From Candidatus Cryptoclostridium obscurum (GTDB lineage: Bacteria > Bacillota > Dehalobacteriia > UBA7702): DNA of 40,111 nt. Both the position numbers and the translations under genes were made by a program. The stretch spans positions 1-40,111 of the forward strand of contig CAJFVQ010000091.1 of the NCBI GenBank assembly GCA_904420535.1, written 5' to 3'. Positions 1 to 40,111 of the stretch are shown here, piece by piece; within the stretch, counting starts at the first letter, position 1, and every line of letters starts with the position of its first letter. Under the pieces are notes generated by a model that worked only from the letters and a program-made list of their open reading frames with translations, was not told the origin of the DNA and made no database searches.

Positions 1-117
1 GCCAAAGAAGAAGTCGTATGGATTTGCCGTAATTGCGGTCATGAGTACAAAGGCGTAAGCGCTCCGAAAGTTTGCCCCATTTGTGCCCATCCCCAAGCTT
101 ATTTTGAAGTAAAATAA
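1..117 (+). CDS. Rubrerythrin, C-terminal fragment (rubredoxin-like domain)
   Basis: The first 38 codons of the window are the end of a gene that begins upstream. The translation has a rubredoxin-type iron site made of two CxxC pairs (ICRNCGHEY and VCPICAHP) and ends FEVK before TAA. This arrangement is typical of the C-terminal domain of rubrerythrin, a non-heme iron peroxidase that removes hydrogen peroxide in anaerobes, taking electrons through the rubredoxin domain. The diiron four-helix domain lies outside the window, so the full-length assignment is inferred. A rubredoxin-like tail on another protein is possible but less likely. It is too short for the ORF track. A strong terminator follows. 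Confidence 0.8.
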   Translation, partial: AKEEVVWICRNCGHEYKGVSAPKVCPICAHPQAYFEVK

Positions 118-155
118 GCTATAGTCGGAATAAGGAATTTAAAGCGATTCAAAAG

Positions 156-195
156 AAAAGCCGAACCGGTGGTAAAACCCGGTTCGGCTTTTTGA
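156..195 (+). terminator. Intrinsic terminator after rubrerythrin
   Basis: A perfect 10-bp stem (GCCGAACCGG at 160-169 with CCGGTTCGGC at 179-188) and a 9-nt loop is followed by TTTTTGATTTTT. An A-rich run on the other side means it could also serve the convergent DUF1638 gene. Confidence 0.88.
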
Positions 196-231
196 TTTTT
201 ACAATTGTTCTTAGAGGCGATTTTCGGGAAA

Positions 232-888
232 TTACGCAAAGTGTTCTTCTGCTACTGCAGTACCGGGAGGGATCATTACAAAGTTTTCTTCGTCAAAGTC
301 CAAAGTCAACATCTTTTTTAAAAGTCCGTAGGGAGCGGGCAATTCGTTGATCTCAATATGATCCAAAACACTGACAAGAGGCTGTAATTTCTTTTTTGCA
401 TTTTCCATATGATAAGTGCCCGTGTTCAAAAGAGAAAAATATCGGTATCCTGCATACATCATATTCATCACCATGTCTGCTCGTTCCTTGCCGTATTTTT
501 CTACAGTGCGGGCATATTCGTGACAAGATGAGGAACTATTACGCAGCCATCCGTCAGTATAAAACATAGAATACTTGGGACGTTCCACCTTGAGAGAATC
601 TTTAGATAGCAATAAATTGACGCAGTCCTCGCATTTGGGAAGAATTAATGTCGCGCGTTCTGATTTAAGTCCGATGGTGCCGTTGCCGCAGCGCCCCATC
701 GGCAAGATCAAATAATCGACATTGTCGATGCGGTTAATAAGATCTTGTAGATATTCATTGAGTTTTTGGGGGAGTTGATGCAGGTCTGGCGGCAAAAACA
801 AAATGGGATAGGATAATTCATGTTGTTCCATAATGGCTCGGATCTCGTCTTCAATGATTTCGCAAGCGATCATCATATATTTTTTCAT
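232..888 (-). CDS. DUF1638 family protein
   Basis: A 218-residue soluble protein beginning MKKYMMIACEIIEDE, the typical opening of the DUF1638 family. Visible conserved patches include MGRCGNG (Cys67), PKCEDC (Cys86, Cys89), YTDGW and SSSCHEY (Cys122). The recurring Cys and His residues suggest a metal or cofactor site. As I recall the family, its genes often lie near corrinoid methyltransferase genes (MttB, MtaB, UroD-like), and its biochemical role is not settled; I do not assign one. It is transcribed alone, with a GGAGG ribosome binding site before ATG and a good promoter. The mttB gene about 31 kb away in this window makes a methyl-metabolism link plausible but unproven. Confidence 0.75.
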   Translation of the reverse strand: MKKYMMIACEIIEDEIRAIMEQHELSYPILFLPPDLHQLPQKLNEYLQDLINRIDNVDYLILPMGRCGNGTIGLKSERATLILPKCEDCVNLLLSKDSLKVERPKYSMFYTDGWLRNSSSSCHEYARTVEKYGKERADMVMNMMYAGYRYFSLLNTGTYHMENAKKKLQPLVSVLDHIEINELPAPYGLLKKMLTLDFDEENFVMIPPGTAVAEEHFA

Positions 889-921
889 GGCAAACCTCCG
901 GAATCGTTCATTATCAATTCA

Positions 922-949
922 ATTATAATTTTTTTGTAGTCTTCGTCAA
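922..949 (-). promoter_or_regulatory. Promoter of the DUF1638 gene
   Basis: Reading leftward, TTGACG (944-949) and TATAAT (922-927) are separated by 16 bp. The distance to the ATG at 888 leaves a short leader containing GGAGG. Confidence 0.65.
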
Positions 950-991
950 GTAGTCTTTGGCATTTTTATCAGAGAAATAAAAGTTTTATGC

Positions 992-1047
992 TTGACATTT
1001 TTGAGACAATGAATATAATAAGTTTACATATAATAAGTCTACTTATT
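992..1047 (+). promoter_or_regulatory. Promoter and likely self-operator of the MarR gene
   Basis: TTGACA (992-997), a 16-bp spacer and TATAAT (1014-1019) form a strong promoter. A 13-bp direct repeat ATAATAAGTYTAC occurs at 1015-1027 and 1030-1042, the first copy covering the -10 box. The second copy is part of a perfect inverted repeat AATAAGT-CT-ACTTATT (1032-1047). The placement over the -10 and start site is what is expected for repression by the MarR protein encoded just downstream. Confidence 0.65.
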
Positions 1048-1076
1048 GATGTTTTTCGTACAACGGAGGTAAATGT

Positions 1077-1538
1077 ATGGAATCATTACATTATTTATTA
1101 ATGAAATCTCATACATTATTTAGCCAGAAAATATTTTCAAGGGCACTGAACATCGGATTGACCCCGGGACAACCGAAAATATTGGAATATTTAATAGAGC
1201 ATGACGGCAGCGATCAAAAGACTATTTCAGCATATTGCGAAATCAGTCAGGCCACAGTCGGAACCATCCTCGGGGGAATGGAAAAGAGCGGGTTGATTGA
1301 ACGAAAACAAAAGCATGGAAATCGACGATCTTTATATGTGTATTTAACCGATAAGGGAAAAAAAGCCGCTTCAAAAATGGCGTTGATTTTTGCTGAATCC
1401 GAACAGACTGCGTTAAAAGGTTTTACAGACGAGGAAAGGGAACAACTGCTGATTTTGCTCAATAAAATCAGTGCAACACTTGATGCAGAAAGAGCGGAAC
1501 GAAAAGAAGGGAAGCCTTTGCGCGATGCACTTAAATAA
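1077..1538 (+). CDS. MarR family transcriptional regulator
   Basis: A 153-residue winged-helix protein. The recognition region (DQKTISAYCEISQATVGTIL, about residues 46-65) and the wing (KHGNRRSLYVYLTDKG) match the MarR family, which binds palindromes as a dimer and is usually released by a small ligand. The start ATG follows ACGGAGG with suitable spacing. The gene overlaps the next one, a YczE-like membrane protein, by 14 bp, so both form an operon and the membrane protein is the probable target besides the regulator itself. Inverted and direct repeats over its own promoter support autoregulation. The inducing ligand cannot be read from sequence. Confidence 0.85.
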   Translation: MESLHYLLMKSHTLFSQKIFSRALNIGLTPGQPKILEYLIEHDGSDQKTISAYCEISQATVGTILGGMEKSGLIERKQKHGNRRSLYVYLTDKGKKAASKMALIFAESEQTALKGFTDEEREQLLILLNKISATLDAERAERKEGKPLRDALK

Positions 1539-2187
1539 AAAAGACCTGATTAAACGTTATATTTTTTTGTTTGTGGGATTGACGATCATGGCCTTTGGAA
1601 TCGCCTTTTCCATTAAAGCGAATCTTGGCACTTCACCGATTTCCAGTGTTCCTTATGTTGTCAGTAGTTTTACGTCTCTGTCGGTAGGAGAAGCCACCAT
1701 CATCATGCACTGTGTTTTTATCCTATTTCAGATCTTGCTACTCAGAAAAAATTTTGCACTGATTCAGTTGATGCAGCTTCCTGTTGCCTTTATTTTCGGT
1801 TATCTGACAGATTTTGCTCTCTATATTCTGGAAGGAATCGCTTACCATTCTTATTTGCATCAATGGTTCTATTGTATCGTCGGGATTGTTTTGGTCGCTA
1901 TCGGCGTTAGCTGTGAAGTAGCTGCAAATGTCGTCACATTGGCCGGCGAAGGTGTGATCCTTGCGATTTGTAAAGTATTTCCCATCAGATTTGGGAATAT
2001 GAAAGTATTGTTTGATATTTTATTGGTATGTATTGCCATCGTACTTTCTTTCGTTTTCATCGGGAGGCTGGTCGGCGTCAGAGAAGGAACGGTCGCGGCA
2101 GCGCTCTTGGTAGGAGTATTTACAAAAAGATTCCAAAAATGGATCCATAAAGCAACATCAAAACTATTCGCTTTTCATACCTATTAA
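1525..2187 (+). CDS. YczE/YitT-like integral membrane protein
   Basis: About 220 residues with five or six hydrophobic segments. The opening, with FGIAFSIKANLGTSPISS shortly after the first helix, is typical of the YczE/YyaS/YitT group. Members are membrane proteins of poorly defined function; B. subtilis YczE has been linked to surfactin production. I chose ATG 1525 rather than the ORF-track start at 1471, because the extension would overlap the MarR gene by 68 bp and a purine-rich AGAAGGGAAG lies before 1525. It is translationally coupled to the MarR gene (14-bp overlap), so it is likely derepressed by the same signal. Transport of a small molecule is a guess. Confidence 0.72.
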   Translation: MHLNKKDLIKRYIFLFVGLTIMAFGIAFSIKANLGTSPISSVPYVVSSFTSLSVGEATIIMHCVFILFQILLLRKNFALIQLMQLPVAFIFGYLTDFALYILEGIAYHSYLHQWFYCIVGIVLVAIGVSCEVAANVVTLAGEGVILAICKVFPIRFGNMKVLFDILLVCIAIVLSFVFIGRLVGVREGTVAAALLVGVFTKRFQKWIHKATSKLFAFHTY

Positions 2188-2220
2188 AACGCATGGCAGA
2201 AAATGTTCTGCCATGCGTTT
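2187..2220. terminator. Bidirectional terminator between yczE-like gene and rlmH
   Basis: A perfect 15-bp inverted repeat (AAACGCATGGCAGAA, loop AATG, and its complement) lies between two converging genes. A-tracts and T-tracts at the stem base let it work in both directions. Confidence 0.85.
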
Positions 2221-2222
2221 CG

Positions 2223-2702
2223 TCATTTATGATAGGGTTCATTTTTGATAATTTTCATGGAACGATAAATCTGTTCTGTTAAAAACAAACGGATCAGCTG
2301 ATGAGGAAATGTTGCTTTACCAAAGGCAATTTGTAAATGACATTTTTTCTTGACTTCATCGCTAATGCCCAGGGACCCACCAATGATAAAATTGATGGTT
2401 TTGCCTTCCATCATCCCTTTTTCGGCGATGATGTGCGCCAATTCCGGAGAAGTGATGTTTTTCCCGGTGAGATCGAGGGCAATATGGTATTCTCCATCCT
2501 TCATTTTGGCCAGAAAATATCGCCCTTCTTTGGCCATGACCTGTTGCTTTTCTGCTTCGCTCAGCCGTTCCGATGCGTCCTCCTCGGAGCCTTCCAGAAT
2601 TTCCAGTTTTAAATAGGGTTTCAACCGCTTTTCGTAATCGGCTATGGCTGCTTTGAGATAGCTTTCTTTGATCTTACCAATGGCGAGGATGCGTATTCTC
2701 AT
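2223..2702 (-). CDS. rlmH: 23S rRNA (pseudouridine1915-N3)-methyltransferase RlmH
   Basis: A 159-residue SPOUT-class enzyme that methylates pseudouridine 1915 in helix 69 of 23S rRNA using S-adenosylmethionine. The family signature is clear: opening MRIRILAIGKIKESYL, the SAM-knot motif FIIGGSLGIS, and the C-terminal QLIRLFLTEQIYRSMKI ending in NEPYHK. Length matches the family (about 155-160). It is the last gene of the leftward murA-walJ-htrA-rlmH group, overlapping htrA by 4 bp, so translation is probably coupled. In many Firmicutes rlmH and htrA lie close to walJ near the chromosome origin, which agrees with this arrangement. Confidence 0.95.
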   Translation of the reverse strand: MRIRILAIGKIKESYLKAAIADYEKRLKPYLKLEILEGSEEDASERLSEAEKQQVMAKEGRYFLAKMKDGEYHIALDLTGKNITSPELAHIIAEKGMMEGKTINFIIGGSLGISDEVKKKCHLQIAFGKATFPHQLIRLFLTEQIYRSMKIIKNEPYHK

Positions 2703-3790
2703 TGCGATTCTTCCTTTAACTCTCCCAGTGTTACGGTAACTTCTTGAGATTCGCCGCTGCGTAAAATTGTCAGTGTAACGGTATCTCCTACGTTATGATT
2801 GAAAATCTCTTCCTGTAAATGGTAAACGTCGAGGATTTCCGTTCCGTCGACAGCGGTAATGATATCATAATCCACAAGGCCGGCTTGGGCCGCAGGGCCT
2901 CCTTCTTGCACGGAAATGAGTACACCGTGATCGGTGCCGACATTGCGGTATTCATTATATTCTTCGTCGATATTCCTTAGAAGTGTCACTCCCATGGCAG
3001 CCCTGGTTACTTTGCCGCTATCCATCAGTTGGCGGATGATTTCATCCACGAGATTGGAAGGAAGCGCAAAGCCCATGCCTTCGAACCCAGATTCTGTAAT
3101 TTTAACGGTATTAATCCCGATCACTTCTCCTTTGGTATTGACAAGGGCACCGCCGGAGTTCCCCGGATTGATGGCCGCATCGGTTTGAATCAGTTTGAAT
3201 CGGATTCCCTCATCTGTGGTCAGGGGGCGATCAAGTCCGCTGATAATCCCTGCCGTTACGGAGCGGGCGAAATCGAGTCCGCCAGGATTGCCAATGGCAA
3301 TGGCGGTCTCTCCCACAGCTATTTCATCGGAATCTCCCAATATTGCTGTGGGAAAATCATTGCCGTCAATTTTAAGCAATGCTAGATCGGTTCGTTCATC
3401 AGCGCCGATGAGTTCCGCATCTTTTTGTTCGCCGTCAGCTAAAGTGACGGAGATCCGCCCTGCGTCTGCAACGACATGATAATTAGTGACAATATAGCCG
3501 CGGCTGTCGATGATCACTCCCGAACCAAGGCCGGCCTCAATTTCATCACTACCCAAAATTGTTTCCGTTTGGGCCAGATTGCTGATACCGACAACGGCTT
3601 CTCCCACAGAGGATGCCACCTGACTGATGGTACTACTCTCAAGGGCAGGCTGTTCAGTAATGATTTGAGAATTTTTTTCTTCGTCGGCGGCAATGACTTC
3701 ATAAAAACCAATGGCAAAAAAACCGCCGATGACGGCGGTCATAAGCATGAGCAGGGAACAAAGCCAAAGGCTGATTCCTTTTTTCTGCAT
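2699..3790 (-). CDS. htrA: HtrA/DegP-like serine protease with PDZ domain
   Basis: A 363-residue membrane-anchored trypsin-like protease for quality control of exported proteins. One transmembrane anchor lies at about residues 8-28. The catalytic triad is visible: His105 (TNYHVVAD), Asp135 (RTDLALLK) and Ser212 (NPGNSGGAL). A single PDZ domain occupies about residues 265-355 (GVLISVQEGGPAAQAGL). Length and layout match Firmicute HtrA proteins with one TM and one PDZ. It begins 10 bp after walJ and overlaps rlmH by 4 bp, so it is within an operon. The start ATG is preceded by GAGGTG. In B. subtilis the equivalent genes are controlled by envelope-stress systems; no such operator is visible here. 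Confidence 0.93.
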   Translation of the reverse strand: MQKKGISLWLCSLLMLMTAVIGGFFAIGFYEVIAADEEKNSQIITEQPALESSTISQVASSVGEAVVGISNLAQTETILGSDEIEAGLGSGVIIDSRGYIVTNYHVVADAGRISVTLADGEQKDAELIGADERTDLALLKIDGNDFPTAILGDSDEIAVGETAIAIGNPGGLDFARSVTAGIISGLDRPLTTDEGIRFKLIQTDAAINPGNSGGALVNTKGEVIGINTVKITESGFEGMGFALPSNLVDEIIRQLMDSGKVTRAAMGVTLLRNIDEEYNEYRNVGTDHGVLISVQEGGPAAQAGLVDYDIITAVDGTEILDVYHLQEEIFNHNVGDTVTLTILRSGESQEVTVTLGELKEESQ

Positions 3791-3800
3791 GGATCACACC

Positions 3801-4580
3801 TCATTTGATAATCATAAGCTTGGAGGTATGATACGGCGGTGCCACTTGCAGTTCCAGTGTTTCCAATAAATTTTGGCTTTGAAGAATATCATGTACCGTC
3901 TGAAGAGCTAATTCCGGACGGTTATTTTCTTCGCTGAGATGGGCCAAAGCAACGTATTGCGTATCTTTAGTGATGATTTTTGTCAGCGCTTTGCCAGCAT
4001 CCTCGTTGGAGAGATGTCCGAATTGTCCTGCAATGCGCCTTTTTGTGTTTTGGGGATATCGGCCTTTCCAAAGCATCTCCAAATCGTGGTTGGCTTCAAA
4101 AATTAGAGCGTTGGCACCGCGAAGTTTTTCCGCCATGGTCGGTGTGAAAATTCCGGTATCGGTGCAAATCCCTACCTTTTTGTCACCGCACATCACTACA
4201 ATACCCAAGGGCTGAACAGCGTCGTGATACGTCTTGAAAAAATCAAATGACAAATCGCCGATGGTCATACCATATTCGTATTGTATCTGATTTTCGCGGT
4301 GAATATTACCGAATCCAGTATATTCCTGCCATACTTTATACGTGGCATAAATGGGAATATTGTAACGCCGGGAAAGGCTCCCGGCGCTTCTTACATGATC
4401 AATATGTTCGTGGGTAATCAAAATGGCATTAATTTCATCCATGGATGCACCCAAATCCATCAAAGATTGTTCAATCCTATAAGCGGCCGCACCGGCGTCA
4501 ATTAAAATTTTTGTGGTTTCCGATGCGATAAAGGCACAATTTCCTTTACTATTACTAAACAGAGTCGCCACAGTGAGCAT
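3801..4580 (-). CDS. walJ: Metallo-beta-lactamase fold hydrolase, WalJ/YycJ family
   Basis: A 259-residue metallo-beta-lactamase fold protein. The metal-binding motif THEHIDHV (His57, His59, Asp61, His62) is intact, with further ligands in CTDTG and the late AHLSEENN segment. The opening LTVATLFSNSKGNCAFI is typical of YycJ/WalJ, usually encoded beside the WalRK cell-wall regulon and proposed to act in DNA repair or coordination of wall and replication as a nuclease. Here walRK are absent but murA is directly upstream: the murA stop TGA is followed at once by this ATG, with GGAGGG inside the murA end. This tight linkage suggests co-translation. Confidence 0.88.
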   Translation of the reverse strand: MLTVATLFSNSKGNCAFIASETTKILIDAGAAAYRIEQSLMDLGASMDEINAILITHEHIDHVRSAGSLSRRYNIPIYATYKVWQEYTGFGNIHRENQIQYEYGMTIGDLSFDFFKTYHDAVQPLGIVVMCGDKKVGICTDTGIFTPTMAEKLRGANALIFEANHDLEMLWKGRYPQNTKRRIAGQFGHLSNEDAGKALTKIITKDTQYVALAHLSEENNRPELALQTVHDILQSQNLLETLELQVAPPYHTSKLMIIK

Positions 4581-5834
4581 TCAATCTACCCTCCGTACTG
4601 TGGCACCCAACTGAGCCAATTTTTCTTCCATCTGGTAGTAACCCCTGTCAATGACAGTAAGGCCGTTAATTTCCGTTTCTCCTTCTGCGGCCAATGCCGC
4701 GATTACCAGAGCAGCCCCGGCCCGAAGGTCTTTGGCCATAACCGATGCACCGTGAAGTTTTTTTACGCCGTGAACCGTGGCAATATTGCCATTGATTGTA
4801 ATATCCGCTCCCATTTTGCAAAGTTCCGGCGCGGCTTTCATTCGTTCTTCAAAAAGATTTTCCACAATGGTACTGGTTCCGTTGGCGATGGTCAGCATAC
4901 TCATGATTTGAGGTTGCATGTCCGTGGGGAACCCTGGGTGTGCCAGAGTTTTCACATTGACTGCTTTTAATTCGTTGGGACCTTTTACATAAATATCGCT
5001 GCCGTTGGGGCGAACGATAACTCCGGATTCCCGCATCTTTGCAATGACAGGATTCAAATGAGCAGAAATGACGTTTTCCAGTTTTAAGTTGGATCCAGTC
5101 ATGGCGGCGGCGGCGAGGAAAGTACCTGCTTCAATACGGTCGGGAATGATAGTATGATGAGGCGTTCGCAGTTCCGGAACTCCTTCAATTTTAATAATAT
5201 CGGTACCTGCGCCCCGCACTTTTGCGCCAGCGCTGTTGAGCAAATTTGCCAAATCCACAATTTCTGGCTCTTTGGCAACATTTTCAATGGTTGTGAGACC
5301 TTCTGCCATGGCAGCAGCCATCATAATGTTTTCTGTTGCACCCACACTGGGAAAATCCAAATAAATAAAGGCTCCCGTCAAATGGTCGGCTTTTGCCTGG
5401 ATATAGTCGTTTTTTGTCTCGACGGTGGCGCCAAGTTTGGAAAAACCTTTGATGTGGAGATCCATGGGCCGAGGGCCTAGATCACACCCTCCGGGCAAAG
5501 CTACTTCCGCTTTCCCACAACGTCCCAAAAGAGAACCCAGCAGAAGGTTGGATGCTCTAAGGCTCCGCACTTCTTCATATCGCGCGGAATACTCAATTTG
5601 ATCTGGTACTTCAATAGAGACGGATTCTTCGTTCAGCCAATGAATTTTGGCTCCCAATTGCTCCATGATATGGAGAAGAATTTGTACATCGCTGATTTTG
5701 GGGACATTTTCTAAAATAGTTTCCCCTCGAAAAAGGATACAGGCGGCAATAATAGCCACGGCAGAATTTTTGGCGCCGCTGATCCGCACGGTACCGGAAA
5801 GCGTTTTACCGCCTTGAATCAATAACTTGGACAA
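4581..5834 (-). CDS. murA: UDP-N-acetylglucosamine 1-carboxyvinyltransferase
   Basis: A 417-residue enzyme that transfers enolpyruvate from PEP to UDP-GlcNAc, the first committed step of peptidoglycan synthesis in the cytoplasm. Key residues are visible: Lys22-Asn23 (SGAKNSA), the PEP-attacking Cys117 (PGGCDLGPRPMD), the catalytic Asp in GFPTDMQPQ, and the late Arg in VIDRGYYQ. Having Cys and not Asp at 117 predicts the fosfomycin-sensitive form. The start codon is TTG, supported by AAGGGGG a few bases before it and the absence of a better ATG. First gene of the leftward operon with walJ, htrA and rlmH. Clostridia often have two MurA paralogs; which one this is cannot be told here. Confidence 0.95.
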   Translation of the reverse strand: MSKLLIQGGKTLSGTVRISGAKNSAVAIIAACILFRGETILENVPKISDVQILLHIMEQLGAKIHWLNEESVSIEVPDQIEYSARYEEVRSLRASNLLLGSLLGRCGKAEVALPGGCDLGPRPMDLHIKGFSKLGATVETKNDYIQAKADHLTGAFIYLDFPSVGATENIMMAAAMAEGLTTIENVAKEPEIVDLANLLNSAGAKVRGAGTDIIKIEGVPELRTPHHTIIPDRIEAGTFLAAAAMTGSNLKLENVISAHLNPVIAKMRESGVIVRPNGSDIYVKGPNELKAVNVKTLAHPGFPTDMQPQIMSMLTIANGTSTIVENLFEERMKAAPELCKMGADITINGNIATVHGVKKLHGASVMAKDLRAGAALVIAALAAEGETEINGLTVIDRGYYQMEEKLAQLGATVRRVD

Positions 5835-5990
5835 AGTGGAACCCCCTTATTCCTCATGAAAACGACGTATTGGACAAGGCCGAGCCTTTTTCGATTCTTG
5901 GAAATATTATCCATCCATTGACTAGGAGTTTCGATTTTAGATTTTAAAAGTAGCCAACCGATGGAGTGTCATTTTTCGTCATTTTCACCG

Positions 5991-6030
5991 TTAACGTTAA
6001 TATTATAGCAGATTCCACTACTAATTTGAA
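5991..6030 (-). promoter_or_regulatory. Promoter of the murA operon with a small palindrome at the start site
   Basis: Reading leftward, TTCAAA (6025-6030), 17 bp, then TATAAT (6002-6007). A perfect 10-bp palindrome TTAACGTTAA (5991-6000) falls at the predicted transcription start and could be an operator. The remaining leader to the TTG start is about 160 nt; I see no recognisable riboswitch in it. Confidence 0.55.
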
Positions 6031-6094
6031 GGTTTTCTTTTACAAAAACAGAAGATTTCTTATAATTTTTTATCATTTCTTTTTGGGGTAGCTT

Positions 6095-6940
6095 TTAACC
6101 TTTGTCTGCTTCCTCATAGGCATTGCGCAATACTTCGATTTCCTTGGCATATCCCGATAATTCGTTGGGTGTCTCCAGATAAAAAGGCAGATGGCGGAGT
6201 TGTGGGTGATTGATTACTTTTGCCAGTGCGGGAAGACCAATGGTTCCTTCTCCAATTTTAGCGTGGCGGTCTTTGTGACTTCCCAATGGGTTCATACTGT
6301 CATTTAAATGGATTGCTTTTAAACGATTGAGACCAATAACGCGATCGAAGCTTTCCAACACCCCGTCAAGATCATTTACAATATCATAACCGCCGTCAAA
6401 AATATGGCATGTGTCGAGACAGACGCCCATTTTATGCTCTAATTGAACTTTATCGAGAATAGTGGCAATTTCCTCAAAGGTGCGGCCTACTTCGGATCCT
6501 TTTCCGGCCATAGTTTCCAACAATACGGTTGTTGTGTGTTTTACATCTAAAATTTCATTGAGCGTTTGGGCAATGAAGCGAATCCCTTCTTCTGGCCCTT
6601 GTCCCACATGGCTTCCGGGGTGAAAATTATATAGACTGTGGGGCAAATACTCCATACGTTCTAAATCGTCGGCCATGGTTTCCAAGGCAAAGGTTCTCGT
6701 TTCTGCCTTATTGGAACAGGCGTTAAGGGTATAGGGAGCATGAGCCAAAAGTACGGCAAAATCGTGTTCCTGGCAGAGGCTTCGCAGTGCTTCGGCATCT
6801 TTGGGGTCGATGGCCTTTGCCTTGCTACCTCGAGGATTGCGGGTAAAAAATTGAAATGTATTTGCGCCAATCTTCAATGCATCTTTCCCCATTGCGAGAA
6901 ATCCTTTGGAAGAAGAAAGGTGGCAACCGATATTGAGCAT
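6095..6940 (-). CDS. nfo: Deoxyribonuclease IV (apurinic/apyrimidinic endonuclease)
   Basis: A 281-residue TIM-barrel endonuclease of the Nfo family, which cuts the DNA backbone 5' to abasic sites in base-excision repair using three zinc ions. Signature motifs are present in order: [28 protein letters not shown], and [16 protein letters not shown] followed by IGEG. The C-terminal LETP motif is also present. Length is normal for the family (about 280). It is a separate leftward unit between the murA promoter and the divergent DUF4127 gene. No terminator of its own is evident. Substrate range is inferred from family knowledge. Confidence 0.95.
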
Positions 6941-7022
6941 AAATGACCTCCATCAATGGTTTTCCATTATCATATCATAATTATGAAAAAGATACAATTA
7001 GTATGATTTTACTTCTCAGTCC

Positions 7023-7051
7023 TTGTATATTTGTAATAAATCTGTTATAAT
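7023..7051 (+). promoter_or_regulatory. Promoter of the DUF4127-SLH gene
   Basis: TTGTAT (7023-7028), 17 bp, TATAAT (7046-7051), about 86 bp before the ATG at 7138. The ribosome binding site is AAGGAG at about 7125. Confidence 0.65.
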
Positions 7052-7137
7052 CCAACCTAACTATTACAAAATTCGACATCTTCCGGAAAAGAACAACAAG
7101 AAATAAAAATCAAGGGAAAGTAAGTAAGGAGTTTTAC

Positions 7138-9687
7138 ATGAGAAAGAAATGGTTCGGTGTTGCCTTCGCTGCCGTACTGCTGTTCATGGCGACATCTGGG
7201 GTTTACGGAAAAGAAGATTCCGGAGATGCTGAGCTTTTTGTGGTCAACGACACTGTGGTAGCATACGTTCCACTGGATAATCGCCCCATCAATACGACGC
7301 GTGTGTCTTTACTGGCAGAGTCCATTGGATATACGATTATGGTTCCTGACGAAGATTTGTATGCAACACATTTGGACAATCAGTCCCTCAATGAGAACGG
7401 GACGCAGTATGGCGACGGTGAAAAGCTGATTGCTTGGATTCAGCAAATGGATGCCCAAGGATGTGATTTATTTATTATTTCTTTGGATCAGATCCTTTAT
7501 GGCGGCCTGGTAAATTCCCGTGTGGTAACAGATTTGCGCACATTGCCCATAGATCCCTCTGAAGATACCTCTCCCGATGGCGAAGGGGATGGAGGAGAAG
7601 ACAACGAGTCGGGCGATTATGAAAACGGCAATCAGGAAGGTGACGAGAATGAAGGAGAGGAGACTGAACCTGCTGTTATTTTTGATAAGGAGGCCCTTGC
7701 CCAGAATATCGAGGAATTAAAGGCTCGCTATGATCGACTTTATGAAGTTTTAACTGCCGATCCCGAAAATCGTATCTTTCTTTTTGATACGGTGCTGCGC
7801 CTTGCTACAACGGTAGAGTATTATGGCTATGATGAAGAGATCTATGGAATTTATAGGGCTTATGCCGGTGTTCCGAGGAAGATTCTTTCTGATGAAGAGC
7901 TCACAGTGGAAAACATTATCGCAGGATATCCTTATGGTCAGGATGGAGAACTAGCAGAAAACTCTATGACTGATTCAGATGACACTAGGTTGGAATTTCT
8001 GCAGGATCATGACTCTTTTATGATTCAGACTTATTTGGGGGCAAGAGAGCGAAAACTGAGACTAAGTGATTATGTGCTTTCCAAAGAAAATAACAGTCAG
8101 ATTCATTATTTTATCGGGGTGGATGATTCCATTTCCCATGATAGCATTCAAACCAATGAGCGGGAATATTTGACGCAGAAACTCGAAGGGCAAGGCACTC
8201 TTTTTGAGGGAACAGATGAACTCGGAATCATGGCTTTGGCTCGTCTTTATACAGAGAAACGCAATGTAAGCGTGCCTATTTATCTCAAATATTACGGAGA
8301 AGGACAGGATAGTATTAGCGATGCCTACCATGCAGATTCTCTGTCCGGTGTTGTAGAAAAACATATCGAAAGTTTAAACGCAACAATTATGCCAACAACT
8401 TACAATGCTAAGGTGCATTTTTATGTGTTAACATCGCCTCTGGATTCTACAAAAAAGGAAAAATATGTAGAAGAGTTGATTCAGGATTATCAACGAAATA
8501 TTTCTGCCCATATTCCAACGATCATTGTAGACGCTTCCGGTTCGGATTATGGTTCTCTTTTTTACGGACGGTTAATTGGGGAAACCGAACTCGGTTTCAT
8601 GCTGGGATATAGCAGTTGGAATACCTGGGGCAATGCCGTTGGCATTGGTTTAAGTCAAGGTCTTTGTCGGTATATTTATTTGACCGGGAATTTTAATCGT
8701 AGCGAAGAAGCGGATCGTGCCTTTGTACAGTCGCTGACATTCAGTTTTATTAAAGATATTGCATATCAGAAAAAAACTAAAAGTTCCCTTGACAGTTATT
8801 ATTCTCGCGTTCTGGGATTAAATGTCAATAATTTTTATGCCAATCGCACGAAACCTCTTCCCAACGTCGTTCAAACTTTATTGGAAGAAAAAATGGCCGT
8901 TGCTGCTGAACCGATTCTGGAGAATCTTTTGGCCTCAAATTTTATCACCAACTTTTCTCCTTATGCGGAAAAACAGGTAAGCAATATTGACTTGTCTGAT
9001 TATCGATTCCCGTGGTCTCGTACCTTTGAAATGAATTTTGATATCGATGTTGGCGAATTGGAAGAGCCTGCGGAAACGGTGATTCATCAACCGTACATTT
9101 CCGGTTATCCTGACGGTCGTTTCCAGCCGGAACGGACGACCAGTCGGGAAGAGGTGGCGAAAATGATCGCCATTGCGTCGGAAAGTGAGTTGTTAGAGTA
9201 TCAGGGGGCCTATGATGATGTTGATGAGAGTCGTTGGTCGGCATCTTATATTGAGACGGTAACAGATCTCGGTTACTTTCAAGGTTATGGCGGGGGTATT
9301 TTTAACCCTGAGTCTTCTATGACGCGGGCGGAATTCGCCGCTTTTATGGTTCAATATGCAGAGGCTGAAGGTATCGAACTGGAATCTTCTGATGCTACCT
9401 TTTCCGATGTTGCAGAAAGCGATTGGTTCGCTTCGGCTGTGGATAAAGTCGCCGGGAGCGGTTTGGTACAGGGGTATCCGGATCAAACGTTTCGCCCGCA
9501 ACAGTATGTGACCCGGGCAGAGGCTGTGACCATGCTTAACCGTCTATTGGGGCGAGATCCCGAAACGGAAGAATTGCAAGACCCCGGAATTTTTGATTTG
9601 TGTCCTTTCAGCGATCTCGAGACCGATCATTGGGCATATTTGGATATTATGGAAGCTTCCGTGGAACACAGTATATTGGTCCGTTAA
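7138..9687 (+). CDS. Secreted DUF4127 protein with three C-terminal SLH domains
   Basis: An 849-residue exported protein. It opens with a signal peptide (MRKKWFGVAFAAVLLFMATSGVYG). The next roughly 600 residues match DUF4127, with VAYVPLDNRPINTTR near the start, SLDQILYGGLVNSR, and IHYFIGVDDS. The founding features (Asp-rich turns, HADSL) suggest a hydrolase-like fold but no reaction is established. A strongly acidic Asp/Glu/Gly/Asn insert interrupts it at about residues 141-178. Three SLH repeats fill about residues 646-849 (YISGYPDGRFQPERTTSREE, GIFNPESSMTRAEF, GYPDQTFRPQQYVTRAEA), which normally anchor proteins to pyruvylated wall polymers. It therefore sits on the cell surface. Monocistronic, with its own promoter and terminator. 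Confidence 0.87.
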   Translation: MRKKWFGVAFAAVLLFMATSGVYGKEDSGDAELFVVNDTVVAYVPLDNRPINTTRVSLLAESIGYTIMVPDEDLYATHLDNQSLNENGTQYGDGEKLIAWIQQMDAQGCDLFIISLDQILYGGLVNSRVVTDLRTLPIDPSEDTSPDGEGDGGEDNESGDYENGNQEGDENEGEETEPAVIFDKEALAQNIEELKARYDRLYEVLTADPENRIFLFDTVLRLATTVEYYGYDEEIYGIYRAYAGVPRKILSDEELTVENIIAGYPYGQDGELAENSMTDSDDTRLEFLQDHDSFMIQTYLGARERKLRLSDYVLSKENNSQIHYFIGVDDSISHDSIQTNEREYLTQKLEGQGTLFEGTDELGIMALARLYTEKRNVSVPIYLKYYGEGQDSISDAYHADSLSGVVEKHIESLNATIMPTTYNAKVHFYVLTSPLDSTKKEKYVEELIQDYQRNISAHIPTIIVDASGSDYGSLFYGRLIGETELGFMLGYSSWNTWGNAVGIGLSQGLCRYIYLTGNFNRSEEADRAFVQSLTFSFIKDIAYQKKTKSSLDSYYSRVLGLNVNNFYANRTKPLPNVVQTLLEEKMAVAAEPILENLLASNFITNFSPYAEKQVSNIDLSDYRFPWSRTFEMNFDIDVGELEEPAETVIHQPYISGYPDGRFQPERTTSREEVAKMIAIASESELLEYQGAYDDVDESRWSASYIETVTDLGYFQGYGGGIFNPESSMTRAEFAAFMVQYAEAEGIELESSDATFSDVAESDWFASAVDKVAGSGLVQGYPDQTFRPQQYVTRAEAVTMLNRLLGRDPETEELQDPGIFDLCPFSDLETDHWAYLDIMEASVEHSILVR

Positions 9688-9693
9688 ATCTTG

Positions 9694-9727
9694 AAAACCG
9701 CCTGATTATTTCATCAGGCGGTTTTTT
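9694..9727 (+). terminator. Intrinsic terminator after the DUF4127-SLH gene
   Basis: A 12-bp perfect stem (AAAACCGCCTGA / TCAGGCGGTTTT) with an 8-nt loop, followed by a T-run. Confidence 0.9.
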
Positions 9728-9843
9728 ATCGTGCAAAGCTTATATCTTGAGAGAACTCTTTGTGGATCACTCCTGTTTGGATGGAAAATATTTTTATTTT
9801 ACCGCTATATTTTTTGTTAATCTGGTGAAAATATGGCGGTTTT

Positions 9844-10041
9844 TTATTGTTTACGAGCCAAAGTATAATCGTCGCAAAAACGGAAATAAGGACAATGGCT
9901 GGTGGCATAATTTAAAAAATGCTCCATTTCGTCTTGATCCAAATCTACCAGACAAATATAACAGTCTGTTTCTTCATCGTAAATATAATTCATGCAATCA
10001 TCGCAGTTGGACTTCATTTTATTCTTTTTTTCCTCCTTCAT
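9844..10041 (-). CDS. Small Cys-rich protein, DUF6472-like
   Basis: A 65-residue protein with Cys pairs in CDDC and CYIC and further Cys in SHCPYF and FRFC. This layout, together with the pattern CYICLVDLDQDEME and a C-terminal CPYFRFCDDYTLARK, matches the short DUF6472 proteins common in Clostridia. It probably binds zinc or iron; function is unknown. The start may be the listed ATG, with GAGGAA close upstream, or an internal ATG at 10017 (MKSNCDD), with GGAGG 14 nt before it; neither spacing is ideal. It converges with the DUF4127 gene and diverges from the VanZ gene, so it is its own unit. Confidence 0.7.
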   Translation of the reverse strand: MKEEKKNKMKSNCDDCMNYIYDEETDCYICLVDLDQDEMEHFLNYATSHCPYFRFCDDYTLARKQ

Positions 10042-10094
10042 ATTTCCTCATTGTAGCATAGTTTGCGTCATTTTCCAAGAAAACAAAATTCTTC

Positions 10095-10123
10095 TTGACT
10101 TTTGTGTTGCCTCTGTTTATAAT
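10095..10123 (+). promoter_or_regulatory. Promoter of the VanZ-ABC operon
   Basis: TTGACT (10095-10100), exactly 17 bp, TATAAT (10118-10123). It overlaps the ORF-track start of the VanZ gene (a TTG inside the -35 box), which is a reason to use the downstream ATG. Confidence 0.8.
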
Positions 10124-10175
10124 TGTATTAACTTGGTTGGTACAGTCAATACAATGCATACAGCAAGGAGCATTT

Positions 10176-10739
10176 ATGATTACCAGTTTCTTTTATTTCT
10201 GGATGCCGCTGTTGTTATTGGGCGGCATAATTCTTTATTTGCCATTCTATGTATATTACCGTCGCCGTGGTATCGGGAATTGGCGGCAGGCCGCCTATTT
10301 CTGCCTTTTTTCCGTAGGCCTGATGATTCTTTTTGTCACATTGTCCGGCGCCGATTTCCAAGCCACAGTGCGGCATATGAACCTGATTCCTTTGGGATGG
10401 TTATTCCAGCCATACAGTATGGGGGTTGCTTCTACTATGCAACAGCTGGCGATTAACTTTATTATGTTTGTACCTTTTACCTTTTTTCTGGCAACGGTGT
10501 TATCCCGCCGGAATTTATGGAAGGTTATGGCAATTGCGCTGATTGTCAATGTTTCTATCGAAACTTTCCAGTATTTCACTGGGCGGTCTGCGGATATAGA
10601 CGATTTGATAATGAATCTTTTGGGCGGTCTTTGCGGCTATGGTTTGTTTCTTCTGGTCCATCGCCGTTTGAAAAGAAAAAAATTTTGGCAGGTATTTACA
10701 GGGCTTTATCCTAAATCGCCTTTGAGAGGAAATTTATGA
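10176..10739 (+). CDS. VanZ family membrane protein (first copy)
   Basis: About 187 residues with five hydrophobic segments and the VanZ signatures MNLIPLGWL and IETFQYFTGRSADIDDLIMNLLG. VanZ of the vanA cluster gives low-level teicoplanin resistance by an unclear mechanism; most relatives have no known function. I start at ATG 10176, which has AAGGAG 5 bp upstream, because the ORF-track start at 10095 lies inside the promoter. Its TGA overlaps the next ATG by 4 bp (ATGA), so it is the first gene of an operon with an ABC ATPase, a secreted protein and a permease. A second VanZ follows that set. This points to a joint role at the cell envelope. Confidence 0.85.
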   Translation: MITSFFYFWMPLLLLGGIILYLPFYVYYRRRGIGNWRQAAYFCLFSVGLMILFVTLSGADFQATVRHMNLIPLGWLFQPYSMGVASTMQQLAINFIMFVPFTFFLATVLSRRNLWKVMAIALIVNVSIETFQYFTGRSADIDDLIMNLLGGLCGYGLFLLVHRRLKRKKFWQVFTGLYPKSPLRGNL

Positions 10740-11482
10740 AATCAATGATTCAAGTAAAAAACTTAAAAAAATTTTATCGCGTCGGCGATGAAAAGGTCAA
10801 AGCTTTAAACGGTATTGATTTGACCATAGAACGGGGAGAAATCTGCTGTATTCTCGGAACTTCCGGTTCTGGCAAAAGTACGCTCCTCAATATGTTGGCG
10901 GGATTGGAACCGCCTACGCGAGGAGAAATCTGGATTGATTCCCTGCCTATCCATTCCATGGGAGAAAAAGCGCTGACAGATTTTCGCCGAGAAAGCGTGG
11001 GGTTTGTTTTTCAGTCCTACAATCTAATTGCCTCTTTGCCGGCTTGGGCCAACGTGGCAATGCCGTTGGAATTTCGCGGCACATCGAAAAAAGAGCGGGA
11101 AAATCTTGCTCGTAAAATGTTGGCTGCGGTAAACCTTGCCAACCGCATGGATCACACCCCCAGTGAAATGAGCGGTGGTCAACAGCAAAGAGTTGGCATC
11201 GCCAGGGCATTTGTTCACCGTCCCAAACTTGTTTTTGCCGATGAGCCCACAGGAAATCTTGACAGCAAAACTACCATTGAAGTGATGGAATTGATGGTTT
11301 CCATGGCACGGCAGCATCGACAGACCTTGATTATCGTGACTCATGATCCGGAAATCGCTGATTACGCCGATCGTATCATCCATCTGATTGACGGCAAAAT
11401 TCACAGCGACCGAAAAAATCAACCCTGTTTTTATACAGATTCCCGAAATACAAACGTTAATAGCAACAACGAAGGAGCGTAA
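10736..11482 (+). CDS. ABC transporter ATP-binding protein, MacB/LolD-like
   Basis: A 248-residue ATPase. Walker A is GTSGSGKST (41-49), the Q-loop VFQSYNL, the signature MSGGQQQRVGIARAF, Walker B LVFADEPTGNLD, and the switch His in VTHDPE. The pattern ADEPTGNLDSKT is characteristic of the MacB/LolD/FtsE class, which pairs with MacB/FtsX permeases and works as a mechanotransmitter rather than a channel. Such a permease is encoded two genes downstream. It overlaps the VanZ gene by 4 bp and is 3 bp before the next gene, so co-expression is almost certain. The last roughly 20 residues are polar and unlike the family core. Cargo unknown. Confidence 0.93.
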   Translation: MKSMIQVKNLKKFYRVGDEKVKALNGIDLTIERGEICCILGTSGSGKSTLLNMLAGLEPPTRGEIWIDSLPIHSMGEKALTDFRRESVGFVFQSYNLIASLPAWANVAMPLEFRGTSKKERENLARKMLAAVNLANRMDHTPSEMSGGQQQRVGIARAFVHRPKLVFADEPTGNLDSKTTIEVMELMVSMARQHRQTLIIVTHDPEIADYADRIIHLIDGKIHSDRKNQPCFYTDSRNTNVNSNNEGA

Positions 11483-11485
11483 AAA

Positions 11486-12571
11486 ATGATGAAAATGAAA
11501 AAGTATATGATATTACCGGTGCTAGCCTTGATTTTTACTTTTGTTTTGGCAGCTGTCAACCCGATTTTTGCCGCCGATGATGAAATCATTTCCGGGGGCA
11601 ATACAGAAACAACCTTGCCGCCGACGTCCGGTACCAGCGGCAACGGGCTGATCCCCAATCTAGTGGTAAGTAAATTTTCCTTTGGCGGAGATCAAGTCTA
11701 TGCAGGAAAGGCATTTACATTATCGTTTCATCTAAAGAATACCAGTAAAACCTTTACTGTGCAAAATGTGGTGGTGAAAGTTAACGGCGGCGAGATTTAT
11801 GGATTAAACCGCGATACCGATACTCTTTACTTTGAAAGGATTAAGGCAAATGGTACCGTGGAATGCAGTGCAGATTTTATTTCTTCTGCGGAATCAGCAG
11901 AGGGGTCCTATCCTATTACTGTGACGGTTTCCTATGAATACTATGATGACGGCGCAAAATGTAGCAATGCTTCGGAAATCAAAATCGCCGTTCCTCTCGC
12001 CCAGGAAGAGCGTGTTTCCATTAACAAGGCCGCTATGGGATCCGAAGATTATCCTGTTTATGCCGGAGAAGAATCCCCTGTGGATTACGAATTTCTCAAT
12101 CGCGGATTCTCCAAATTATTGAATACCGAAGTATTTCTTTATGATAATGACAGCGGTGAACTTCTTGATAATGCCTATATTGGCACCATTAATGCTTCGG
12201 CTCAGATGTCCAGCAGCAGTCATCTTTACTCTACCTTTGAAGATGTGGGAGAAAAACACCTGAGATTCGTGATCCGTTACGAAGACGCCCATGGCAATCA
12301 GAAGGAGGCAGCTTCGGAATTTACCGTCAATGTTCAGGAAGCCCAGGTATCTGATGAAGAAATGGCTGCTGCTGCCGATGATTCCGGCGGGGGGTTTCTA
12401 CCCATTGCATTCATCTTCATTGGCATCATCGCCGTTGTGACTTTGGGAATCGTTATTTTTGTCCGTCGCAGAAGAAAGAAAAAAGCGGCCCAAGAAGAAT
12501 CTTTTTGGGATGAGAACGATTGGGATGATGATTCCGATCTCGTAGAGGAGGACGACAATGAAGATCAGTGA
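11486..12571 (+). CDS. Secreted, C-terminally anchored accessory protein of the ABC system (CARDB-like)
   Basis: A 361-residue protein with an N-terminal signal peptide (cleavage likely after IFA, near residue 29), an extracellular region of about 270 residues rich in beta-strand patterns, one transmembrane helix (FLPIAFIFIGIIAVVTLGIV, near residues 303-325), a basic RRRRKKK stop and an acidic cytoplasmic tail. The extracellular part contains repeat-like segments such as GKAFTLSFHLKNTSKTFTV and AGEESPVDYEFLNRGF, which resemble CARDB/COG1361 adhesion-type Ig-like folds. It occupies the position of a MacA-like partner but lacks the coiled-coil hairpin of MacA. It overlaps the permease gene by 14 bp. 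It is inferred to hold or present cargo to the permease outside the membrane. Confidence 0.7.
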   Translation: MMKMKKYMILPVLALIFTFVLAAVNPIFAADDEIISGGNTETTLPPTSGTSGNGLIPNLVVSKFSFGGDQVYAGKAFTLSFHLKNTSKTFTVQNVVVKVNGGEIYGLNRDTDTLYFERIKANGTVECSADFISSAESAEGSYPITVTVSYEYYDDGAKCSNASEIKIAVPLAQEERVSINKAAMGSEDYPVYAGEESPVDYEFLNRGFSKLLNTEVFLYDNDSGELLDNAYIGTINASAQMSSSSHLYSTFEDVGEKHLRFVIRYEDAHGNQKEAASEFTVNVQEAQVSDEEMAAAADDSGGGFLPIAFIFIGIIAVVTLGIVIFVRRRRKKKAAQEESFWDENDWDDDSDLVEEDDNEDQ

Positions 12572-13928
12572 CCTGCTGGCCATGTGTTTTCGTAATCTCT
12601 TTCGGCGGAAGGTTCGTACGATTCTGACGGTGTTGGGTGTGGTCATTGGTACTTGTTCCATTGTGGTAATGATGTCATTGGGAGTTGGGTTAAACCGCTC
12701 CTTTGATGAAGAAATGGCCTCTTATATGGATATTACTGCCATTAGTGTCTCCGTCCCCGAAAATAATCAGCAAAATCGCAGTAATGTCGCATTAGATGAT
12801 CGAAGTGTAGAGCAAATGCGCCGTCTCGACCATGTGAAAACAGTAGTCCCTTTTTTGACGCTTAATGGCGTTGCAGAAATTTCCAGCGGTAATTATGTTT
12901 TCAGTGATAGTATTACTGCCATGGACCTTTCCATGATGAAAGATATGGGATACGAGACCACCGAAGGTTCTTTGCCTGACAGAGATCAAGACAATGCAAT
13001 CCTCTGGGGCAAATATACACCGTGGCAATTTTCCGACGCCAATACCGGACAGATCCCCGAGTATTCCACGGATGAGTCTGGGGAATATACCAGCGCGCCG
13101 GTGGTAGATCCCATGGGTGCTTCCTATTCTATTTCTGTGATCCGGCAGAGTTCTCAAGAGCTGTCGGCAGAGAATTCCGAGGAAACGGCGGCCGCAGAGA
13201 GTAGTGAAGGCGCGTCATCCGGCCGGAAAGAAACCGTATCGTCTCAGCCTATTTATCCCATCGGGGTTTTAAAAGAAGATTGGAGCCATTACGAGACAGT
13301 TTATGGTGCATGCATTTCATTGGAGTTGGGGAAAAAATTGTTGGCAGAGTATCATGCAATTAACGGAATTCAACCCGATAAAAACACTTACAGTAATATC
13401 CAAGTCAACGTGGACTCTTATGAAAATGTGGAAACGGTGGAAGAAGAGCTCAAGGACATGGGGTTTCAAACCAGCAGTGCTCTGGAATTTCGTGAAGCCA
13501 TGAGCAAACAGGCTCGTTTGATTCAACTGGTTCTCGGGGGACTCGGAGCCATTTCTCTTTTCGTAGCCGCCTTGGGAATTACCAATACCATGATTATGTC
13601 CATATATGAGCGCACCAGAGAAATTGGGGTTATGAAAGTTCTCGGCTGCCGTTTGAATGATATTCGCATGATGTTTCTATTGGAAGCAGGAGGCATTGGT
13701 TTTCTCGGCGGTGTTGTCGGAATTCTTTTCAGCTACTTCCTATCTTTTATTCTGAATCTTGTGACCTCAGCTTTGGTGGAAGGGATGAGTATGAAGATTT
13801 CTGTGATTCCATTTTGGTTGGTGCTCCTGGGCATGGGGTTTGCCATTGGCGTTGGCCTGATCGCCGGATTTTCGCCGGCCAATCGGGCGGTGAAAATCAG
13901 CCCTTTGGCCGCGATTCGCCAGGAGTAA
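12558..13928 (+). CDS. ABC transporter permease, MacB/FtsX family
   Basis: A 456-residue permease. It has the expected four-helix plan: one helix at about residues 20-42 (KVRTILTVLGVVIGTCSIVV), a large extracytoplasmic MacB_PCD-type domain, and three C-terminal helices (LGGLGAISLFVAALGITNTM, IGFLGGVVGILFSYFLSFIL, LVLLGMGFAIGVGLIAGF) with the family motif YERTREIGVMKVLG between them. The outer domain contains a Ser/Glu/Ala-rich low-complexity stretch (about residues 197-230). It belongs with the ATPase two genes upstream. By family it would expel or extract a peptide, antibiotic or lipid, or transmit force to an outer partner. Resistance to envelope-active compounds is a reasonable guess given the VanZ neighbours. 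Confidence 0.9.
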   Translation: MKISDLLAMCFRNLFRRKVRTILTVLGVVIGTCSIVVMMSLGVGLNRSFDEEMASYMDITAISVSVPENNQQNRSNVALDDRSVEQMRRLDHVKTVVPFLTLNGVAEISSGNYVFSDSITAMDLSMMKDMGYETTEGSLPDRDQDNAILWGKYTPWQFSDANTGQIPEYSTDESGEYTSAPVVDPMGASYSISVIRQSSQELSAENSEETAAAESSEGASSGRKETVSSQPIYPIGVLKEDWSHYETVYGACISLELGKKLLAEYHAINGIQPDKNTYSNIQVNVDSYENVETVEEELKDMGFQTSSALEFREAMSKQARLIQLVLGGLGAISLFVAALGITNTMIMSIYERTREIGVMKVLGCRLNDIRMMFLLEAGGIGFLGGVVGILFSYFLSFILNLVTSALVEGMSMKISVIPFWLVLLGMGFAIGVGLIAGFSPANRAVKISPLAAIRQE

Positions 13929-13963
13929 TCATAAACTCTCATATGACTGTTTGTAATCATCAA

Positions 13964-14031
13964 TCCGCTTTTCGGGAAGCGGAGTGTTAGAATTGAGGAA
14001 TCCCCATCAAAGCCAAGCTGGTGGGGATTCC
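13964..14031 (+). other. Two consecutive hairpins before the second VanZ gene
   Basis: The first is a perfect 7-bp stem TCCGCTT/AAGCGGA (13964-13983, loop TTCGGG). The second is a 12-bp stem with one wobble pair (13997-14008 with 14020-14031, GGAATCCCCATC). Only a weak T-rich stretch (ATTTTC) follows, so termination would be partial at best. They may lower expression of the downstream VanZ gene or protect the upstream mRNA end. Confidence 0.5.
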
Positions 14032-14067
14032 ATGATTTTCATGGCGTTTTGCGGAAAGGAATGGTTC

Positions 14068-14682
14068 ATGATTTGGTTGTTGTCGTTGGGAATTGCCCTT
14101 ATCTCTTTATTGATCATTTTGGTCCCTGCGTTTTTACTTTATCCGGCAGTTTGTCATGGGAAAATCAAAAGCCCAAGAAGTGCCATGCTTTTGCTTTTTT
14201 CTCTTTGGGTTCTAATGCTCTTTTTCATGACGGGAATGCCGACGCTTGATTTCCATACTTTAGATTTCAATTGTAATATCATTCCCTTTCGGGGGCTGAT
14301 TGACGCTCCAATTCAATATGGGTTTAATGTGCTGATTTTTCTTCCTATCGGATGTTTCCCGTCACTGTTATGGGCTCCCTTTTCTAAATGGAAAAATATT
14401 TTGTGGCTGGGATTTGGGCTCTCGCTTTTGATAGAAACGGCGCAGTTGTTTACTTTTCGGACGACAGATATTGACGATCTGATCGCCAATACCCTCGGCA
14501 CCGCTTTCGGTTTTCTTGTGGCGAAAGGTCTGGGATCTTTGATGCAAATTGAGGTTACCGCGGATCAATATCGTTCCCAAAAAGAAATTTGGTTTATGTT
14601 AGCAACTATTTTAACAGTAATACTTTTCCAACCACTACTTTCCCGTGTACTTTGGACGTCGGCAATTCACTTTCTCTATTGA
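14068..14682 (+). CDS. VanZ family membrane protein (second copy)
   Basis: About 204 residues with five hydrophobic segments. The VanZ signature is seen as FNCNIIPFRGLIDAP and IETAQLFTFRTTDIDDLIANTLG, clearly related to but diverged from the copy at 10176. I prefer ATG 14068 because AAAGGA lies 7 bp before it, and the GTG at 13984 used by the ORF track would place two hairpins inside the gene. ATG 14032 or 14041 remain possible. It lies 139 bp after the permease gene in the same direction. The pair of VanZ genes bracketing one ABC system suggests a functional set rather than chance. Confidence 0.82.
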   Translation: MIWLLSLGIALISLLIILVPAFLLYPAVCHGKIKSPRSAMLLLFSLWVLMLFFMTGMPTLDFHTLDFNCNIIPFRGLIDAPIQYGFNVLIFLPIGCFPSLLWAPFSKWKNILWLGFGLSLLIETAQLFTFRTTDIDDLIANTLGTAFGFLVAKGLGSLMQIEVTADQYRSQKEIWFMLATILTVILFQPLLSRVLWTSAIHFLY

Positions 14683-14749
14683 CCTGATATATCGAGACTC
14701 TTTTCATTTTATGATTGATGTCGTGGGAAGTTTTTGGCAGGATTCCTTC

Positions 14750-14808
14750 TTGACAAATTAATGACAAATGTGCTATATTGATTTAAAGTTAGCATAAACT
14801 AACTTTAA
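14750..14808 (+). promoter_or_regulatory. Promoter with GTTAGCATA inverted-repeat operator (copy 1)
   Basis: TTGACA (14750-14755), 18 bp, TATATT (14774-14779). Immediately downstream, over the predicted start site, is a perfect 10-bp inverted repeat TTAAAGTTAG-CATAAA-CTAACTTTAA (14783-14808). A near-identical element precedes the ABC genes at 16014. It does not match the Fur box or the DtxR 19-mer, where GTTAG and CTAAC are one base apart; here the gap is six. Confidence 0.7.
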
Positions 14809-14916
14809 GCGATAGGTCTGAGCAGCTTTGAAACATTGTTAATGATTGTTAATTGAGGGCAATGAGCATTGCAATTCGTTGGCAACGCTGTATCAAATGA
14901 GCAAGGAGGTTAAACT

Positions 14917-15288
14917 ATGGGGACCATCATTATTCTCGTAATTTTGGTATTGATTGCCATTTATGCCATTCGCAGTTACTGTAAAAAGCTTTCTAGCGGT
15001 TGTTGCGGTAGTGACGGTGGTAAAGTAAAAAAAATAAAAGCTAACGGTAATGTGTCTGACTATCCGTATCAATATGAAATAACCATCGATGGAATGGTTT
15101 GTCAGAGTTGCGCCACCAGAGTAGAAAATGCCTTTCATGCGAAAGACGGTTTTGCTGCCAAAGTCGATCTTCAGAAAAAATGTGCGTTGGTGGGAGCAGA
15201 ACAGGAAGTCACTGAAGAGTTCCTTCGAACAACGGTGAAAGAGGCAGGATATACCGCCCTTAAGATCCACAGCAAACAAAATGTTTGA
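14917..15288 (+). CDS. FeoB-associated-like Cys-rich membrane segment fused to a heavy-metal-associated (HMA) domain
   Basis: A 123-residue protein. An N-terminal transmembrane helix (TIIILVILVLIAIYAIRSY) is followed by a Cys-rich linker (SGCCGSDGG, Cys29-Cys30), as in the small FeoB-associated Cys-rich membrane proteins. Residues about 52-118 form an HMA domain with the metal motif GMVCQSCATRVENAF (Cys62, Cys65). HMA domains bind Cu(I) or other soft metals and pass them between proteins. The start ATG follows AAGGAGG. It is the first gene before a TetR regulator and an ABC pair, and its promoter carries the same inverted repeat as theirs. A metal chaperone or sensor role at the inner membrane face is inferred; which metal is uncertain. 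Confidence 0.78.
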   Translation: MGTIIILVILVLIAIYAIRSYCKKLSSGCCGSDGGKVKKIKANGNVSDYPYQYEITIDGMVCQSCATRVENAFHAKDGFAAKVDLQKKCALVGAEQEVTEEFLRTTVKEAGYTALKIHSKQNV

Positions 15289-15334
15289 GATGTTATCCAA
15301 AAAATCAATTTTTGCCAAATAGGAATGTATTTTT

Positions 15335-15360
15335 TTGACGATTATATAACAGTGTTATAT
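15335..15360 (+). promoter_or_regulatory. TetR-type operator in front of the TetR gene
   Basis: A perfect 17-bp palindrome ATATAACA-G-TGTTATAT (15344-15360) lies 16 bp before the ATG at 15377, next to a possible -35 box TTGACG (15335-15340). Size and symmetry fit autorepression by the TetR protein. No fully convincing -10 at normal spacing; TATATC at 15356 gives a 15-bp spacer. Confidence 0.6.
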
Positions 15361-15376
15361 CGGTGAAAGGTGTTTT

Positions 15377-15994
15377 ATGGGAAATTCTAATGGCAATACA
15401 ATGCAAAATATTTTATCCGCAGGTCATAAAGAATTTATGGAAAAAGGGTTTCGCGATGCTTCGTTACGCAATATTGTAAAAGAGGCAGGGGTGACTACTG
15501 GGGCGTTCTATGGGTATTTCCAAAGCAAAGAAGATTTATTTGACGCCCTTGTAGGTAAATCCGCCAGAATACTGATGGATCGTTTTAAAGAAGCCCAAGT
15601 TACTTTTGCCTGCCTCCCCAACGAGGAACAGCTTGAACAGATGGGTAAGATTTCCGGCGACTGCATGGACTGGATGGTGGAGTACATTTATGAGAATTTT
15701 GACGCTGTGAAACTATTGATTTGTTGTGCTGAAGGTACAAAATATGAAAACTTCATTCATGAAATGGTAGAAATCGAGGTGGATTATACCCACAGATTCG
15801 TCGCGGTTTTAAGGGGGCTCGGACAACGGGTTCCCGATATCGATTCGCAGCTTGAGCATATTTTAGTCAGCGGCATGTTTTCTGCATTTTTTGAAATGGT
15901 GGTTCATGATATGCCGCGGAAGCAAGCAGTGAAGTATGTGAAAGAACTTCGGGCATTCTACACAGCAGGCTGGGAGGAGATCATGGGGCTATAA
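15377..15994 (+). CDS. TetR/AcrR family transcriptional regulator
   Basis: A 205-residue regulator. The N-terminal helix-turn-helix is clear (DASLRNIVKEAGVTTGAFYGYFQSKEDLFDALV, about residues 27-60), followed by an all-helical ligand domain with Cys residues in LLICCAEG. TetR dimers bind short palindromes and release them when a ligand binds. The start ATG follows GAAAGG. It sits between the HMA gene and two ABC half-transporters and has its own palindrome. The ABC promoter carries a different repeat, so the TetR protein may not be their only controller. Ligand unknown; a metal chelate or drug exported by the ABC pair is possible. Confidence 0.88.
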   Translation: MGNSNGNTMQNILSAGHKEFMEKGFRDASLRNIVKEAGVTTGAFYGYFQSKEDLFDALVGKSARILMDRFKEAQVTFACLPNEEQLEQMGKISGDCMDWMVEYIYENFDAVKLLICCAEGTKYENFIHEMVEIEVDYTHRFVAVLRGLGQRVPDIDSQLEHILVSGMFSAFFEMVVHDMPRKQAVKYVKELRAFYTAGWEEIMGL

Positions 15995-16013
15995 AGCCCT
16001 TTCTTTTTACTTT

Positions 16014-16035
16014 ATAGTTAGCATATGCTAACTAT
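16014..16035 (+). promoter_or_regulatory. GTTAGCATA operator (copy 2) before the ABC pair
   Basis: A perfect 22-bp palindrome, half-site ATAGTTAGCAT, 65 bp before the TTG start of the ABC gene. It shares AGTTAGCATA and CTAACT with copy 1 at 14783. A -10-like TATGAT (16033-16038) overlaps its right edge, so binding should block transcription. Confidence 0.65.
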
Positions 16036-16100
16036 GATAAATATAACGGTTTCGATGTGGAAGCCGTCCCAAAATACTTCATATTAAAAGAGGAATTTAT

Positions 16101-17876
16101 TTGAAACAGCAGTCAAATCTTGCGAGGCTTTTGTCGTATGCCGGTTCTTTCCGGTATCTGGCCATTGTTTCCTGGGGGCTTTCGGCTTTAAGCGCGCTCT
16201 TTGCCTTGGTGCCTTTTTGGTATCTTTGGAGGATAATTGAAGAAGTGCTTTCTGTTGCTCCGAATTTTCAGTCAGCACAGGGGCTTACCCATTACGGCTG
16301 GATGGCGGTGCTTTTTGCCGCACTTTCTCTCATAATTTATGTAGCGGGGCTGATGTGCTCCCATATTGCGGCATTCCGTATCGCTACCAATATTCGCAGT
16401 ACGGCCATGCATCATATTGTGACCTTACCATTGGGATTTATGGACAGTTTCGGCAGCGGAAAAATGCGTAAAATCGTGAATGAATCCAGTGCTGCCACGG
16501 AAACGTATCTCGCCCATCAACTGCCGGACAAAGCCGGCGCTATCGCGACGCCTTTGGGGCTTTTGGTATTACTGTTTTCCTTTGATTGGCGATTGGGATT
16601 ATTAAGTCTCATTCCCGTAGTTCTGGCTTTTTTGATTATGGCCAGTATGACCGGGGCGAAGATGCGTCAAAAAATGGCGGAATACCAGAACGCTCTTGAT
16701 GATATGTCCAACGAGGCTGTCGAATATGTGCGAGGAATTCCCGTGGTAAAAACCTTTGGTCAGACCGTTTTTTCTTTTAAGCGCTTCAAAGGAGCCATTG
16801 ATAATTACAGTAAATGGGTGATCGCCTATACCAAACAGCTGAGACTGCCCATGTTGTTTTATACCGCGGCCATCAACGGCGTCTTTGTGTTTTTAATTGC
16901 TGCAGGACTATTTTTTACTCGTGACGGCGTTACTTCGGCATTTTTAACGGACTTGATTTTCTATATTATTATTACACCGGTGATCTCCATTACCTTGACG
17001 AAAATTATGTTTCAAAGTGAGAATGCCATGATTGTTGACGATGCTTTACAGCGGATTGATAGCATTATGAAAATCGAACCTTTGCCGGAAGTTCGTGAGC
17101 CCGCGTCTTTACGAGATGCTTCTGTGGAGATTCAAGATGTCAGTTTCCGCTATGATGACGAGAAAGAGGCGCTTCATCACGTGTTCATGCATATTGATTC
17201 CGGAGAAACCGTTGCATTGGTGGGACCTTCTGGCGGCGGAAAAACAACGTTGGCAAACCTTATTTCCCGTTTTTTTGATGTGAAGAGCGGTCGTATTTTA
17301 TTGGGCGGCATTGATGTTCGCAATATTCCCAAAGAGCAGTTAATGAACACCGTTTCTTTTGTATTTCAGGACAGCCGTTTGATCAAAACATCGATCCTTG
17401 AAAATGTGCGTCTTGCCAAGCCCGATGCTTCCAGGGAAGAAGTGTTGCAGGCGTTGAGAGCTGCTCAGTGTATGGATATTATTGAAAAGCTTCCCCATGG
17501 GATCGACACGGTAATTGGTGGCAATGGTGTATATCTTTCCGGCGGGGAGCAGCAAAGAATTGCAATTGCCAGAATCATGTTAAAGGATTCCCCTATTGTT
17601 ATTTTGGACGAGGCTACGGCATTTGCGGATCCCGATAATGAAATCAGGGTGCAAGAGGCCTTTGCCCGCTTGGCAAAAGGAAAAACCGTCATTATGATCG
17701 CTCATCGTCTGTCTACCGTAGTCAATGCGGACCGCATTTTTGTTTTGTGCGATGGTGAGATTATTCAAAGCGGAACCCATGAAGAGCTTATGGCGGAAAA
17801 GGGACTTTACCATACCATGTGGAGTAATTACCAGACTTCAGTACAATGGAAAGTCGGAAAGGAGCAAGCAATATGA
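16101..17876 (+). CDS. Type I ABC exporter half-transporter (permease plus ATPase), subunit 1
   Basis: A 591-residue protein with six membrane helices (about residues 15-310) then a nucleotide-binding domain. Walker A GPSGGGKTT, signature LSGGEQQRIAIARIM, Walker B with catalytic Glu (VILDEATAFAD) and switch His (IAHRLST) are all intact. The start is TTG, with AGAGGA 6 bp upstream and no suitable ATG. It overlaps the next half-transporter by 4 bp, so the two form a heterodimer. The pair resembles the IrtAB/YbtPQ type linked to siderophore or metal-chelate handling and also general drug exporters. The neighbouring HMA and shared operator favour a metal link, but direction and substrate are not proven. 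Confidence 0.88.
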   Translation: MKQQSNLARLLSYAGSFRYLAIVSWGLSALSALFALVPFWYLWRIIEEVLSVAPNFQSAQGLTHYGWMAVLFAALSLIIYVAGLMCSHIAAFRIATNIRSTAMHHIVTLPLGFMDSFGSGKMRKIVNESSAATETYLAHQLPDKAGAIATPLGLLVLLFSFDWRLGLLSLIPVVLAFLIMASMTGAKMRQKMAEYQNALDDMSNEAVEYVRGIPVVKTFGQTVFSFKRFKGAIDNYSKWVIAYTKQLRLPMLFYTAAINGVFVFLIAAGLFFTRDGVTSAFLTDLIFYIIITPVISITLTKIMFQSENAMIVDDALQRIDSIMKIEPLPEVREPASLRDASVEIQDVSFRYDDEKEALHHVFMHIDSGETVALVGPSGGGKTTLANLISRFFDVKSGRILLGGIDVRNIPKEQLMNTVSFVFQDSRLIKTSILENVRLAKPDASREEVLQALRAAQCMDIIEKLPHGIDTVIGGNGVYLSGGEQQRIAIARIMLKDSPIVILDEATAFADPDNEIRVQEAFARLAKGKTVIMIAHRLSTVVNADRIFVLCDGEIIQSGTHEELMAEKGLYHTMWSNYQTSVQWKVGKEQAI

Positions 17877-19606
17877 TTGAAAAGATCCAACGGCAATTTG
17901 CATTATCTCGTCAAGGAGCCAAAGACTTAATCAAGGCGTGTTTCGCCTGCATCCTTTCGAATCTTGTGTTGATGATTCCCGTGGGGCTTTTATATTTTCT
18001 TGTTGGAGACCTTTTGGAAAGCAGTAATAGCGTCAGAAGTTCTTTTTATATCTGCGGTTGTATTCTTTGTATCGCACTGATTTTTGCGACAACGTATTTT
18101 CAATACAATGCTACTTATTTGGCTACCTATGTGGAAAGCGGTGTACGTCGCATCACCCTTGCGGAAAAATTGCGCAAATTGCCGCTTTCCTTTTTTGGCA
18201 AAAAGGATCTCGCTGATTTGACCAGCACTATTATGGCGGATTGTACCTTTTTGGAAACCAGTTTTTCTCATTTTATTCCGGAATTAATCGGTTCTATCGT
18301 TTCCACAACCCTCGTAGCAGTTGGATTGTTTTTCTTTGATTGGCGCATGGCCCTGGCTGCGTTGTGGGTCATTCCCGTTTCTTTCCTCATTGTAACGCTT
18401 TCCTTCAAAGTCCAAGATATTTTGGGGAAAAAGCAAATGGATGCGAAAATGGCCTGTGCTGATGGGATTCAAGAGTGTCTTGAGACGGTGCGGGATTTAA
18501 AATCCAACAATGCGGAAAGCGCCTATCTGGTGGGATTGGATCAAAAAATCAAAGCAGTAGAAAAGCGTGCTGTGATTTCTGAATTCGGTACTGCCGCTTT
18601 TGTAGTTTCGGCGCAGCTCATTTTAAAGTTGGGCATTGCCACTGTGGCTCTGGTAGGTTCCACACTGCTGATTGCCGGGACTTTGGATCTGTTGACCTTC
18701 TTTTTGTTTCTCTTAGTCGCTTCGCGGTTGTATGATCCTTTGCAGACGGCGCTGCAGAATCTTGCCGCTATTATTGCAAGCCGCACCAATGTGGCGCGGA
18801 TGAATGAGATTTTGGATCATCCGGTACAAAGCGGCAAAGCATCGCTCTCTAACAATGGTTGTGATATTGTTTTTGAACATGTGGGATTTGCTTACAACAC
18901 TGGGGAAGCGGTTTTGAAAGATGTTTCTTTTACAGCGAAACAGGGCGAGGTTACGGCCCTCGTCGGTCCTTCCGGCGGTGGGAAAACAACGGTTTCCCGT
19001 CTCGCAGCCAGATTTTGGGATGTTGATCGTGGAAAAATTACCATCGGTGGGATGGATATTTCCAAAGTGGATCCGGAAACATTGCTCTCCCTTTATTCCA
19101 TTGTATTCCAGGATGTGACTTTATTCAATCATACAGTATTGGAAAATATCCGTATTGGCAAAAAGGATGCCACTGACGAAGAGGTGTTGCATGCCGCCAG
19201 ACTGGCCAACTGTGATGAATTTGTGGAGAAATTGCCCGATGGATGGAACAGTCGCATCGGGGAAAACGGCTGTGAACTTTCGGGTGGAGAACGTCAGCGT
19301 ATTTCCATTGCCAGGGCTTTTCTAAAAGACGCGCCGATCATTCTTTTGGATGAAGCCACTGCTTCTCTTGATGTGGAAAATGAAACACTGATTCAAACAG
19401 CGCTATCTCGTTTGGTCAAAGATAAAACAGTGCTCGTAATTGCCCACCGTATGCGCACCGTAGCCGGCGCCGATAAAATTGTCGTATTGAAAGAAGGTAA
19501 CGTGGCAGAACAGGGAACCTCTTCGGAATTGATGGACCGGGGAGGAATCTATCGACGTATGACAGAATTGCAGACAAAATCATCCCATTGGAAATTGATC
19601 AACTGA
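17873..19606 (+). CDS. Type I ABC exporter half-transporter, subunit 2
   Basis: About 577 residues, six membrane helices followed by an ATPase domain. Walker A GPSGGGKTT, signature LSGGERQRISIARAF, Walker B ILLDEATASLD and switch His IAHRMRT are all canonical, so both ATP sites of the heterodimer with subunit 1 should be active. I start at ATG 17873, with AAAGGAG upstream and the ATGA overlap with subunit 1; the ORF-track start at 17846 would overlap by 31 bp. The gene ends the metal-linked operon, followed by a terminator. Its permease part has LEKLRKLPLSFFGKKDLADLTS-like exporter coupling features. Substrate unknown, likely the same as subunit 1. Confidence 0.88.
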   Translation: MIEKIQRQFALSRQGAKDLIKACFACILSNLVLMIPVGLLYFLVGDLLESSNSVRSSFYICGCILCIALIFATTYFQYNATYLATYVESGVRRITLAEKLRKLPLSFFGKKDLADLTSTIMADCTFLETSFSHFIPELIGSIVSTTLVAVGLFFFDWRMALAALWVIPVSFLIVTLSFKVQDILGKKQMDAKMACADGIQECLETVRDLKSNNAESAYLVGLDQKIKAVEKRAVISEFGTAAFVVSAQLILKLGIATVALVGSTLLIAGTLDLLTFFLFLLVASRLYDPLQTALQNLAAIIASRTNVARMNEILDHPVQSGKASLSNNGCDIVFEHVGFAYNTGEAVLKDVSFTAKQGEVTALVGPSGGGKTTVSRLAARFWDVDRGKITIGGMDISKVDPETLLSLYSIVFQDVTLFNHTVLENIRIGKKDATDEEVLHAARLANCDEFVEKLPDGWNSRIGENGCELSGGERQRISIARAFLKDAPIILLDEATASLDVENETLIQTALSRLVKDKTVLVIAHRMRTVAGADKIVVLKEGNVAEQGTSSELMDRGGIYRRMTELQTKSSHWKLIN

Positions 19607-19676
19607 TGGAAGAGGTTTGCGATCAATTCCAGTAAATATCACAAATAAGAGATTATCCTCCCATTAAAAGAGCATT

Positions 19677-19710
19677 ACCCCGTAGGAGATCATTCCTACG
19701 GGGTTTTTTA
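19677..19710 (+). terminator. Intrinsic terminator after the TetR-ABC operon
   Basis: A perfect 11-bp stem ACCCCGTAGGA/TCCTACGGGGT, 6-nt loop GATCAT, followed by TTTTT. Confidence 0.9.
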
Positions 19711-19780
19711 TGGTGTGCAACGATTTCATTGCGTCGTCGGTATAAAGAAAATTGCCAGCGATCCAGGCTCTGATAAAGAT

Positions 19781-20686
19781 TTAATGATAGTTTGTTATAG
19801 GAATATTTTTTTCTATTCTGCTCCGCATAATCTGGAGTAACGCTCGCAGCGGAGGATTGCCTTGGATGGATTTATAATAAATACCAAAGGATGCCGGGGC
19901 AATGTTTTCTATGGGGATTCGTGCCAAAGAGAGTTCCGGGGGGATGAATAGATCCGGCAGGATCGAAATACCGAAACCGGCTTGGGACAGGATGATGGCT
20001 GCTTCTATGGATTCACAAAAAAAGAACTCCGAAGGCGCTCGTCCGCCCATAAGTTGCCCCTGGAGTTGCGCGGCATCTGTTTGGGCTTTGGCCGGATCCA
20101 AAAGAATCAGTTTTTCATTTTTTAAATCTTTCATGGCGACGGATTGACGCTGCGATAATGGATGTTCCAAGGAGCACACACAGACAATGGGAATTTTGCT
20201 CAATTCTCGATATTGGGCGGATATCTTTTTGGAATCCGGTTCGCGAAAGCCGATGATTGCGTCCAAATCGTCTTCGTCCAATAAGCGGTATAAATGCTGG
20301 AAGGGGATAACTTGCAGCCGAGGATGTACATTGGGGCATTGCTCCTTAAGCTGTTGCAACAGGGAAGGCAGCAAAAATAGCTGTGTATGACTATGGCATC
20401 CCAGAGATAGAATCCGGATATCTTGTTCATAAGGATTTTTAAATTTTTCTTTGGCCCGTTCGGAAAGGGCCACGATGTGTTGGGCATCGTTGTAAAAAAT
20501 CGAACCTTCTTTGGTGATTTTTACAGAACGAGTGGTACGTTTAAACAGTTTGACATTTAATTCTTTTTCCAGGGAATGGATTTGCTGAGTCACGGCGGGC
20601 TGGGTCACATGGAGGGATTCGGCGGCTCGGGCAAAGCTGAGGGTTTCCGCAACTGCTAAAAAACATGTGAGCTGAAATGTATTCAT
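19781..20686 (-). CDS. LysR family transcriptional regulator
   Basis: A 301-residue protein with the LysR N-terminal helix-turn-helix (LSFARAAESLHVTQPAVTQQIHSLEKEL, about residues 16-43) and a C-terminal ligand-binding domain of the periplasmic-binding-protein fold. LysR proteins usually activate a divergent gene in response to a small effector. Here the divergent neighbour is a MarR gene heading an ABC exporter operon, with about 150 bp between the starts, so a cross-talk role is possible but not shown. The ligand domain gives no clue to the effector. The A/T-rich intergenic region has small palindromes (AATTAATT, TTATTAATAA) that could be binding sites. Confidence 0.9.
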   Translation of the reverse strand: MNTFQLTCFLAVAETLSFARAAESLHVTQPAVTQQIHSLEKELNVKLFKRTTRSVKITKEGSIFYNDAQHIVALSERAKEKFKNPYEQDIRILSLGCHSHTQLFLLPSLLQQLKEQCPNVHPRLQVIPFQHLYRLLDEDDLDAIIGFREPDSKKISAQYRELSKIPIVCVCSLEHPLSQRQSVAMKDLKNEKLILLDPAKAQTDAAQLQGQLMGGRAPSEFFFCESIEAAIILSQAGFGISILPDLFIPPELSLARIPIENIAPASFGIYYKSIQGNPPLRALLQIMRSRIEKNIPITNYH

Positions 20687-20744
20687 TAATTTTCCTCTCT
20701 GTGCAATTAATTAGATTTCCTTATTAATAATAGCATATTCTAAA

Positions 20745-20795
20745 TTCACTTTCAAGAAATTGTTGCTATAATAGTTCATGGACGAACGGTTCATG
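20745..20795 (+). promoter_or_regulatory. Promoter and candidate operator of the second MarR gene
   Basis: TTCACT (20745-20750), 16 bp, TATAAT (20767-20772). Two GTTCATG direct repeats follow (20774-20780 and 20789-20795), with GTTC-N6-GAAC symmetry between them (20774-20787). Location at the start site fits repression. Confidence 0.55.
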
Positions 20796-20840
20796 ACAGA
20801 ATCGTCAACAATCTTAATGGAAAGAAAGGAGAGAGAGTTG

Positions 20841-21290
20841 ATGGATCAAAATATCATTTTGCTCTTAAAGCAGTTGAATTTATCGTTGGAGCAATATGGG
20901 AGAAATCAAATGAAAAACTTGGATATTTCTCCTTCGCAAAGCCTTGTGCTCGAATATCTTTTTTTCCGCAATGGCGATATTGTCTATGCTACAGAGCTGC
21001 ATGAAAAATTCGGAATTTCCAAATCAGCGATTTCCTCTACGTTGAAGGGTCTTAAGAAAAAAGGTTACGTAGAAACGGCAACCAATCCCGAGGATGATAG
21101 AATGAAGCAGATTTTCTTGACCCCAAAGGCTTTTGCCATGAAAGAACGAATTGAATCAGGACTTCAGGAAGAACAGAGACATTTATGCAGGGAGATTCCT
21201 TCACAACATTTGGAGATTATGAAAAAGGGGCTGAATACGATGATTCATAATTTGAGACAGGAATCCGCAAGGAGGAAAGAACAATGGTAA
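20841..21290 (+). CDS. MarR family transcriptional regulator of the ABC exporter
   Basis: About 149 residues. The winged helix is visible (YATELHEKFGISKSAISSTLKGLKKKGYVE) followed by the wing NPEDDRMKQIFLTPKA. I choose ATG 20841 (MDQNIILLL), preceded by AAAGGAGAGA; the ORF-track start at 20778 falls at the predicted transcription start. It overlaps the first exporter gene by 7 bp, which strongly ties it to a drug-type heterodimeric ABC exporter. This arrangement (MarR followed by two ABC half-transporters) is common in Firmicutes, where the MarR protein represses the exporter until a toxic compound binds. Inducer unknown. Confidence 0.86.
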   Translation: MDQNIILLLKQLNLSLEQYGRNQMKNLDISPSQSLVLEYLFFRNGDIVYATELHEKFGISKSAISSTLKGLKKKGYVETATNPEDDRMKQIFLTPKAFAMKERIESGLQEEQRHLCREIPSQHLEIMKKGLNTMIHNLRQESARRKEQW

Positions 21291-23050
21291 AAACCTTATT
21301 GAGGCAAGTGGGGGAATATAAAAAGGCTTCACTGTTAACGCCGCTTTTTACCGGATTGGAAGTCTTGATGGAAGTGCTGATTCCCTTTATTATCGCTTCC
21401 ATTATTGACAAAGGGATTCAAGCCGGGGATATTCACCAAGTGTATTTATACGGTGGAATCATGCTCGTTATGGCTTTTTTAAGTCTCTTATTTGGTGTTT
21501 TAGCCGGGAGGTATGCAGCAAAGGCTTCATCTGGCTTTGCCTGTAACTTGCGGGAGGGAATCTATGAAAATGTGCAAACATTTTCGTTCTCCAATATTGA
21601 TAAATACAGCACTGCCGGCCTGGTAACCCGTATGACCACCGATGTCACTAATGTCCAAAACGCATATCAGATGATTCTTCGTATCGCTGTCCGGGCACCG
21701 CTGATGCTTATTTGCAGTATGATCATGTGCTTTATCATCAGTATGAGATTGAGTGTTATCTTTTTGGTTGCTATGGTTATCTTGGCGGTGGCGTTAATAT
21801 TGATCATGTCGAAAACAACGAAGATATTTCATCAAGTTTTCCGCAAATACGATGATTTGAATGCCAGCGTTCAGGAGAACGTCTCAGCCATCCGTGTGGT
21901 GAAGGCTTTTGTAAGGGAGGATCATGAAAATAGCAAATTTCAGAAAGCGGCGGAAAACTTGTATCAACTTTTTGTGAAGGCGGAAGGCATTCTTGCATTT
22001 AACAGCCCTGTGATGATGCTGGTAATCTATGGCTCTATCATTGCCCTTTCTTGGTTTGGAGCACAATATATTGTTATTGGAGATCTGACCACCGGTGAGT
22101 TGACCTCAATGTTCAGCTATGTGATGAGTATTTTGATGTCATTGATGATGCTCTCAATGATTTTCGTCATGATCACGATGAGCACTGCCAGTGGCAGACG
22201 TATTGCGGAGGTATTGGAAGAAAAAGCAGATTTGGTCAATCCTCAGCAACCGGAAATGGAGATTCCGGATGGGAGTATTGATTTTAATCATGTAAGTTTT
22301 TCATACCAACATGGAAGCGGAGAAGAAACACTCAGCGATATTGACGTGCATATTCAATCGGGAGAGACCATTGGTGTTATCGGTGGAACCGGTTGCGGGA
22401 AATCCAGCTTGGTAAACTTGGTCTGTCGCCTGTATGATGTGGACGAGGGAAATGTTTGCGTTGGCGGAAAAGATGTTCGCAAATATGATCTTGAAGTCCT
22501 CCGGGAGCAAGTGGCTGTGGTACTTCAGAAAAATGTTCTTTTTTCTGGTACCATCTTGGATAACTTGCGTTGGGGGAAAGAAGACGCCACGGAAGAGGAA
22601 TGCAAAGAAGCCTGTCGTTTGGCTTGTGCCGATGAATTTATTGAGCAATTTCCGGATGGATACAATACCTGGATTGAGCAGGGTGGAAGCAATGTGTCTG
22701 GCGGCCAAAAACAGCGGCTTTGCATTGCCAGAGCATTGCTGAAAAATCCAAAAATTTTGATTTTAGACGACTCTACCAGTGCAGTAGATACGGCAACTGA
22801 TGCCAAAATACGAGAAGCCTTTGCCCATAAAATTCCCGGTACGACCAAATTGATCATTGCGCAGAGAGTTTCCAGCGTACAGGATGCGGACCGTATTTTA
22901 GTCCTGGAAAACGGAAGGATCAATGGTTTTGATACCCATGAGCGTCTTCTTGAAGGAAACCGTATTTATCGTGAGATTTATGAAGCCCAGACCAAAGGCG
23001 GCGGAGATTTTGATCATCCTACTCAAGGGCAAAAGGACGGTGTTCAATAA
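21284..23050 (+). CDS. Heterodimeric ABC multidrug exporter, degenerate-site subunit (BmrC/YheI-like)
   Basis: A 588-residue half-transporter with six membrane helices and an ATPase domain. Walker A is GGTGCGKSS and the signature VSGGQKQRLCIARALL is canonical, but the residue after Walker B is Asp not Glu (LILDDSTSAVD) and the switch His is Gln (IIAQRVSSV). These changes mark the non-hydrolysing ATP site of asymmetric exporters such as BmrCD, EfrAB and TM287/288. It pairs with the next gene, whose ATG overlaps this stop by one base. Such exporters expel hydrophobic drugs and cations. Exact substrates cannot be predicted. Confidence 0.9.
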   Translation: MVKTLLRQVGEYKKASLLTPLFTGLEVLMEVLIPFIIASIIDKGIQAGDIHQVYLYGGIMLVMAFLSLLFGVLAGRYAAKASSGFACNLREGIYENVQTFSFSNIDKYSTAGLVTRMTTDVTNVQNAYQMILRIAVRAPLMLICSMIMCFIISMRLSVIFLVAMVILAVALILIMSKTTKIFHQVFRKYDDLNASVQENVSAIRVVKAFVREDHENSKFQKAAENLYQLFVKAEGILAFNSPVMMLVIYGSIIALSWFGAQYIVIGDLTTGELTSMFSYVMSILMSLMMLSMIFVMITMSTASGRRIAEVLEEKADLVNPQQPEMEIPDGSIDFNHVSFSYQHGSGEETLSDIDVHIQSGETIGVIGGTGCGKSSLVNLVCRLYDVDEGNVCVGGKDVRKYDLEVLREQVAVVLQKNVLFSGTILDNLRWGKEDATEEECKEACRLACADEFIEQFPDGYNTWIEQGGSNVSGGQKQRLCIARALLKNPKILILDDSTSAVDTATDAKIREAFAHKIPGTTKLIIAQRVSSVQDADRILVLENGRINGFDTHERLLEGNRIYREIYEAQTKGGGDFDHPTQGQKDGVQ

Positions 23051-24948
23051 TGGCAGCAAAAAACAAAAATAAAATGAATTTGCGGCAGCAGATCGCCGTC
23101 ATGGGGCGTGTACTCGGATATATGCTCAAAAACTATAAATTCTCATTTTTTATGGTCGTTGTATGTATTTTAGGATCCGCTCTGGCTACCCTTCGCGGTA
23201 CGCTCTTCATGCAAAGTTTAATCGATGATTATATTGTTCCCTTGACTCAAGCGCAAACTGCTGATTTTTCTGCATTGGCTGCCGCATTGGGTTCCATCGT
23301 GATTACTTATATCATTGGCATTTTATGCGCCTATGCTTATAACCGAATTATGGTCAATGTGAGCCAGGGAACCATGCGTAACCTTCGGATTGAGTTATTC
23401 CACCATATGGAATCGTTGCCGATTCGATATTTTGACTCCCATGCTCACGGTGATATTATGTCGGTCTATACCAACGACGTGGATACGCTTCGACAATTGA
23501 TGAGTCAAAGTATTCCGCAAATCATCAATTCCGTCATAACGATTTTGACTTCGTTTGTCAGTATGTTGATCCTGGATATCCCACTGACGCTTATGACCTT
23601 GGCCATGATTGGCGTTATGGCATGGGTCACATCGAAGATCGCGGGGAAATCCGCCGTATATTTTTCAAAACAGCAGAAAGATCTTGGTACAGTCAACGGT
23701 TATATCGAGGAAATGATGGAAGGGCAAAAGGTGGTAAAGGTATTTTGCCACGAAGATCAAAGCTTGGAGCAATTCCGCAAATTGAATCAAGAATTGCGCG
23801 AGAGCGCCGACAAGGCCAATACCTTCTCCAATATCACCATGCCGGTCAATGCCAATATTGGCAATATCAGTTACGTCTTGTGTGCCATTGTAGGTGCGAT
23901 CTTTGCTTTGAGCGGATATTGGGGTTTGACTCTGGGGACGCTTGTATCCTTTTTAACCCTGAATAAAAATTCCACCCAGCCGGTCAGTCAAATCAGCCAA
24001 CAAATGAACAGCATCGTTATGGCGATGGCTGGTGCTCAGCGTATTTTCGATTTGATGGATGAGCCTTCGGAAGAAGATCACGGCTATGTTGAATTGGTAC
24101 ACGCCAAGATTGATGAAAATGGAAATTTAACCGAAACCAAAGAACGAACGAACTTATGGGCATGGAAACATCCTCATCGATCCGATGGAACGATCACCTA
24201 TAAAAAATTGGAAGGCGACGTCACCTTCGATGATGTGGATTTCGGTTATGATGACAATAAGATTGTCCTCCACAATATTAAATTGTACGCAACTCCCGGG
24301 CAAAAAATCGCTTTTGTCGGCAGTACCGGCGCGGGGAAAACCACCATTACCAACCTGATTAACCGTTTTTATGACATCGCAGACGGAAAGATTCGCTATG
24401 ACGGAATCAATATTAATAAAATTAAGAAATCGGACCTGCGGCGTTCCCTGGGCATGGTTTTACAAGATACCCATTTATTTACCGGGACAGTGATGGAAAA
24501 CATTCGTTACGGTCGTTTGGACGCAACAGACGAAGAATGTATTGCCGAAGCTAAACTCGCCAATGCCGACGGGTTTATCCGTCGGCTGCCCGATGGATAC
24601 CAAACGATTTTGACCGGAGACGGGGCAAATTTAAGCCAGGGGCAACGGCAGCTTCTCGCCATTGCCAGAGCCGCTGTGGCGGATCCCCCTGTTCTGATTT
24701 TGGATGAAGCCACATCCTCCATCGATACTCGTACGGAAGCCTTGGTACAAGACGGCATGGATCGGTTGATGAAAGGACGCACAACCTTTGTCATCGCTCA
24801 TCGTTTGTCCACGGTAAAAAACTCCGACTGTATTATGGTCTTGGAACACGGTCGCATCATTGAGCGGGGGAGCCACGAACAACTGCTCGAGGAAAAAGGC
24901 AGGTATTATCAGTTGTATACGGGGAATGCCATTGGCGCCGAGGAATGA
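23050..24948 (+). CDS. Heterodimeric ABC multidrug exporter, catalytic-site subunit (BmrD/YheH-like)
   Basis: A 632-residue partner of the preceding gene. Walker A GSTGAGKTT, Walker B with catalytic Glu (LILDEATSSID) and switch His (VIAHRLSTV) are intact, while its own signature is altered (LSQGQRQLLAIARA). Thus its Walker motifs with the partner's normal signature make the active site, and its altered signature with the partner's Asp/Gln motifs make the silent one. An insert of about 45 residues between membrane and ATPase parts (from GYVELVHAKIDENG to HRSDGTITYKKL) is typical of YheH/BmrD proteins. Last gene of the MarR operon; no clear terminator follows. Confidence 0.9.
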   Translation: MAAKNKNKMNLRQQIAVMGRVLGYMLKNYKFSFFMVVVCILGSALATLRGTLFMQSLIDDYIVPLTQAQTADFSALAAALGSIVITYIIGILCAYAYNRIMVNVSQGTMRNLRIELFHHMESLPIRYFDSHAHGDIMSVYTNDVDTLRQLMSQSIPQIINSVITILTSFVSMLILDIPLTLMTLAMIGVMAWVTSKIAGKSAVYFSKQQKDLGTVNGYIEEMMEGQKVVKVFCHEDQSLEQFRKLNQELRESADKANTFSNITMPVNANIGNISYVLCAIVGAIFALSGYWGLTLGTLVSFLTLNKNSTQPVSQISQQMNSIVMAMAGAQRIFDLMDEPSEEDHGYVELVHAKIDENGNLTETKERTNLWAWKHPHRSDGTITYKKLEGDVTFDDVDFGYDDNKIVLHNIKLYATPGQKIAFVGSTGAGKTTITNLINRFYDIADGKIRYDGININKIKKSDLRRSLGMVLQDTHLFTGTVMENIRYGRLDATDEECIAEAKLANADGFIRRLPDGYQTILTGDGANLSQGQRQLLAIARAAVADPPVLILDEATSSIDTRTEALVQDGMDRLMKGRTTFVIAHRLSTVKNSDCIMVLEHGRIIERGSHEQLLEEKGRYYQLYTGNAIGAEE

Positions 24949-25062
24949 TCCGTGCGGTTGACAGCGACCTCGCACCGTGGATGCTTCCTCCTTTCGGTAT
25001 CGAATCTCGTATCTCTGCATGCTGGTTTTTGCGTTCATCGGCAAAGAACTCAGGGAAAAAGA

Positions 25063-25090
25063 TTGTTTTTGGGACATGATATAGTATAAT
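25063..25090 (+). promoter_or_regulatory. Promoter of the DUF5714 gene
   Basis: TTGTTT (25063-25068), 16 bp, TATAAT (25085-25090), about 40 bp before the chosen ATG. Confidence 0.55.
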
Positions 25091-25129
25091 AATGTCCATA
25101 GGAAGGATTCGGCGAAAGGAGTGATGAAT

Positions 25130-25834
25130 ATGGGACAAAAGGAGGGGGCTTGTCTTATCTGTGGTGAGCCCATTGTGTATTACGAAACGAGCCGGGAGAT
25201 GAACTGTGAAATCTGCGGCAAATCTTTTGCTTCCAATGCCAGTTGCACGCAAGGGCATTTTGTCTGTGACCAATGCCACAGTCAACAAGGAATTGCGGCT
25301 ATGATGGAGCAATGTTTGACTTTTCAGGGGAAAAACCCCCTTGTGTTATTGCAATCCATGATGGAACATCCTTATATCCATATGCACGGACCGGAACACC
25401 ATATTTTGGTGGGAGCGGCATTGCTTACCGCTTACCGTAATTGTGGCGGGGAGGTCGATCTGGAGCAAGCGTTAAAAGAAATGATCAAACGGGGGAAAAA
25501 GGTACCTGGAGGCATCTGCGGCTTCTGGGGATGCTGTGGCGCAGCGGTCAGCAGCGGAATTTTTGTCAGCATTGTTACCGGATCGACGCCTTTATCCAAA
25601 GAACCTTGGGGGCTTTCCAACGAGATGACTTCCCGTTCTTTAAAGGCTATTAGCGGTTTGGGAGGGCCCCGTTGCTGCAAACGGAACAGCTTTACGGCAA
25701 TTAGAACAGCAGTAGCTTTTGTAAAGGAGCATTTTCAAATTTCCATGGAATTGCCGGAAAAAATCCTTTGTGATTTTTCTCATGATAATCATCAATGTAT
25801 TGGCAAACGATGCCCCTATCACAAAAGCGCTTAA
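25130..25834 (+). CDS. DUF5714 family Cys-rich protein
   Basis: About 234 residues. Three N-terminal CxxC pairs (CLICGEP, CEICGKS, CDQCHS) form a zinc-ribbon-like region over the first 55 residues. The main part has HMHGPEHHILVGAALLTAY, GGICGFWGCCGAA and LGGPRCCKRNS, and the end has CIGKRCPYH. This matches DUF5714 proteins of anaerobic bacteria and methanogens. The many Cys and His residues suggest metal or Fe-S binding, but no reaction is known to me. ATG 25130 is preferred (AGGAG 8 bp upstream) over the GTG at 25121 or ATG 25124. It stands alone with its own promoter and a terminator. Confidence 0.75.
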   Translation: MGQKEGACLICGEPIVYYETSREMNCEICGKSFASNASCTQGHFVCDQCHSQQGIAAMMEQCLTFQGKNPLVLLQSMMEHPYIHMHGPEHHILVGAALLTAYRNCGGEVDLEQALKEMIKRGKKVPGGICGFWGCCGAAVSSGIFVSIVTGSTPLSKEPWGLSNEMTSRSLKAISGLGGPRCCKRNSFTAIRTAVAFVKEHFQISMELPEKILCDFSHDNHQCIGKRCPYHKSA

Positions 25835-25846
25835 AAAATACGCGAG

Positions 25847-25885
25847 AAAGCCCGTGGCGTTTCAGTGATTGCCACGGGCTTTTTA
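25847..25885. terminator. Bidirectional terminator between DUF5714 and MATE genes
   Basis: A perfect 12-bp stem AAAGCCCGTGGC/GCCACGGGCTTT with a 12-nt loop and T-tract, between converging genes. Confidence 0.88.
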
Positions 25886-25890
25886 TTGCG

Positions 25891-27270
25891 TTAGAGTGAA
25901 TGTTCTATGTGTCTATACTTTTTCTTTAGCTCAGGAAGGACCGTCAATATCATGGTGAGGAAACAAGCGCCACCTCCAATGAGGTCGGAGATGGGTTCCG
26001 CCAAAAATATTCCATGAACTCCGATGCCATCGAACCGCGGCAAAATCACCATCAAAGGAATCACGATAAAAGCTTTTCGCAGCAGAGAGAAAAAAGTAGC
26101 TTGCTTCGCCTTGCCCAAGGCCAAAAAGGCCGTTTGCCCGGAGAATTGCAGTGCCATCATGCAGAAACAGAGGAAGAACATGCGCAATGATGGGACGGCA
26201 ATTTCCAGCAGAGCAGGATCACTGTTAAAAATTCGAATGAGGATTCGCGGGAAACATAGCAGAATTCCCCAAGCAATTACTGCGTAAGATACAAAAACGC
26301 CGATGAGGAAACGGATACCCCGACGCACTTCATCATAGGCTTTGGCACCGTAACGATAGCTTAAGGCGGGAATGGACCCGTTGCTCAATGATAATGCCGG
26401 CAAGGTTACGATATCACGGATGGTGTTGATGACCGTTATGGCGCAAACGTAAAGATCTCCGCCGTAGAACTGTAAGCTGCTGTTGGCCACTACCTGGACA
26501 GCGCTACCAGTGACGGACATGACAAAACTGGAAAGGCCGAGGGATACAATGGAAGTGATCCGTCTGAGTTTCACTTTCATCGCGCGAATTCTCAGTTTTA
26601 AAACAGCTTTGGGACCCGTCATAAATTTCATAACCCAAAGAGCAGAAATCCCTTGGGAAATTATGGTGGCAATGGCTGCGCCTTTGACGCCCATATCAAA
26701 AAGAAAAATAAATATGGGGTCTAAAATAATATTGGCTACAGCACCGATGGCAATGGTGATCATGCCGGTGCGTCCGAATCCTTGGCAGTTGATGAAATTG
26801 TTCATTCCCAAACCAACTACGGCAAAAAAAGTGCCCAAAAGATAGATGGAAAGATAGTCGTTGGCGTAGGGAAACGTTACGTCGCTGGCGCCGAAAACAT
26901 ATAGGATTGGCTGTCGAAAAGGATAGATTGTTGCCATTAAAACCGCAGAGGTGATCAATAGCATAACAAAAACATTGCCGATGATATTTTCCGCCTCTTC
27001 CTCGCGTCCCTCGCCCTGGCGCATAGCGCAAAGGGGGGTGCCGCCCATGCTGAATAGGTTGCCAAAAGCCGTTATGATGGCGATGATGGGAAAACAGATG
27101 CCGAGGCCTGTCAATGCGTCGGTTCCCACCTCGGGAATACGGGCAATATAAATACGATCTACAACATTATATAATAAATTTAAGATTTGGGCTGCCAAAA
27201 GCGGTAATGCCAAATCGATCATGTTTTTACGAATATCGCCATGGGCGAAATCCGTCCGATGGGGACTCAT
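25891..27270 (-). CDS. MATE family efflux transporter
   Basis: A 459-residue membrane protein with about 12 helices in two homologous halves. The opening DIRKNMIDLALPLLAAQILNLL, the segment NVVDRIYIARIPEVGTDALTGLG and the mid-protein GFGRTGMITIAIGAVANIILDPIFI pattern are typical of MATE transporters, which expel cationic drugs or metabolites in exchange for Na+ or H+. It lies 40 bp after the M29 aminopeptidase gene in the same direction and is probably co-transcribed with it and with the Crp/Fnr-like gene. That link could place it in a stress regulon. Substrate not predictable. Confidence 0.92.
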   Translation of the reverse strand: MSPHRTDFAHGDIRKNMIDLALPLLAAQILNLLYNVVDRIYIARIPEVGTDALTGLGICFPIIAIITAFGNLFSMGGTPLCAMRQGEGREEEAENIIGNVFVMLLITSAVLMATIYPFRQPILYVFGASDVTFPYANDYLSIYLLGTFFAVVGLGMNNFINCQGFGRTGMITIAIGAVANIILDPIFIFLFDMGVKGAAIATIISQGISALWVMKFMTGPKAVLKLRIRAMKVKLRRITSIVSLGLSSFVMSVTGSAVQVVANSSLQFYGGDLYVCAITVINTIRDIVTLPALSLSNGSIPALSYRYGAKAYDEVRRGIRFLIGVFVSYAVIAWGILLCFPRILIRIFNSDPALLEIAVPSLRMFFLCFCMMALQFSGQTAFLALGKAKQATFFSLLRKAFIVIPLMVILPRFDGIGVHGIFLAEPISDLIGGGACFLTMILTVLPELKKKYRHIEHSL

Positions 27271-27310
27271 GAAAAAGCCTTCTTTCTCATTATTTCATAT
27301 TACAGGATTA

Positions 27311-28540
27311 TTACAGGGCCCAGTTACCGTTGTGGAAAACGGTAACTTTTTTCCCCTCTCTAGTGTAACCGTCGACGGAAAGGTCACCGCTGCCGATCAT
27401 AAAGTCCACATGAATCAAGGAATCATTGATGCCCTTATTTGTGGCTTCTTCCCAGGTCATGGCTTCAAAACCATCCAATGCCATGGAAAAGCCTCTGCCC
27501 AAGGCCACATGACAGCTGGCATTTTCATCAAAAAGGGTCTCATAGAATAGGATTCCTGCATTAGATATAGGAGAGTCATAAGGAACCAGCGCCAGTTCCC
27601 CCAAATAGGCGGAACCTTCGTCAGTCTGGATCATATGTCCCAGTACATCTTCGCCTTTGCGGGCTTCCCATTCGACGGCTTTGCCCGCTTCAAAGGTAAT
27701 GGAGAAATCTTCAATGAGTTGTCCCTGATAGGAAAGGGGCTTTGTGGAGACTAGTTTTCCTTCGGCTTTGCCTTTCATGGGAGAAGTAAAGATTTCCTCT
27801 GTGGGCATATTGGGGTTATAATAGACGCCGTTGAGGGCGGTTTCCCCACCGCCAATCCAGCGAGCATGAGGAATCAGCCAGACCGTAAAATCGGTTCCGT
27901 TGGAGGATGTGTAATGGAGTCGATCAAAATCGTACTCTGTCAGAACTTTGCATTTTTCCTGAAAATTTCTGTTATGTTCTGCCCAGGCTTCTATGGGGTC
28001 GTTACTTTTATCAACGCGTACCGTTTGCAAGATTGCTTCCCAAAGTTGATCTTTGGCCTTGGCGCAGGTGAGACCGGGAAAAACTTTTTTTGCCCAGGCT
28101 TTGGACGGCGCCGCCACAATGGTCCATTGATGTCGGTTTTCCATAGCGTCACGGTATTTCTTCACAATTTTTCTTCTGGCGGCGTTTGATTTTTGCATTT
28201 TTTCTTGATCCACACCGTTGAGACCATCGGGATCATCCGATAAAATATGGATCATGGCGGGGAGTTCCTCCGCCATCATTTTATGCTTTTCCTCTTGCCA
28301 ATGGGGCATTTTGGAAAGCTGTTCCAATGTTTGATAGTTCTGGTGCAAACGGGTCACGTTCTGACTGCTCCATTGAACTTCGACCCATTTCGCTCCGACG
28401 CGATAAGCTTCTTCAGTAATGAGAGCGACAAATTCTTCCTGATCCACCGAGGCGTTGATGATAACGCCTTGGCCTTTTTGTACGTTGGCGCCGACTTTTA
28501 CGGTCAGTTCGGCGTACTTTTTTAATCGTTTTTTATCCAT
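27311..28540 (-). CDS. M29 family aminopeptidase (AmpS/PepS-like)
   Basis: A 409-residue cytoplasmic metallo-aminopeptidase. The opening KYAELTVKVGANVQKGQGVII is the M29 signature. Catalytic-region motifs include GEDVLGHMIQTDEGSAYLGELALVP (metal-binding Glu) and SLIHVDFMIGSGDLSVDG (metal-binding His and Asp near the C-terminus). M29 enzymes release N-terminal residues from peptides using two divalent ions, often cobalt or zinc. Length matches the family (about 410). The ATG has AAGGAGG upstream. It follows the Crp/Fnr-like gene by 14 bp and precedes the MATE gene by 40 bp, suggesting an operon. A role in peptide turnover is the default reading. Confidence 0.93.
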   Translation of the reverse strand: MDKKRLKKYAELTVKVGANVQKGQGVIINASVDQEEFVALITEEAYRVGAKWVEVQWSSQNVTRLHQNYQTLEQLSKMPHWQEEKHKMMAEELPAMIHILSDDPDGLNGVDQEKMQKSNAARRKIVKKYRDAMENRHQWTIVAAPSKAWAKKVFPGLTCAKAKDQLWEAILQTVRVDKSNDPIEAWAEHNRNFQEKCKVLTEYDFDRLHYTSSNGTDFTVWLIPHARWIGGGETALNGVYYNPNMPTEEIFTSPMKGKAEGKLVSTKPLSYQGQLIEDFSITFEAGKAVEWEARKGEDVLGHMIQTDEGSAYLGELALVPYDSPISNAGILFYETLFDENASCHVALGRGFSMALDGFEAMTWEEATNKGINDSLIHVDFMIGSGDLSVDGYTREGKKVTVFHNGNWAL

Positions 28541-28554
28541 AAGTTCCTCCTTTT

Positions 28555-29247
28555 TCAGTTGGCGTAACGCCGCAGCGCTTCTCTATCCAATAAGCGAAAG
28601 GTGCGGCGGTGAAAATCGATGATTCTTTCTTCTTTCATGCGGGTCATTTCTCGGGAAAGGGAAGGGCGCTGCACGTCAAAATACTCCGCCAATGCTTCGC
28701 GGTTTAGAGGGATCTCGAAGAGGTCCGCATCTTGATTTTTCGCCGATTCCTCTAAGAGGAAACGAGCAATTTTTTTCCGTAAACTTTTGGTGGTAAGGTA
28801 TTCGATCTTTTTATCCAGCAGCGCCGCCTGATTGGCCAAAAGCGCCAGCATATTTTGGATCAGGCGTTGATGGGTCGGGCAGACGTTACTGCAGGGTCTG
28901 TAAAATAAGTCCTTGCCGATATACATCACGCGGCACTCTTCTACAGCTTCGACGGTAAAGGGACTGCGGTTGTCATTGCCAAAAATTGCCAACTGCCCAT
29001 AAAGGTCTCTGGGAGAAAGAATTCCGACCAAACTGCGGTTGCCATCAAAATCATTTTTATATAATTCTGCGCTTCCTTCTAAAAAAATAAGTAACTCTTT
29101 TTGAGGTTCGCCTTGCTCCAAAATGATCTCTTTGGCGGAGAAGGACCGTATCAGCGGTTTTGAGCATTCTAGAAAGCGTAGGATTTGTTCGTTATCCATG
29201 GAAAGAAAAAGCTTGCTGCCCTCGATTTCTTCTTTGATCGCTGTCAT
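28555..29247 (-). CDS. Crp/Fnr family regulator, probable HcpR-type
   Basis: About 230 residues: an N-terminal cyclic-nucleotide-binding-like beta barrel (ILRFLECSKPLIRSFSAKEII to PRDLYGQLAIFG) and a C-terminal winged helix (LNREALAEYFDVQRPSLSREMTRM, about residues 177-200). I start at ATG 29247 because GAAGGAGG lies just before it; the 42-residue extension in the ORF track crosses the ribosome site. It is divergent from hcp, the classic position of HcpR, which senses NO or nitrosative stress and activates hcp. A palindrome of the right kind lies in the shared promoter. There is no N-terminal FNR-type Cys cluster, so it is unlikely to be an oxygen-sensing FNR. Confidence 0.85.
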   Translation of the reverse strand: MTAIKEEIEGSKLFLSMDNEQILRFLECSKPLIRSFSAKEIILEQGEPQKELLIFLEGSAELYKNDFDGNRSLVGILSPRDLYGQLAIFGNDNRSPFTVEAVEECRVMYIGKDLFYRPCSNVCPTHQRLIQNMLALLANQAALLDKKIEYLTTKSLRKKIARFLLEESAKNQDADLFEIPLNREALAEYFDVQRPSLSREMTRMKEERIIDFHRRTFRLLDREALRRYAN

Positions 29248-29296
29248 AATGCCTCCTTCAACATAATCTTTTGGTATTGTGCCTTTTTTGAAATAA

Positions 29297-29340
29297 ATGT
29301 AACCTATGTTACATCTTTTTTCATGCTTCCATCTTATACT
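29297..29340 (+). promoter_or_regulatory. HcpR/Crp-type operator and hcp promoter
   Basis: Perfect inverted repeat ATGTAAC-CTAT-GTTACAT (29297-29314). A -10 box TATACT (29335-29340) follows with no -35 box at normal spacing. The predicted start near 29347 puts the repeat centre at about -41.5, the class II activator position. Confidence 0.78.
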
Positions 29341-29392
29341 AACCATAATGAATCTGTCAATACTGGAATTCAAAGGATAGGAGTGAGAGAAA

Positions 29393-30937
29393 ATGTTTTG
29401 TTATCAATGCGAACAAACAGCCAAAGGCCAATGCTGTACCGTGAATGGCGTTTGCGGAAAATCCGCTGCCACCGCTTCCCTTCAGGATGAATTGGTAAGT
29501 GCAATCATAACGCTTTGCCATAGTGGAAAACAATTATCCGAAAATAATATCGATGGCGTCATCGAAGGGCTTTTTATGACCTTAACCAATGTAAACTTCA
29601 GCGATGACGTGCTGAAAGCCAAAACCGCCGAGATCAGAGCACTTTATCCCTCGGAAGTATCTGTTTATGAGCCTGCCTCCCTATGGGAACAGGATGAGGA
29701 TATTCGTTCCTTGAGTTCCACTTTGCTCTTTGGGGTGAAAGGCGTCGCCGCCTATACCCACCATTGCCATGTTCTGGGCTATCGGGAGGAATCTTTGAAC
29801 CGAGGCATTGTAAACCTGATGGCCGCCTTGGCCGAAGAGCATTCCGTGGAGGAATGGCTTGGGTTGCTAATGGAATGTGGGCGGTTGAACTATACCGCCA
29901 TGGAATTACTGGACAAGGCCAATACGGAAACATACGGTGTGCCCAGTCCTCAGCAGGTGACTTTCACTGTGGAGCCGGGGCCTTTCATTGTGATCAGCGG
30001 TCATGATCTTCACGATTTGGCCATGCTTTTGGAACAGACAGAAGGCAGCGGCGTAAATATCTATACCCATGGGGAAATGCTTCCTGCCCATGCTTATCCC
30101 CAATTCCAAAAGTATTCCCATCTCAAAGGGAACATTGGTACAGCCTGGTGCAATCAACAGAAGGAATTTGACGAACTTCCCGCTCCAATTCTCTTTACCA
30201 CGAATTGCATTATGAAGCCCAAAGCCAGCTACCAAGATCGGGTTTATACGACTTCGGTGGTGTCCTTCCCCAACACCAAGCATATCGACGCCGACACCCA
30301 TGGGCATAAAGACTTTTCCTCAATAATACAACAAGCCAAAGCTTTGGGGGGCTATTCGGAAGCCAAAACTTTTTACGGCATGAATGGCGGTGATACCACC
30401 ATGACCGGCTTTGGCCATGGCGCGATCCTCGCCGCCGCCGGCGAAGTGGTGCAGGCCGTCAAAGACGGCGCGATCAAGCACTTTTTCTTGGTGGGAGGCT
30501 GCGACGGAAACCGCAGTTCCCGTAGTTACTATCGTGATTTCGTAAAGGCTGCACCCGCCGATGCATTGATCCTTACGCTGGCCTGCGGCAAATACCGTTT
30601 TAATGATTTGGATTTGGGCAAGATTGGCAATTTCCCCCGGCTGATGGATATGGGCCAGTGCAATGACGCTTACGGCGCCATCAAAGTTGCTTTAGCTTTG
30701 GCCGAAGCCTTCCAATGCAGCGTCAATGATTTGCCGTTGACCCTGGTGCTTTCCTGGTATGAACAGAAAGCCGTCAGCATTGTTTTGACCCTTCTTTCTC
30801 TGGGAGTGAAAAATATTTACGTGGGGCCTACGATTCCTGCATTTTTCTCCAAAACCGTTCTCAATGTTTTGGTAGAAAAATTTGGCGTTACGCCTATTTC
30901 TGATCCGGAATCGGATCTAAAAGTCATGTTGGGATAA
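29393..30937 (+). CDS. hcp: Hybrid cluster protein (hydroxylamine reductase / NO-stress protein)
   Basis: A 514-residue iron-sulfur protein. The N-terminal cluster ligands are MFCYQCEQTAKGQCC and GVCGKS (C-x2-C-x7-C-x5-C type, if Cys14 is used). The hybrid cluster ligands are all visible in order: His in ISGHDLHDL, Glu in THGEMLPA, Cys in TTNCIMKP, VGGCDGNRSS, LACGKYRF and MGQCNDAYG, then Glu and Lys in SWYEQKAV. Hcp reduces NO or hydroxylamine and helps anaerobes survive nitrosative stress. The ATG follows AGGAGTGAG. It has a Crp-type operator at -41.5 and precedes a MetE-like gene, probably in one transcript. Confidence 0.96.
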   Translation: MFCYQCEQTAKGQCCTVNGVCGKSAATASLQDELVSAIITLCHSGKQLSENNIDGVIEGLFMTLTNVNFSDDVLKAKTAEIRALYPSEVSVYEPASLWEQDEDIRSLSSTLLFGVKGVAAYTHHCHVLGYREESLNRGIVNLMAALAEEHSVEEWLGLLMECGRLNYTAMELLDKANTETYGVPSPQQVTFTVEPGPFIVISGHDLHDLAMLLEQTEGSGVNIYTHGEMLPAHAYPQFQKYSHLKGNIGTAWCNQQKEFDELPAPILFTTNCIMKPKASYQDRVYTTSVVSFPNTKHIDADTHGHKDFSSIIQQAKALGGYSEAKTFYGMNGGDTTMTGFGHGAILAAAGEVVQAVKDGAIKHFFLVGGCDGNRSSRSYYRDFVKAAPADALILTLACGKYRFNDLDLGKIGNFPRLMDMGQCNDAYGAIKVALALAEAFQCSVNDLPLTLVLSWYEQKAVSIVLTLLSLGVKNIYVGPTIPAFFSKTVLNVLVEKFGVTPISDPESDLKVMLG

Positions 30938-30982
30938 TTCTCCAATTTTTTGTGAGAAAAATCTGGAAGGGAGCCTTGCTTT

Positions 30983-32017
30983 ATGAAATATCGTTTACCT
31001 GGTAAATGCCTTACCACAGCCATGGCGATTATGCCTCATACCGATTTGGAAGCGGCCATGGACATAGCTCTTTCTATGGATGTGCCCTTTTGGCCCCAGT
31101 TGCCTAAAATGAGATATCATGAGGATATGTATGCACAGTCCAGCGAAAAATTTCCGGGACTTACCATTCATACGGAGGAAGAGCGCATCACGTTCCAGCG
31201 AGATCAATTTTACGAAGAACTGCCAAGGCACTTTGAGCAGTGTGAATCTCCCGGATATTATGAGCTATCGGAAGAATATTCCATTGCCTTCCAAGATTTT
31301 ATGTCTCGTGATCTCAGTGGATTTCAGTGCATTCGCGGACAAAGTGTTGGCCCTGTAAGTTTCGGTTTCAAAATTACCGACGAAGATCGCCGCCCCATTA
31401 TCTATGACGATGAGATCCGTCCCTTCATGTTTGAATTTATGGCCAACAAAGCCAACGCCCAGTATCGGCAGTTGAAAAAGAAAAACGATACTGCCCTGGT
31501 TTGGATGGATGAACCGGGATTGCAAATGCTCTTTGCATCTTTTACCGGTTATACCGCTTCGGCAGCGGCACGCGATTATGCGGATTATATGGAATTGTTG
31601 GAAGGCCCGCGGGGCATTCATCTTTGCGGGAATCCTGATTGGTCATTTCTGCTCCGAGACGTCGCTCCCGATGTTCTTTCCATGGATAGTTACAGTGTGG
31701 GACATGTTTTCACCCGTTACAAAGAGGAGGTTGTGGATTTCCTCAAAAGTGGTTCCATCATCGCCTGGGGCATTACTCCCACCCTTACCGAGGAATTGAG
31801 TGCGGAGACTTTTTCCTCTTTGGTGGCTCGGCTGGAGGAAATGTTTGATTATATTGCAGCTTGTGGTATTGACAAGGATGAATTGCTGGATCGTTCTTGG
31901 CTGGCGCCGTCCCGTTGCTGTTTGGTGAATCCTGACCGCACTCGTTCCGTGGAGCAGAGTTTTCAGTTGCTTCGGGAAATTGCAGAATATTTCAAAACGA
32001 AGTATCACCTTGATTAA
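30983..32017 (+). CDS. Short MetE-core/UroD-like methyltransferase
   Basis: A 344-residue protein of the MetE/UroD superfamily. Motifs match the catalytic half of cobalamin-independent methionine synthase: GPVSFGF (compare GPVT), VWMDEPGLQM (compare the DEP motif) and zinc-ligand candidates HLCG (His213, Cys215) with a late Cys pair in APSRCC (Cys312/313). It lacks the N-terminal half of full MetE (about 750 residues), as do archaeal and other core-MetE proteins that take methyl groups from corrinoids. Lying 45 bp after hcp in the same direction, with GAAGGGAG before ATG, it is probably co-expressed. Methyl donor and acceptor are not known; a methylcobamide or homocysteine role is inferred. 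Confidence 0.72.
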   Translation: MKYRLPGKCLTTAMAIMPHTDLEAAMDIALSMDVPFWPQLPKMRYHEDMYAQSSEKFPGLTIHTEEERITFQRDQFYEELPRHFEQCESPGYYELSEEYSIAFQDFMSRDLSGFQCIRGQSVGPVSFGFKITDEDRRPIIYDDEIRPFMFEFMANKANAQYRQLKKKNDTALVWMDEPGLQMLFASFTGYTASAAARDYADYMELLEGPRGIHLCGNPDWSFLLRDVAPDVLSMDSYSVGHVFTRYKEEVVDFLKSGSIIAWGITPTLTEELSAETFSSLVARLEEMFDYIAACGIDKDELLDRSWLAPSRCCLVNPDRTRSVEQSFQLLREIAEYFKTKYHLD

Positions 32018-32027
32018 ATTAAAAAGA

Positions 32028-32069
32028 GACAAGACCTCCCGAAAATTCCGGGAGGTCTTGTCGTTTGAT
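32028..32069. terminator. Bidirectional terminator between the MetE-like gene and mttB
   Basis: A perfect 14-bp stem GACAAGACCTCCCG and complement with a 7-nt loop, T-rich on the right and with AAAAA before it, between converging genes. Confidence 0.85.
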
Positions 32070-32130
32070 TTAAGAAACAATATAGAGGAGTTAAGATTCC
32101 TTATAATGAAATTTGTATTTGTGAATATTG

Positions 32131-33564
32131 TTACATTGCTTCGATTTTATCCAAAAGTTCGCGGTCAATGCCCTGTTCTACGAAAATATCTTTGATTTTG
32201 TTGAGAACTTCCTGGTCGCAGACGGGGGCTTTTTCCTGATATGCTTCCATCAGTTGGGCATAGCGTTTTTCAATATTCAATTCATATTGATGAGCTGCAT
32301 CTTGAACATTCCCGCGGGAGCAAAGGGTCGGCGCCAAAGGTTCTGTATGGCAATATTGGAAGGTATGATCTTTGGTTAAATATTCGCCATCATGACCGAC
32401 TTCGTCGATGAGATCCAAAGGAATGGTATCTTCATTGATGTCAAATTCTCTGAGATATCTCAATACATAGCGAACCACTTCAAAGTCAGAAATTACTTTT
32501 TCATAGGAAGTGTATGCATATCCATCGAGAATCCCTGCGGAGTGGATAATGAAGTTGACTTCATTCTGGCAACAAGCGAGGAACGTCATATAAGCTTCGA
32601 TTCCTGCCTGGGTATCGACGACTTTAGAATCGGTGAGAGCGCCGCCGGCACGGCTGGGAAGTTGATAGAATTTAGCCATTTGACCAAGGTATCTGTAGCA
32701 CAAAGCACCTTCAGGAGCACCGATGGCAATCTGTCCGGTCTTCATATCTGCTGTGGTAGACTGGGAGCCCATAACTACGGGAGTTCCGGGACGAACCATT
32801 TGAGCCAGAGCAATGGTTGCCAATGCTTCGGCAGTGCTCATGGCGATAGTGCCGGCAAGAGTCACAGGGGATGTAGAACCTGCCATATCACAGGGGGCGA
32901 TGACGATGGGTTGGCCGTATTCGGCAAATTTGATCAATACGTCGGTCATCATGACGTCGAGTTGCAACGGTGTGTTGGCATTGACGATGGTAATCAGATG
33001 AGGATGGCGGAGCAATTCTTCTTTTCCACCGTAAGCTACTTCTGCGGCTTTTAACATGGCATCCATGTATTCTTCTTTCCCGGCGACGCAGAACATGGCT
33101 TTGTCGGAATGGGTGTAGGTAGCATAGAACATGGAAAGGCAGGAAGAAGGAATGGGGACGTCAAAGGGTTGTACCATCAAACCGCCGTCTACATGAAAAT
33201 CATCATTGGCATGGAACAATTTGGCGTAGTTGACGTAATCTTCAATGGTAGCTTGACGTTTGACTCCGTTTTTATCGGCAATGTGGGCACAGCCATAAAG
33301 CGGTGCCGGATTGACATTACTGCCGCCAATTACGATATTATGTTTGGGGTTTCTTGCATACAAGGTAAAGGTAGAGGGGGCTTTTCTGACCCAATACATC
33401 AACTGTTCTTCTGTGAAGTAAGCAACGTTACCTTCGACTCTGATGCCGTGATCTTTTAAAATTTCGATGGCTTTGGGATTATGATACTTCATCCCGGTTC
33501 TTTCCAGCATGCGCATACTGGCTTCATGGATTTTCTGCAATCTTTCTCTGCTTACGTAGTTCAT
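32131..33564 (-). CDS. MttB superfamily methyltransferase (non-pyrrolysine, quaternary amine type)
   Basis: A 477-residue TIM-barrel protein of the trimethylamine methyltransferase MttB family. Visible family patches are RMLERTGMKYHNPKAIEIL near the start, VMGSQSTTADMKTGQIAIGAPE, and PSRAGGALTDSKVVDTQAG. The frame is open with no internal TAG, so it is not the pyrrolysine-containing trimethylamine enzyme. Such proteins (MtgB, MtpB, MtcB) demethylate glycine betaine, proline betaine or carnitine, passing the methyl to a corrinoid protein. It lies 54 bp after a BCCT transporter gene, strongly indicating a betaine-like substrate. No corrinoid protein, RamA or MtqA-type partner is encoded in the window, so partners must lie elsewhere. 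Confidence 0.88.
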   Translation of the reverse strand: MNYVSRERLQKIHEASMRMLERTGMKYHNPKAIEILKDHGIRVEGNVAYFTEEQLMYWVRKAPSTFTLYARNPKHNIVIGGSNVNPAPLYGCAHIADKNGVKRQATIEDYVNYAKLFHANDDFHVDGGLMVQPFDVPIPSSCLSMFYATYTHSDKAMFCVAGKEEYMDAMLKAAEVAYGGKEELLRHPHLITIVNANTPLQLDVMMTDVLIKFAEYGQPIVIAPCDMAGSTSPVTLAGTIAMSTAEALATIALAQMVRPGTPVVMGSQSTTADMKTGQIAIGAPEGALCYRYLGQMAKFYQLPSRAGGALTDSKVVDTQAGIEAYMTFLACCQNEVNFIIHSAGILDGYAYTSYEKVISDFEVVRYVLRYLREFDINEDTIPLDLIDEVGHDGEYLTKDHTFQYCHTEPLAPTLCSRGNVQDAAHQYELNIEKRYAQLMEAYQEKAPVCDQEVLNKIKDIFVEQGIDRELLDKIEAM

Positions 33565-33618
33565 ATTGGATTCTCCTTTATTTAATATATTTATTGTTAT
33601 CTCTTATTCATTTCCATA

Positions 33619-35253
33619 TTATTCATTTGCAGCTTTGGCGGGAATCGTAGCTTCGCTTGTTTCTCCGAGCTCTTCTTGAAGTAGTTCGGATTTTTCTTCC
33701 TCTGTTAATGTCATATCATATTTGCTGCGTTGCCGCATGCTCTTAATATAGGATACTGCCATGACCAGCAGTAAGGCCAGAATCGGTAGGCCGCAAACGA
33801 CAGAGGCTGTTTGTAATGCACCGAGACCGCCGCTGAATAACAGGATAAACGCAGTCAATCCAATGATCAGCCCCCAATAAATTTTTAAAATATTAGAGGA
33901 ACTTTTCGATAATGCGCCTTCCTTCAAATATTCGGCCTTGGTACTCATATCGGACAAAGTGAAGACCATCGCATTGACCATTGTGGTAATGGAGATGATG
34001 ATGGCGATAAATACCAGAGCGAACAGGACCGGAGTCAGGGGGAGGTTCTTTACATAGGCAAATAATGCTACAGGAGCACCCCACTCCGCGATGTCGGCGG
34101 CGATATTGGATCCTGCCATTTCCATCTGAATGGAGGAACTGCCGAAGATCCCGAACCAGGCAATGGCAAAAATCGTAGGAGCGATGAGGTTGACCAGAAC
34201 AAATTGGCGAATGGTACGACCTTGGGCCAATTTGATCAAAAAGATTCCTACCACAGGAGCAAAGGACAACCACCAAGCCCAATAAAAGATGGACCAGCTT
34301 CCAACCCATCCTGTTTCCTTGACAGGTTCTAGATAGAAAGATTCAGGAATTAAAAAGGCGAAATATTGGCCAATGGCAGAGGTCGTATTGTTGAGAATAA
34401 ATAAGGTTCCGCCGAAGATAAATGCCCACACCATCAAGGCAAAATAGACGTACATATTAAAATGGCTGGCTGGCTTGATCCCTTTTTGCAGCCCTGTACA
34501 GGCAGTGCTGATGGCTAAAATTAAAACGACGCCGATGAAGAAAATGGATATGAGATTATCGCTGATATTGGTGCCAAATACATAGTTGACGCCGGTACAG
34601 AATTGGGATACCCCAAAACCAAGGGAGGTTCCCATGCCGCCTAAAATGGCGAACATGCAGAGACCGTTGACCAATTTCCCGATGATCCCTTCGCTGCGAT
34701 CACCGATAAGAGGATAAAGGCTAGAGCTGATGCTAAAGCGGCGTTTCCCGTTGAGGATGATAAAGGCACAGCAAAGACCTGCCGCAGTATAAATGGCATA
34801 AGGATGGATTCCCCAATGCAAGAAATTAAATTTTAATGCACCTTCGGCGGCGTCAGCGCTGTAAGGTTCCCAACCGGTAAAGGTCGGTGGTGTGACAAGA
34901 TTATTGATGGGTTCTCCCACGGACCAGTAGACAATGCCAATGGCGATACCCGAGATTAAAGTGACGAAAAACCAACTGACAAAGGACATTGTGGGTTTGG
35001 CGTTTTTTCCACCGAGCTTGATATTTCCGTATTTGCTGAATGCAGCCCAAAAACAAAATGCAATCAGTAAAGAAACCCCGAAAGCGTAAAACCAACTAAA
35101 ATACTTTGTTGTAAAGGAAAAGGCCGCGTTCGACGCGTTACTAAACGCCTCGGGAGCCACTGCTCCAAAAATTACAGCCGCCAGAATCAGTATCGTCGGC
35201 AATAAAAACGCCGGCTTGTCGATGATTCCGAGGACTCCTTTTTTCTTCTCCAT
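33619..35253 (-). CDS. BCCT family betaine/carnitine/choline transporter
   Basis: A 544-residue membrane protein with 12 predicted helices. The BCCT hallmark SIFYWAWWLSFAPVVG followed by GRTIRQFV is intact, and the substrate-region Trp residues are present (WAWW, WSVGEP). The Gly-rich helix reads GGMGTSLGFGVSQF instead of the Na+-coupled BetP form GMGIGLMFYG, hinting at a CaiT-like exchanger or a different ion coupling; that point is uncertain. Long charged N- and C-tails, as in BetP osmosensors, are absent apart from a 35-residue acidic end. It precedes mttB in one transcript under a sigma-54 promoter, so it imports the methyltransferase substrate. Confidence 0.93.
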   Translation of the reverse strand: MEKKKGVLGIIDKPAFLLPTILILAAVIFGAVAPEAFSNASNAAFSFTTKYFSWFYAFGVSLLIAFCFWAAFSKYGNIKLGGKNAKPTMSFVSWFFVTLISGIAIGIVYWSVGEPINNLVTPPTFTGWEPYSADAAEGALKFNFLHWGIHPYAIYTAAGLCCAFIILNGKRRFSISSSLYPLIGDRSEGIIGKLVNGLCMFAILGGMGTSLGFGVSQFCTGVNYVFGTNISDNLISIFFIGVVLILAISTACTGLQKGIKPASHFNMYVYFALMVWAFIFGGTLFILNNTTSAIGQYFAFLIPESFYLEPVKETGWVGSWSIFYWAWWLSFAPVVGIFLIKLAQGRTIRQFVLVNLIAPTIFAIAWFGIFGSSSIQMEMAGSNIAADIAEWGAPVALFAYVKNLPLTPVLFALVFIAIIISITTMVNAMVFTLSDMSTKAEYLKEGALSKSSSNILKIYWGLIIGLTAFILLFSGGLGALQTASVVCGLPILALLLVMAVSYIKSMRQRSKYDMTLTEEEKSELLQEELGETSEATIPAKAANE

Positions 35254-35309
35254 AAAGAATAACCCTCCGTTCTATTTTTTAATCCGCGATCGCTATGTTT
35301 CTTTATAAA

Positions 35310-35324
35310 GCAAGGTTCGTGCCA
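35310..35324 (-). promoter_or_regulatory. Sigma-54 (-24/-12) promoter of the BCCT-mttB operon
   Basis: Reading leftward, TGGCACG-AACC-TTGCT matches the sigma-54 consensus TGGCACG-N4-TTGCW without a mismatch. The predicted start near 35298 leaves a 45-nt leader to the BCCT ATG. Confidence 0.9.
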
Positions 35325-35450
35325 AAATTATTATTTTAGGTTGAATTTTTTTCATTTTGTAAGTTTTAACAATAAAACCCCAGATTAGAGCCGTGAAAAA
35401 ATCAAAAAGTTTTCTTTTGAAAAAATTTTGTTTTGTTGTGGCCAATGGGG

Positions 35451-35492
35451 ATGCAAAAAAAAATTGCATTAATTTTTATCGTGTGATATACT
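35451..35492 (+). promoter_or_regulatory. Possible promoter of the activator with an ATGCAA repeat
   Basis: TTGCAT (35464-35469), 17 bp, TATACT (35487-35492). The -35 is part of an inverted repeat ATGCAA-N7-TTGCAT (35451-35469), which shares the TTGCA core of the 43-bp palindrome downstream. The -35 match is weak. Confidence 0.4.
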
Positions 35493-35585
35493 TTATTTCT
35501 AGAAATGACAAGATTTTATGGCGTATTTTTCAGGCATTTTATTGTCAATCTGTGTATAAATATTTTTCTTGTATTTATAAAAATA

Positions 35586-35628
35586 GATACGCAAATAATT
35601 TTTGCATTGCAAAAATTATTTGCGTATC
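35586..35628. repeat. Perfect 43-bp palindrome upstream of the sigma-54 activator gene
   Basis: Two 21-bp arms (beginning GATACGCAAATAATTT and its complement) surround one T at 35607, with no mismatch. It ends just before the ribosome binding site GGGGTGAG and the ATG at 35642. It may be the enhancer for the BCCT promoter about 260-320 bp away, an autoregulatory operator, or a hairpin in the activator mRNA. Confidence 0.85.
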
Positions 35629-35641
35629 ATGGGGTGAGACG

Positions 35642-37321
35642 ATGAAAATCAGTGATTTAAAATTATTGGAGACAATGCTAAACCAGGCTTTTTACGGTCT
35701 GATTGTTGCAACGGAAATAGGGAATCTGGTTTATGTGAATCATGATATCTCTGATGATTTGGGTATGAATGCCACCGAATTTCTTCGACAATTTCCACCG
35801 TTAAAAACGGAGTGCCCTTTTTTCTTAAAAGATTATATGATTGAAAAAACGAAGTTTCAAAATGGAGATGAAACGTATTACGTTTACTATATTTTTTCAA
35901 ATGATCGGCAGAAGGCGTTGCTAGCCGAAAATATGGGATTGCGAAAAATGCTGGATGAAATTGACAATGGCGTTATCTTTTCCGATCCTGATGGCATTAT
36001 CCGTGTCTATAATCGATCCCATTCTCAGCTGGACGGTTTGGAACAGCAAGAAGTGTTGGGAAAACATCTGAATGATGTTTATTCCAGCGAACAGCATACC
36101 AAGGTTCTTCATTCTAGAAAAGCCATCCATAGCAAATATCATCATTATATTACCGGAGACAACCGGGACATTTTTTGTGTTACTGGTACGTATCCCCTGA
36201 TTCATGAAGTCACTGGTGAAATATTGGGAGTTTATTCCGTGGAACGGGATCTCAGCGTGATTCAGATGCTATTACAAAAAGTGACTCGCTTGGAAGAGGA
36301 AGCTACGAAAAACTCTGTTCAAAACAATACGGCTTATCGGTTTCAAAATATTCTTGGAGAAAGCGCGCTGTTGAAAGAGGCCATCAATAATTCCAAATTA
36401 TTCGCGGCCTCCCAATCTCCAATTTTGATTTATGGAGAAACCGGTACAGGAAAAGAACTTTTTGCCCAAAGCATTCACAATGAGTCTCCCAATTTTAAAG
36501 AACCTTTTGTGGCCATTAATTGCGGCGCTGTTCCGGAAAACCTGATTGAGAGTATGCTATTTGGCAGTGTGAAAGGGGCTTATACCGGTGCCGTAAATCA
36601 GCAGGGGCTTCTTCTCTCGGCAAAACACGGAACGCTGTTTTTAGATGAGATCAATTCTATGCCTTTGGCCATGCAGACAAAGCTTCTCCGGGCACTCCAG
36701 GAACGCAAAGTACGCCCTGTAGGCAGTGATAAAGAACTGCCCATTCATTGCCGCATCATCAGCTCCTGTAATGTAGAACCTGATACCTGCCTTGCAGAAG
36801 GTGTATTCCGTAAAGACCTTTATTATCGTTTGGCTATGATGCGGGTCAATATCCCCCCGTTGCGGCAACGGGGGGATGATCCTGTGCTTCTTGCGAATCA
36901 TTTCGTGAAAAAGTACGTCAATCTTTACCGTAAGAAATTCAACGGTTTTTCCGAGGAATTCCTTGATTTTCTCCGTTCTTATGATTGGCCCGGCAACGTA
37001 CGGGAATTGGAGTTTATTGTAGAGGGATGCGTTGCCATGATGCAGCGGGACGAAACTATGTTAGATGTTCACCATCTCCCCGACAATATTAAAAATAATC
37101 GGAGCAGCAGGATTTCGGTGAAAAAACAAACAGAAGATCGTTGTTCTTCTCTTGCTGAAGCTTTATCTCAATGTGAGCGGGAAACCGTTCTCCAAGCGTT
37201 GGCGTACCGCCATTGGAATATTACCCAGGCAGCAAAGGATTTAAAAATTCATCGACAAAATTTACAGTATCGCATTCGCAAGCTTGGGATTCAGAAAAAT
37301 CTCGAATCCCAAGGCGAATGA
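35642..37321 (+). CDS. Sigma-54 dependent transcriptional activator with PAS domains
   Basis: About 559 residues. N-terminal PAS-like sensor segments (LNQAFYGLIVATEIGNLVYVN at about 14-34 and MLDEIDNGVIFSDPDGIIRVYN at about 104-125) precede an AAA+ domain with Walker A GETGTGKE (near 264), the sigma-54 contact loop GAYTGA (near 313) and Walker B GTLFLDEI. The C-terminal Fis-type helix-turn-helix is WNITQAAKDLKIHRQNLQYRI. I start at ATG 35642 with GGGGTGAG upstream. It diverges from the BCCT-mttB operon, whose promoter is sigma-54 type, so it almost certainly activates it. The PAS ligand may be the amine or its product. Confidence 0.92.
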   Translation: MKISDLKLLETMLNQAFYGLIVATEIGNLVYVNHDISDDLGMNATEFLRQFPPLKTECPFFLKDYMIEKTKFQNGDETYYVYYIFSNDRQKALLAENMGLRKMLDEIDNGVIFSDPDGIIRVYNRSHSQLDGLEQQEVLGKHLNDVYSSEQHTKVLHSRKAIHSKYHHYITGDNRDIFCVTGTYPLIHEVTGEILGVYSVERDLSVIQMLLQKVTRLEEEATKNSVQNNTAYRFQNILGESALLKEAINNSKLFAASQSPILIYGETGTGKELFAQSIHNESPNFKEPFVAINCGAVPENLIESMLFGSVKGAYTGAVNQQGLLLSAKHGTLFLDEINSMPLAMQTKLLRALQERKVRPVGSDKELPIHCRIISSCNVEPDTCLAEGVFRKDLYYRLAMMRVNIPPLRQRGDDPVLLANHFVKKYVNLYRKKFNGFSEEFLDFLRSYDWPGNVRELEFIVEGCVAMMQRDETMLDVHHLPDNIKNNRSSRISVKKQTEDRCSSLAEALSQCERETVLQALAYRHWNITQAAKDLKIHRQNLQYRIRKLGIQKNLESQGE

Positions 37322-37457
37322 GGAATTGCAAATATACTTTTGTTCCTATGAGACACGCTCTTTCTATTTTTTTCTGATTTTTTCTGTTTTTTTACGAATC
37401 CTTCGCTTTCTTTCTTCCAAAAAAAGAAAACACCTCTTTTTTGTAGATAAACCTTTG

Positions 37458-37472
37458 TGGTATGATTTTTGC
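37458..37472 (+). promoter_or_regulatory. Candidate sigma-54 promoter of the EamA gene
   Basis: TGGTATG-ATTT-TTGC has GG and GC at exactly the -24/-12 spacing and fits the degenerate form TGGYAYG-N4-TTGC. The predicted start near 37484 is just before AAGGAGG. A vegetative promoter using TATGAT (37461-37466) has no good -35 box. Confidence 0.6.
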
Positions 37473-37507
37473 GTTAATCATTAAAAGGTTTTTTAAGGAG
37501 GAATTTG

Positions 37508-38344
37508 ATGAAACTTTCCAAGGGTGATATTCTTATGGCAAGTGCAGCTTGCGCATGGGGATTTTCGTATATTTTTATGAAAATGGGCCTGGAGACGATT
37601 ACGCCCTTTCAAATGACTTTTTTGCGTTTTGGATTTGCATTTCCTGTGTTGTTGCTAATCTTTCGTAAAAAAGTTATACCTAATCGCCAAGAGTTAAAGT
37701 ACAGTGCGATTTTAGGATGCTTTGTTTTTGGCCTTACCGTTTTATACATGTATGGCTTAAAGACCACCGATGCTTCCACGGCGGGGTTCTTGGCTGGGAC
37801 GACGGTGGTATTGGTGCCGATACTGAATGCGATTCTGAAACGGAAAATTCCGGAAAAGAAAGTTTTTTTCGCTACGATTCTAGCTATTTGCGGTGTGGCA
37901 TTGATGTCGGTGAGCGATGGTCTTACCATGACGGTGGGCGCATGGCTTTGTATTGGCGGAGCCACCTGTTATGCCGTGCAAATTATTGTGACAGATCGTG
38001 CCCTTGGAGATAAGGGATCTTGCCGTGTGCTCGTCATCGGAGTTTGGCAGATGGCTTTTGCTGCTGTTCTTGGTGGGATCGCGGCTCTGTGTGTTGGCGA
38101 AACATCTCTTTCTCTCAATGGGGAAGGCTGGATTGCAGTATGGGGCTTGGCTTTGATCAGTAGTGCTTATGGATACACCGCTCAAACGATAGCCCAAAAA
38201 AGCGTGCGTCCGGAGCGCATCGGCTTTATCTATTCTTTGGAGCCCGTTTTTTGTGCGATCTTGGCCTTTCTCTTTTTCCACGAGATTATGTCCCTGAAGG
38301 AATTGTTTGGCGCGATCTTAATTTTCTTGAGTATCATTCTTTAG
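37508..38344 (+). CDS. DMT superfamily (EamA) transporter
   Basis: About 278 residues with ten predicted helices in two EamA repeats. The opening LMASAACAWGFSYIFMKMGL followed by TPFQMTFLRFGFAFPVLL is typical of EamA proteins, and the second repeat contains GAWLCIGGATCYAVQIIVTDR and ends SLEPVFCAILAFLFFHEIM. Family members export or import amino acids and other metabolites. I start at ATG 37508 with AAGGAGG 6 bp upstream (the ORF track adds a TTG before it). It follows the sigma-54 activator gene and has a -24/-12 promoter match, so it may export a product of quaternary amine breakdown. That role is inferred. Confidence 0.87.
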   Translation: MKLSKGDILMASAACAWGFSYIFMKMGLETITPFQMTFLRFGFAFPVLLLIFRKKVIPNRQELKYSAILGCFVFGLTVLYMYGLKTTDASTAGFLAGTTVVLVPILNAILKRKIPEKKVFFATILAICGVALMSVSDGLTMTVGAWLCIGGATCYAVQIIVTDRALGDKGSCRVLVIGVWQMAFAAVLGGIAALCVGETSLSLNGEGWIAVWGLALISSAYGYTAQTIAQKSVRPERIGFIYSLEPVFCAILAFLFFHEIMSLKELFGAILIFLSIIL

Positions 38345-38497
38345 ATGCTATTCGATATTGATAAAGGCTTTGCTTCGATGTCGTGGAGAAATATATCACC
38401 TACTTTTGGGGTCCATTTCCAATAAGGTTTTGTGTTGTTTTATGAACATATTTTATTGTAGTAAATATAGTAAGGATCAGAGATTTGGGGGATTAAA

Positions 38498-39280
38498 ATG
38501 AATGAGCGAGTGACCGGGATGTTTTTCAGTCCCACGAAAACAACAAAGAAAATCGTGGCGCAAATCACAAAAACTTTGAGCAAAGCATGGGAGATCAATT
38601 CTCGATCCATCGATCTGACGTTGCCCACGTCGCGGGAGGAAATTCCCTCCTTCGACCCACAGGAACTCGTCATTGTCGGTGCACCTGTTTATGGCGGCAG
38701 AGTTCCTGAAGTTGCCGCCAATTTTTTTAAAAAGCTCGATGGACGTGGTGCTAAGGCCGTTGCTACGGTGGTTTATGGAAACCGGGATTATGATGATGCA
38801 TTGTTAGAGTTGACGGAGCTTTTGGAGAGTGTTGGTTTCTCCGTGATTGCCGGGGGAGCGTTTGTTGGGGAGCATTCTTTCACGAAATCTGTCGCTGCGG
38901 GCCGTCCTGACGAACATGATTTGACAATTGCCGCAACTTTTGCCTTGCAAATTTTTGAAAAAATAGGGAAACAGGAAACAAATATTCCTCTGATTCCTGG
39001 AAAACATCCCTATAAGGCACCCATGGCAGAGCTTGGACTCCTTCCTAAAACTTCCGATGCCTGTATTGTTTGTAAAAAGTGTGCTCGTAATTGTCCCATG
39101 GGGATCATTGATATGAAGGATCCTCGCAATATTACAGAGGGATGTCTTGGCTGTTGCGCCTGCGTGAAGGGATGCCCTCAAAATGCCAAATACTTTGATT
39201 CGGAAACCTTTCTCCAATTCCGAACTCTTCTGGAGACGAACTGTTCCACTCGGAAAGAGCCACGGTTGTTTCTTTTTTGA
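38498..39280 (+). CDS. EFR1 family flavodoxin-ferredoxin protein
   Basis: A 260-residue redox protein. The N-terminal part is flavodoxin-like (GMFFSPTKTTKKIV with the FMN phosphate loop SPTKTT, then VIVGAPVYGGRVPEVA). The C-terminal part binds two [4Fe-4S] clusters: CIVCKKCARNC (Cys189, 192, 195, 199) and CLGCCACVKGC (Cys216, 219, 222, 226). This combination defines EFR1-type proteins, which are abundant in Clostridia and act as electron carriers of unknown partner. The ATG follows TTGGGGG. It is probably co-transcribed with the DUF3786 gene 23 bp downstream. Reductive activation of a corrinoid protein is one attractive but unproven job. Confidence 0.92.
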   Translation: MNERVTGMFFSPTKTTKKIVAQITKTLSKAWEINSRSIDLTLPTSREEIPSFDPQELVIVGAPVYGGRVPEVAANFFKKLDGRGAKAVATVVYGNRDYDDALLELTELLESVGFSVIAGGAFVGEHSFTKSVAAGRPDEHDLTIAATFALQIFEKIGKQETNIPLIPGKHPYKAPMAELGLLPKTSDACIVCKKCARNCPMGIIDMKDPRNITEGCLGCCACVKGCPQNAKYFDSETFLQFRTLLETNCSTRKEPRLFLF

Positions 39281-39303
39281 ATGTAATTTCAGGAGTACTG
39301 TTC

Positions 39304-39918
39304 ATGAACAATTATGATATAATTGTAGAAGAATCCAAAAAGCGATTTTTGCAATGGGATCAGAATAAAATGATTGAGAAATATTCTTTGAGGGCAGATT
39401 CAGAGTACCTTTACGTGTCTTTTTGTGATCGTCCCTATCGAATTCATCGCGGCACCGCAGCAGTGGAGCGAATGAACGGTGGAACATTTCTCGCAACGGG
39501 CTTCAACGAGGTAATGAGCATTTTTGATCTGCTGTGTTATGGTAAGGATGGTGCTGTTTTGTCAGGGCAATGGGTCTCTTTGGCAAAGCTTGCCCATCAT
39601 GTTCCGACGAGCTCCGGAAATAACAATATGTTTGCGGCATATGAAAAGCTGTTTGACCTTCATGTCAAAGGTCTGAGAGAGGCTCTTGATTTCTTCGGCT
39701 ATGAGCCTTTTTCTCCCGGCGATGTCGGCTGTGTGTTCCATGCTTTTCCCTGTTTGCCAATAGTGTTTCAATTTTGGCAAAGTGACGATGAATTTCCGCC
39801 TTCCATCAATTTTCTCTGGGACAGTCGTACATTGGACTTTATCCATTATGAAACCATTTTTTATATAGAGCACCATTGGCTGCAACAAATCGCTGAGGAA
39901 ATACAGGTGGCAAAGTAG
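39304..39918 (+). CDS. DUF3786 family protein
   Basis: About 204 residues, soluble, with segments typical of DUF3786: YLYVSFCDRPYRIHR early, EVMSIFDLLCYGKDG, SGQWVSLAKLAHHVPTS and FHAFPCLPIVFQFWQSDDEFP followed by SINFLWDSRTLDFI. DUF3786 genes are, as I recall, found in anaerobes with Wood-Ljungdahl or corrinoid methyl metabolism; the function is not known. ATG 39304 is chosen for AGGAG 9 bp upstream rather than the ORF-track start at 39277, which overlaps the EFR1 stop. It forms a two-gene unit with EFR1 and ends before a strong terminator. Confidence 0.82.
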   Translation: MNNYDIIVEESKKRFLQWDQNKMIEKYSLRADSEYLYVSFCDRPYRIHRGTAAVERMNGGTFLATGFNEVMSIFDLLCYGKDGAVLSGQWVSLAKLAHHVPTSSGNNNMFAAYEKLFDLHVKGLREALDFFGYEPFSPGDVGCVFHAFPCLPIVFQFWQSDDEFPPSINFLWDSRTLDFIHYETIFYIEHHWLQQIAEEIQVAK

Positions 39919-39989
39919 ATAATACCTGTCTGTAATTTTGTATTTTGCATAAAAGTTCTGTGATAAAATATTGGCTTTTTCAAGGAATA

Positions 39990-40027
39990 AAAAGAGACCC
40001 GAACTATTTTGTTCGGGTCTCTTTTTT
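39990..40027. terminator. Strong terminator after the EFR1-DUF3786 unit
   Basis: A perfect 15-bp stem AAAAGAGACCCGAAC and complement with loop TATTTT, followed by TT; the A/T stem base allows action in both directions. The remaining 84 bp of the window hold no gene that I recognise. Confidence 0.9.
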
Positions 40028-40111
40028 GGTGGAGACTTCGGTCCTCTGGTCGAACACTCAATACCTGCTCAAGCGATATAGGTGTGTCATTCCTGGTAAT
40101 ATTGTATACTA

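Follow-up and report, generated by a model that had tools for sequence, protein, structure and literature searches.

The 43-bp perfect palindrome in front of the sigma-54 activator gene most probably consists of tandem sites for this adjacent activator, which together with a third site would form the UAS of the divergent BCCT-mttB operon and probably serve as a self-operator as well (predicted from sequence, with a probability of about 0.85). The reading is based on computed properties: the units themselves, which turn up again at equivalent loci, the fit of the promoter to its consensus, and the domains of the activator. Control through a sigma-54 enhancer is a well-known kind of element; for the motif GCA-N9-TGC in BCCT/mttB operons we found no description in the accessible main texts.

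Tandem units within the palindrome

Two observations of the initial annotation were borne out in the window, i.e., the whole stretch of 40,111 nucleotides analysed here: the arms of the palindrome (35586-35606 and 35608-35628) are complementary at 21/21 positions around one T, and the element lies directly before the ribosome binding site of the activator gene, with 13 bases between its end and the ATG (Table 1). It is the top-scoring inverted repeat of the whole window. With intergenic composition, 5e-9 perfect 21/21 palindromes are expected in the region and about 3e-5 in the 2.1-Mb genome, and when the intergenic region was simulated 3000 times with a first-order Markov model, the longest arm was 12.

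The length of the palindrome, which had been remarked on as unusual for a protein operator, can be accounted for by two putative operators standing side by side. The palindrome splits into two tandem 15-bp near-dyads of the form GCA-N9-TGC, whose centres are 18 bp apart, in the layout GATAC-[GCAAATAATTTTTGC]-ATT-[GCAAAAATTATTTGC]-GTATC. The smaller repeat at 35451-35469, to which attention had also been drawn, is genuine and related to the palindrome, with a third copy of the 15-bp unit sitting inside it. Dyads with a TTGCA core occur at four places with variable spacing.

Table 1. Features of the palindrome region and of the flanking genes in the window
Feature	Position	Strand	Details
MttB-superfamily methyltransferase gene, presumed second gene of target operon	32131..33564	-	PF06253, E 3e-120
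BCCT-family (betaine/carnitine/choline) transporter gene, presumed target	33619..35253	-	PF02028, E 9e-138
Sigma-54 (-24/-12) promoter of BCCT gene	35309..35325	-	TTGGCACGAACCTTGCT; 12/12 specified positions, consensus from PMC6615313
Predicted UAS unit 3	35453..35467		GCAAAAAAAAATTGC; closer to sigma-54 promoter
Perfect palindrome	35586..35628		predicted tandem UAS pair with symmetric GATAC/GTATC flanks
Predicted UAS unit 1	35591..35605		GCAAATAATTTTTGC; GCA-N9-TGC
Predicted UAS unit 2	35609..35623		GCAAAAATTATTTGC; centre 18 bp from unit 1
Likely Shine-Dalgarno sequence of activator gene	35631..35637	+	GGGGTGA
Sigma-54 activator gene	35642..37321	+	PAS, AAA+ sigma-54 interaction domain, Fis-type HTH; 559 aa from ATG 35642

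Adjacent near-dyads are necessarily roughly symmetric; a perfect match of 21 bases that extends five bases into the flanks on each side exceeds that, and the probability of perfect symmetry given the GCA/TGC anchors is about 1e-6. Quasipalindromes are known to be corrected by template switching (PMC7202029), and such repair, or else selection for symmetry, could be the cause. A second perfect palindrome of 27 bp, ATCCCCCCGTTGCGGCAACGGGGGGAT, with arms of 13 around one base, lies within the activator coding sequence (window 36851-36877).

A minus-strand site resembling a terminator was picked up at the palindrome by a consensus scan, with TATTTTTATA following the stem. However, G-C pairs make up only 6/20 of the stem, and the only minus-strand transcription that could end there would be antisense to the activator gene. 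The related proposal of a mobile palindromic repeat predicts further copies, and a pattern search of the genome allowing up to three mismatches over a 33-bp core returned no second one. Few G-C pairs, antisense-only transcription and the single copy led us to reject both readings, which we hold to be extremely improbable.

Predicted enhancer and its target promoter

The activator matches PF00158 (E 3.5e-60) and PF02954 (E 3e-8), and sigma-54 itself is encoded in the same genome (PF04552, E 4.7e-56). According to the mechanism that we infer, dimers of the activator would dock on the three sites through the Fis-type HTH, a signal at the sensory part would cause the bound dimers to assemble into an active AAA+ oligomer, and this oligomer, reaching the sigma-54 promoter by looping, would activate the divergent BCCT and mttB genes, whose products would serve the uptake and demethylation of quaternary amines. 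Our guess from the neighbouring genes is that the inducer might be betaine, carnitine or a relative. The tandem pair lies 282 bp and unit 3 about 135 bp from the promoter; the distance usual between UAS and promoter is given as 100-250 bp in PMC6615313, and that the pair exceeds this range is a point against the enhancer reading.

A second BCCT-mttB pair is present in the genome (G000:C76:14032-17283; L113; L139:4024-7203). Its BCCT protein is 78% identical, and TTGGCATATATTTTGCA at this locus matches a sigma-54 promoter. About 80 bp of the contig remain upstream of this match, so that a UAS of the second pair is unreadable.

A gap of 18 bp separates unit 2 from the ATG of the activator gene, and binding to this unit would therefore probably limit the expression of the activator itself. 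Such negative autoregulation, suggested by the position before the start codon, was measured for SoxR in a similar divergent layout (PMC4941409). The earlier proposal of a self-repression site thus agrees with position and analogy, but the activator promoter on which repression would act was sought and not located: the search for a sigma-70 promoter gave only a weak candidate, TGTATA-17-TATAAA (8/12), ending at 35581. If this candidate were used, the transcript would start at the palindrome, and one could then regard the palindrome, standing as it does right before the start codon, purely as an operator through which the activator or another regulator represses the activator gene, with no part in the activation of the BCCT gene. 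We consider this very unlikely, since the tandem pair is also found before BCCT, mttB and kinase genes without an adjoining activator start, and the third unit is located towards the sigma-54 promoter.

Recurrence of the motif and the folding of the transcript

The proposal that the palindrome is an enhancer for the BCCT promoter, one of those made at the outset, is strongly supported by the comparison of loci at the sequence level. A search of the 2.1-Mb genome for the pattern GCA-N9-TGC-N3-GCA-N9-TGC gave exactly two places, the palindrome and a site just before the closest activator paralogue, which is 52% identical and divergent from another mttB (locus L017). A third unit, GCAACATTATGTTGC, is present at this paralogous locus as well, together with a sigma-54 promoter, TTGGCATGAAGATTGCA, that matches at 12/12 positions. 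The bases between the anchors differ from those of the palindrome, from which it follows that site and spacing are what is conserved.

The paralogous locus also bears on the earlier suggestion of an mRNA hairpin that controls translation. In this reading the leader of the activator mRNA would form a stem of 20 bp, closing 2 nt ahead of the Shine-Dalgarno sequence, and would thereby control translation or decay. Folding energy makes such a hairpin possible (MFE -27.2 kcal/mol, z = -6.3 against shuffles), and two protein sites would not require so complete a symmetry. However, the equivalent stretch before the paralogue folds at background level (z = -0.54, in this one comparison) while its DNA units are kept, elsewhere the units are situated in front of target promoters, and the Shine-Dalgarno sequence falls outside the stem. 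A role mainly as a hairpin is accordingly very improbable in our judgement. Somewhat less improbable, yet still unlikely, is a dual element, in which the DNA would act as a three-site enhancer and self-operator and the RNA as a 20-bp stem that sets how well the activator message is translated or how fast it decays. If true, one sequence would couple the supply of activator to the occupancy of the enhancer, the perfect stem being seen in this lineage only.

The reading as tandem activator sites was pursued further in other Bacillota, where the relatives found are distant homologues; none of the genomes searched belongs to the same genus. With a slightly stricter tandem pattern, matches were obtained in 19/399 genomes of the phylum. 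A correctly placed sigma-54 site with at least 11/12 positions is present at 4/20 match loci examined, i.e., the window, the paralogous locus, L091 (=L135) and L095 (=L136), and all four of these have a third unit; the sigma-54 sites at L088 reach 10/12 only. The genes downstream of the motif at L135 and L136 are again BCCT followed by mttB. A further pattern match, L134, has the pair, the third unit and the sigma-54 promoter in the same layout. The gene behind its 18-bp tandem pair encodes an FGGY-family kinase, probably for glycerol (L134:5128-6870, G161:C16), and the motif is therefore not limited to amine operons.

Moreover, pairs at 17-19 bp were found at loci that had not been selected for the motif, namely L138 (a BCCT operon of the same family), L140 (mttB), L019 and L128. 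Upstream of 57 sigma-54-like sites in loci not selected for the motif, a set biased by the fetching of loci for activators or BCCT genes, the spacing between GCA and TGC peaks at N9, with 26 occurrences vs 2-13 at other spacings and 20 once the window and the paralogue are removed. GCA-N7-TGC stood higher than N9 when the flanks of all activators were first surveyed and was rejected, as it fell to background level when the count was anchored upstream of promoters; the N7 form is how the two boxes of a sigma-54 promoter look when read from the opposite strand (GCAAGGTTCGTGC, 35308-35320). The activators at motif-bearing loci have in common a recognition-helix motif, RQ[NA][LM]Q, which also occurs in some activators where the tandem pair was not found, so that the correspondence is not one to one.

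Relation to known systems

The UAS elements described for sigma-54 activators with a Fis-type HTH in Clostridiales, as given in the accessible part of PMC6615313, resemble the proposed arrangement in having inverted-repeat sites, often several per target, a TTGGCAT-N5-TTGCT-type promoter downstream and an activator gene adjoining the target operon. In contrast to the GCA/TGC anchors found here, fifteen of the groups described there have TGT/ACA half-sites; GCA/TGC may be among the logos of other groups. Betaine and trimethylamine are not mentioned in the accessible portion of that main text. SoxR of Bacillus thuringiensis (soxB/soxR) is likewise a sigma-54 activator of a methylated-amine pathway, encoded divergently from its target, with an AT-rich inverted-repeat UAS and measured negative autoregulation; unlike the three-site arrangement, it uses just one inverted repeat of 11 bp, which has a spacing of 7 bp and lies 54 bp from the start site, and its targets are aerobic sarcosine oxidase genes and not BCCT-mttB (PMC4941409). 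Three repeated dyad sites are known for GcsR of Pseudomonas aeruginosa, where three 18-bp repeats, each bound by the activator, were proposed to seed an oligomer; GcsR differs in being TyrR-like, in its consensus TGTAACG-N4-CGTTCCG and in responding to glycine (PMC4894688). The trimethylamine:corrinoid methyltransferase family (COG5598, MttB) belongs to the predicted sigma-54 regulon of Clostridia, a prediction made at promoter level that mentions no UAS motif, BCCT or betaine in the accessible part of the article (PMC12316311).

What the present comparison adds is a concrete, testable motif, GCA-N9-TGC in tandem at 17-19 bp and usually accompanied by a further copy, for activators whose targets in anaerobic Bacillota, judging from sequence, appear to be the uptake of quaternary amines and their corrinoid-dependent demethylation. 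In some of these genomes MttB-family proteins and activators number in the dozens, few of them matched to one another so far, and the motif could help to assign activators to operons. For strain DCMF, 59 activators (PMC12316311) and 82 MttB-superfamily genes (PMC9768040) have been reported, and over 80 activator candidates were counted in genome G010 (6,441,270 bases, one contig). In the genome that contains the window, only 2.1 Mb in size, there are 27 matches to the activator (some of them partial or on one gene), a sigma-54 activator set that is dense for so small a genome.
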